The position numbers and the translations under genes are program-made. This document shows, one piece after another, positions 1-41,499 of a stretch of DNA of 41,499 bases. Within the stretch, counting starts at the first letter, position 1. Every line of letters begins with the position of its first letter. The DNA is from Flavobacteriales bacterium (GTDB lineage: Bacteria > Bacteroidota > Bacteroidia > Flavobacteriales_D > Sanyastnellaceae): positions 1 through 41,499 of the forward strand of contig CANIAA010000002.1 in the NCBI GenBank assembly GCA_947465255.1, read 5' to 3'. Under the pieces are notes generated by a model that saw only the letters and a program-made list of their open reading frames with translations, made no database searches and was not told the origin of the DNA.

Positions 1-1087
1 CCTGAACACGCGACCAGAATGATTGATTGGGTTCACCCCACATCGTAACGGATTGCCCCCAATTGTTTGGCTCCGGAGTCTGTGCATCGAAATTAATTCG
101 CGTTTGAAACTGAGAGTTATTGAAGGTGTATTTAATATGATGGTCATTATCGCCATTGTTACCCGCTGAAGCAACGAACACTACACCTTCGTCGCTCATT
201 TGATCAATAACCTGTGAAAGCAACGATGTGCCATCCAGGGTGCCCATGTAGGTCAGTCCCCAGCTCATGTTAATGACCAATCGCTTGCCTTGTGCTTCCG
301 CGATTTGTTGCATCCAAACGAAACCATCGATAACCGAAGCTGCGTCAATTAAAAATGTCGTAAACAACAAACCTGCTGCAGGTGCCATCCCTCTGTACTG
401 AATGCCTGCGCCACCGCCCGCAGCGATTCCGGCTACGTGACTGCCGTGTGTATTATAACTATAGATATTTGCCGTATCAACTTGAGCTGCCAGCAATTCA
501 TCTGCACCAACATATTCTGCCCCATAAGCGTAACCGTCGGGGTGAGGTCCACTATTTTTAAACTGATCCCACGCCGCCACGATACGTGTTTGCTGCAGCA
601 ACGTATCGTAAAACATCGGATGTGTATAATCGAAACCCCAGTCCGTCACACCAATAAGCACATCCTCACCATCAAAGCCTTGCGGCAGATTGATGCCCCA
701 ATACACACTGTCAGCTCCTACGTCATATCGCACGCGATCGAGCATGGGAGAAACCTTCGACGGAATTTCGAAGTACGAAAACACAGCTGATAAATCAAGT
801 TGACCAATCACTTGCAATGGTATTTTCACCGTACAAACATTTCCAATAGCAGCCCCGCGGAGCACGCCAAGGGATTCGAAATGTGACCACTGCGCATTCG
901 GGCGAGTCTTGCCCATCGCCGATAAATAAGCAGTACCATTCAAATCATACACAGGCATGGCTTGCTGAGTAGCAACATCTCCTGTACTTTGTTTCAAAGC
1001 ATTCCATTGATACTTCGTGAATGCAGGCATTTGAACTTGTGCCAAAAGAGTGTTGCTCAGCAACACTAAAAAGATCCATGTTTTCAT
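1..1087 (-). CDS. Secreted S8 (subtilisin-like) serine peptidase, 5' part only
   Basis: The reading frame starts at the ATG at 1085-1087 and stays open to the window edge, so the C-terminus is missing. The protein begins with a short hydrophobic signal peptide (MKTWIFLVLLSNTLLAQ). S8 family landmarks appear in the expected order: the catalytic Asp in TDWGFDYTHP near residue 147, the catalytic His in NTHGSHVAGIAAG near residue 215, and the oxyanion-hole Asn in ASAGNNGDND near residue 309. The catalytic Ser (GTSM block) would lie beyond base 1. Family knowledge says this is an exported endopeptidase. In this lineage such proteins usually end in a T9SS sorting domain, but that part is not visible. 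It is transcribed divergently from the glutamate dehydrogenase gene. Confidence 0.9.
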   Translation of the reverse strand, partial: MKTWIFLVLLSNTLLAQVQMPAFTKYQWNALKQSTGDVATQQAMPVYDLNGTAYLSAMGKTRPNAQWSHFESLGVLRGAAIGNVCTVKIPLQVIGQLDLSAVFSYFEIPSKVSPMLDRVRYDVGADSVYWGINLPQGFDGEDVLIGVTDWGFDYTHPMFYDTLLQQTRIVAAWDQFKNSGPHPDGYAYGAEYVGADELLAAQVDTANIYSYNTHGSHVAGIAAGGGAGIQYRGMAPAAGLLFTTFLIDAASVIDGFVWMQQIAEAQGKRLVINMSWGLTYMGTLDGTSLLSQVIDQMSDEGVVFVASAGNNGDNDHHIKYTFNNSQFQTRINFDAQTPEPNNWGQSVTMWGEPNQSFWSRVQ

Positions 1088-1201
1088 AGTTGCAAACGTC
1101 GTGAAAATCACTAACACACTACAAATCAATCGATACATTTTCAACATTGCATTCTTAGTTAGAAAAAAGAAAAGAAGTGTCGTGTGGTTGCCTTCAACTG
1201 A

Positions 1202-1209
1202 TACTTTTG
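1202..1209 (+). promoter_or_regulatory. Bacteroidota -7 box (TACTTTTG) before glutamate dehydrogenase
   Basis: TACTTTTG is an exact match to the Bacteroidota sigma-A -7 consensus TAnnTTTG and lies 22 bases before the ATG at 1232. I found no good TTTG -33 element at the usual 19-21 base spacing, so support rests on the -7 box and its position. Confidence 0.45.
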
Positions 1210-1231
1210 GCAGTCAATAAAAAAAGATTTT

Positions 1232-2653
1232 ATGAGCCACAAGAGTGTTGGAGCGCAATTCTACAATGATGTCCTCTCCTATTTCGATAAGGCAGCCGCA
1301 TTCACAACGTTTGATGAAGGCTTGCTGAATCAAATCAAAGTATGCAATAGTGTGTACAAGTTTTATTTTCCGCTAGAAATTAATGGTAAGATAGAAGTGT
1401 TCGAAGGCATTCGCGTTCAGCATAGCCATCATACAACACCTACCAAAGGTGGTATACGTTATAGCGAAATGGTCGATGAAGAAGAAGTAAAAGCACTTGC
1501 TACTTTGATGACCTTCAAGTGCGCAGCAGTTGATGTTCCATTCGGCGGTGCAAAAGGTGGTATTAAAGTAAAACCATCAACGCTGACCGTTTCACAACTG
1601 GAAAGACTAACCCGTCGCTACACAACAGAGCTAATAAAGAAGAATATGATCGGTCCGGCTGTCGATGTTCCTGCTCCCGACTATGGAAGCGGTTCACGCG
1701 AGATGGCCTGGATCGTTGATACATACGCCACATTCAAATTTGATGATATCAATGCGCTTGGATGTGTAACAGGAAAGCCTGTAGCGCAAGGAGGTATAGC
1801 AGGTCGCACGGAAGCAACCGGCCAAGGTATTTTCTTCGGTATTCGCGAAGCAATGAGTCATGCGGATGACATGCAAGAGCTCGGCCTAACGCCCGGATTG
1901 GAAGGCAAGCGAGTAATCGTGCAAGGTTTGGGTAATGTAGGTTTCTACGCTGCAAAATTCTGCAGTGAAGGTGGTGCCATTATTACGGGTATCGCTGAAT
2001 ACGAAGGCGGTATCTACAATGAAAACGGCCTCGACGTTGAAGAAGTATTCAAACATCGTAAAGCGTCAGGTTCTATTCTGAACTTCCCCGGAGCTAAAAA
2101 TTTCGAGCGTTCTTCCGAACTGTTGGAAATGGATTGCGATGTATTGATTCCGGCAGCCTTGGAAAATCAAATTACCGCTGAAAATGCTCCTCGCATTAAA
2201 GCGAAAATTATCGGTGAAGGAGCTAATGGCCCTGTATCGAAAGACGCCGAAGACATTCTGAACAAGCGTGGCATCATGATAATTCCGGACTTGTTCCTAA
2301 ATGCCGGTGGTGTTACAGTTTCTTACTTCGAATGGTTGAAGAACCTATCGCACGTCAACTTTGGTCGTCTTGAAAAGCGTTTTCAGGAAATGCAGGCTCG
2401 CCAGCTTATAAATGGGGTGGAAAAAATGACCGGTCGATCAATGGACGCTAAAGAGAAGAAAATTCTCATTCAAGGCGGCGGTGAAATCGACTACGTTCGT
2501 TCCGGACTGGAAGAAACGATGATCTATGCCTACAACGAAATACGCGAAATCAAAAAGGCCAATAAAAAAATTGAAGACTTGCGCACGGCTGCATTCGTGA
2601 GCGGCATTAATAAGTTGGGCGTGGCGTATCAATCGCTGGGTATATTCCCATAA
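1232..2653 (+). CDS. Glu/Leu/Phe/Val dehydrogenase family glutamate dehydrogenase
   Basis: This 473-residue protein should catalyse reversible oxidative deamination of glutamate to 2-oxoglutarate and ammonia in the cytoplasm. The N-terminal ELFV domain contains the substrate and catalytic lysine region (MTFKCAAVDVPFGGAKGGIK, residues about 90-109). The Rossmann domain begins near residue 227 with VIVQGLGNVGFYAA. The C-terminal part carries GEGANGP, IPDLFLNAGGVTVSYFEW and LRTAAFV. Motifs and layout resemble the animal mitochondrial enzyme (from memory) more than the short E. coli GdhA type. This includes extra residues, about 395-420, where the animal enzyme has its antenna. Cofactor preference cannot be settled by eye. 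The ATG follows an A-rich leader with a -7 box 22 bases upstream. Confidence 0.93.
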   Translation: MSHKSVGAQFYNDVLSYFDKAAAFTTFDEGLLNQIKVCNSVYKFYFPLEINGKIEVFEGIRVQHSHHTTPTKGGIRYSEMVDEEEVKALATLMTFKCAAVDVPFGGAKGGIKVKPSTLTVSQLERLTRRYTTELIKKNMIGPAVDVPAPDYGSGSREMAWIVDTYATFKFDDINALGCVTGKPVAQGGIAGRTEATGQGIFFGIREAMSHADDMQELGLTPGLEGKRVIVQGLGNVGFYAAKFCSEGGAIITGIAEYEGGIYNENGLDVEEVFKHRKASGSILNFPGAKNFERSSELLEMDCDVLIPAALENQITAENAPRIKAKIIGEGANGPVSKDAEDILNKRGIMIIPDLFLNAGGVTVSYFEWLKNLSHVNFGRLEKRFQEMQARQLINGVEKMTGRSMDAKEKKILIQGGGEIDYVRSGLEETMIYAYNEIREIKKANKKIEDLRTAAFVSGINKLGVAYQSLGIFP

Positions 2654-2730
2654 TTAATGACGAATGACTAATGGCAAGTGGCGAATGGCGAATGGGCACT
2701 CGCCATTCGCCACTTGCCATTCGCCACTAT
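2654..2730. repeat. Heptamer-built inverted repeat with 22-bp perfect stem
   Basis: Directly after the glutamate dehydrogenase stop codon lie six tandem heptamers of the form CGAATGG: TTAATGA, CGAATGA, CTAATGG, CAAGTGG, CGAATGG, CGAATGG. They are followed by inverted heptamers of the form CCATTCG or CCACTTG. The arms 2670-2691 and 2700-2721 are perfect reverse complements (22 bp) around an 8-base loop at 2692-2699. There is no T-run directly after the right arm, so it is not a standard intrinsic terminator, although an RNA copy would fold strongly. No second copy was seen in the window. Confidence 0.85.
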
Positions 2731-2779
2731 TTAGCAACTTTTATCCGAAGTTCACGTAGTAAGCGTATAACTTAGTGCT

Positions 2780-3352
2780 ATGGATTTCGCACCCAATAAA
2801 AATATCAAGCCCACCAAAGGCCAGGTACTTTTAGCCGAGCCTTTCTTGAATGACCCTTATTTCAAGCGCACCGTAATCTTTCTGTGTGAGCATAATAAAG
2901 ATGGTTCGTTCGGATTTGTGTTGAACAACTACATCAACATCGATTTAGAACAAATCATGGAAAATATGCCCACGTTCAAGGGCCGAATAAGCATCGGTGG
3001 TCCGGTGCGCAATAGCAACCTCTATTACTTGCACACCCTGGGCGATAAAATTTCGGACAGCGTTGAAATTATTCCCGGTGTGTTCATGGGCGGAAACTTC
3101 GACATCTTGAAGAAAATGCTATTTACCGGCGATGTCAAAAAGGAGGAGGTTCGTTTTTTTGTAGGTTACAGCGGTTGGTCACCCGAACAATTGGAAAGTG
3201 AAATCGAAAGCAAATCATGGTTCGTGGCAAATGTCCCCAAAGAGCTGCTCATGAACTGCGAGAACAATGATCTCTGGAAAACCATCATGAAGAGCATGGG
3301 TAGGAAAGGTGAAATGATTGCCAATCTCCCTGACGACCCTACCCTCAACTAG
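2780..3352 (+). CDS. YqgE/AlgH family protein (DUF179)
   Basis: The 190-residue length and motifs fit the YqgE/AlgH family. GQVLLAEPFLNDPYF near residues 14-28, FVLN followed by an acidic stretch, GGPV near residue 73, and GYSGWSPEQLE near residues 129-139 are all typical. The protein has no signal peptide and should be cytoplasmic. The family is widely conserved; in Pseudomonas AlgH was linked to alginate regulation, but the biochemical role remains unclear. The gene stands alone between the heptamer hairpin and the MBOAT operon. A PPL-type C-terminal tail of the family is present. The start is the first ATG in frame. Confidence 0.9.
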   Translation: MDFAPNKNIKPTKGQVLLAEPFLNDPYFKRTVIFLCEHNKDGSFGFVLNNYINIDLEQIMENMPTFKGRISIGGPVRNSNLYYLHTLGDKISDSVEIIPGVFMGGNFDILKKMLFTGDVKKEEVRFFVGYSGWSPEQLESEIESKSWFVANVPKELLMNCENNDLWKTIMKSMGRKGEMIANLPDDPTLN

Positions 3353-3381
3353 CCCATCCTCGTTTTTAAGAGCCTTTTGGT

Positions 3382-3389
3382 TATGTTTG
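3382..3389 (+). promoter_or_regulatory. Bacteroidota -7 box (TATGTTTG) before the MBOAT operon
   Basis: TATGTTTG exactly matches TAnnTTTG and lies 27 bases before the ATG at 3417, in the 64-base gap after yqgE. No convincing -33 TTTG is found at 19-21 bases. It would drive the three-gene acyltransferase cluster. Confidence 0.45.
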
Positions 3390-3416
3390 TGGCGCACAAC
3401 TTAACCATCATGGTCT

Positions 3417-4844
3417 ATGCTCTTTAATTCTACGGAGTTTCTCTTTTTCTTGGCGATTGTTTTCAGTTTGTACTGGACTGTTCTCAAAAATCGCCCACGT
3501 GGAAAAACATGGTTGCTTCTTGTGAGCAGCTGTATCTTTTATATGTTCTTCATCCCGAAGTACATTCTGATTCTGTTCATCACCATCATCATTGATTATT
3601 TCGCGGGAATAAAAATTGCCGCAACCGAAGGAAGAGCTAAAAAAATCTGGCTCATTCTAAGCATTGTCTCGACATGCATGGTCTTGTTTGTATTTAAGTA
3701 CTACAATTTCTTCATCGACAATACGAATGCTATTGCCCAACTTGTTGGATGGAATTACTCCATACAGGCCATGGATATTATTTTACCAATAGGCCTTTCA
3801 TTTCACACCTTTCAAAGTCTGAGCTATGTAGTTGAGGTTTATTGGGGAAAGCAAAAGCCCGAAAAGGATTTCGTGACGTATTCGCTTTACGTAATGTACT
3901 TCCCTCAGTTGGTTGCCGGCCCTATTGAACGCGCTGCCAACCTACTCTATCAGTTTCATGCAAAACCTATGTTCAATGGCGCACTGGCTGCAGAAGGCAT
4001 GCGCCAAATTTTATGGGGCTTCTTCAAGAAAATTGTTATTGCTGACACGTGCGCTGCATATGCCAATGCTGCATTTGGGTCGTATGAAACCCTTTCATCC
4101 ACAAGCTTGATATTAGGTGCTGTCGCCTTCGCCTTTCAGATTTACGGTGACTTTAGCGGATACTCAGACATTGCACTAGGCACTTCTAAACTATTCGGCA
4201 TTCAGCTCATGCGCAACTTTCATTTGCCTTACTTCGCAACAAGTATCCCCGATTTCTGGCGACGCTGGCACATTTCCTTGTCGACCTGGTTTCGTGACTA
4301 CGTCTATATACCTCTCGGAGGTTCTCGCGTATCCGGCTGGAAATTCTACCGTAACGTCTTCATCATTTTCCTGCTCAGCGGTTTCTGGCATGGCGCCAAC
4401 TGGACATTCATTATCTGGGGATTGATTCACGCGATCGTGTACTGTATCTATTACGCCATTTGGGGAAATGCGAAACGCACCGAAACAGGCACTCCACCGC
4501 TATGGAAAACATGGATTGGCGGAATTTCCACCTTCGCTGTAGTGGTGCTGGCCTGGATATTCTTCCGTGCAAAGAATGTTACGGAAGCCTGGGCATACCT
4601 CAAAGCCATCGCGACAAACTCGCCTTTAGGTGATGACGTGCGCCAGTTTATACCACTACTCCTGCTTCTGATTCCCTTTCATTTCGTTGAATGGATTAAT
4701 CGCAATTCTACAAACGGCGTTTTTCTCTCGAACTTCCATCTCAATCGCACCGTTCGGTTGGCCATTGAACTTGTGTTGGCCCTTCTCATTATTGACTGTT
4801 ATTACTCGCTCGATCATGAACAATTCATCTACTTCCAATTCTGA
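3417..4844 (+). CDS. MBOAT family O-acyltransferase (AlgI-like)
   Basis: This 475-residue polytopic membrane protein starts with MLFNSTEFLFFLAIVF, the characteristic N-terminus of AlgI-type proteins. Family motifs include YFPQLVAGPIERA (near residues 162-174), DFWRRWHISLSTWFRDYVYIPLGG, and the catalytic His at about residue 325 in GFWHGANW. Known relatives (AlgI, PatA, DltB) move an acyl group, often acetyl, across the inner membrane for O-acylation of exopolysaccharide, peptidoglycan or teichoic acid. The next gene overlaps by 29 bases and encodes an SGNH-like protein, matching the usual MBOAT plus SGNH pairing. The acylated substrate here is unknown. Confidence 0.93.
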   Translation: MLFNSTEFLFFLAIVFSLYWTVLKNRPRGKTWLLLVSSCIFYMFFIPKYILILFITIIIDYFAGIKIAATEGRAKKIWLILSIVSTCMVLFVFKYYNFFIDNTNAIAQLVGWNYSIQAMDIILPIGLSFHTFQSLSYVVEVYWGKQKPEKDFVTYSLYVMYFPQLVAGPIERAANLLYQFHAKPMFNGALAAEGMRQILWGFFKKIVIADTCAAYANAAFGSYETLSSTSLILGAVAFAFQIYGDFSGYSDIALGTSKLFGIQLMRNFHLPYFATSIPDFWRRWHISLSTWFRDYVYIPLGGSRVSGWKFYRNVFIIFLLSGFWHGANWTFIIWGLIHAIVYCIYYAIWGNAKRTETGTPPLWKTWIGGISTFAVVVLAWIFFRAKNVTEAWAYLKAIATNSPLGDDVRQFIPLLLLLIPFHFVEWINRNSTNGVFLSNFHLNRTVRLAIELVLALLIIDCYYSLDHEQFIYFQF

Positions 4845-5883
4845 GTTCAATCGCTTCGTAGCGAAAATTGCTTTTCGTATGGTGTTACTGGCTGCCGCAT
4901 GCCTGCTGGTCTTCTTCATACCAATGCCCAGAAGCTATTACTTCTCCTTGATGAAGTATTCCGATTATTCCAAAATGAATTGGGTTGAAAACAAGTTGAA
5001 CTCAGTGGGTACACTCGATAGTACCGTTGTTTTCGTAGGTTCCTCGATTTGCCTCAATGGCATCAATGACAGTCTTCTGAACACATTGGACACCGGCACC
5101 ACGCAATACCTGAATTGCGGAATTACGCATACCTGCTATGCTGTAATCGATGCCATGCTGGAAGAAATGCTGGACAAGAAAAAGCTACGACCCAAAAAGG
5201 TGATTCTTTGCTTCAAGGGAGATGCTATGGCACGCTACATACACAACATGTATCCCGCACAAGCAAGCACCTCACACATCATGCAATCGGCAACCGAATT
5301 CAACACTCAGTTTTTTCCCAGTTTTCTGAAACGAGTGTCTTGGAATGTACACAGCGTCACTCACCTTACGAAATATGAGCATATAGATACTGAGAAAGAA
5401 TTTGTTTCTTCTTACGGATTCAAACCTCAAAACACACTCGCGGTGGAGAAAGTGGAAAAATCATATAAGAACCTCCGCGCAGGTTCAGAGTCCAATTTCA
5501 ACGCCATACAAAATCAGAATGAAGGCAACGTGTTGCCGTTGAAATCAAAAGTGTCAGTCGCAATTACAGATGTCACACAGAACATCATTTATCAGCGCTC
5601 CGTATTTGAACGCAGTGCCAAACGACTGGATGACTTAAACATACCCTATGACATTCTGGTATATCCCAATTTGGTATCAGCTCGTATGGAAAAACAGGGC
5701 ATTATGGCGAATTACGTGAAACGAACATTCACCGCTATCGACTACGACAAACACAACGTAATTGCCGTCACTGATACCGCATTTGCTAACGCTCGCTATT
5801 ATGTGGATATGAATCACCTGAATCCGAAAGGAGCAGATCTACTGACTCATTACGTTTACCACGAATTGAACAACTCGAAATGA
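4816..5883 (+). CDS. SGNH/GDSL-like partner protein of the MBOAT acyltransferase
   Basis: I take the ATG at 4816, overlapping the MBOAT gene by 29 bases, because the longer frame upstream is only MBOAT antiphase. The resulting 356-residue protein has a short N-terminal cytoplasmic tail, one membrane anchor at about residues 19-36, then an extracytoplasmic domain. The domain opens with VVFVGSSICLNG (candidate nucleophile in GSS at 75-77 instead of GDS) and closes with DMNHLNPKG (D332 and H335, the DxxH block). This layout matches AlgJ/AlgX, PatB and DltD partners that pass the acyl group from MBOAT to a polymer. No family name can be assigned with certainty. Function is inferred from motifs and pairing. 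Confidence 0.82.
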   Translation: MNNSSTSNSEFNRFVAKIAFRMVLLAAACLLVFFIPMPRSYYFSLMKYSDYSKMNWVENKLNSVGTLDSTVVFVGSSICLNGINDSLLNTLDTGTTQYLNCGITHTCYAVIDAMLEEMLDKKKLRPKKVILCFKGDAMARYIHNMYPAQASTSHIMQSATEFNTQFFPSFLKRVSWNVHSVTHLTKYEHIDTEKEFVSSYGFKPQNTLAVEKVEKSYKNLRAGSESNFNAIQNQNEGNVLPLKSKVSVAITDVTQNIIYQRSVFERSAKRLDDLNIPYDILVYPNLVSARMEKQGIMANYVKRTFTAIDYDKHNVIAVTDTAFANARYYVDMNHLNPKGADLLTHYVYHELNNSK

Positions 5884-6764
5884 GCCATCATCCAAGAGGC
5901 TTTCGAAACCGCTATAGAAGCAACATGCCGTGGACGGAGGTTCTGTTGAAAGACCTTCAAAACGTGCTATTCGATTTTGTCGGATTTTGTCGCAATGGTT
6001 TCCAATTACCCGTTGTGGTCGCATTTCCCGATTACCCAAGCAAGAAAACCACCATCTATAAAATTTCCCGGAAGCTCGGCTTTCGTATCACAAATAAAAA
6101 GCTAAAGCACGCTTCGGTTATCCTGTGGTTTCACGATACGACACACGCTTCATCCGAATTACTTGTTCAACATTATCCAGGCAAACGAATCATCAACAAG
6201 CAGTGCACCGACATTTCTAAGAAGCATGTAGATGGAATTCATCAAAGCGTTTTCGGATATTCCACCATTATTAACCCTCGAACATTTGAGGGACCCGCTG
6301 TTGTTAAAAGTGATATTAATGCTCTTCATGATGGCGAGATTATACGTTGCCCCATCGCCCATCCATCAGATAAAGCCGTCTATCAAATCGTAATCGACAA
6401 TAAAACATCAACAGGCGAATTTCGGGATTACCGAGTTCCGGTCATTGCCGGAAGTATTCCCTTGGTCTATTCCAAATACAAGCACCTGGATGTGCGCTTT
6501 ACAAATAGCGTGCATCGATCAGAACTACACAGGCCGGAGGAAATTTTCTCTGTACCGGAATTGACCTCTATACAACAGATGGCTGAGCGAATGGGTGCAG
6601 AATTCTGCGAGTTCGATGTTTTGCGTGATAACGCCAGCGGACTCATCTACATTATCGACGTCAACAAAACACCCTATGGACCTCCATCGGGACTGAAAGC
6701 ATCAGAATCGCGAGAGGCTGTGCAGCGTTTAACCGATGCATTCAGAGATGCCTTTGTGGCTTAA
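5880..6764 (+). CDS. ATP-grasp-like protein coupled to the acyltransferase genes
   Basis: This 294-residue protein starts at ATGA overlapping the stop of the SGNH gene, so translation is probably coupled; an internal ATG at 5925 (MPWTEVLL) is an alternative start. It has no signal peptide or membrane segment. Three stretches look like a compact ATP-grasp fold: FEGPAVVKSDINALHDG near residues 137-153 (nucleotide-binding Lys), VYQIVIDN with RDYRVPVIAG, and FCEFDVLRDNASG followed by YIIDVNKTPYGPP near residue 259 (acidic and Asn metal ligands). If active it would ligate a carboxylate to an amine or thiol using ATP. The substrate is unknown. The assignment is by eye only. Confidence 0.6.
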   Translation: MSHHPRGFRNRYRSNMPWTEVLLKDLQNVLFDFVGFCRNGFQLPVVVAFPDYPSKKTTIYKISRKLGFRITNKKLKHASVILWFHDTTHASSELLVQHYPGKRIINKQCTDISKKHVDGIHQSVFGYSTIINPRTFEGPAVVKSDINALHDGEIIRCPIAHPSDKAVYQIVIDNKTSTGEFRDYRVPVIAGSIPLVYSKYKHLDVRFTNSVHRSELHRPEEIFSVPELTSIQQMAERMGAEFCEFDVLRDNASGLIYIIDVNKTPYGPPSGLKASESREAVQRLTDAFRDAFVA

Positions 6765-7402
6765 GCCGGAAGCGACTTTATCTTGCCTGCCACTTTCATG
6801 GTTACATAATCGCGATCTTCGGAAAAGCCACGCGCCGGTGAATATTCCCGCGCATAGAAGATGATTTGCAAATGAAGCTTTATCCAGGTTTCTTCTGGAA
6901 ATAGTCGTTTGGCGTCGCGCTCCGTTTGCTGAACACTTTTGCCATTACTCAACCCCCAACGATACAGCATACGATGAATATGCGTATCGACAGGAAATGC
7001 CGGAACACCGAAAGCCTGAATCATTACAACGCTTGCGGTCTTGTGCCCAACCCCGGGAAGCGCCTCCATCTCTTCCAAAGAAGACGGCACCTCACCAGCA
7101 TGACGCTCTATAAGAAGTTCCGAAAGTCGGTGTATGTTCTTACTCTTCGCCGGCGATAAACCACACGGGCGAATGATTGACTCAATCTGTGTTACCGATA
7201 GCTTAACCATTTCGTATGGATTATCGGCTAGCTCAAACAACTTAGGAGTAACCAGATTCACACGAGCATCAGTGCATTGTGCACTAAGTAAAACAGCTAT
7301 GAGCAAGGTATATTCATCGCGATGATCCAGCGGAACCGGAGGATCCGGGTATAGGAGTTCTAACTCTTGTAAAATGTACGCGACCTTCTCTTTCTTGGTC
7401 AT
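6761..7402 (-). CDS. nth: Endonuclease III (HhH-GPD base-excision glycosylase) without Fe-S motif
   Basis: I use the ATG at 7402 (213 residues); the longer frame begins with GTG inside the upstream gene. The protein matches Nth: SAQCTDARVN near residues 40-49, the helix-hairpin-helix LPGVGHKTASVV with catalytic K121, and FPVDTHIHR with catalytic D139, nearly the same numbering as E. coli K120 and D138. It should remove oxidised pyrimidines and nick the abasic site. The C-terminus (LQIIFYAREYSPARGFSEDR) has none of the four cysteines that bind the [4Fe-4S] cluster in canonical Nth, and no cluster-coding sequence follows in another frame. Its last four bases (TTAA) are shared with the convergent ATP-grasp-like gene. 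Confidence 0.9.
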   Translation of the reverse strand: MTKKEKVAYILQELELLYPDPPVPLDHRDEYTLLIAVLLSAQCTDARVNLVTPKLFELADNPYEMVKLSVTQIESIIRPCGLSPAKSKNIHRLSELLIERHAGEVPSSLEEMEALPGVGHKTASVVMIQAFGVPAFPVDTHIHRMLYRWGLSNGKSVQQTERDAKRLFPEETWIKLHLQIIFYAREYSPARGFSEDRDYVTMKVAGKIKSLPA

Positions 7403-7406
7403 GTCC

Positions 7407-7958
7407 CTATCGAGTGAATAGTTGATTGACACGGTCCTTGTAAAAAACCAACGTCTGCGTGGTTCCCATAACGCTCAAATCAACAATATTCTGTTGTTCA
7501 GGAAAACTAGCAACGAGTATGTCGTTGGTGACTGACATTGACCTAAAGTCAGGTGTTCGATAGAGCTCCATGTAGCAATAGGTCAAATCATTCTCAACTT
7601 CCTTTCCTACCCAGCGCCACTCTGCAGCTACACCATCAATGACTATAGAAAAGTGCTGTTTCATGTAGCTCTCCATGACTGCATCCGCTTCATTTACCTC
7701 TTCTGCTGTTCCCAGATGAATAGCCTTACCCTGTTGCTGTGAAAGTGCAAGCTCCACATCGTCGGTAAACATTTTACATGTTATTTCAAACTGCTGAGTC
7801 CTTGGGTTAAACTCAATTATGCTTTTCGAGATATAAAATTTGTGTGTAAAGGCGCATTCATTGTTGGGTTTTTCTCTACCTATGCCCTGCAGCTCAATCA
7901 GCATGCCCAGAACTAGAAAGCAACATGAAAAAACGATACGCACATTCAACAATTGCAT
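7407..7958 (-). CDS. DUF6702 family protein
   Basis: This 183-residue protein begins with a hydrophobic segment (residues about 5-24) that should act as a signal peptide or anchor. It then shows HKFYISKSIIEFNPRTQQFE and KMFTDDVELAL, the recognisable opening of the DUF6702 family common in Bacteroidota, and closes with a region containing LYRTPDFRSMSV. The function is unknown. The gene lies four bases upstream of nth, so the two are probably co-transcribed. It is divergent from the DHH phosphoesterase gene across a 79-base gap. Confidence 0.78.
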   Translation of the reverse strand: MQLLNVRIVFSCCFLVLGMLIELQGIGREKPNNECAFTHKFYISKSIIEFNPRTQQFEITCKMFTDDVELALSQQQGKAIHLGTAEEVNEADAVMESYMKQHFSIVIDGVAAEWRWVGKEVENDLTYCYMELYRTPDFRSMSVTNDILVASFPEQQNIVDLSVMGTTQTLVFYKDRVNQLFTR

Positions 7959-8025
7959 GGATTTGGGTGTTTAAAAAGTAGGGGCAAGTTAGGAAAAGAA
8001 TGCCGTTTGCCTTCGGCGACTCCAT

Positions 8026-8033
8026 TAACTTTG
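8026..8033 (+). promoter_or_regulatory. -7 box (TAACTTTG) abutting the start of the DHH gene
   Basis: TAACTTTG exactly matches TAnnTTTG and ends four bases before the ATG at 8038, which would give a leaderless or nearly leaderless mRNA. A TTTG at 8006-8009 is the nearest -33 candidate, but its 16-base spacing is shorter than the usual 19-21. Confidence 0.4.
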
Positions 8034-8037
8034 TGAC

Positions 8038-9069
8038 ATGTCCAGGACACTCACACCGGAGCAAATTGACCACGCTCAGCGTCTCATTCTCAATGCGGAA
8101 AACATAGTAGTAACAACGCATAAAAGTCCCGATGGAGATGCAATCGGTTCTGCCATGGCTATGCATCATTTTCTTCAGAGCATTGGTAAAAAACCGACAA
8201 CGATTCTACCCGATGCCGCACCCGATTTTTTGCACTGGGTATCCGATTATGGAGCGTGCATTATTGCCGACGAAAACGTTCAAAACGCAGCAGATGCTAT
8301 TGCCAAAGCTGATTTAATCTTTTCGCTGGATTACAATCAATTGCATCGCACAGGTGAGCTGGTAAGTGCCTTGCTGGAAGGGAGCAACGCACCATTCATT
8401 TTGATCGACCACCATCAGCAGCCCGGTGAGTTCCCGGCCGTTACATACAGTGATACCAAAGCCTGCAGCACCTGTGAAATGGTTTTTCGTTTCATTGAAC
8501 AATGCGGGTGGAAAGGCCATTTGAATATCAATATCGCCGCATGCATCTATCTCGGCATTATGACCGACAGCGGTTCTTTCCGTTTTCACAATGTATCGCA
8601 TGATACTCATCGCATCGCCGGTGAGCTTATAGAAATGGGCCTCGATCATGCCGAAATCCATCGAAACGTATACGACACCAATCTGATGGATAAGCTCAAG
8701 CTAATTGGCTATGCCTTGAGCGAAAAACTCGTTGTCATGCCCGAACATGCAACAGCATTCATAAGCCTCACAAGTGAAGAGCTTAAGCGATACAATTACC
8801 GTCAAGGCGATACGGAAGGCCTGGTTAATCAGGCGCTGTCCATTCGAGGAATAAAACTTGCGGCCTTCTTCCGCCAAGGAAACAACGAAATCAAAACATC
8901 GTTTCGTTCAAAAGGCAATTTTGACGTGAATCAATTCTCACGAAGCCATTGGCAAGGCGGAGGGCATGTCAACGCAGCCGGTGGCATCAGTTTCGATTCG
9001 ATGGAGTCGACTTTGGATAAGTTTCGTCAACTAACCGAGAACTATAGCAACGAAATTAACCTGTCATGA
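8038..9069 (+). CDS. nrnA: DHH family phosphoesterase (NrnA-like oligoribonuclease/pAp phosphatase)
   Basis: This 343-residue cytoplasmic protein has the DHH-DHHA1 architecture. Metal-binding motifs are HKSPDGDAIGS (near residues 28-38), LIDHHQQPG (near residue 122) and GIMTDSGSFRF. The C-terminal DHHA1 substrate-binding motif is GGGHVNAAGG near residue 310. NrnA proteins degrade very short RNAs (nanoRNAs) and often hydrolyse pAp to AMP. Length and motif spacing are normal. The stop codon overlaps the next start (ATGA), tying it to the FKBP lipoprotein genes. Activity on RNA versus pAp cannot be told from sequence. Confidence 0.9.
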   Translation: MSRTLTPEQIDHAQRLILNAENIVVTTHKSPDGDAIGSAMAMHHFLQSIGKKPTTILPDAAPDFLHWVSDYGACIIADENVQNAADAIAKADLIFSLDYNQLHRTGELVSALLEGSNAPFILIDHHQQPGEFPAVTYSDTKACSTCEMVFRFIEQCGWKGHLNINIAACIYLGIMTDSGSFRFHNVSHDTHRIAGELIEMGLDHAEIHRNVYDTNLMDKLKLIGYALSEKLVVMPEHATAFISLTSEELKRYNYRQGDTEGLVNQALSIRGIKLAAFFRQGNNEIKTSFRSKGNFDVNQFSRSHWQGGGHVNAAGGISFDSMESTLDKFRQLTENYSNEINLS

Positions 9070-9587
9070 AGATTCTGTCCATCATTGTAAGCGTTCTCAT
9101 ACTCTGCTCGTGCAAGGGTAAAAGTCCGCGCTCCATGACAGATCAAGAGCTGGCTGCTGCGCAAAAAGAGCTTATCAAAGAAAACAAGCGCCAGCATGCC
9201 GAAGAAATGTCGACTATTCGCGAATTCATCAAAAAGTCGAACTGGCCCATGCAAGAAACGCCAACCGGTCTTCACTACTGGATTTACAAGAGTGGATCGG
9301 GTGAACCGGCCAAAAAAGATCAACACGTTTGGATAAGCTACACCATTAGCTTGCTCGATGGCACTCTCTGTTACACTGCAGATGACAGTCAACCCAAAGA
9401 AATTCATGTTGGCCATGACAATATTGAAATAGGACTTCATGAAGCCATGCAGCTTATGAAAACCGGTGACCGAGCGAAATTCATATTTCCATCTCATCTG
9501 GCCTTCGGATTTACTGGCGATTCACGTAAAATTCCCCAAAATGCGAGTGTCATATACGACATTCATTTGATTCGAATTGAACCATGA
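9066..9587 (+). CDS. FKBP-type peptidyl-prolyl isomerase lipoprotein, GldI-like
   Basis: This 173-residue protein has a lipoprotein signal peptide with lipobox LCSC (lipidated C16), a charged helical linker (about 22-60), and a C-terminal FKBP domain with LMKTGDRAKFIFPSHLAFG and IYDIHLIRIEP. Signal, linker and small FKBP domain resemble GldI, the gliding-motility-associated isomerase of Flavobacterium. It should sit on the periplasmic side of an envelope membrane and help fold exported proteins. ATGA overlaps join it to the DHH gene upstream and a second FKBP lipoprotein downstream. Whether it belongs to a gliding or T9SS pathway is inferred from resemblance, not shown. Confidence 0.8.
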   Translation: MKILSIIVSVLILCSCKGKSPRSMTDQELAAAQKELIKENKRQHAEEMSTIREFIKKSNWPMQETPTGLHYWIYKSGSGEPAKKDQHVWISYTISLLDGTLCYTADDSQPKEIHVGHDNIEIGLHEAMQLMKTGDRAKFIFPSHLAFGFTGDSRKIPQNASVIYDIHLIRIEP

Positions 9588-10471
9588 TTATGAATCCGAC
9601 TTTCGTGAAAAACACGCTCTATACCTTAATTCTTGCCTTGTCATTGTCTGCCTGCGGAGGTCCAAAAGGGTTCGAAGATCTTGGAAACGGTCATTACCGC
9701 CGATTGGACAAATTCGGTGATTGCACGCCCAACCTTTACGATGCTTCTCACTTCATTATGCAGGTCCGCTTCCAAAGCTTGGATCGCAGTGATTTAAAAT
9801 ACGAATTTCAGCTTCATCACCACTCTCTTCACTCGCTCCAATTGAAAGAAAACGAAGACAGCTTGAGCAACGAGTTATCGCGTGCAATTCTTTCCATGAA
9901 TTGCGGCGACGCTATGACCCTCCGATTGCCGTTTCAAGCATTCGACAGAAGCTTTCTAAGTGCATATGCTGACGAGTCCATGTTTGCAATCAATGAAAAC
10001 ATTGAGCTTTCCATGGAGGTCTTGCAAACGTTTGTGCCGGGCGAATACTCACAATACTTGATGAGCGCATCACAGCAGGGAGAGCTGGATGAGAGTGAAG
10101 CAATTGAGCTATTTCTGATGAATGAGCCTGATCATGATTATGAGAAGCATGGTGATTGTTTTATTCAATTTTTTGCTCGCGGAAATGGCGATACACTGAC
10201 AGTTGGCGAAGAAATAATCATCGACTATAACACGTACTTGCTCAACGGGAAAAAGCTTGACGAATCAACTATACTCCAGTTTACCTATGGCATGCCGGGG
10301 CAAATTGTGGATGGTCTTCATTACGCGCTTAGCTTTATGACAATAGGTGATGAAGCGTTGGTTTACATGCCCTCGCAGCTTGCATTTGGCGAGGCAGGAA
10401 GTGCAGGTAAAATTGTTCCGCGCAACACTCCGATTTATTTTCGCATTAAACTGATGAAATCGGAAGTTTGA
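9584..10471 (+). CDS. Lipoprotein with two FKBP-like domains
   Basis: This 295-residue protein has a lipoprotein signal with lipobox LSAC (lipidated C24). The C-terminal half (about 187-295) is a recognisable FKBP domain: VGEEIIIDYNTYLLNGKKLD, LSFMTIGDEALVYMPSQLAFGEAGSAGK written here as separate parts, and IYFRIKLMKSE. The N-terminal half (about 40-150) shows a similar pattern in degraded form, including SMNCGDAMTLRLPFQAF. Each half opens with GDC (C47 and C192), which suggests an internal duplication. It should be envelope-anchored and act as isomerase or chaperone. Overlap with the preceding GldI-like gene indicates one operon. Confidence 0.78.
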   Translation: MIMNPTFVKNTLYTLILALSLSACGGPKGFEDLGNGHYRRLDKFGDCTPNLYDASHFIMQVRFQSLDRSDLKYEFQLHHHSLHSLQLKENEDSLSNELSRAILSMNCGDAMTLRLPFQAFDRSFLSAYADESMFAINENIELSMEVLQTFVPGEYSQYLMSASQQGELDESEAIELFLMNEPDHDYEKHGDCFIQFFARGNGDTLTVGEEIIIDYNTYLLNGKKLDESTILQFTYGMPGQIVDGLHYALSFMTIGDEALVYMPSQLAFGEAGSAGKIVPRNTPIYFRIKLMKSEV

Positions 10472-10540
10472 TTTTTTGGGGTAAAACAGAACATTTTCCC
10501 CCTGTTGCTCGTTTCAATACCACTTATCACTCCACCCGGA

Positions 10541-11971
10541 ATGAACAGAGCATACATCATACTCCTCTTGACGCTGTTGTTAAACAGCGCAAATGCACAG
10601 GACAACCTGGGTATTGCAGGTAGCACTCGCTCTCCTATCAATACGCTGTGGAATAACCCTTCGACCATTGTCGACTCAAGGGCTTTCATCGACTTTCAAC
10701 TTGCCGGACTAAACGTTTTTGCTAAAAATGATCTTGTTTTCCTTCGAGGTGGCCAACTCTCCGTGGCTAACTTCGACACTATGACCACTGTTCCGCTGCG
10801 AAAGCAAAACACACCTTACAGTGCGTTTATAGATGTACAAATAGGGGGTCCGTCACTGGCATTCGCCGTGAAACAGCATGCATTCGCAATTAGTACTTCC
10901 GCGCGAGTAATGTCTGACGTGAGGGGGATACCTGTCCAAGCCTATGAATGGGCTCTGAACGGATTCGATTCCCCCAGTGAAAAAAATAAACTGAACACAA
11001 TCCGAAATGTCAGGACCAATGCACTGGCCTGGGGCGAACTCGGGTTTACCTATGGAACCATTCTGTCGCGACAAGGGTTTGGTTTAACGCAAGGAGCCGT
11101 CACCATAAAGCGTCTTTTCGGCTATGCCGGAGCAGGTGTGAGACTGGATTCCTGGACCTACAAAATTCTTGATAACAATGCAATCGAAACGCAAGAATTC
11201 ATTGGCGAGTATGGGTTTAATGATCCAACAACTGCCATCATCAATGGCAAAGGCTGGGGAGCAGACATTGGAATTACACACAAAGTGCGTCACAAACATT
11301 CTGAAGGGTATGTTCCGCACTCTCCTTGTACCGATGGTGACTACCTGTATCGCATCGGTATTTCGCTTTTAGATGTTGGTCGAATCAATTTTACCGAGCC
11401 CTTCTACACCAATAACTTCTCCCAAAATCAAAGCACACTATGGGAAGATTATCAAGGCACGCAGGCCGATGACATGGAAGACATTGACAGTCTCATCAAT
11501 AACAATTTCCAGCTGGTTGAGGAAAACGGTTACATGTCTAAGTACTCCATGTTACTGCCCACTGCAATATCTGCACAAGGGGATTTCAACCTCATAAGCA
11601 ACTTCTACCTCTATGGAGTAATTACGTATGGAATTCCGTGGCTCAATCAACTCGGGGTGCAACGATCGGGGTACTTAGGAGTTGCCCCGCGATGGGAAAC
11701 CAAAAGGTTTGAAGCATCACTGCCTATTTCTCTTTATCAATACAAGCGCCCGCAAGTTGGACTTTGCATGCGACTAAACAGCATCATCATCGGTAGCGAT
11801 GACCTGGGATCATTTCTGCTGAAAAAGGATATTTACGGCGCAGACATTTACGTCAGCATCAAATACACCATTTTCAAACACTGGAAATGCGGTGCGAAAA
11901 CAAAAAGAATTGGCTATAAACGCCATTTTGGTGGCGCACCTCCACCACCTTGCCCTGCCTGGGGTAAATAA
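10541..11971 (+). CDS. DUF5723-like outer-membrane beta-barrel protein
   Basis: I start at the ATG at 10541, preceded by CCCGGA; the longer frame would need TTG and lacks a signal peptide at its end. The 476-residue protein has signal peptide MNRAYIILLLTLLLNSANA. The early stretch NTLWNNPSTIVDSRAF followed by alternating hydrophobic strands is typical of DUF5723 proteins of Bacteroidota, which are predicted outer-membrane barrels of unknown function. The C-terminus is unusual, ending in a basic then proline-rich tail (GGAPPPPCPAWGK) instead of a final aromatic strand. It follows the FKBP lipoproteins by 69 bases, so it may share their transcript. Confidence 0.72.
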   Translation: MNRAYIILLLTLLLNSANAQDNLGIAGSTRSPINTLWNNPSTIVDSRAFIDFQLAGLNVFAKNDLVFLRGGQLSVANFDTMTTVPLRKQNTPYSAFIDVQIGGPSLAFAVKQHAFAISTSARVMSDVRGIPVQAYEWALNGFDSPSEKNKLNTIRNVRTNALAWGELGFTYGTILSRQGFGLTQGAVTIKRLFGYAGAGVRLDSWTYKILDNNAIETQEFIGEYGFNDPTTAIINGKGWGADIGITHKVRHKHSEGYVPHSPCTDGDYLYRIGISLLDVGRINFTEPFYTNNFSQNQSTLWEDYQGTQADDMEDIDSLINNNFQLVEENGYMSKYSMLLPTAISAQGDFNLISNFYLYGVITYGIPWLNQLGVQRSGYLGVAPRWETKRFEASLPISLYQYKRPQVGLCMRLNSIIIGSDDLGSFLLKKDIYGADIYVSIKYTIFKHWKCGAKTKRIGYKRHFGGAPPPPCPAWGK

Positions 11972-12013
11972 GACTACCTCATTTTCAGTCATCTGATTTC
12001 AACAGTTGCCTAT

Positions 12014-12021
12014 TACATTCG
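12014..12021 (+). promoter_or_regulatory. -7-like box (TACATTCG) abutting the PlsC start
   Basis: TACATTCG differs from TAnnTTTG at one base and ends four bases before the ATG at 12026, the same geometry as at the DHH gene. No TTTG lies at the expected -33 position. Confidence 0.3.
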
Positions 12022-12025
12022 CAAC

Positions 12026-13252
12026 ATGTCTGAAGCTCCTATCGACGTATTCGATTTTCGTGAAATGCGCCCATACAGCGATGATGAATTGCAAGCTGCA
12101 ATTGAGCGTATGGTGCAAGAGCCCCTGCTCATAAAAATGATGAAGTGGGTATATCCGGGGTTACGTAAAACGGAAATTCTGAATATGTTCCGTGAGGTTC
12201 GCAACATCCAACAGTTTCAGGAAGAAATAAGTGCCCCCGCCGTAAAAGTTATCACGCAAATGACCACCAGCGGAGTCAGCTTCACCAATGAATCTGATAT
12301 CGAGCCGGACAAAGCTTACTTATTCATTTCGAATCACCGCGACATTATTCTGGATAGCGCCCTACTCAATGTAAGCCTAATTGAACGCGGCATTCCAACC
12401 ACCGAAATTGCCATTGGCGATAATTTGCTAAAGTTGCAGTTAGTGCGCGACATTGTGAGATGCAATAAGAACTTCATCGTTAGCCGGGATGTAAACGCGA
12501 AAGAGATGCTCTACTACTCGCTTCGCATGAGTAATTACATCCGACATACCATTTCGGAGAAAAAAACTTCCATCTGGATTGCGCAACGCGAGGGCCGAAG
12601 CAAAGATGGTGACGATCGAACAGCCACCGGACTGCTCAAAATGTTCAGCTTAAGTTCAAAAGAAGCTCCAGAAGAAAGTCTGCGAGAGTTAAATCTCCGA
12701 CCAATGTGTGTCAGCTATGAGTTTGACCCGTGTGATTTGCTCAAAACGAATGAGCTGATGCACCTTAAGATTTTGGGCAAATACGAGAAAAAACCGGGTG
12801 AAGATTTTCACTCCATGGTAACCGGCTTAACCGGCCATAAGGGAAAGATAAATATCTGTGTGGGCAAAACGCCGGAAGAAGCATTCAAGAAAATGGCGTC
12901 CGTCAACAATAAGAACGAAAAATTCCGAATTTTGAGTGAAGCCATCGACGAGGAAATGCACCGAATTTTCCACCTATGGCCGAACAATTACATTGCATTT
13001 GACCTCTTAAATGGAACCCGCGAATACAAAGATCGATACTCCAACATACAGCGAATCGCATTTGTAAACTATATACGAGGACACGTATTCAAACTAGCTC
13101 TCTCGAGAAAAAAGCTTGGTTTACCCGCTGAAAATTTCAACGCCACAGCAAGGGAAATTCTGCTACAGATGTATGCAAATCCGGTCATCAATAAACGCAA
13201 ATTGGAAAATGGCATCGGAGAAGACATCACCACGATTGAGGAGCATGCATAG
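12026..13252 (+). CDS. PlsC-type glycerol-phosphate acyltransferase, Bacteroidota form
   Basis: This 408-residue protein has the acyltransferase block SNHRDIILDSALLN (H104) and the downstream block WIAQREGRSKDGDD, which correspond to the NHxxxxD and FPEGTRS motifs of PlsC/PlsB enzymes. The first motif is HRDIILD, so the spacing from H104 to an Asp is either two (D106) or six residues (D110) instead of the usual five. This variant is what I recall for the large Bacteroidota acyltransferases of this type. It probably adds an acyl chain to lysophosphatidate or a similar lipid on the inner membrane. No clear membrane helix is visible. The last eight bases overlap the next gene. Confidence 0.82.
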   Translation: MSEAPIDVFDFREMRPYSDDELQAAIERMVQEPLLIKMMKWVYPGLRKTEILNMFREVRNIQQFQEEISAPAVKVITQMTTSGVSFTNESDIEPDKAYLFISNHRDIILDSALLNVSLIERGIPTTEIAIGDNLLKLQLVRDIVRCNKNFIVSRDVNAKEMLYYSLRMSNYIRHTISEKKTSIWIAQREGRSKDGDDRTATGLLKMFSLSSKEAPEESLRELNLRPMCVSYEFDPCDLLKTNELMHLKILGKYEKKPGEDFHSMVTGLTGHKGKINICVGKTPEEAFKKMASVNNKNEKFRILSEAIDEEMHRIFHLWPNNYIAFDLLNGTREYKDRYSNIQRIAFVNYIRGHVFKLALSRKKLGLPAENFNATAREILLQMYANPVINKRKLENGIGEDITTIEEHA

Positions 13253-15194
13253 AACCTATCTATTTCTGATTCTTTTCCTTTCGCTCGTAAATACTTTAAC
13301 GGCGCAATGTGGCGCATGTCAGTCGCTTCAAAACAAAATCACCAACGGCGATTTCGAAAACGGTAATACTGCATTCAGCAGTTCACTTGAATACGTCACC
13401 TTCTTTCCCTTTCTGTGCACGCTATGTCCGGAGAACACGTATGCCATAGGAAATAACGCGACCCTTTTTCACAGCGGCTTTTCAGGAACCGATCACACCA
13501 ATCCGCCCACCGGTGACTTCTTCATCGCCAATGCGCCGGGTCAAGAAGGTGTGGAGGTGTGGTGTCAATCTGCAAGCGTTGTTCCGCAAACAACCTATAC
13601 ATTCACCTTTTGGGCACGTGATATCGCTAACAATAACAACCCGCATCCTCTTGCTGTGCTTAGACCGTCCTTTAACGGCGAAGTACTAACCGACTCTCTA
13701 TTGGCAGAAGGCAACTGGTCATCTCTTTCGGTAAATTGGTTCAGCAGCAACGAAACAACGCTTGACGTTTGCATTCTCGACTTTCAATCTCAAACGGGAG
13801 GAAATGATTTCGGATTAGATGATATTTCACTGACAGCCTGCGAGCCGATCGTACTTTCTCAGCCGGTTTTTGCCGGAAATGACACTACCGTTTGCAGTCG
13901 TGATGAAATCAACCTAGGAATAGCCTCATTGCCCGGCTATTCGTATGAATGGAACACCATCGATAATCTGTCATCAGATCAAATTAGCAATCCTCTTTTC
14001 ACCCTGAATAACACCACCGGTATCCCTCAAGAATTTGCATATTGGGTAACACGCGATTCTGCAGGGGTAGGATGTATCGAAACCGATACCATACATATTG
14101 ATGTATTATCGATGGCGGAGTTCGAACTGGGTGAAGACGTATTTCTTTGTCCGGGTGATAGCATTATTCTTATCGCCGGTGAAAACTGGGACAGCATTGC
14201 ATGGTCAAACGGTGAATCAACTCCTTCTATTATCGCGTTCGAAGGTGACTATGAAGCAACCGTTTCTTCCGGTATTTGCTCTGAAACAGACAGCATCCGG
14301 GTTAATACCATCGATGTTCCAAGCACTAACCTGCCACCATTGGTCGAACATTGTAACACTGACACGCTAATTCTCAACTCGGCAGTGGAAGGGTCTTGGC
14401 TATTTGAGAACCTCACCTACAGCAATCCTATTCAGGTCAGTGCCTCCGGTATGTATTTCTACCTGTATGATTTTGATAATTGCTCCATCACGGATACCGT
14501 CGAGATTCAGCTTTACGATTTATTCGAAGCACAACTGATGCAAGACACCACTCTTTGTTCGGGTACATCGGCACTGATTGTTTCACAGCATGAAGGCCTT
14601 TGGAGTGATAGCTCCTTCGCATCATCGTTAAACGTTGTTCAGCCGGGCATTTACACCATTGAAGTTGTCAATGGTCCGTGTGTCGATACGGATACCACAG
14701 TTGTTATGGGAATCGCCCTTCCAACCATTTGGCTCGGTTCGGACACTACGTTCTGTGAAGATTCTCCGCTGTTGCTCGACGCAACGAATGAGAATGCAAG
14801 CTATCTGTGGTCAACAGGTGATACAACCGCATCAATTACCACAATCGGCAGCGGTCTATACGCGGTAGAAGTATCCAATCTTTGCGGAACTTCCTCGGAC
14901 GAGATACTTGTAACAAACTTCATTTGCAGCTGGCAGCTATTCGTTCCAAATTGCTTTACCCCCAACGAAGACACGTTTAATGAAGTTTGGAAAGTGGATG
15001 GATACAACATACGCTCAATAGAAATTGTAGTGTACAATCGTTTTGGTGACGCCATTTTTAAAACCAACGATATGGATCTAGGCTGGACGCCCAACCTTCA
15101 AATAGGCGATGACACTTATACATACCGCATAGAGGTAACGCCGATGATTGGCGAAAAGGAGGTTCGAACAGGGGCTATCTATTTGATTCGATAA
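13245..15194 (+). CDS. Secreted protein with T9SS type B (CHU_C) sorting domain
   Basis: The chosen ATG at 13245 overlaps the acyltransferase gene by eight bases and gives a clear signal peptide (MHRTYLFLILFLSLVNTLTA). The 649-residue protein then has a domain starting ITNGDFENGNTAF (residues about 30-205) that looks like a carbohydrate-binding-type jelly roll. Several Ig-like segments with GDD or CxxD-type turns follow (about 210-560). The C-terminal domain (about 565-649) opens LFVPNCFTPNEDTFNEVW and contains VVYNRFGDAIF and ends GAIYLIR, the gliding-motility-associated C-terminal pattern. It should cross the outer membrane by T9SS and end up on the surface or in the medium. Ligand unknown. 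Confidence 0.88.
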   Translation: MHRTYLFLILFLSLVNTLTAQCGACQSLQNKITNGDFENGNTAFSSSLEYVTFFPFLCTLCPENTYAIGNNATLFHSGFSGTDHTNPPTGDFFIANAPGQEGVEVWCQSASVVPQTTYTFTFWARDIANNNNPHPLAVLRPSFNGEVLTDSLLAEGNWSSLSVNWFSSNETTLDVCILDFQSQTGGNDFGLDDISLTACEPIVLSQPVFAGNDTTVCSRDEINLGIASLPGYSYEWNTIDNLSSDQISNPLFTLNNTTGIPQEFAYWVTRDSAGVGCIETDTIHIDVLSMAEFELGEDVFLCPGDSIILIAGENWDSIAWSNGESTPSIIAFEGDYEATVSSGICSETDSIRVNTIDVPSTNLPPLVEHCNTDTLILNSAVEGSWLFENLTYSNPIQVSASGMYFYLYDFDNCSITDTVEIQLYDLFEAQLMQDTTLCSGTSALIVSQHEGLWSDSSFASSLNVVQPGIYTIEVVNGPCVDTDTTVVMGIALPTIWLGSDTTFCEDSPLLLDATNENASYLWSTGDTTASITTIGSGLYAVEVSNLCGTSSDEILVTNFICSWQLFVPNCFTPNEDTFNEVWKVDGYNIRSIEIVVYNRFGDAIFKTNDMDLGWTPNLQIGDDTYTYRIEVTPMIGEKEVRTGAIYLIR

Positions 15195-15208
15195 TCCGGA
15201 TTTTCATT

Positions 15209-15216
15209 CATATTTG
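15209..15216 (+). promoter_or_regulatory. -7-like box (CATATTTG) before accD
   Basis: CATATTTG is one base from TAnnTTTG and lies 23 bases before the accD ATG, in a 45-base gap. A TTTG at 15182-15185 is 23 bases upstream, slightly beyond the usual spacing and still inside the previous gene. Confidence 0.35.
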
Positions 15217-15239
15217 CACCTAAATTATATTGCTGAAAT

Positions 15240-16091
15240 ATGAGCTGGTTTACACGAAAAATGCAGGGAATTACCACCAAGTACAAGGAAAAGAAGGAAA
15301 TTCCCGAAGGTCTCTGGTACAAATGTCCGGAATGCCGCAGTGTGCTTACCAGTGAAGAGCATGCGGAGCACAACTGGGTATGCGACAAGTGTGGCTACCA
15401 TGAAAAAATAAGCTCCTTGCAGTATTTCAGTATTTTATTTGATGAGAATGAGTTTGCTGAAATATCAGCAAATATGACCAGTGCCGACCCACTGGAATTC
15501 AAAGACACCAAGCAGTATAAGGACCGCATTAAAACTACCATTGCTAAAACCGGGTTGAAAGACGCCATTCGTGTTGGACGTGGGAAGATCAATGGTGAAG
15601 AGGCTGTGGTAGCGTGCATGGACTTCGGATTTATTGGCGGTTCCATGGGCTCTGTGGTGGGCGAAAAGTTTGCCAAAGGAGTTGATGATGCCATAGCTCA
15701 CAAGTGTCCGTTCATCTGTATTTCCAAATCGGGCGGTGCCCGCATGATGGAAGCCGGTTTGTCGCTCATGCAAATGGCTAAAACATCTGCAAAACTGACT
15801 CAACTTGCGGATGCTAAACTTCCTTATGTTTCTTTCTTGACTGACCCAACGACAGGCGGTGTTACAGCGTCATTTGCCATGCTGGGAGACATCAACATAG
15901 CCGAACCCAAAGCATTGATCGGATTCGCCGGACCAAGAGTGGTCAAAGAAACCATTGGCAAGGACCTGCCTGAAGGTTTTCAAAGTGCGGAATTCGTTTT
16001 AGAGCATGGTTTTCTAGATTACATCATCGGACGTAAAGAACTAAAAAACAGACTGAGTCTTTCCCTAAAGTGGTTTAAGAACAAGGGCTAA
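15240..16091 (+). CDS. accD: Acetyl-CoA carboxylase carboxyltransferase subunit beta
   Basis: This 283-residue protein has the expected AccD layout. An N-terminal zinc ribbon uses C29, C32, C48 and C51 (CPEC and CDKCGY). The carboxyltransferase domain has [49 protein letters not shown] and GFAGPRVV. With AccA it transfers carboxylate from carboxybiotin to acetyl-CoA, the first committed step of fatty-acid synthesis. The ATG follows a possible -7 box. It stands next to secreted-protein genes rather than other acc genes, and converges with the gene at 16121 with 29 bases between the stops. Confidence 0.97.
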
Positions 16092-16120
16092 AATCGAACT
16101 GTACAAGAAACGATACAGCC

Positions 16121-18634
16121 TCAGAGCCTCACAATCCTGAGTGGCTCTGCACTCTGCATAGAACGGTTGTACAGTAAGTAAGTACCAGATGACCACTCCT
16201 CGATGTTGAGCGTAATTTGTCCTGAAACGAATCCGGACCAAACTTGCTTACCAAGCACATCGTATACCTCAATGAAACTTGGCAGACCCTCGCAATTCAG
16301 CGTGAGGATTCCTTCACTGGGATTAGGATAAGCTTGTATTCCGAATGTTTTGTTTTCAAACTGCCCCAAACACGTTTCTATCACAATCTGGTCATTAGCA
16401 GATGCACTGCAATTGAATTGATTGGTCACCGTGTAGCTAACTGTATTTATCCCGTTAACCGCCGCGTCCAGATCGAACCAATTATTCACAATACCATCTC
16501 CGCTTAACTGTCCACCTCCGGGATTGGCCACCCAGGCAGCACCCAAACCACTGGTGCAAAGGGTATCAACCGAGAAACTGAACAATACGGATGGAACTTC
16601 GTTAACGACAATCTCAAGGGCCTCCTCCGTCAGGCATTCATTGCTTGTACCATCAACACGCAATATCGAATTGGCAATGGGAACGTATTGAATTGTATCT
16701 CCCGTAAGGCCGTTATTCCAAGCGAACTCTTCCGCGCCAAACGCAAATAGTGTTAGGGTATCACCAAAGCACACCGATGTGGCACCTTCAAAAGAAAGCA
16801 CAGGATAATCGTGAACGATGACCGGATAGACCGAAGTTCTCGGGCATCCATTGGCACCGATAGCTGTTACGGTGTAGGTTGTGTCATTGAACGGATTAAC
16901 CGGAATTGTATTCTGTGTAGATCCGCCCAACCACTGAAAGGTTAAGGCATCCGTGATAATCTGAAGTGAGATCGAATCGCCAAAACAAATCTCCGAATCC
17001 CCATTAAAACTGATAATTGGTGCCGGGTCTACATCCACGAAATAGGTTGCTGTATCGGGACAACCGAAAATATTCTGACCAATGAGGGTAAACAATGAAT
17101 CGGCAGATGGCATTGCGTTCAAGGTATCTGAACCCAAAAAACCATCCCAGAAGTATTGATCAGCACCGCTTCCAACCAAGGTAGCTGTATCGAGCTCACA
17201 AACGTAATATTCACCTGTGAGGAAAATTTCCGGATTAGGGTGCACTTGAATACGGAGCGTATCATATTCAAAACATCCATACACATTTGAGCCCAGGACA
17301 GTGAACACCGTATCATTGAAGGCAGTGAAAGACAAAACCGGTGTGGTATTTAATCCATTCCACACGTAGAAATCGGCACCACTTACGATGACCGATGCCT
17401 CTCGTTCAAAACAAAAGGGGGTCAACGAATCAATCCGCACATCGGGAGCCGGAAAAACAGGTACTTCAACGAAAACGGAGGAAGAACAATTGAATTCATT
17501 CGTTCCTGTGATCTGAAAATTGATTGAATCACTTGCGATAACATTATATTCATTTTCTCCTGTGAGTTGAACAGGATTTCCTGTGTTCAGATCCGTCCAC
17601 TCCATGAAAGGGGCTCCACTAGCGGTAATTACAAGCGATGTTTCTCCGCACAACTGCTCAGGAGCTTCGAATTCAATGACCGGGTTGTCATAAACAATAA
17701 GCTGAATGTTGCGCGTTCGTATGCATCCGGAGTCATTGTAAGCCTCGAACAGATAAGTGGTGTCGTCCTCCACAAAAAACTGAGCATACTCTGTAAAGTT
17801 TTGCCCGGCGAATTTGTAAAAGGCCGCATTTCCGTCATTAATAAAAATCTCAAACAATTCGCCGTAGCACAAGCCGTTGGTATAAGAGTAATCAAAGTAA
17901 ATCTCATCACCAACATCCACACTCAACTCCAGGGTAGTATCGCATGCCGTGCCACCGCCTATATAGACGGAAAATTGCATGTCCTGAAACATTCCCATTG
18001 TGATGCTCGGACTTGTTGTTCCATCGCTCCACAAAACCTCTGTTGCATTGGGCACCTGGTATGTCACTGTGTCGCCATAGCACACATAGCTTGGACCTTG
18101 TATTTGCAAGTCAGACCCGAATTGAAAAACGGTAATTGTGAGTTCTTGAGAAGTTGGGCAGCCGGAGCTGTTCAAACCAGTAACGGTATAGGTGGTAGTT
18201 GTGTCGGGTGAAAAGGTATATGAATTCGTGCGTTCACCATTAGTAAGCCAATCGTATTCAGTATCATTAGGGGCGTTCAGCGTTGTCGAATCGCCCGCAC
18301 AGATAAACGTGGAGCCTCCCTCTATTTCCAAACCACTTTGATCTGTGACATAGAAAAAAACAGTATCAGAGCCAATACAAACATCCGGATCAGCCGTATA
18401 GATTACGAAATGAGGACCTGACCCTGCTGCTACGGCATCATAAAATCCATCCGACTGAACATACTGCCCGGAATATGTCCCCGTAGGCTGACTCAACAGT
18501 GGCAGATAAAATCCGTTTTCCGAATAGCATATAAAGTAATTCGGGAGCGGCACATCAAACTCACACGGTCCTTGAGCCCATGAAATCATCGGGGCTAGCC
18601 CTAACAATACTAAGATCAGCTTAAATTTGCTCAT
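16121..18634 (-). CDS. Large Ig-like repeat protein with T9SS type A sorting domain
   Basis: This 837-residue protein has a signal peptide (MSKFKLILVLLGLAPMISWA) and then a long array of Ig-like repeats of about 75-85 residues. A typical unit begins near a C(F/E)GD turn, has a W in the middle (FAWNNG, YFWDG, FQWLGG), then a YTVTG-like strand followed by GC, and ends with V-P. The repeats are serine-, threonine- and aspartate-rich and acidic, as in adhesins. The last 70 residues (from about 765, QAYPNPSEGILTL and VLGKQVW to LLYNRS) form the T9SS type A domain. It is likely a surface-exposed or secreted adhesin. Target unknown. Confidence 0.87.
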   Translation of the reverse strand: MSKFKLILVLLGLAPMISWAQGPCEFDVPLPNYFICYSENGFYLPLLSQPTGTYSGQYVQSDGFYDAVAAGSGPHFVIYTADPDVCIGSDTVFFYVTDQSGLEIEGGSTFICAGDSTTLNAPNDTEYDWLTNGERTNSYTFSPDTTTTYTVTGLNSSGCPTSQELTITVFQFGSDLQIQGPSYVCYGDTVTYQVPNATEVLWSDGTTSPSITMGMFQDMQFSVYIGGGTACDTTLELSVDVGDEIYFDYSYTNGLCYGELFEIFINDGNAAFYKFAGQNFTEYAQFFVEDDTTYLFEAYNDSGCIRTRNIQLIVYDNPVIEFEAPEQLCGETSLVITASGAPFMEWTDLNTGNPVQLTGENEYNVIASDSINFQITGTNEFNCSSSVFVEVPVFPAPDVRIDSLTPFCFEREASVIVSGADFYVWNGLNTTPVLSFTAFNDTVFTVLGSNVYGCFEYDTLRIQVHPNPEIFLTGEYYVCELDTATLVGSGADQYFWDGFLGSDTLNAMPSADSLFTLIGQNIFGCPDTATYFVDVDPAPIISFNGDSEICFGDSISLQIITDALTFQWLGGSTQNTIPVNPFNDTTYTVTAIGANGCPRTSVYPVIVHDYPVLSFEGATSVCFGDTLTLFAFGAEEFAWNNGLTGDTIQYVPIANSILRVDGTSNECLTEEALEIVVNEVPSVLFSFSVDTLCTSGLGAAWVANPGGGQLSGDGIVNNWFDLDAAVNGINTVSYTVTNQFNCSASANDQIVIETCLGQFENKTFGIQAYPNPSEGILTLNCEGLPSFIEVYDVLGKQVWSGFVSGQITLNIEEWSSGTYLLYNRSMQSAEPLRIVRL

Positions 18635-18719
18635 ATAAATTTACTTGCAAGATTGGGGTAAAAATAAATGGTTACTCGCATATTCACCCCCAATAAAAAC
18701 CAACAATTTCAACGATTTT

Positions 18720-20012
18720 ATGTCAACTCAAGGTCGGGTAGCTTTTCACACATTGGGCTGTAAATTGAATTTTTCAGAGACCTCTACCCTGGCCCGTCAA
18801 TTCGCCGAATCAGGCTATTCCCGTGTTGAAATGGAAGATGCCCCTGATGTTCTTGTCATCAACACATGCAGTGTCACTGAGCAGGCCGATAAAAAGTGCC
18901 GAAACATTGTCAGCCGGGCGGTGCGTTCCAACCCAAGCGTATTCGTAGCCGTAGTTGGATGTTATGCCCAACTAAAGCCTGAGGAAATTGCCGCTATTCC
19001 CGGTGTCGACATGGTACTAGGTGCCGGACAAAAATTCAATCTGGTTGAGCATGTGAAGCAACATAAACAGTTGTCTGAGCCGTTGATTCATGTCGGAGAA
19101 ATAAAGGATGTGAAAGACTTTATTCCTTCCTTTTCTGCCGGAGATCGTACGCGTACTTTTTTGAAGGTTCAGGATGGTTGTAATTACTTCTGCGCCTTTT
19201 GTACGATTCCTCTGGCTCGGGGCAGAAGCCGCAGCGCTTCGCTGGGACAAACCATCGAACAAGCGAAAAAAGCTATTGATGCCGGAGCGAAAGAAATTGT
19301 ACTGACAGGCGTCAACATCGGCGACTACGGCACACAGCACGGAACTACTCTGCTTTCTCTGATAGAAGAACTTGATGCGATGGCAGGGGTTGAACGTTTT
19401 CGAATCTCGTCCATTGAGCCTAACCTCCTTTCCAATGAAATAATTGACTTTGTGGCTCAATCCGACAAGTTCATGCCTCACTTCCACATTCCGCTTCAAA
19501 GCGGTTCTGATGAAATACTGCGTGCCATGCGTCGAAGGTACCGAACGGATCTGTATCGTGAGCGGGTTGATCGAATAATGTCTGCGATGCCGGATGCATG
19601 CATTGGGGTTGACGTAATTACCGGGTTTCCGGGTGAATCGGATGAACGATTTGATGAAACTCGAAACTTCCTTCTTGAATTACCTGTAAGCTATTTACAT
19701 GTCTTTACCTACAGCGAACGCGATAACACAACGGCGTTGCGTATTGCAGACATTGTACCCCAAGAAATAAGAAACAGAAGAACCGTTGAACTTCGTATGC
19801 TCTCCGACAAAAAGAAAAGAGCGTTTTACGAACGCTTCGCCGATTCTACCCAGCATATTCTGTGGGAAGCTTCACAAGACGAGGGACTGATGTATGGATT
19901 CAGCGAAAACTACCTGAAAGTTTCACAACCCTGGAATGCACAGCATGTGAACAAAATCACTCCAATGAGGCTGGGAAGTCTCAATGGTGAGCTGATTTAT
20001 TCAGCGAAATAA
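18720..20012 (+). CDS. mtaB: tRNA t6A37 methylthiotransferase MtaB
   Basis: I start at the ATG at 18720 (MSTQGRVAFHTLGCKLN); the longer frame needs a TTG and adds no conserved sequence. The 430-residue protein is a radical SAM methylthiotransferase: an N-terminal UPF0004 domain with HTLGCKLNFSE, NTCSVTEQADKK and VVGCYAQ supplying the first cluster cysteines, and the radical SAM motif CNYFCAFC (C154, C158, C161). TGVNIGDYG and HIPLQSGSDEIL are typical of MtaB. It converts t6A37 to ms2t6A37 in tRNAs reading ANN codons. The C-terminal TRAM-like region is short. It converges with the gene at 20018, with five bases between stops. Confidence 0.94.
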   Translation: MSTQGRVAFHTLGCKLNFSETSTLARQFAESGYSRVEMEDAPDVLVINTCSVTEQADKKCRNIVSRAVRSNPSVFVAVVGCYAQLKPEEIAAIPGVDMVLGAGQKFNLVEHVKQHKQLSEPLIHVGEIKDVKDFIPSFSAGDRTRTFLKVQDGCNYFCAFCTIPLARGRSRSASLGQTIEQAKKAIDAGAKEIVLTGVNIGDYGTQHGTTLLSLIEELDAMAGVERFRISSIEPNLLSNEIIDFVAQSDKFMPHFHIPLQSGSDEILRAMRRRYRTDLYRERVDRIMSAMPDACIGVDVITGFPGESDERFDETRNFLLELPVSYLHVFTYSERDNTTALRIADIVPQEIRNRRTVELRMLSDKKKRAFYERFADSTQHILWEASQDEGLMYGFSENYLKVSQPWNAQHVNKITPMRLGSLNGELIYSAK

Positions 20013-20017
20013 CACGT

Positions 20018-20971
20018 CTAGATGTTAAAGGTGGCCTGTATCCATTTATTGGTTACGCTTTCCTCAAGCGTGTAGATGATGACCTTTTCACGCGAAAATC
20101 CGATTCCCAAATCAAACGAATACTTGCCTATCCAAAACTCAACTCCAGTTTCAATGAAGGCCCCAAAACCTATTCCCGTATTGGGGTTTGCCGACATGGG
20201 TGTTTGACCTGCCACAAAACTCTGTGTTATCAAATCGAACTGACGGTCGGCCACTATAGCGTAATTCTCCATCCACTTTGTACCAAGCATACTTCCGCCA
20301 ACCTGAACAAAAAAGTTAGACATATCGCCCATCATCCAGCCTTGACGATAGCCTAGGTTGATGTTGAAGCGCTGCTCCTCACCTGCCACCGAAAGCAATT
20401 GAGTGCCCGAATTGAACTGATTATTCTGTGAGGATGGAGTAATCTGCATCGTAAACTGACCAACAGCTTTTAAATTCGTGGCATTCACGTTCATAATAAC
20501 TGCAGCGTAACGATTAAAATTCCATTTCATATTCAGCCCCACATACATGGCAGGGTTGTATCGCATGTTAGTTGGCGCAAAATCCGCGTTAAACCAATAG
20601 CTCTGGGTATTGTAGAATGTTTGAATCTCACGTACATCGTTTGAAAGCGCAAACGGCCCATCCATTCCTATACGCTCGGGAATTGAATACCACCTTACCA
20701 TTGCTGCTTCATTAATAAAACCTTCAAAAGGACCGCTGCCGTTATAAACGTTTGCGGTGCGTGCATTGGCGAAATAACTGCCTAAATTGATACCAAAACT
20801 CAATCCGTGGATGCTGTCCTCTTCCAGCTCCTCATCGTCGTCGCGCATAGTCAACGACTGAATGGGTTGGTGCGATACCTGCGCAAGTGGCTGCGAAAAC
20901 AAACGCATGCTAACTGCTACCAGCATGCACGATAATAAGACGGGAGATAATTTCATTTTCCTTCTTGTCAT
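20018..20971 (-). CDS. Predicted outer-membrane beta-barrel protein, unknown function
   Basis: The ATG at 20971 overlaps the upstream stop (ATGA); an ATG at 20956 preceded by AGAAGG is an equally possible start and gives a cleaner signal peptide (MKLSPVLLSCMLVAVSMRLFS). The mature part opens with an acidic linker (DDDEELEEDS) and continues with glycine- and aromatic-rich alternating strands (GLSFGINLGSYF, GFGAFIETGVEFWIGKYSF, SFDLGIGFSREK) ending in WIQATFNI, an aromatic-containing terminal strand. This fits an outer-membrane barrel of about 12 strands. I recognise no family. It is the last gene of the chain starting with PaaZ, so it probably works with the membrane protein just upstream. Confidence 0.65.
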   Translation of the reverse strand: MTRRKMKLSPVLLSCMLVAVSMRLFSQPLAQVSHQPIQSLTMRDDDEELEEDSIHGLSFGINLGSYFANARTANVYNGSGPFEGFINEAAMVRWYSIPERIGMDGPFALSNDVREIQTFYNTQSYWFNADFAPTNMRYNPAMYVGLNMKWNFNRYAAVIMNVNATNLKAVGQFTMQITPSSQNNQFNSGTQLLSVAGEEQRFNINLGYRQGWMMGDMSNFFVQVGGSMLGTKWMENYAIVADRQFDLITQSFVAGQTPMSANPNTGIGFGAFIETGVEFWIGKYSFDLGIGFSREKVIIYTLEESVTNKWIQATFNI

Positions 20972-22005
20972 TTTGATTGCAACAAAGCTATCCACTGTTC
21001 ACTCTTTTTAGAAACCTGCGCACTTAATCGAGTGGCGTCGTTCACAATCGACATGTATGTGGGTACCGCCATAGATCCCTTGCCTGCTTCGCAATGCCCC
21101 TTTATTTTAACCAACACCTGTTGCACTTGATCATTCCACTCGGCTACATCCGCTGCAGATATGGATGCACCCGAAGGAACGTCAGGCACCACGGCCGCAG
21201 GAACAACTACTTCAGCCTTCCTCTTCGCCAACAGCTTCAACTCGATTATTTCGCGTTTCGCTTCTTCAAGTTTATGCACAAGTGCTTCCTCTTCACTGGT
21301 ATCATTTGCCTTGGCTGATAAACTCACACGCTGCCTTTTCCATCGCTTACCCAAAACAATCAACACTATCAACGAAACGAGCAACAATACCAATGCAACA
21401 ACTGCCAGAATGTGCCATTGCATGGCCATATCCTTCATTTCATTCAACTCTTGTGCGCCTTGGCTGCGCAAATCCTCCATACCTCGTTTCAAGCTATCCG
21501 ACTGCTGCGCTCGGATATCTTCGGACGCCTTCCAATCATTGAAGTACTGTGCATGCAATCGATTACCAAGGCTATAGGCCATTTGATAATCATCTTGATC
21601 AACTGAAATCTCCAGAAGAATGGACAACAATTCGCGCACATAGCGCTCTGAATCCGCAAAAGGAATATCGGCAGATGTTAACTGTGCCTTCAACTTGAGA
21701 TAGGAAGTCAAACTCGGATTCACGCTGTAATTCAAAAGTGCTGCATCTGCCTCCACCAAATAACGCTCGGCCAATGTCAATGCCAGCGTGTCTGAAAACA
21801 AACTGTCGTAGCGCAACTGCCAGGCTCGCTTATTCACTAACAATGAGTCATGCCACTCCATCAATTGCATCACGTTGGCGCCATGCTCCAGTTCCATATC
21901 TCGAACCAATGCACGCAAATCACTCACCGGATTATCATTGGCTAAACCGGAATTACCCAGCAATTGAATGAATAGTATTGACAATATCTGACCTACTTTC
22001 TTCAT
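20968..22005 (-). CDS. Unrecognised envelope protein with one membrane helix and coiled coils
   Basis: This 345-residue protein has a signal-like N-terminus (MKKVGQILSILFIQLLGNSGLA). A helical extracytoplasmic region (about 23-190) rich in Leu, Glu and Asp follows, then a strong membrane helix at about 197-218 (ILAVVALVLLLVSLIVLIVL) with KRWKRQR after it. The cytoplasmic tail has a coiled coil (about 232-262), a Pro/Val/Ala linker and a C-terminal helical segment. Topology suggests a periplasmic sensor or scaffold domain joined to a cytosolic coil. It shares one base (TAATG) with the S41 peptidase stop and overlaps the barrel gene downstream. No family is recognised. Confidence 0.6.
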   Translation of the reverse strand: MKKVGQILSILFIQLLGNSGLANDNPVSDLRALVRDMELEHGANVMQLMEWHDSLLVNKRAWQLRYDSLFSDTLALTLAERYLVEADAALLNYSVNPSLTSYLKLKAQLTSADIPFADSERYVRELLSILLEISVDQDDYQMAYSLGNRLHAQYFNDWKASEDIRAQQSDSLKRGMEDLRSQGAQELNEMKDMAMQWHILAVVALVLLLVSLIVLIVLGKRWKRQRVSLSAKANDTSEEEALVHKLEEAKREIIELKLLAKRKAEVVVPAAVVPDVPSGASISAADVAEWNDQVQQVLVKIKGHCEAGKGSMAVPTYMSIVNDATRLSAQVSKKSEQWIALLQSK

Positions 22006-23474
22006 TACTTTTTCTTGATGAGATTAATGACAAAATCTATTTGTGAATCAGTCTTTCGATTCAAATCATCAGCGCTGCAATCAACCCAATGATCGGGCAT
22101 AATGGCGTTGCGTTCATAACGAAAGGAATCATCATAGTTATACCGTATGGTGGCAATGCTTGTGCGCAAGCCCGTACGTTCAAGTGTATAGGCGGCCGGA
22201 TTTCCCCACGTGCCGGTAACAGGTCCCAAACACTGTTGACCTACAATAGCACCGCGACGGCGTTGCTTGAATGCATTGGTAAAGTCTACCGCTGCAGAAG
22301 CCGTTAATCCATTGATGAGCACATAACAATTCCCCTTGTAAACAATACCGGGCAATTGCTTGGTTGGCCTATTGAAATAGACGGTATCAATAGCACCCAA
22401 AGGCATTTGTGCGAAGTATCGGAAACTCTGAACGTCTTCATTATGCGCAAAAAACAAAAATGTAATGATGTCACCAAGCGTTGAATGCATAAGTCGGGAA
22501 CGGGAAGATGCCAGCGCACTATTTCTTCCAATCACGTTGCTCGGTGTGTTGTATCCGGCCGAGTCCAGAAATGAGTACAGATACTCCACCATCGCGCTGC
22601 TCCCTCCGCCATTGTCGCGCAAATCGATAATCAGGTTACCATAACTCCCTTCATTGATTTGGGCGAAACTTTCTTCTATTCGCTTTCGATACTTGCGTGA
22701 TCCAGCCGGTGCAAATGTCGATACCTTGAGAATAGCCAGGTTATGCTCATCTTCAAAATCCAGATCGACAGGAAAAGGATGCTCTTCTGCTTCGTGTCGG
22801 TATCGTTCGCGATAAAACTCCTTACGCTGATACCCTTTCAATTGCACCTCCAACGTGTCACCCGAGTTATAATCGACAACGCGAACACTGTTATCCTTTT
22901 GAAAGTGATACTTCAACCCGGCACAAATCATCAAAATAGAAGTTGCCACCGATTTTTTTGCTTCATCGGCATCCCCCTCAATACACGCATAGTTCATCGC
23001 TTGTTTGAACAAGACTTCCCTGTCCACGCCATTTACCGACAATAGCTCACTTCCCGGAGTAATCTTTCCTTCCCAATCACGACGAACCAAGAGACGAACG
23101 CGTTCGCCCGGGACTCTTTCTAGCGCAAGAGGCAGAAAATAACCATTACCTGAAAATTGCAAATCGAGCAACTGGCCATAATCGATAGCCGTATGCGAGT
23201 CGCGCAGCGTATTGAGCAAATTGGCAACAATCAAACTGAACTCCGAAAGAGATGTACGCTCCTCAATGGCATACGTGCTGGCCTCGTAAACTTTATTGAA
23301 GTACTTCTCATCACAAAACTCAAAGGGATTGGGATGGCTCTTGAGCAGCTCTTGCTTCAGATTTTCTAAGTCAGCAATTAAATCGCTTCTGAAATAAAGG
23401 GAGTCAAGACGCGACTGAGCCTCTGCATGAAAGCTCAAAACTAGTGCCGCTATGAAATTGAAATAAAATCGCAC
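22005..23474 (-). CDS. Secreted S41 family peptidase
   Basis: Translation probably starts at a GTG (23472-23474), three bases from the paaZ stop codon, because the frame then gives signal peptide MRFYFNFIAALVLSFHAEA. The 489-residue protein has an N-terminal helical region, a PDZ-like part (PGSELLSVNGVDREVL, about 140-155), and the S41 core: LIIDLRDNGGGSSAMVEYL near residue 285 and the nucleophile region LINGLTASAAVDF near residue 393. The canonical Ctp Lys about 25 residues after the Ser is not present (LGPVTG instead of FGKG), so it resembles tricorn-type S41 enzymes or may be altered in activity. It should act in the periplasm or be lipid-independent and soluble. Confidence 0.8.
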   Translation of the reverse strand: MRFYFNFIAALVLSFHAEAQSRLDSLYFRSDLIADLENLKQELLKSHPNPFEFCDEKYFNKVYEASTYAIEERTSLSEFSLIVANLLNTLRDSHTAIDYGQLLDLQFSGNGYFLPLALERVPGERVRLLVRRDWEGKITPGSELLSVNGVDREVLFKQAMNYACIEGDADEAKKSVATSILMICAGLKYHFQKDNSVRVVDYNSGDTLEVQLKGYQRKEFYRERYRHEAEEHPFPVDLDFEDEHNLAILKVSTFAPAGSRKYRKRIEESFAQINEGSYGNLIIDLRDNGGGSSAMVEYLYSFLDSAGYNTPSNVIGRNSALASSRSRLMHSTLGDIITFLFFAHNEDVQSFRYFAQMPLGAIDTVYFNRPTKQLPGIVYKGNCYVLINGLTASAAVDFTNAFKQRRRGAIVGQQCLGPVTGTWGNPAAYTLERTGLRTSIATIRYNYDDSFRYERNAIMPDHWVDCSADDLNRKTDSQIDFVINLIKKK

Positions 23475-23476
23475 CC

Positions 23477-25525
23477 TTAGTCCTGATTGCGTTTTTTGAC
23501 CATGGTAAGAATCGTTGCAAGCGCAACGGTTTCGCCGGTCTCGTCATACACATCCACCAAGAACTTAACAATACCCTTGGCAATATCCTCCGGTGTTCTC
23601 TTCTCCTGATCTACTTTTTCTTTCACTGTGAATCGAACACCTAATGTCATACCCGGATAAACTGGCTTTGTAAAGCGCGCCTCATCGAGACCGTAATTCA
23701 AAAGCACAGGTCCTTTCTTAGGGTCAACGAACAAGCCTGCGGCTTTAGAAAGCACAAAGTATCCATGCGCTACTCTTCGCTCGAATATCGTTCCCTCAAG
23801 CGAGGTAGCATCCATATGCGCATAAAAATTGTCGCCACTCACATTGGCAAAATTCACAATATCAGCTTCAGTCACCGTATGCTTATGGGTAAACACCGCA
23901 TGACCGATTTGCAAGTCTTCAAAATACTGTCTGAACAAATGTGGTTCAGCTTCCGGCTGATGTGCACCATACTGGAATACGTGTGTGATAGCCGTAAGCG
24001 TGGTGGGCGAACCTTGGATCGCTGTTCGCTGCAGATAGTGCATCACGCCGCGCTTTCCTCCCATTTCTTCACCTCCACCCGCTCTGCCCGGACCTCCGTG
24101 CACGAGAAGCGGCATAGGAGATCCATGACCGGTGCTCTCAGGTGCACTCTCTCGATTCAGCACTAAAATTCGTCCATGATGCGAGGCACTTTCAATGACA
24201 AAATCACGTGCAATTCGATTGTCGTGCGTAGTAATACTGCAAACCAAAGAACCCTTGCCCATTTTCGTCAGAGCGATGGCATCCTCCAGTGTATCATAAG
24301 GCATCAAGGTTGTAATCGGACCAAAGGCTTCTACTTCGTGGGTAGCAGTTTTATGAAATGGGTCGTTATTGACGAGCAACATCGGAGAAAGAAATGCTCC
24401 ATGATCATAGTTTGCATCAATGACCTCCATCTTGGCAGGGTCACCATAAACAAGTTCTGATTCTTTTCGAAGTATTGCCAACTTCTCCAACACATCCACT
24501 CGTTGCGACTGCGCTGCAAGAGATCCCATTCGAACCGCTTCATTTCGCGGATTGCCAACTACTGTTTTGGAAAATGCTTTACCCAATGCAATCTGTACAT
24601 CTTCTAAAAATGCTTCCGGCACAATGACCCGACGAATTGCGGTGCACTTTTGACCACACTTCACCGTCACCTCCTTTCGCACTTCCTTAATGAACAAATC
24701 GAACTCCTCAGTACCGGGAGCAGCATCTTTGCCTAACACAGCGGCATTGAGCGAGTCTGCCTCCATGTTAAATGGAACAGACTCTTCCATTATGCGCGGG
24801 TGTGCCTTCAGTTTACGCCCCGTAGAAGCGCTGCCGGTAAAGGTTACGACATCCTGCGACATGACATGGTCAAGCAGTCCTTCGGCATTGCCGCAAATCA
24901 ACTGTAAGGAACCTTCCGGAAGAATACCGGAGGCAATTATATCGCGCACCACAATCTCTGTTAAGTAAGATGTGATGGTTGCAGGCTTCACAACAGCGGG
25001 CATTCCTGCCAACAAATTCACGGCTATCTTTTCAAGCATTCCCCAAATGGGAAAATTGAATGCGTTGATGTGAACAGCCACACCTTCGCGCGGCACCATA
25101 ATGTGATGCCCAATGAATGTTCCCTGTTTCGACAACTTGGCCGTTTCACCATCTAAGTAATAGCGCTCGTTAGGAAACTGGCGACGCAAAGACGCATATG
25201 CAAATAAATTGCCTATTCCACCATCGATATCAATCCAGCTATCAATCTTCGTTGCGCCGGTAGCATAACTCAACTCATAGTAAGATGCCTTCCGTTCATT
25301 GAGGTGCATTGCCAAGGCTTTTAGCATTCGGCCGCGCTCATGAAAGGTCATTCTTCTCAGCACAGAACCTCCCACGGTCCGTCCGTAATGAAGAACGTCA
25401 CCAAAAGGTAAGCCCTGAGCGGTTGCCACTCCGACAACATCACCATTTATCGCATTGAACAATTGCTTTTCATTGCCCGAGCCAAAAGTCCAGCCGCCCA
25501 GCACATAGTTTTCGATACGCGTCAT
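23477..25525 (-). CDS. paaZ: PaaZ: oxepin-CoA hydrolase / 3-oxo-5,6-dehydrosuberyl-CoA semialdehyde dehydrogenase
   Basis: This 682-residue fusion has the full PaaZ architecture. The aldehyde dehydrogenase part (about 1-515) carries INAFNFPIWGMLEK, GMPAVVKPAT, TFTGSASTG, catalytic Glu in FNMEADSLNAAV near residue 254 and catalytic Cys in GQKCTAIRR near residue 294. The MaoC-like hydratase part (about 535-680) carries DIVNFANVSGDNFYAHMD and RVAHGYFVLSKAAG. In phenylacetate breakdown it opens the oxepin-CoA ring and oxidises the resulting aldehyde. No other paa gene is in the window. Instead it leads a tight chain into an S41 peptidase, which is an unexpected partner. Confidence 0.93.
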   Translation of the reverse strand: MTRIENYVLGGWTFGSGNEKQLFNAINGDVVGVATAQGLPFGDVLHYGRTVGGSVLRRMTFHERGRMLKALAMHLNERKASYYELSYATGATKIDSWIDIDGGIGNLFAYASLRRQFPNERYYLDGETAKLSKQGTFIGHHIMVPREGVAVHINAFNFPIWGMLEKIAVNLLAGMPAVVKPATITSYLTEIVVRDIIASGILPEGSLQLICGNAEGLLDHVMSQDVVTFTGSASTGRKLKAHPRIMEESVPFNMEADSLNAAVLGKDAAPGTEEFDLFIKEVRKEVTVKCGQKCTAIRRVIVPEAFLEDVQIALGKAFSKTVVGNPRNEAVRMGSLAAQSQRVDVLEKLAILRKESELVYGDPAKMEVIDANYDHGAFLSPMLLVNNDPFHKTATHEVEAFGPITTLMPYDTLEDAIALTKMGKGSLVCSITTHDNRIARDFVIESASHHGRILVLNRESAPESTGHGSPMPLLVHGGPGRAGGGEEMGGKRGVMHYLQRTAIQGSPTTLTAITHVFQYGAHQPEAEPHLFRQYFEDLQIGHAVFTHKHTVTEADIVNFANVSGDNFYAHMDATSLEGTIFERRVAHGYFVLSKAAGLFVDPKKGPVLLNYGLDEARFTKPVYPGMTLGVRFTVKEKVDQEKRTPEDIAKGIVKFLVDVYDETGETVALATILTMVKKRNQD

Positions 25526-25617
25526 TGTATTCCTTGAGTTTGCCCGCGAATTTGCAGCAAAATCAAGCTGACTCAGGCTGTTTTCAACCCTTGTTTACCA
25601 ACAATTGAGATAAAAAA

Positions 25618-25779
25618 TCAAGATGCGCGCTTTCGATCTCCCTTTTTGCTAATCGTTCTGTTAAAACCTTTCTCGCGATTCTTGCGGCTGTCCATATCAT
25701 CCCTTATTTCAGGTTTCGGTTTGTGCGATTGGCGTTGCTGCTTGCTTTGCAGACTTCCATTTCCCTTACTGGTTTTCAT
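25618..25779 (-). CDS. Small basic hydrophilic protein, 53 residues
   Basis: From the ATG at 25779 the frame encodes a 53-residue Lys/Arg/Gln/Ser-rich protein: MKTSKGNGSLQSKQQRQ at the start, then KPKPEIRDDMDSRKNREKGF. The core RDDMDSRKN resembles short unannotated proteins I recall from other Bacteroidota, with patterns like RDNLDSRKNEEQ. No membrane segment or known fold is apparent, and it is probably disordered. A longer frame to 25839 exists but adds an unrelated hydrophobic stretch. It lies in the 390-base space between paaZ and the gene at 25916, and is otherwise unsupported. Confidence 0.5.
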   Translation of the reverse strand: MKTSKGNGSLQSKQQRQSHKPKPEIRDDMDSRKNREKGFNRTISKKGDRKRAS

Positions 25780-25886
25780 GTTATATAATTTGATATGAAA
25801 GTGCGCCAACGGAAATTCAAACACCATGACCCGCGTCAAAGCAAAATATGATGAGACACAGATTCAATTCGCGCGGTTGTTTCGTT

Positions 25887-25894
25887 TATATTTG
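25887..25894 (+). promoter_or_regulatory. -7 box (TATATTTG) before the small secreted protein
   Basis: TATATTTG is an exact TAnnTTTG match 21 bases before the ATG at 25916. The sequence 19-21 bases upstream is TTC-rich but not TTTG. The rest of the gap between 25780 and 25886 holds nothing else I can identify. Confidence 0.45.
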
Positions 25895-25915
25895 TTTACC
25901 AATCCATTGAAAATC

Positions 25916-26443
25916 ATGAAGACGGCTTTTCTGTTCTCCTTTGTTATTTGGTCTTATGCTAGCTGCTTTGCGCAGAACGACAGAGAACTCATATACGAGC
26001 AATTCAACAAAATTTCCGGAAACTGGGAAGGTTTTATGGAATACACGGATGAAAGCGATAACGTCACCATTTATAGCTTACCGGCAAAATGTCAATCTTC
26101 GTTTAACGGAACAAAGTGGGTATATACCGTTCAATACGACCACGGCAGAGGTGACATGAGCGGAGGTAGAGGTGAGTGCACTGTTAATGATGAAGGGACT
26201 AAAATGAACTATGACGGAGTAATTTGGGATGTTATCGGAATAGATGAGCACGGTGATACGACTGACATCATTCTTGAAACGAAAGGAAAAGAGAAGCGCC
26301 GCCCGTCTGATTTAAAGCGTATCATTTCCATTACTTCCATTGGCTTCACTATTACGGAGCAAGTTCGTGCGGAAGAGTTTGGACCGAACTACATTGTGCG
26401 TAACCGCCACATATTCCGCAGACCTGCGCGCTCCAAGGATTGA
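25916..26443 (+). CDS. Small secreted protein of unknown function
   Basis: The ATG at 25916 gives a 175-residue protein with signal peptide MKTAFLFSFVIWSYASCFA; the longer in-frame extension carries no conserved feature and crosses the -7 box. The mature part opens LIYEQFNKISGNWEGFMEYTDESDN, suggesting a lipocalin- or DUF-type beta barrel fold in which a compound or stress product is bound (the GxW pattern is typical of that fold, but this is weak). The C-terminal half has short beta strands (FTITEQVRAEEFG) and ends in RRPARS. No family is recognised. It stands alone. Confidence 0.6.
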   Translation: MKTAFLFSFVIWSYASCFAQNDRELIYEQFNKISGNWEGFMEYTDESDNVTIYSLPAKCQSSFNGTKWVYTVQYDHGRGDMSGGRGECTVNDEGTKMNYDGVIWDVIGIDEHGDTTDIILETKGKEKRRPSDLKRIISITSIGFTITEQVRAEEFGPNYIVRNRHIFRRPARSKD

Positions 26444-26510
26444 TTGCTTCAACAGCTTTTGTCGAAATGTAGTGTTGAGTGGCGACATTTGCGCCCGGTA
26501 ATCAGACAGC

Positions 26511-28130
26511 ATGGCCCTTACCCTCAGGCAAAGCATAATCAACTACTTTCAGCTACATCCGCTGAGGGTCATTCTAATTCTAGCACTGTTCGTGCGTCTG
26601 ATCGCTGCATTTTGCGCACCGGGCTTCATGATGCACGATGATCATTTTCTGACCATCGAACCATCGGGCAGTTGGGCCGATGGCAAGAATTTCAATCATT
26701 GGCTTCCGGGTATTGGCAATACAAACGAACATCCTGAACCCATTAGCTTCTTCTATCTGAGTTTCCTTTTCGTATTTTTCCGACTTTTTCAATGGCTTGG
26801 TATTGAGCAACCGGAAACGCAGATGCTCCTCATAAGAATCATTCACGCATCGTACTCCGTCCTCACCGTTTTCTTTGCCTTCCGTATTACCGAACTATTG
26901 AGCAATCGCAAAAACGCCATTACGGTAGGTTTTCTATTAGCATTTATAGCGATTCTACCCAATTTCTCCGTACGAAATCTGGTTGAAATCGTTTGCATGC
27001 CTCCCCTATTGTGCGGTATGTGGGTGTTGCTGAAGAATGTCCCGTTGCGCGAGCGTTTCATTGGTAGAATAGCCATTGAGAGTGCCAATTCGACTGCCGA
27101 CACAATCACAAATTGGAAGCATCTTGTATTCGCTGCTTTCCTGATGGGGCTCGCAGTCGGGTTCAGATACCAGACGGGTTTATGGGTAGCACTGGTTGGG
27201 GTCGTACTCGCCTTGCAACATAGTTTCCGATCATTCCTTCTATTTGGACTAATTTCTTTTGCCGCGTTTTTTCTGACACAAATCGACGATGTCATCCTGT
27301 GGGGTGGCGAACCATTTCAGCACTTGCGAGGATACTTCGAATACAACAAGAAAAACGCGCTCAATTATCCCGGTTCGCCCTGGGCATACCTGAGCTTTAT
27401 AGGTGTATTCATCCTGCCGCCCGTGAGCCTTTTTCTATCAGTCGGATTCCTTGCCTCCTGGAGAAAGCAGGCCATCATCGTTCTGCCCACGCTTGGTTTC
27501 CTCATCTTTCACATTTTGTACCCAAACAAACAGGAACGATTCATTTTACCTGCTCTTCCTTTCTTTGTCATCGCGGGTGTTATTGGCTGGAACCGAATCG
27601 CAACGAAATGGCAAAACACCTCCTGGCATTCCATCAGTTGGAAAATCTTTTGGACACTTAACACTGTTGCAATGCTCACACTTTGCTTTACCTACTCCAA
27701 GAAAAGCCGTGTAGAAGCAATGAACTACCTCTATGAGGCCGGCGATTGCAGCAACTTCATTCTGGAGTTTACACATTCCAATCAGGGAGCCATGATGCCT
27801 CAGTTTTATAGCGATCATTGGACCACCTATTACTATTTCAAAAAGGGAGACCCTGTAGAGGGTATACTTCGAAACGCCGAGCACGAAGCTGAAATTACAG
27901 CGAACTCCATTATGCCTCGCTCATTGCCCAATTACATTTTGTTTTATGACGACGAAAAATTGGACGAACGGGTAGCGCGCATGAAACAGTACTATCCTAC
28001 TTTGAGCTATAAAACTACCATTGAATCGGGCTGGTTCGATGAATTACTTCATTCGCTCAACCCGAAAAACAGCCTGGAAAAAATCCATATTTATTCCATG
28101 GGAAAGCCTGTGGCTCCGCAATTCAATTAA
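26511..28130 (+). CDS. GT-C fold glycosyltransferase, GT22-like (mannosyltransferase type)
   Basis: This 539-residue protein has about nine to ten membrane helices. The first external loop has the acidic pair in MMHDDHF near residues 41-47, where GT-C enzymes bind a metal or lipid-linked donor. Later, FLIFHILYPNKQERFILPALP near residue 327 matches the H-(K/N)-x-E-R-F-(I/L) signature of the GT22 ALG9/PIG-B family. Such enzymes use a polyprenyl-phosphate sugar to extend a lipid-linked glycan on the outer face of the inner membrane. Acceptor and sugar are unknown. The C-terminal 90 residues are soluble. The final TAA shares TTAA with the convergent gene. Confidence 0.78.
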   Translation: MALTLRQSIINYFQLHPLRVILILALFVRLIAAFCAPGFMMHDDHFLTIEPSGSWADGKNFNHWLPGIGNTNEHPEPISFFYLSFLFVFFRLFQWLGIEQPETQMLLIRIIHASYSVLTVFFAFRITELLSNRKNAITVGFLLAFIAILPNFSVRNLVEIVCMPPLLCGMWVLLKNVPLRERFIGRIAIESANSTADTITNWKHLVFAAFLMGLAVGFRYQTGLWVALVGVVLALQHSFRSFLLFGLISFAAFFLTQIDDVILWGGEPFQHLRGYFEYNKKNALNYPGSPWAYLSFIGVFILPPVSLFLSVGFLASWRKQAIIVLPTLGFLIFHILYPNKQERFILPALPFFVIAGVIGWNRIATKWQNTSWHSISWKIFWTLNTVAMLTLCFTYSKKSRVEAMNYLYEAGDCSNFILEFTHSNQGAMMPQFYSDHWTTYYYFKKGDPVEGILRNAEHEAEITANSIMPRSLPNYILFYDDEKLDERVARMKQYYPTLSYKTTIESGWFDELLHSLNPKNSLEKIHIYSMGKPVAPQFN

Positions 28131-29506
28131 AGAACGGAAGACTGTATAAAGTCGATTCGCTTAAACCCCCAACGCGAAGAGCTAAAAGCATCGAGAATGG
28201 AGTTTGTGTTTTCACTATGAGGCAACGGCTTCAAATGAAACAACATCGCATCTGCTGTTGTAATCTCATCTTCCAGAAACGCATAACCTTGAAGCAAACC
28301 CTTCTCCACCCAAACATATCCATACTCGTCGGATGCTCTTCCCGGACCGGCAATTATGAAAGATGGATCACGTGATAAAACCACACTAATGGCATGTTCA
28401 AGCGCTTCATTATGAACTTCAGCATCTGGCGGTTGAGCTCCTGTATCGAACATGGATAGACCTAGCAGTCGCTGATCAATATCAAACTCTGCAGCAAGGG
28501 CATATAGCCAACGATTGGCTTCCGCCAACGAAGCAAAGGACTTCACCGCCCCTGACGTTTTCATAGATGCGCCGCACGCCAACCGCACATATCCCTTTTG
28601 ATCAACATACCGAATCACATGTGCCCTTCTCGTAAGTCTTTTCTGAGCGCTATTGTGCGGAGGCCAATGCTTTCGGATTTCTGCATCTTCCAACAAGAGA
28701 GCTATCAATTCATTTCCGGCCAACTCAAACCCAACATCACGCACGTCGCGCATGAATGACTGTGCGCGAGCGCTCTCAGCATGCGTGGTAAAATGCTGCT
28801 TAACACGCTTCTTGACATTGTTGGCTTTTCCGATGTATAGAGGTTTACCTTTCTCGTTATACAAATAGTAAACACCGGGAGCTTCAGGTAATCGATGAAA
28901 AGTCTCCTCCGGCAAATTGGGTGGAAGGAATACCACACCACTATGCTTAGCAACCATCTTCTTCAAATCCGATGCATCCAGCAAAGGCAACGAACGCTTG
29001 AGAATTTCCGTGGCAACTCGCGCGTCACTTAAAGCGCGATGGGCATTTTCATTAGTTAAACCAAGCCAACTGCAGATAGCGTTCAAACCATACGACTTCT
29101 GCCCGGGAAAGGCCCTCCGAGCCATGCGCATCGTACAAAGTCGAGGCGGATTCCAGTTTCTGCCAATGGCTGCAAACTCAGCCCGAATAAACGAATGATC
29201 GAAGTTCACATTGTGCGCTACGAAAATGGTTCCTTCAAATATTTCCTCGAGCCGATCAGCGATTTGATGAAAAGTCGGTGCGCCTTCGAGCATATCGTTA
29301 GTTATGCCTGTAAGACCTGTGATGTACAGAGGAATGCGGATACCCGGATCGAGCAATGTGCTAAACTCTTCGACAATGGTTTGACCATCATACACCACGA
29401 TTCCTATTTCAATAATACTATTTCCGGAAGCCTGACTTCCGGTTGTCTCTATGTCGGTTACCGCAAAACGCATCTTGGCGCAAATTCGGACATCCATTCC
29501 GAACAT
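28127..29506 (-). CDS. DEDDh exonuclease / GIY-YIG nuclease fusion
   Basis: This 459-residue protein joins a DnaQ-like 3'-5' exonuclease and a UvrC/Cho-like GIY-YIG nuclease. The exonuclease carries AVTDIETTG (D18, E20), AHNVNFDHSF (D103) and HRALSDA (H156, D161). The GIY-YIG domain carries PGVYYLYNEKGKPLYIGKA (211-226 region) and GNELIALLLE (E266). Residues about 285-459 form an extra domain with no motif I can name. Such fusions occur in several bacterial groups and probably take part in DNA repair or processing. I keep the ATG at 29506, preceded by AAAGGCGAA. ATGs at 29497 and 29473 are alternatives; the latter is directly before the first conserved strand. Confidence 0.85.
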   Translation of the reverse strand: MFGMDVRICAKMRFAVTDIETTGSQASGNSIIEIGIVVYDGQTIVEEFSTLLDPGIRIPLYITGLTGITNDMLEGAPTFHQIADRLEEIFEGTIFVAHNVNFDHSFIRAEFAAIGRNWNPPRLCTMRMARRAFPGQKSYGLNAICSWLGLTNENAHRALSDARVATEILKRSLPLLDASDLKKMVAKHSGVVFLPPNLPEETFHRLPEAPGVYYLYNEKGKPLYIGKANNVKKRVKQHFTTHAESARAQSFMRDVRDVGFELAGNELIALLLEDAEIRKHWPPHNSAQKRLTRRAHVIRYVDQKGYVRLACGASMKTSGAVKSFASLAEANRWLYALAAEFDIDQRLLGLSMFDTGAQPPDAEVHNEALEHAISVVLSRDPSFIIAGPGRASDEYGYVWVEKGLLQGYAFLEDEITTADAMLFHLKPLPHSENTNSILDAFSSSRWGFKRIDFIQSSVL

Positions 29507-29576
29507 TTCGCCTTTTTAGTAACTTTTCAAGCCTGTTCAATGCCACATTGACAGCAGCAGCCGCATGGCATCTCAA

Positions 29577-29608
29577 TTGACTAAAAGCGCACAACTTATT
29601 TATATTCG
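29577..29608 (+). promoter_or_regulatory. Promoter for the lemA operon (TTG, 21 bases, TATATTCG)
   Basis: TTG at 29577-29579 and TATATTCG at 29601-29608 (one mismatch to TAnnTTTG) are separated by 21 bases, within the Bacteroidota -33/-7 spacing. The -7 box lies 17 bases before the lemA ATG. The opposite strand of this 119-base gap must also hold the promoter of the exonuclease gene, which I could not place. Confidence 0.55.
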
Positions 29609-29625
29609 TATTTCAAAATTTAATC

Positions 29626-30273
29626 ATGAACAAAGTCACTATCGCAGCTCTCATCTTGGTTGGGAGTATTGTAATCGGATTCGTTTCCTTTTATTTCTAT
29701 GCCGCCGGCGTTCGCGACAACGCAGTAAAAAATCAGGAAACGGTCAATGAATCCTGGGGTAATGTGCAGAGCGCCTATCAACGCAGAGCAGATCTAATCG
29801 GAAATTTGGTTGAAACCGTTCGCGCAGCATCTGAAAACGAACGTGAAATTCTAATCGGAGTTACAGAAGCGCGCGGTGGCATTCGCCATTACACAGACAG
29901 CGTAGGCAATTTGGTTGCCGAGCAAAGTGCCAAAGTGAAAAACGCATCAACACCTGCGGAGCTTCAGCAAAGCGATATGGTTCTGATGAACACATACCGT
30001 GGGTTTCGTGGATTCATGACAGAGAATTACCCGACGATTCAATCTACGCAAAACTTTTCTAACCTACAGACACAATTGGAAGGAACAGAAAATCGCATCA
30101 ATACAGAACGTAATCGATACAATGAATCGGTAAAAACCTACAACGCCTACATTCGAGGCACTTTCAAGAAAATGGGTTTGAGCCTTGTTGGTTCAGAGGA
30201 AGACAATTTCAAGGTACGCGAAATGTTTGAGGCAAAAGAAGGAGCCGACGAAGCACCGAAGGTCAAGTTTTAA
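29626..30273 (+). CDS. lemA: LemA family protein
   Basis: This 215-residue protein has one N-terminal membrane helix (about residues 4-26, ending YFYAAGVRDN) followed by a long coiled-coil helical domain. Family landmarks include NQETVNESWGNVQSAYQRRADLIGNLVETV, and ENYPTIQSTQNFSNLQTQLEGTENRI split by the usual short loop; C-terminal YNAYIRGTFKK is also typical. LemA proteins form bundles anchored in the membrane. Their role is uncertain and they commonly lie next to TPM-domain genes, as here. It begins a four-gene run with 8, 5 and 63 bases between genes. Confidence 0.93.
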   Translation: MNKVTIAALILVGSIVIGFVSFYFYAAGVRDNAVKNQETVNESWGNVQSAYQRRADLIGNLVETVRAASENEREILIGVTEARGGIRHYTDSVGNLVAEQSAKVKNASTPAELQQSDMVLMNTYRGFRGFMTENYPTIQSTQNFSNLQTQLEGTENRINTERNRYNESVKTYNAYIRGTFKKMGLSLVGSEEDNFKVREMFEAKEGADEAPKVKF

Positions 30274-30281
30274 CCCTCCAC

Positions 30282-30713
30282 ATGAGCATTAACACACTCG
30301 AACTTCACCGCAAAGTGGAGGCGGCCATTGAAGAGGCAGAGCGCAATACCTCAGCAGAAGTGCGCGTGCACCTGGAAGAAAAATGCACGGAAGATCCGCT
30401 CGATCGGGCGAGTTTTATCTTCGAAAAATTGGAAATGCATAAAACAGCTGCGCGCAATGGTGTGTTGATTTATGTTGCCTTCGACGATCGTAAACTTGCC
30501 ATCATCGGTGATGTCGGTATTCATATTCATGTTGCTCAAGACACTTGGGAAACCATCAAGAACCACATGACACACGATTTCTCATTAGGCAACCATGCAG
30601 AAGGTTTGTGCAGGGCGGTAGCTTCAGTTGGCGAACAATTGAAACACTATTTCCCTTTCCATAAAGACGATCGCAACGAGCTTTCTAACAGCGTATCTAC
30701 ACATTCCTACTAA
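30282..30713 (+). CDS. Cytoplasmic TPM-domain protein
   Basis: This 143-residue protein consists almost entirely of a TPM domain (named after TLP18.3, Psb32 and MOLO-1). Signs are TSAEVRVHLEEKC near residues 22-34, an ARNGVLIYVAFDDRKLAIIGD strand-turn-strand around residues 56-75 and a final helix-rich region. There is no signal peptide, so it should stay in the cytoplasm, unlike its downstream neighbour. TPM domains bind or hydrolyse phosphate compounds in some plants and bacteria, but the role in LemA clusters is unknown. It lies 8 bases after lemA and 5 bases before the second TPM gene. Confidence 0.85.
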   Translation: MSINTLELHRKVEAAIEEAERNTSAEVRVHLEEKCTEDPLDRASFIFEKLEMHKTAARNGVLIYVAFDDRKLAIIGDVGIHIHVAQDTWETIKNHMTHDFSLGNHAEGLCRAVASVGEQLKHYFPFHKDDRNELSNSVSTHSY

Positions 30714-30718
30714 GTAAG

Positions 30719-31546
30719 ATGCGCTATTTTCAACTAATAATAGTAACCGCGCTTCTTTCGCTGAGTGCGCAACTCTTTGCTCAACTCGCGGGTCAGGAAT
30801 GTTTTCCCAAAAAGGAAAACAAACTGGTTTATGATGTAGCGGATGTACTTTCTTCGGAAGAGGAATCAATACTTGAAACCAGATTGGTTGCTTTTGCCGA
30901 CAGCACGAGCAATCAAATAACTGTTGTCATTGTTCCTGATTTGTGCGGAATGGATAAAGCGCAATTCGCTATCGAACTTGGCCAATCATGGGGCGTTGGG
31001 CAATCCAAAGAGGACAACGGAATTGTATTTCTTGTCAAACCTAAAACGATAGATTCAAAAGGTGAAATCTTCATCGCCGTAGGTCGGGGGCTAGAAGGTG
31101 CTATTCCCGACATTACTGCCAAGCAAATAACAGACAACGAATGTATCCCTTCCTTCAAAAATAACGCATACTTTGAAGGGATAACAGAGGGCTCCAAAGT
31201 GCTTATGGATCTAGCTCGCGGAGAATACAACTCCGACGAGTATGCAGCGAAACACACCGGTCGCAAAAAAAAAGGAGGGGCCGGCATCGCTATACTGGCG
31301 CTGCTCATCATAGCATTCGTCTTCATGGCTAAAGCATCTCAAGCAAGAAGATATGCCGCAACAAATCAAATCGGCTTTTGGGCAGCTTGGGCATTATTGA
31401 ATGCAGCATCCCGCTCCCACAGTGGTTACTATTCAAACTTCAGCAGCGGACGCGGCGGATTCGGTGGATTCAGCGGCGGGGGCGGCGGGTTTGGTGGGTT
31501 TGGCGGCGGCGGGTTTGGCGGCGGCGGAGCCGGAGGAAGTTGGTAA
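30719..31546 (+). CDS. Exported TPM-domain protein with Gly-rich tail (YgcG-like)
   Basis: This 275-residue protein has a signal peptide (MRYFQLIIVTALLSLSAQLFA) and then a TPM domain (about 37-165: VYDVADVLSSEEESIL, ITVVIVPDLCG, DNGIVFLVKP). A membrane helix at about 183-203 follows. Its C-terminal 35 residues are almost only Gly, Phe and Ser (GGFGGFSGGGGGFGG), as in YgcG-type proteins. The TPM domain should face the periplasm. It sits 5 bases after the cytoplasmic TPM gene, so the operon places one TPM domain on each side of the membrane. The start at 30719 follows the preceding stop closely. Confidence 0.9.
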   Translation: MRYFQLIIVTALLSLSAQLFAQLAGQECFPKKENKLVYDVADVLSSEEESILETRLVAFADSTSNQITVVIVPDLCGMDKAQFAIELGQSWGVGQSKEDNGIVFLVKPKTIDSKGEIFIAVGRGLEGAIPDITAKQITDNECIPSFKNNAYFEGITEGSKVLMDLARGEYNSDEYAAKHTGRKKKGGAGIAILALLIIAFVFMAKASQARRYAATNQIGFWAAWALLNAASRSHSGYYSNFSSGRGGFGGFSGGGGGFGGFGGGGFGGGGAGGSW

Positions 31547-31609
31547 GTGTATCTTGCTCAAGAAGTGTATCAAGCAACCAAATACAATAAACGTTAGAGA
31601 TAACAACAA

Positions 31610-32365
31610 ATGAGTTTCGGAAAATGGATAGGCGGTGCGTTGGGCTGGGCCATGGGAGGTCCTATCGGCGGCATCATTGGATTTGCTATCGGCGCAATGG
31701 CCGATGACAAATCATTTAAAGGAGTTCAATCAAATGCCGGCTCACAAGCCCGACCTAACTACGGGCAATATCGCCATCAAACGCAATCAGGTGATTTCGC
31801 TTCCGCGCTGCTGGTTTTGTCGGCCGCTGTCATGAAAGCCGATAATCGACTCTTAAAATCCGAGCTCGATTTCATTCGCGAGTTTTACTCTCGTCAATTC
31901 GGAAGCGCTGCAGCGGCTCAACATATTGGCGTGCTGAAAGAACTCCTGCAAAAGGACATCCCCCTTCGCGAAGTGTGCGAACAAATTCGCTATTACATGG
32001 AACATCCCATGCGCCTTCAACTCATGTACTACCTCTTTGGAATTGCAAAGGCCGATGGCAATGTCGACAAGTCAGAGATGCACATCATTGAGCAAATAGC
32101 GCAATATATCGGCTTGAATAGTAAGGATTACGAATCGCTTAAAGCCATGCACTATCAAGACACCGAAAGTGCTTTCAAAATTCTGGAAATTGATTCCTCT
32201 GCAACCGATGACGATGTGAAGAAAGCCTATCGCAAAATGGCTATGAAATATCACCCTGATAAAGTTCGTGGACTGGGAGAACAGCACGAAAAATCAGCGA
32301 ATGAAAAATTCATCAAAGTTCAAGAAGCATACGAACAAATTAAAAAGGAACGCAACATGAAGTGA
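31610..32365 (+). CDS. djlA: DjlA-like membrane-anchored DnaJ co-chaperone with TerB domain
   Basis: This 251-residue protein has the DjlA layout: a short glycine-zipper N-terminal membrane segment (GKWIGGALGWAMGGPIGG, residues 4-21), a TerB-like helical domain (about 60-170, VMKADNRLLKSELDFIREFY and GIAKADGNVDKSEM), and a C-terminal J domain (about 185-250) with the HPD motif in KYHPDKV. J proteins stimulate DnaK ATPase; DjlA recruits DnaK to the inner membrane. It closes the LemA/TPM run, 63 bases after the second TPM gene. No other DnaK-related gene is in view. Confidence 0.88.
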   Translation: MSFGKWIGGALGWAMGGPIGGIIGFAIGAMADDKSFKGVQSNAGSQARPNYGQYRHQTQSGDFASALLVLSAAVMKADNRLLKSELDFIREFYSRQFGSAAAAQHIGVLKELLQKDIPLREVCEQIRYYMEHPMRLQLMYYLFGIAKADGNVDKSEMHIIEQIAQYIGLNSKDYESLKAMHYQDTESAFKILEIDSSATDDDVKKAYRKMAMKYHPDKVRGLGEQHEKSANEKFIKVQEAYEQIKKERNMK

Positions 32366-32430
32366 GTAACTTGTTGAAAACACATTTCAGCAATCAGTCA
32401 CTTCGTTTCTAGGTTTTTTATTTTTGTATC

Positions 32431-32506
32431 GTAAGTGAACTACTTACAAATAGTTTTTAGTTTTTCAGTTTAAGCCTAAAAGCCCTGCTAGCGAGTGGGG
32501 CTTTTT
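32431..32506 (+). ncRNA. Candidate short structured RNA ending in an intrinsic terminator
   Basis: An exact -7 box (TATTTTTG at 32419-32426) is followed 4 bases later by hairpin GTAAGT-GAACT-ACTTAC (32431-32447), an A/T-rich linker and a strong terminator hairpin. The predicted transcript is about 76 bases and has no ATG. No TTTG -33 element is present, and the terminator could simply serve the djlA operon. I cannot name a family from sequence. Confidence 0.35.
32478..32506 (+). terminator. Rho-independent terminator
   Basis: AAAAGCCC (32478-32485) pairs with GGGCTTTT (32498-32505) around a 12-base loop, with T's at 32502-32506. It ends the djlA-side transcript or the candidate short RNA, just before the promoter of the gene at 32561. 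It is the only clear intrinsic terminator I found in the window. Confidence 0.8.
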
Positions 32507-32512
32507 GGTTTC

Positions 32513-32543
32513 TTGGAAGTGCTGATCAAAAAATGTACATTCG
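32513..32543 (+). promoter_or_regulatory. Promoter (TTG, 20 bases, TACATTCG) for the T9SS type B protein
   Basis: TTG at 32513-32515 and TACATTCG at 32536-32543 (one mismatch to TAnnTTTG) have 20 bases between them. The box lies 17 bases before the ATG at 32561 and directly after the terminator. Confidence 0.6.
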
Positions 32544-32560
32544 TATCAAACCTTAGTGCT

Positions 32561-34252
32561 ATGAAGCCTACTACCCTGCTTGCCATTTTCTGTTGTTTCT
32601 CGTCTCTTTTGCATGGTCAAAACAGCACAGGCGACTGCGACGGAGCTATACCGCTCTGCGGTGGAATCTTTAGCGAAGAGTCGGCGCCCCCCGGAACCGG
32701 GAATGTGCTGGAATATACAGGGGCATGTAACTCCGGAATGGAAACCATGAGCTTGTGGTACACTTTCACCGTTCAGCAACCGGGAGAACTCAGCTTCATC
32801 ATTACTCCCAATAACGAACTCGACGACTACGACTGGGGACTTTTTAACATTACCGTAGGAGGCTGCGCAGGCATCAACTTACAAGATGGCTCTTCCCCGG
32901 AAGTCAGCTGTAATTCTTACGGTAGTTTTAATTCCAATGGTCCAACCGGAATTTCAACAGTCAACGGCGGTAGCGGTAACAGCAACGGACCGGGTGATGT
33001 AAACGGACCTCCATTCAATGCAAACTTGAATGTGGAGATTGGACAAACATTCGCACTAATTGTCATGAATTGGTCGAACAGTCCTGATGGCTATACAATC
33101 GACTTCAACGAAAGTACCGCAACGCTATATGACGATCAGCAACCGGAAATAACAGCCGCGGTTCCGGCATGCACCAATAATCAAATTGAACTGCTATTCT
33201 CTGAACTCATCGTAAGCAGCACCGTCGAGGCATCAGATTTTTCAATAAGTGGACCCGGTGGCGTATTTGCAGTTGCTTCGGTTGTGAACGAAAATCCGAA
33301 TGCCAACTATGAAGATTCATTTGTGTTAAATCTGAATGAATCTGTTTTGCAAGCCGGTGTATACACTTTAACCATTGAAGACATCAGCGGCAATGTGGAA
33401 GATCCGTGCGGTAATACGGCCATTGAAGTTTCGTTTGAAATCGAATTCAATGAGCCTATCAGCTACAACAGCGTGGTTGGCTATGCCTGCAACGGCAGTG
33501 GAGGTGCGATCACGGTTACCGATATAACCGGAGGCAGCGCTCCCTATTCGCTGGAAGTCGATGGGATCACTTACCCTTCAGGAACCGCCGACAACCTGAC
33601 ACCAGGCATCTACCAACTCATCGTAAATGATGCAGATAATTGCGGCATAGTAATGCCCATTGAAGTGCTCAATCACGAGATCAGTTTCGTCGATATTCCT
33701 CAGCAAGACTCCATTTCCTGCTCTAGCCCAACGGTGGCCATTACAGGTGTTGAAATCATTCCGTCTCAGAATAGCACAATTAACTGGCAATATTCCCCTG
33801 ATGAAGTCACCTGGGAAGCTCTCCTCTATGCTACGCTTGATCCTACTGTAATAGAATCTGGTTATTACCGTGTGACGGCAACCGACGAACCATCAGGCTG
33901 CAGCGCTTCAGCAACATTTGTCATCGATGAGACAGAAGCAGGATTCATCGATTTATCGGAAGTTCGGTTTCCAAACATTATTACTCCCAACGGCGACTCA
34001 GACAACGATGTATGGATGCCGTTCCTGCGAAGAAACGCTTCACTCGTGTTGCCATCGGTCATGGATACCTATGAACTTAAAATCTTGAACCGCTGGGGCG
34101 AAAAGGTCTTCGACAGCAGCACCGGAAATGGTCGTTATTGGAATGTCGACGGCTATGCCGATGGCGTTTATTACTACGAACTCTATTATCGAATTGAATG
34201 CGGCGGCATGCAAGAAGGCAAGCACGCCGGTCACTTTCAAGTAATACGATAA
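32561..34252 (+). CDS. Secreted protein with T9SS type B (CHU_C) sorting domain
   Basis: The ATG at 32561 gives signal peptide MKPTTLLAIFCCFSSLLHG; the longer frame would start inside the terminator-promoter region. The 564-residue protein opens with a Cys-rich region (STGDCDGAIPLCGG), then a beta-rich domain with YTGACNSGMETMSLWYTF (jelly-roll-like, about 40-185), a Big-type/Ig-like region (about 195-290), a SprB-type segment (VVGYACNGSGGAITVTDITGG, near 305), and a further Ig-like part. The CHU_C domain (about 465-564) shows RFPNIITPNGDSDNDVW and ILNRWGEKVF. It should be exported by T9SS. Ligand unknown. It ends three bases from the convergent M1 peptidase stop. Confidence 0.88.
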   Translation: MKPTTLLAIFCCFSSLLHGQNSTGDCDGAIPLCGGIFSEESAPPGTGNVLEYTGACNSGMETMSLWYTFTVQQPGELSFIITPNNELDDYDWGLFNITVGGCAGINLQDGSSPEVSCNSYGSFNSNGPTGISTVNGGSGNSNGPGDVNGPPFNANLNVEIGQTFALIVMNWSNSPDGYTIDFNESTATLYDDQQPEITAAVPACTNNQIELLFSELIVSSTVEASDFSISGPGGVFAVASVVNENPNANYEDSFVLNLNESVLQAGVYTLTIEDISGNVEDPCGNTAIEVSFEIEFNEPISYNSVVGYACNGSGGAITVTDITGGSAPYSLEVDGITYPSGTADNLTPGIYQLIVNDADNCGIVMPIEVLNHEISFVDIPQQDSISCSSPTVAITGVEIIPSQNSTINWQYSPDEVTWEALLYATLDPTVIESGYYRVTATDEPSGCSASATFVIDETEAGFIDLSEVRFPNIITPNGDSDNDVWMPFLRRNASLVLPSVMDTYELKILNRWGEKVFDSSTGNGRYWNVDGYADGVYYYELYYRIECGGMQEGKHAGHFQVIR

Positions 34253-34255
34253 TTG

Positions 34256-36706
34256 TTAATGTGCGATGGTGAAATGCATCCCCCCCATCACTCTTCCATC
34301 CGAAAGTGTAACCTGTAGTATATAATTACCGGAACCTAATTGCGATGTATCCATGCGTTTTGTGAATGCTCCATGGATGCGCGCTGATGAACGCTGCACC
34401 AATCTACCGTTCGGTGCATAGACATCAAACAAAGCGACTGATTCACCAGCCATATTTCCGGAAACATCCATCCAATCGTTACTAGGATTTGGATAACAAT
34501 TCAATTTCAAGGATTCATCGGTTGGAATCGGTGCCAGTCCTGCGAAAATGTCGCCATTCGCGAAAGCATACTGTCCGCGAAGAAGTGTATCAATCACAAA
34601 GTGTCCATCACCATTCGTAAGGGATCCTGTTCCTAAGGAAAAATAGGGATAGATTTCCCAAGGTTCTGAAGATGCTGATCGATAAACCAAAATCGCTTGT
34701 TGCTCTCCGTTATTGTACAGTGCATAATCCAAATCTGTCTCCTGTGAACCATTGTAGTTAATACGACCGCTGTACACATCGGCATCATCCCACAAACCAT
34801 CTACCAAATAATAGTGCGTATTGGAAATCTCAAACACGCCATTGCCGAGCGGAATTTGATCAGGCTCAGCCCAAATATGCTCTATACGAATTAGGGATGA
34901 ATCGACTACGTTCTCGCGCGAAAAACGAAAATCAACATAAGGCAAAATCGGATAGAGGGACTGGTCTGAATAAACCATAAACTCATGATCCATGCGCGCC
35001 TGATTCAAGCGATTGCGACCATTGAGCACAACCATGGCCGGCAAAAAATCACACGGCAGTTGAATTTGCGTAAACTGCCCTGAGGCATCTATCTGAAACT
35101 CTGCACGCTCATTGTCCTCAGAAATGAATGTCAAATCCAACGGAACATGCTGATAGAACTGCGGACATTCTCTAAGCTTTTGCTGGATGTGAACATCTAC
35201 CAGATATTGATTTCCTTCTAACTCAGATGCAAAAGAATCAACTACAAAAACACTAAAGCCAGGTTGAAAAACCTGATCCTCGAAAAAATCATCCAATGGA
35301 ACTCCTGACTCCTCTGCAAGAAAATCTCGAAACTCCTCCGGAGTAACATCAACAAAAACATGATTGGCTTGAACCTCCGTCATGGCCACCCGAAAAAGTT
35401 CATCACCCAAATAGCCGCGCAGATTATGCATAACCGACGCTCCCTTGTAGTAGGTGTGCGTTCCGTAAATGACGGGATCCGGCATCGGTGACATTGGTTG
35501 GAAACCGTTATCGTCGATGTGTGCATTGCGAAGCACGTCCAGGTGATTCGTCTTGACTTGATCCAGAAAATCTTCCTGACCATATAACCATTCAGTAAGT
35601 AAGTGTGAACTGTATTCAGCCGGGCCTTCTTTCAACCACATGTCATTATGAATATGAGGCGTAACCACATCGCCCCACCATAAATGCCCCAACTCGTGTG
35701 AAAGCAAGTTGTTATTGCTGATGATTGACTCGCTCACCATAAACTGCGGATAAGCAATATTTGTAGGTATTTCCAACGCGCCGTCGGTCGTGAGCACATA
35801 GCCTACACGCTCCCATATATAAGGACCATACCAATACTCCAAAGCGTCGATGGCAGCACCAACATTCACCATGACATTTTGCATGGCTCCAATGTTGGCG
35901 GGTTTTCCGGTTAGGCGCACGGGCACGTCACCAAACGCTCCCGTGTGAACATAGTCGACATCCACGTAATCCGCTACTGCTATGGCACTCAGGTGTGTCG
36001 GTATTGGCTGGTTCATCGCAAACGAACGCACTACGGTATCGCCCGCAACAACCATTTCGCCCATAAAAGTTCCCTGGCAATGAGCCCGCAAGTTTCCGGA
36101 GCTCTTCACGTGATACTCGTAGGTTGCCCGTTCAACAAACGAATCGAAACAAGGATACCAAACACGACCGAAATTGGGCGGTATGGTGCTCAATCCAATT
36201 CCCAGATTATAGATGTAGTTTCCCTGAAAATAAAAACCACCCCACACAGGATCCTGATAGGGCTGTCCGTGATAATACACGGTCACCTCGGAGGTGTCCT
36301 GTGTATTCATGACCATTGGAAAAGGAATGGCCAGAATATTTCCATCGTAGGTAAACTCAGAAGAAGCACCACTCCACTTGACAGAATCGACCGTTAGATT
36401 ATACAAGTCAAATCGTATGGCATTCATGTTATCCATCAAGGAGTTGAATCGAATCGAAGTTGCAGCGGATATGCTGTAGGACGAATAATGAGATACGTCC
36501 AGATTAATGGTGTAATGCTGAATATCGAACGTGTCGCTTCTGGCTATACTCTCGTTCAACACCAGCAGCTCGCGCGCTGAGAGTGGCTCCGATCTGCGTG
36601 ACTTATTGTGTGAGTGATGACACCCATTAAAGGCTCTTTGACCCGGTTGAGCCAACATATCTAGCACACTCAAAAAAAAGAAAATCGAAAAGAGGACTGG
36701 TTTCAT
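34256..36706 (-). CDS. Secreted M1 family metallopeptidase with T9SS type A sorting domain
   Basis: This 816-residue protein has a signal peptide (MKPVLFSIFFFLSVLDMLA), an N-terminal beta-sandwich domain (about 50-230), and the M1 catalytic domain. The exopeptidase motif GAMEN is replaced by DGALEIPTN near residue 309. Zinc ligands are in HELGHLWWGD near residues 336-345, with the third ligand Glu in LKEGPAEY near residue 360. A conserved Tyr region (YKGASVMHNLRGYLG) follows. The C-terminal 75 residues (from NCYPNPSNDWMDVSG to the end) are a T9SS type A domain. It should be an exported aminopeptidase for peptide use. It lies 45 bases after the GT4 gene, likely in the same transcript. Confidence 0.93.
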   Translation of the reverse strand: MKPVLFSIFFFLSVLDMLAQPGQRAFNGCHHSHNKSRRSEPLSARELLVLNESIARSDTFDIQHYTINLDVSHYSSYSISAATSIRFNSLMDNMNAIRFDLYNLTVDSVKWSGASSEFTYDGNILAIPFPMVMNTQDTSEVTVYYHGQPYQDPVWGGFYFQGNYIYNLGIGLSTIPPNFGRVWYPCFDSFVERATYEYHVKSSGNLRAHCQGTFMGEMVVAGDTVVRSFAMNQPIPTHLSAIAVADYVDVDYVHTGAFGDVPVRLTGKPANIGAMQNVMVNVGAAIDALEYWYGPYIWERVGYVLTTDGALEIPTNIAYPQFMVSESIISNNNLLSHELGHLWWGDVVTPHIHNDMWLKEGPAEYSSHLLTEWLYGQEDFLDQVKTNHLDVLRNAHIDDNGFQPMSPMPDPVIYGTHTYYKGASVMHNLRGYLGDELFRVAMTEVQANHVFVDVTPEEFRDFLAEESGVPLDDFFEDQVFQPGFSVFVVDSFASELEGNQYLVDVHIQQKLRECPQFYQHVPLDLTFISEDNERAEFQIDASGQFTQIQLPCDFLPAMVVLNGRNRLNQARMDHEFMVYSDQSLYPILPYVDFRFSRENVVDSSLIRIEHIWAEPDQIPLGNGVFEISNTHYYLVDGLWDDADVYSGRINYNGSQETDLDYALYNNGEQQAILVYRSASSEPWEIYPYFSLGTGSLTNGDGHFVIDTLLRGQYAFANGDIFAGLAPIPTDESLKLNCYPNPSNDWMDVSGNMAGESVALFDVYAPNGRLVQRSSARIHGAFTKRMDTSQLGSGNYILQVTLSDGRVMGGMHFTIAH

Positions 36707-36751
36707 AGTCGGAAATTGGATTCCGAAAAATACGCAAATCGACCTACTACG

Positions 36752-37930
36752 CTAGGAAATCTTGCTGTTAAAACAGGTGTCCTCCAGAACACGCACAGTA
36801 GTCTCCCAGTCAAAACGCTGCATAGCATATTGCCTTCCTGCCTCACCCATTCGGCTGGCCTCAGATGGATTATACAACAAACTCACAATACTGTCTGCCA
36901 ACTCCTCATCGCTACTCCCAATGAGGCATTCCTGTCCATGTTTAATTCCCAGCGGCGCAGCGGCGAGTTCCGTTGTAACGCAAGGCAATTCCATACACAT
37001 GGCTTCAAGCAGTTTGTTTTGCATACCACTACCTGAAAGCATTGGAGCAACAAAAACCCGAGCATTATTATAAGCATCTCGAATATCATCAAGCCATCCG
37101 CTTACGACCACATCTTCGCAAGCCAATGCTTGAACGGAAGCTGAGGGTGTAGCTCCGGCAATCAACAGTCGCGCCTGCGGATAACTCAACTTTACAATTG
37201 GCAAGATGGATAGAGCCAGACGACGGGCACCCTCGATGTTCGGAGGATAACTCATATTTCCGGTAAATACCAACTCGAAGCCTCTGGCACTATCCTTCTT
37301 TCTGCTGAAATAATCGGCGTCAATGCCATTGGGCACGACGTTTATTCGATTGCATTGAGAATGATAAATCAGCTTGCGATCCTGATCACTAATTATCGCA
37401 TGATGTTCAAAGTAATCAAATATCAAATGCTCATATGCCGTCAGTCGCTTGGCTTCCTCCCGGACAAATGGCGCTAAATACCAAGGAGCCCGGAGAGCAC
37501 GTCGATGCTGACCCGCACTGAGAGCGTCCATATAATCAATCGTCTTTCTAAAATGATGCAGATGCTTCACGTATTCACTGCATCGTATCAACTGACAATA
37601 AATTACATCCGGTTGAATTTCCTCAATCTGTACTCTTATTTTCCGGGCAATAGCATGCTCATAGAAGTAATGTACTTGAAATGGCTTACGCGATAAGAAG
37701 GCAAGTCCCATTCGAAGGAACATCTTCAACCGATTCAACCGAAAGACAGTAATATGAGGAGTTACAGCCCGAAGATGCGAGAGGGCTGATTCGTCGACCG
37801 ATGTATCAGACAAACAAATCAGATGCACCTCATGATGTTTGCACAATTGTCGTAATTGATGGTATGCCCTGAGCTTATCGCCTTTCTCCAAAGGCCATGG
37901 AACTCGACTGACAAGCATGCATACCTTCAT
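36752..37930 (-). CDS. Glycosyltransferase, GT4 type (TIGR03087-like)
   Basis: This 392-residue cytoplasmic-face protein has a GT-B fold. The N-terminal part begins MKVCMLVSRVPWPLEKGDKL, the typical opening of this subgroup; IDYMDALSAGQHR and NVVPNGIDADYF follow. The donor-site region is FVAPMLSGSGMQNKLLEAMCM near residues 292-312, with the Glu of the E(x)A motif. It resembles the TIGR03087 family used in exopolysaccharide assembly. Sugar and acceptor are unknown. Its start overlaps the stop of the upstream GT4 gene by four bases (ATGA), indicating translational coupling. Confidence 0.85.
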   Translation of the reverse strand: MKVCMLVSRVPWPLEKGDKLRAYHQLRQLCKHHEVHLICLSDTSVDESALSHLRAVTPHITVFRLNRLKMFLRMGLAFLSRKPFQVHYFYEHAIARKIRVQIEEIQPDVIYCQLIRCSEYVKHLHHFRKTIDYMDALSAGQHRRALRAPWYLAPFVREEAKRLTAYEHLIFDYFEHHAIISDQDRKLIYHSQCNRINVVPNGIDADYFSRKKDSARGFELVFTGNMSYPPNIEGARRLALSILPIVKLSYPQARLLIAGATPSASVQALACEDVVVSGWLDDIRDAYNNARVFVAPMLSGSGMQNKLLEAMCMELPCVTTELAAAPLGIKHGQECLIGSSDEELADSIVSLLYNPSEASRMGEAGRQYAMQRFDWETTVRVLEDTCFNSKIS

Positions 37931-39129
37931 GCCTTCTTGATTTCCTTGTAAAAGTTTACAAGCTGGTTGGTCACAGCTTCAATATCGAAATGAGCAGCCA
38001 CATGCTCACGACCACTATAAGCCATGGCGCGACGCTTCTCACCATCATTCAAAAGCACATTCAATGCATGAATCCAATCTTCTCGGCGATCAGCCAAAAA
38101 AAGTTGTTTGCCATGCTCACAACCCAGTCCTTCTGCGCCTAGCGATGTTGCAATAACTGCTCGTCCGGTAGCAAGCCCTTCGATTATCTTAACACGCACA
38201 CCTCCGGCACTCAACAAAGGCACTACCATAATCGCCTTGGACAACATAAAAGCAATTGCATCATCGACCTCTCCTACTACGATGACATTTGGCAAATTCA
38301 ACCGGGTGATTTCTTCCGACATATTGCGGCCTGCCAAATAAAATTTCAACTGCGGATATTGCTCGTGAATGAACGGCCAGATGGTATTCAAAAACCATAA
38401 AACACCTTCCAGATTAGGCCCCCAATCCATAGCACCCAAATGAAAAAGTGCAGGCTCCGCTTCCAGATTATTCCCAAACGGATATCGACTCAAATCAACT
38501 CCAAAGGGAATCGTGCGTACTCGTTTACGAACCCCCAAAGCCAACATCCTATTCTTATCTTCTTCACTAATTGCAGCTATTCCGCTCACTTCATTCAGCA
38601 CACTCAACTCATATGACTTTAGTTTTCGTGTCAGATACTTCAAATACCTACTCTTAAAATAATTCGAAGTTCCGGCTGCAATTTTTTCCCAAATCACATA
38701 TTCCAGGTTATGGGAACGAAGAACGATAGGTGCGGTACTCAATCTTCTTATTGTACCGATGTAAGGAGTCATAAAAAGACTTTCCAAATGAACCACATCG
38801 AAGTCTTCTTTGCGAAGCAACTTAACCAGACGTATATCAAAATCAGTGCTGAAAAAACGCGAAATATTGTACGAATCGGAAGTGATAAAACTGGAAAACG
38901 CCTCTACTGCGTTTACTCGAGTGTCAACAAAAACGCCCTCTATTTCGGTTTGATCCAAATACTTCTCAGGCATAAGCTCGGGATTGAAATCATGCTTGTG
39001 AGTGAAAATAGTTAACACCTTAACCTTATGCCCTGCCTGCAACAACCCTTGCGTGATGTTATTCATCGCAATACAACCACCATCTCTGGCAGGCAGCGGT
39101 GGCTTTAAACATAACTGCAATATCTTCAT
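37927..39129 (-). CDS. Glycosyltransferase, GT4 type
   Basis: This 400-residue GT-B protein begins MKILQLCLKPPLPARDGGCIA with the Gly-rich nucleotide-sugar loop, contains DVVHLESLFMTPYI, VLRSHNLEYVIWEKIA near residue 137, TIPFGVDLSRYPF near residue 205, and the donor-site motif GVRVKIIEGLATGRAVIAT near residue 318. GT4 enzymes are retaining transferases using nucleotide-activated sugars. It overlaps lptF/G upstream and the second GT4 downstream by four bases each, so the two transferases probably build or decorate a glycolipid handled with LPS. The substrate is unknown. Confidence 0.88.
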   Translation of the reverse strand: MKILQLCLKPPLPARDGGCIAMNNITQGLLQAGHKVKVLTIFTHKHDFNPELMPEKYLDQTEIEGVFVDTRVNAVEAFSSFITSDSYNISRFFSTDFDIRLVKLLRKEDFDVVHLESLFMTPYIGTIRRLSTAPIVLRSHNLEYVIWEKIAAGTSNYFKSRYLKYLTRKLKSYELSVLNEVSGIAAISEEDKNRMLALGVRKRVRTIPFGVDLSRYPFGNNLEAEPALFHLGAMDWGPNLEGVLWFLNTIWPFIHEQYPQLKFYLAGRNMSEEITRLNLPNVIVVGEVDDAIAFMLSKAIMVVPLLSAGGVRVKIIEGLATGRAVIATSLGAEGLGCEHGKQLFLADRREDWIHALNVLLNDGEKRRAMAYSGREHVAAHFDIEAVTNQLVNFYKEIKKA

Positions 39130-40559
39130 GCCTTATATTCCTTCGTTTTCATACGATAAAACCGTGCAAGTTTAGTGAACCATCGGGACAAAGGCGATTT
39201 CTCCATCAGAGCAGACTCCTTCATCGCTTTGCGAGTTATCCAAATACTCATGGGAAACAAAACAACCGTGCTTATCCACATGCCCAGCCATGGTTCTATG
39301 AACTGATTCTTGGCCATACGTTCCCCGGCCATGGTTACTAATTGATAAACCACGAACAACCCGAGCGCTATGAGCGTTGGTATGCCAATGCCTCCCCTTC
39401 GAATGATTGCTCCCAGCGGCGCTCCAATAAAAAAGAGCACTAGGCAGACAACCGCCAGGAAAAACTTTCGGTGCCATTCAATCTTATGCCTGTTTATGTT
39501 CTTCAGACGCGACTTCAATTCATCCATTTGTCTCTGAAGTAAATCCTTCGATTTTCGGGTATTCTCCTTTGCCCAGCTTATGGCCTTCTGCTGCTCCTTA
39601 GCATCTACTGATTCAAACAACGATTGGACGGGAACTGTAACCTCCGATGTGCCTTCATCGAGGCGCTTCTTCGTTAATCGCAGCGTATTGCGCGCATACT
39701 GATATTGCACTGTGTCAACAATGACTTTGAGACTATCAATGGCCTGATCGAGCTGATGAACGCTCATCATTTCTGCCGGGTTCTTCATGACCTCTTCATT
39801 GTCTGCACTGAAGGCAAGCGAGCTTAGATCCATACGAAGCTCCATCTTCTCAAATGCTCCTTCAATCAAAGCATGCCTGGGCTCTCGTATCTTCTTGTCA
39901 CGCTGTTCATCGTAGCTGTGCCCATCAAAAAGTGTGAGAACAAGATATCGCTTGTCAGAGGTCTGCTCCATCCGGCCACTTCGGGCGCGTATTACAGTTC
40001 TATTGGCTTTTTCGCCACCTCGATGATCGTAAATAAGTACATCGGTGAGCTCTCCGGTTTCTGTATTGTTGCGCCCCGCGCGAATGCTAACTCCTTCAAT
40101 ACCGTTATAAAAAACACCATCTGTTAAATTCAATGCAGGCTTTTGTTTCAAAATGCTGAACAACATCGTGCGAAACTTCAAGTTGGCAACGGGCCATATG
40201 TTATTTGCAAAAACAAATGCCAACAAGGAAAGACCGACACTAAAAAAAATCAGTGGTCGCATCATGCGCAGCAATGAAACACCCGCGCTTTTCATTGCAG
40301 TCATTTCGTTATTCTCTGCTAATGCGCCCATGGTCATTATGGAACTCATGAGAATGGCCAAGGGCAACGCCATGTTAACAAGACGTGCTGAGGCGAAAAT
40401 CAACAATTTGAAGACAACCCAACCGCTCAATCCCTTTCCTAACAGTTCGTCGAGATACACCCAAATAAACTGCATCTCAAAGATGAACATAGCCACCAGA
40501 AAAGTGACGATGAACGGACCGATGTAGCTGCGGAGCAGGAGTACCGACAATTTATTCAC
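39126..40559 (-). CDS. LptF/LptG family permease of the LPS export ABC transporter
   Basis: This 477-residue protein probably starts with GTG (40557-40559, MNKLSVLLLRSYI); the next Met would cut into the first membrane helix. It has three membrane helices at the N-terminus (about 13-120; ALPLAILMSSIMTMGALAENNEMTAMKSAG is the typical coupling-helix region), a large periplasmic domain, and three helices at the C-terminus (about 365-455). LptF and LptG form the membrane part of LptB2FG, which extracts LPS from the inner membrane. About 130 residues before the last helices are helical and charged, longer than in E. coli LptF. It leads the operon with the two GT4 genes. Confidence 0.92.
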   Translation of the reverse strand: MNKLSVLLLRSYIGPFIVTFLVAMFIFEMQFIWVYLDELLGKGLSGWVVFKLLIFASARLVNMALPLAILMSSIMTMGALAENNEMTAMKSAGVSLLRMMRPLIFFSVGLSLLAFVFANNIWPVANLKFRTMLFSILKQKPALNLTDGVFYNGIEGVSIRAGRNNTETGELTDVLIYDHRGGEKANRTVIRARSGRMEQTSDKRYLVLTLFDGHSYDEQRDKKIREPRHALIEGAFEKMELRMDLSSLAFSADNEEVMKNPAEMMSVHQLDQAIDSLKVIVDTVQYQYARNTLRLTKKRLDEGTSEVTVPVQSLFESVDAKEQQKAISWAKENTRKSKDLLQRQMDELKSRLKNINRHKIEWHRKFFLAVVCLVLFFIGAPLGAIIRRGGIGIPTLIALGLFVVYQLVTMAGERMAKNQFIEPWLGMWISTVVLFPMSIWITRKAMKESALMEKSPLSRWFTKLARFYRMKTKEYKA

Positions 40560-40712
40560 CCTACAAAATTAATCGGTTCGACGCCTCAGATAGCAGAGAC
40601 GCTCTGCCGCGCAATTGTTCAAACAAGGCTGAAAATCTCAAACCGACGTGATGCCGCACAGCCCTCAACACACTATTTTTACAACCTCGATAAACCAACA
40701 AAACCACGCGCG

Positions 40713-41499
40713 TTGTTATACCAACTTTCCATTGTCGCCATTTTCCTATATGGCTGCTTCCTGATGTTCTTGTTCATTTACAGCTTGGTTCAATTGAACC
40801 TGGCCATCAAGTACAGCAAATTCAAGCAAGCACAAAAGCGCAAACCACAGCTTGCCGACGACCAATGGCCGGTGGTGACTGTGCAGCTACCCGTTTTCAA
40901 TGAACTCTATGTAGTGGAGCGTCTCATAGAAGCTATTTGCCGATTTGAGTACCCGGCCGGTAAGCTGGAAATTCAAGTGCTCGACGATAGCACCGATGAA
41001 AGCTTTGAGGTTGCTGCCCGAAAAATTGGCGAAATGCAAAAGCAGGGTATCGACATCAAACATGTTAAACGTCCTGTGCGCGAAGGCTACAAGGCCGGTG
41101 CTTTGGCTTATGGCCTCGACATTTGCCGTGGTGAGTTCGTAGCTATTTTCGATGCCGACTTCATTCCACGTAAAGACTTTTTACTTCAAACTATTCCGCA
41201 TTTCTTCCATAATGACAAAATCGGTGTGGTTCAAACAAAGTGGGAACACCTCAATGAAGAGTACTCACTCCTTACTCGACTTCAAGCATTTGGGCTCGAT
41301 GCTCACTTTACGGTGGAGCAAGTAGGACGCAACAGCGGCGAGCATTTCATCAACTTCAACGGCACAGCCGGTGTATGGCGCAAAGCCACAATCTATGACG
41401 CAGGAGGTTGGGAAAGCGACACTATTACGGAAGACCTCGACCTCAGCTACCGCGCTCAGCTTCGCGGATGGGAATTCGTATACCTTCCTATGATTGGAG
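40713..41499 (+). CDS. Processive GT2 synthase (cellulose/mannan synthase-like), 5' part only
   Basis: The frame is open from before 40560 to the window edge. No ATG lies before the first membrane helix, whose coding starts at about 40716, so I place the start at a TTG at 40713 (LYQLSIVAIFLYGCFLM follows); ATG 40764 would remove half the helix. The GT2 domain shows PVFNELYVVERLIEA, VLDDSTDES, IFDADFIPRKDF, FNGTAGVWRK and TEDLDLSYRAQLRGW, i.e. the D, DxD, and TED parts of processive beta-glycan synthases. The QxxRW motif would be the next block, beyond the window. It should make a beta-linked polysaccharide. It is divergent from lptF/G. Confidence 0.85.
   Translation, partial: MLYQLSIVAIFLYGCFLMFLFIYSLVQLNLAIKYSKFKQAQKRKPQLADDQWPVVTVQLPVFNELYVVERLIEAICRFEYPAGKLEIQVLDDSTDESFEVAARKIGEMQKQGIDIKHVKRPVREGYKAGALAYGLDICRGEFVAIFDADFIPRKDFLLQTIPHFFHNDKIGVVQTKWEHLNEEYSLLTRLQAFGLDAHFTVEQVGRNSGEHFINFNGTAGVWRKATIYDAGGWESDTITEDLDLSYRAQLRGWEFVYLPMIG

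Follow-up and report, generated by a model that had tools for sequence, protein, structure and literature searches.

A hairpin between gdh and yqgE, tentatively read as two polar heptamer arrays of a class dispersed at gene edges

The hairpin in the gdh-yqgE spacer

The window, that is the whole stretch of 41,499 nucleotides that we analyzed, carries a glutamate dehydrogenase gene (gdh), a YqgE/AlgH family gene (yqgE) and, in the spacer between them, two runs of heptamers in opposite orientation (Table 1). An initial annotation had described six heptamers in one direction, four or five in the other, a perfect 22-bp stem and an 8-base loop. All of this is borne out by the sequence and by the fold, the units of both arms being counted with a slightly relaxed heptamer pattern. 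The predicted fold reaches -48.2 kcal/mol against a mean of -24.55 for shuffled sequences (z -7.3), and none of 200 shuffles was as good. The 49 bases 5' of the yqgE gene lie outside the array, and a similar sequence is present in two genomes of the genus, G001 and G005. The array contains a single GGG, at 2694-2696 inside the loop, and does not hold four G-tracts. As for an intrinsic terminator, no T-run was seen 3' of the stem, where CCACTATTTAGCAACTTTTATCC comes next, and the terminator scan of the window listed nothing at the hairpin. The Rfam search of the window gave no match, and neither a GTAG- nor a CGTC-type REP tag was found on the stem arms (2670-2721).

Table 1. Positions of the features of the gdh-yqgE spacer (window coordinates) and of the Y1 genes of the genus (genome:contig:coordinates, or locus)
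Feature	Position	Strand	Basis
Glutamate dehydrogenase (gdh) gene	1232..2653	+	NCBIfam best E 2.9e-112, below curated cut-off
gdh stop codon TAA, outer edge of left arm	2651-2653	+	
Left arm, six RCNARTG-type units, first degenerate	2653..2694	+ (G-richer strand, reads away from gdh)	relaxed pattern
Stem, 5' half of perfect 22 bp	2670..2691	+	fold
Loop, 8 bases	2692..2699	+	fold
Right arm, four CAYTNGY-type units	2697..2724	- (G-richer strand)	relaxed pattern
Stem, 3' half	2700..2721	+	fold
Degenerate fifth right-arm unit, CCACTAT	after 2724, to about 2730	right-arm side	sequence
YqgE/AlgH family gene	2780..3352	+	NCBIfam E 2.1e-38, below curated cut-off
Y1 gene, genus	G000:C64:6784-7206; G006:C41:131-559; five more genomes (L370-L375, L377)		

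Array families in the genus and at orthologous sites

The window's heptamer family, RCNARTG/CAYTNGY, is called F1 below. We searched for it in the window's own assembly (G000, 2.45-Mb, 77% complete) and in the seven other genomes of the genus (G001-G007). G000 contains 123 + 95 exact three-unit matches, partly overlapping, against 0 + 5 for a reversed-pattern control, and six of the seven others contain 25 to 197; G003 has none but carries other array families. Outside the genus, 10 of 92 genomes show a match, most of them 1 to 5, with 32 in G017 and 71 in G036. These whole-genome and related-genome searches, with 218 matches in G000, confirm that the heptamer is dispersed and not confined to the window, and at orthologous sites the number and sequence of units do vary among relatives, as the initial annotation had anticipated. 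An element found here only and without variation, which was to count against its reading, is contradicted on both of these parts.

Its mention of similar repeats in cyanobacteria also proved apt, the same F1 heptamer being found in cyanobacterial loci. A scan of named genomes for long F1 arrays gave at least 114 stretches, and 80 loci were analyzed, 48 of them cyanobacterial by title, others being titled Bacteroidetes, Verrucomicrobia, Planctomycetes, Chloroflexi, Gammaproteobacteria and more. Over 264 F1 units, positions 1, 3 and 5 vary freely and positions 2, 4, 6 and 7 are at least 96.6% one base, a profile favoured by the choice of arrays, which were taken only if at least half of their units fitted the motif.

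A scan free of any motif, restricted to intergenic spacers, looked for matches at lags 4 to 13. In 437 kb of G000, made up of the window and 20 stretches chosen by contig number, it detected 8 lag-7 and 3 lag-8 arrays; in 395 kb of G005 it detected 12 and 3, respectively. The remaining lags gave one lag-10 and one lag-9 array in the two genomes together, and base-shuffled spacers gave no arrays. No arrays were present in samples of 16 to 20 kb drawn from six genomes (G008, G013, G062, G070, G074 and G085) that lie outside both the genus and g11. Besides F1, at least ten further families with units of 7 or 8 bases occur in the genus. The heptamers are GGAGAAN (F2), GGGCGAR (F3), AAGTAC-type (F4), GGTTGAA (F5), AGGTNAT (F6), GGACTG-type (F7), GGATTAC, AATTATG and ATTTAAG, and the octamers are AGGATTRT and GTGAAAT-type. 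The AGGTNAT and GGACTG-type families are seen both in the genus (L144, L139, L105) and in the cyanobacterial loci L204, L250 and L221, which had been fetched for another family. Several contigs end inside or beside long heptamer arrays (L180, which is G017:C1, L121, L122, L116 and L106), and the number and length of arrays in these draft genomes are therefore probably under-counted. At L039, two array sites about 600 bp apart (2343-2419 and 2940-3105) share a similar flank (AATTTGTGAAGGAYCGACCTTT), as if the site had been duplicated.

The gdh-yqgE spacer could be compared in G000, G001, G002, G005 and G006 (G003, G004 and G007 are not comparable at this site). The inverted pair is kept in all four relatives of G000, three of which use another unit: the pair is F1/F1 in G000 and G001, F3-type in G002 and G005, and made of octamers in G006. 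We then compared the orthologous regions of 15 array sites of G000 (11 of 58 sites plus four more), a choice partly due to array-rich loci, with families called by eye. At least one relative carries a different family at 11 of the 15; at two, a relative carries the same family (G005 at L040, G001 at L060), and at two, a relative carries no array (L154, L156). Several of the 11 switching sites also keep the same family in some relatives, for example G002 at L045 11011, and G001, G004 and G005 at L044 8661.

An arm can change family while its partner does not. At L151 6298, F5 units, in some cases degenerate, form the left arm in G000, G001, G002, G004, G006 and G007, and the right arm in the same six species is, in this order, F1, F1, F3-like, F7, F1-like and F1; G003 has no array there. 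At L044 8661, array-bearing and array-free states both exist. Five species carry an array, which in G004 and G005 lies below the detector threshold and was seen by eye; in G006 and G007 two convergent ORFs overlap and the site is array-free. In G000 and G005, the array-bearing cases that were translated, the ORF tails run into the array (L044 8661-8799): the last residues of both convergent proteins are unlike those of the array-free versions, and the stop codon of the left gene lies inside the array (orthologs at L343, L347, L359). As for a MITE, which would have fixed terminal inverted repeats, a target-site duplication and a common interior, no target-site duplication was obvious by eye in one array-free/array-bearing comparison, and the arms switch family.

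The genus has 63 pairs of adjacent arrays. Judged by purine content, 46 of these are oriented inward and none is oriented outward; 33 of the 46 are inverted repeats and 13 have little shared sequence. The two arms belong to the same family in 31 inward pairs (9.9 expected; maximum 18 in 5000 permutations), to different families in 7 and to unassigned ones in 8. Mixed pairs thus make up 7 of the 38 assignable facing pairs, and a GGTTGAA heptamer array may even face an AGGATTRT octamer array.

The initial annotation had suggested growth by slippage and copying through a hairpin, a model in which template switching would make the inverted copy. Growth by slippage is plausible; one array (L054) has reached 17 units, largely alternating with a 14-bp period. 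Copying through the hairpin does not stand as a general cause, and we regard it as an unlikely origin of the class. The window's 22-bp mirrored match tops its row, as do those of two G001 pairs (20 bp) and one G005 pair (17 bp), and when 19 pairs of several genomes are pooled the observed mean is reached by 83 of 5000 permutations, in a test that is confounded by genome differences. The same-family arms of 31 of 38 assignable pairs point in the same direction. Against it, the mirrored matches within the 11 F1 pairs of G000 are no longer than those between different loci (the mean was reached in 938 of 5000 permutations), and hairpin-only copying was on this ground rejected as the general cause. 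Outward pairs are nearly absent, whereas inverted copying could produce both orientations, and lone arrays lean the same way as paired ones. Moreover, arms that differ in family, even a 7-mer facing an 8-mer in the 7 mixed pairs, and the right arm of L151 that switches alone, argue that such copying is not general. Since the window pair is the best of its row, hairpin copying may nevertheless have acted there. The unbroken 7-base register across the turn, on which the initial annotation relied, is real at the window; as a rule it fails, because only 3 of 10 F1 pairs, the window's among them, have an in-register gap (1.4 expected; our own arithmetic).

Selection for RNA hairpins or bidirectional terminators between genes, in which the unit family would be free and the pairing kept, would agree with the inverted arrangement that persists at gdh-yqgE in five species with three kinds of units, with the z score of the window fold and with the excess of same-family pairs. 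This explanation is nonetheless doubtful: the window stem is followed by no T-run and has no terminator-like call, a separate terminator-like stem was seen by eye between the arms at L045 6306, L056 and L173 6159, and neither lone arrays nor mixed pairs can form a stem. We propose, as a possible reading that we hold with less than even confidence, that the feature in the window is a pair of distinct polar heptamer arrays. The first lies at the 3' edge of gdh, the second upstream of yqgE, and the hairpin would result from their common unit family.

Polarity of the arrays at gene edges

In the genus, 51 of 63 purine-rich arrays occupy the left half of the spacer and 40 of 52 pyrimidine-rich arrays the right half, and 45 of 56 spacers with a single array fit the same orientation. 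As a general rule, purine polarity had to be abandoned (p = 1 in the loci of other phyla, with 15 pairs inward and 12 outward). Counted by GC skew, the loci of other phyla give 59:17 and 52:19 (p 5e-10), with 24 pairs inward and none outward, and the genus gives 49:14 and 37:14, with 26 pairs inward and one outward. Arrays occur genome-wide, neighbours face inward, and the G-richer strand runs mostly 5' to 3' from the nearest gene edge into the spacer. At 3' edges this strand reads away from the nearest gene in 55:16 cases in the genus, 35:13 in cyanobacteria and 23:7 in the others; at 5' edges the counts are 31:12, 36:9 and 17:7 (p 0.064 for the last). Gene edges were taken from our simple ORF caller and the arrays of one locus are not independent; when a single array is taken from each locus, 40 of 48 and 49 of 62 fit the polarity.

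In four of the six classes, array-free edges are skewed in the same direction. Arrays are in excess over this background at 3' edges of the genus (array-free 80:74; p 0.0003) and at 5' edges of cyanobacteria (34:42; p 0.0001) and of other phyla (21:27; p 0.045), and show no significant excess at 5' edges of the genus (186:90; p 0.60) and at 3' edges of cyanobacteria (41:27; p 0.17) and of other phyla (24:10; p 0.78). Because array-free edges lean too, the polarity at single edges is partly background composition: a part of it may be ordinary edge composition, and the inward facing of pairs is the stronger sign of polarity. Among the 276 array-free 5' edges of the genus that are skewed, 186 have their G-rich strand reading away from the gene start.

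One could assume that transcription or base composition accounts for the whole effect, arrays arising anywhere and their G-rich strand following the skew that already exists at gene edges. The lean of array-free edges in four of six classes and the lack of a significant array excess in three of six are consistent with this; the excess over background in the other three classes and the facing pairs (26:1 and 24:0 inward) are not, and we consider it quite unlikely. A purely geometric polarity, equal at both edge types, could be suspected from the pooled counts, in which 5' and 3' edges do not differ in raw lean (p 0.89); it is weakened by the comparison with array-free edges.

The F1 heptamer offers a control for this polarity. 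In the F1 arrays of other phyla, the G-rich strand is mostly CAYTNGY, which fits in 40 of 48 cases, and RCNARTG, where G-rich, fits in 18 of 27; in the genus, RCNARTG fits in 37 of 45, and the single CAYTNGY array fails to fit. Sixteen F1 arrays are neutral in this count, and arrays of other families fit in 49 of 68 and 53 of 72 cases. The presence of GG in every unit is too weak to be a rule (75 of 111 in the genus, 67.8 expected; 94 of 197 in other phyla, 75.4 expected). The box TAnnTTTG, which we take to be the Bacteroidota promoter box, was also considered beside arrays and makes no difference (17 of 71 against 103 of 409). Directional growth would predict a gradient of unit homogeneity along the arrays, and none was found in 82 and 145 arrays, so that simple directional growth was rejected. 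In other phyla the unit is matched slightly better by 3' flanks than by 5' flanks (p 0.03), which is opposite to the expectation from directional growth.

Candidate enzymes, possible origin and known repeats

A polar process could start from DNA ends. In such a scheme, ends that are broken or stalled within the spacer would have their 3' G-rich strand extended on both sides, as in a telomere fusion, or arrays would act as Chi-like polar barriers to end-processing enzymes. It would explain why facing pairs point inward whatever their families and why the raw lean does not differ between 5' and 3' edges. The reverse transcriptase domain RVT_1 (PF00078) was found in 0 of 8 genus genomes, most of them incomplete (16 of 60 genomes overall), and Ku in 0 of 8 (1 of 60 overall); arrays have no age gradient, and background skew explains part of the lean. 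The many families per genome do not fit the single specificity of Chi. Growth at DNA ends therefore seems rather improbable to us. Another idea is that the C-rich arms are Rho loading sites that insulate genes from transcription coming from the spacer, since the polarity would place C-rich RNA toward each gene. A Rho domain is present in the 6 genus genomes tested and in G036, with no match in G017; it was found in 0 of 6 cyanobacterial genomes, although the arrays of cyanobacteria show the same lean, so that Rho loading is not general and appears highly improbable. RVT_1 and Ku, not found in the genus, and Rho, not found in the six cyanobacterial genomes, were thus set aside as explanations.

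Among the enzymes looked at, only a Y1 (HUH) transposase-like protein has any positional evidence. At least one Y1_Tnp domain occurs in 8 of 8 genus genomes and in 24 of 40 overall, with none in G017. A profile built from the seven genus Y1 proteins (141-145 residues) finds one strong hit (over 240 bits) in each of 7 of the 8 genus genomes and a relative at 72.6 bits in G003, and the other matches listed among 63 genomes are all below 53 bits; G017 and G036 (99% complete, with F1 arrays) have no match. Both HUH histidines and the tyrosine are kept, with the motif Y---Q--YH. The protein resembles solved IS200-type transposases (best E 2.2e-5) and stays below the cut-offs of the NCBIfam IS200 and REP-transposase models. 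It diverges fast: identity between species is 45-82%, and 46-51% between the G000 copy and the other six, compared with medians of 79-89% and tenth percentiles of 40-74% for the G000 proteins in our stretches. Its gene has a common neighbour of 380 to 403 residues in five genomes and another shared neighbour in G002 and G006. The Y1 stop codon is covered by an array in 3 of 7 genomes, compared with 15 of 587 genes from unselected stretches (p 0.0008), a contrast noticed post hoc, which against array-rich stretches becomes weak or nothing (p 0.05 and 0.67); in the four other genomes there is no array within 600 bp of the gene. The link between arrays and this single-copy protein is only suggestive, and its role as the engine of the arrays is speculative.

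REP-like palindromes of the form GGACGCA..TGCGTCC were seen at L150 (15842, 15972 and 16102, at least three copies spaced by exactly 130 bp), at L040 (3042) and at L105 (5907 and 8204), one of the latter between the two arms of an F3-type array pair. Palindromes of the form GACGCA..TGCGTC, a candidate cognate REP of the Y1 protein, number 9 in the G000 stretches, 8 in G005, 3 in G007 and 1 in G004, and none was found in G001, G002, G003 and G006.

The explanation that we prefer, tentatively, is that the arrays belong to a dispersed class of 7- and 8-base repeats at gene edges of the genus, shaped by copying to edges, slippage and overwriting. We propose that a single-strand process would copy short arrays to gene edges, using arrays at other places of the genome as source, and the copies would be polar for that reason. 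They would then grow and shrink by slippage and from time to time be overwritten by another family, and purifying selection would confine them between coding sequence and promoter. The hairpin would in this case be largely incidental, and any effect on mRNA 3' ends would be no more than secondary. On the other hand, the excess of same-family pairs and the perfect 22-bp match would fit some hairpin copying or selection for pairing, and some arrays hardly change between species (L040, L060). The skew of array-free edges, the missing homogeneity gradient and the arrays of G036 and G017 without a Y1 match also stand against our explanation.

One would also wonder which enzyme could act in this way. 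Speculatively, it could be the single-copy Y1 protein of the genus, working on single-stranded DNA in the manner of TnpA-REP. A more specific version, which we consider unlikely, involves a domesticated Y1 nuclease akin to TnpA-Y1 subclass 1.2. Using single-stranded DNA, this enzyme would write polar tandem heptamers and octamers at gene edges. If this were true, the system would be a REPtron with heptamer arrays as repeats instead of hairpins; enzyme and unit would co-diverge, which would explain both the switching of families at fixed sites and the presence of such arrays in Bacteroidota as well as Cyanobacteria.

Heptamer arrays have been noted before in Cyanobacteria, Xanthomonas, Beggiatoaceae and Bacteroidetes, and their mechanism and function are left open in the accessible parts of two reports (PMC4679880, PMC4692102). 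The genus offers a natural experiment, in which orthologous gene edges keep an array while the unit family is swapped and arms change singly. Such arm-wise switching helps to separate ideas based on hairpins, G-quadruplexes, Rho or composition from a polar process at the DNA level, and the analysis names an enzyme candidate, Y1, that can be tested.

A parallel can be drawn with several known systems. Telomerase-like arrays would involve a reverse transcriptase, and RVT_1 was found in 0 of 8 genus genomes. With REP/REPIN sequences and their TnpA-REP (RAYT) enzymes, as presented in the accessible parts of PMC8266576 and PMC6006769, the genus shares dispersed intergenic repeats able to form hairpins. 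It also has a single-copy Y1 HUH protein, whose stop codon is covered by an array in three genomes, as a candidate counterpart of the RAYT. A REP is defined, in the text available from PMC3733652, as a palindrome of 20-40 bp with a GTAG- or CGTC-type tag at one end; the repeat of the genus differs in having no GTAG-tagged palindrome and in being a tandem heptamer, often without a hairpin. TnpA-Y1 subclass 1.2, as outlined in PMC6006769, is low-copy, found mostly in Cyanobacteria and Bacteroidetes, and has no IS200-type ends. The genus protein is likewise low-copy with the DH[IV]H and Y---Q motifs, but shows Y---Q--YH where the subclass signature is Y---Q--HH.

The TAACTGA direct repeats (MacGregor 2015, PMC4679880) occur in Beggiatoaceae, Cyanobacteria and Bacteroidetes, with indels mostly in 7-nt steps and no evident mechanism. 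They resemble our arrays as heptamer arrays of scattered distribution, Cyanobacteria and Bacteroidetes included. They differ in the unit (RCNARTG/CAYTNGY in the window) and in lying mostly just upstream of start codons in the main species; unlike for the genus, a polarity rule across families, a switching of families or a class of facing pairs is not described in the accessible sections of the paper.

The closest likeness is perhaps with the GGGAATC and GGGGA(C/T)T heptamers of Xanthomonas and Nostoc (Rehm et al. 2015, PMC4692102). As the available portions of that paper describe them, they are intergenic, single or in inverted pairs close to a gene, with the G-rich heptamers on the coding strand downstream of stop codons and on the non-coding strand upstream of start codons; they are under-represented between divergent genes, and 83% share their location in two Xanthomonas species. 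For GGGNATC-type repeats, both the polarity rule and the inverted pairs are therefore already known. Our arrays are likewise tandem heptamers, intergenic, polar and able to form inverted pairs, their polarity being found in the raw counts of all six classes and above the array-free background in three only. They differ from the published type, as far as its accessible text goes, by the GGG runs capable of forming G-quadruplexes, which are not present in the window array, and by the at least ten further families of the genus, including 8-mers and units without G-runs. In the titles and abstract openings covered by an open-access literature search, no paper about family replacement at orthologous sites or about mixed-family pairs was found. 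Both features set the genus apart from the Rehm-type repeats as described in the available portions of that paper.
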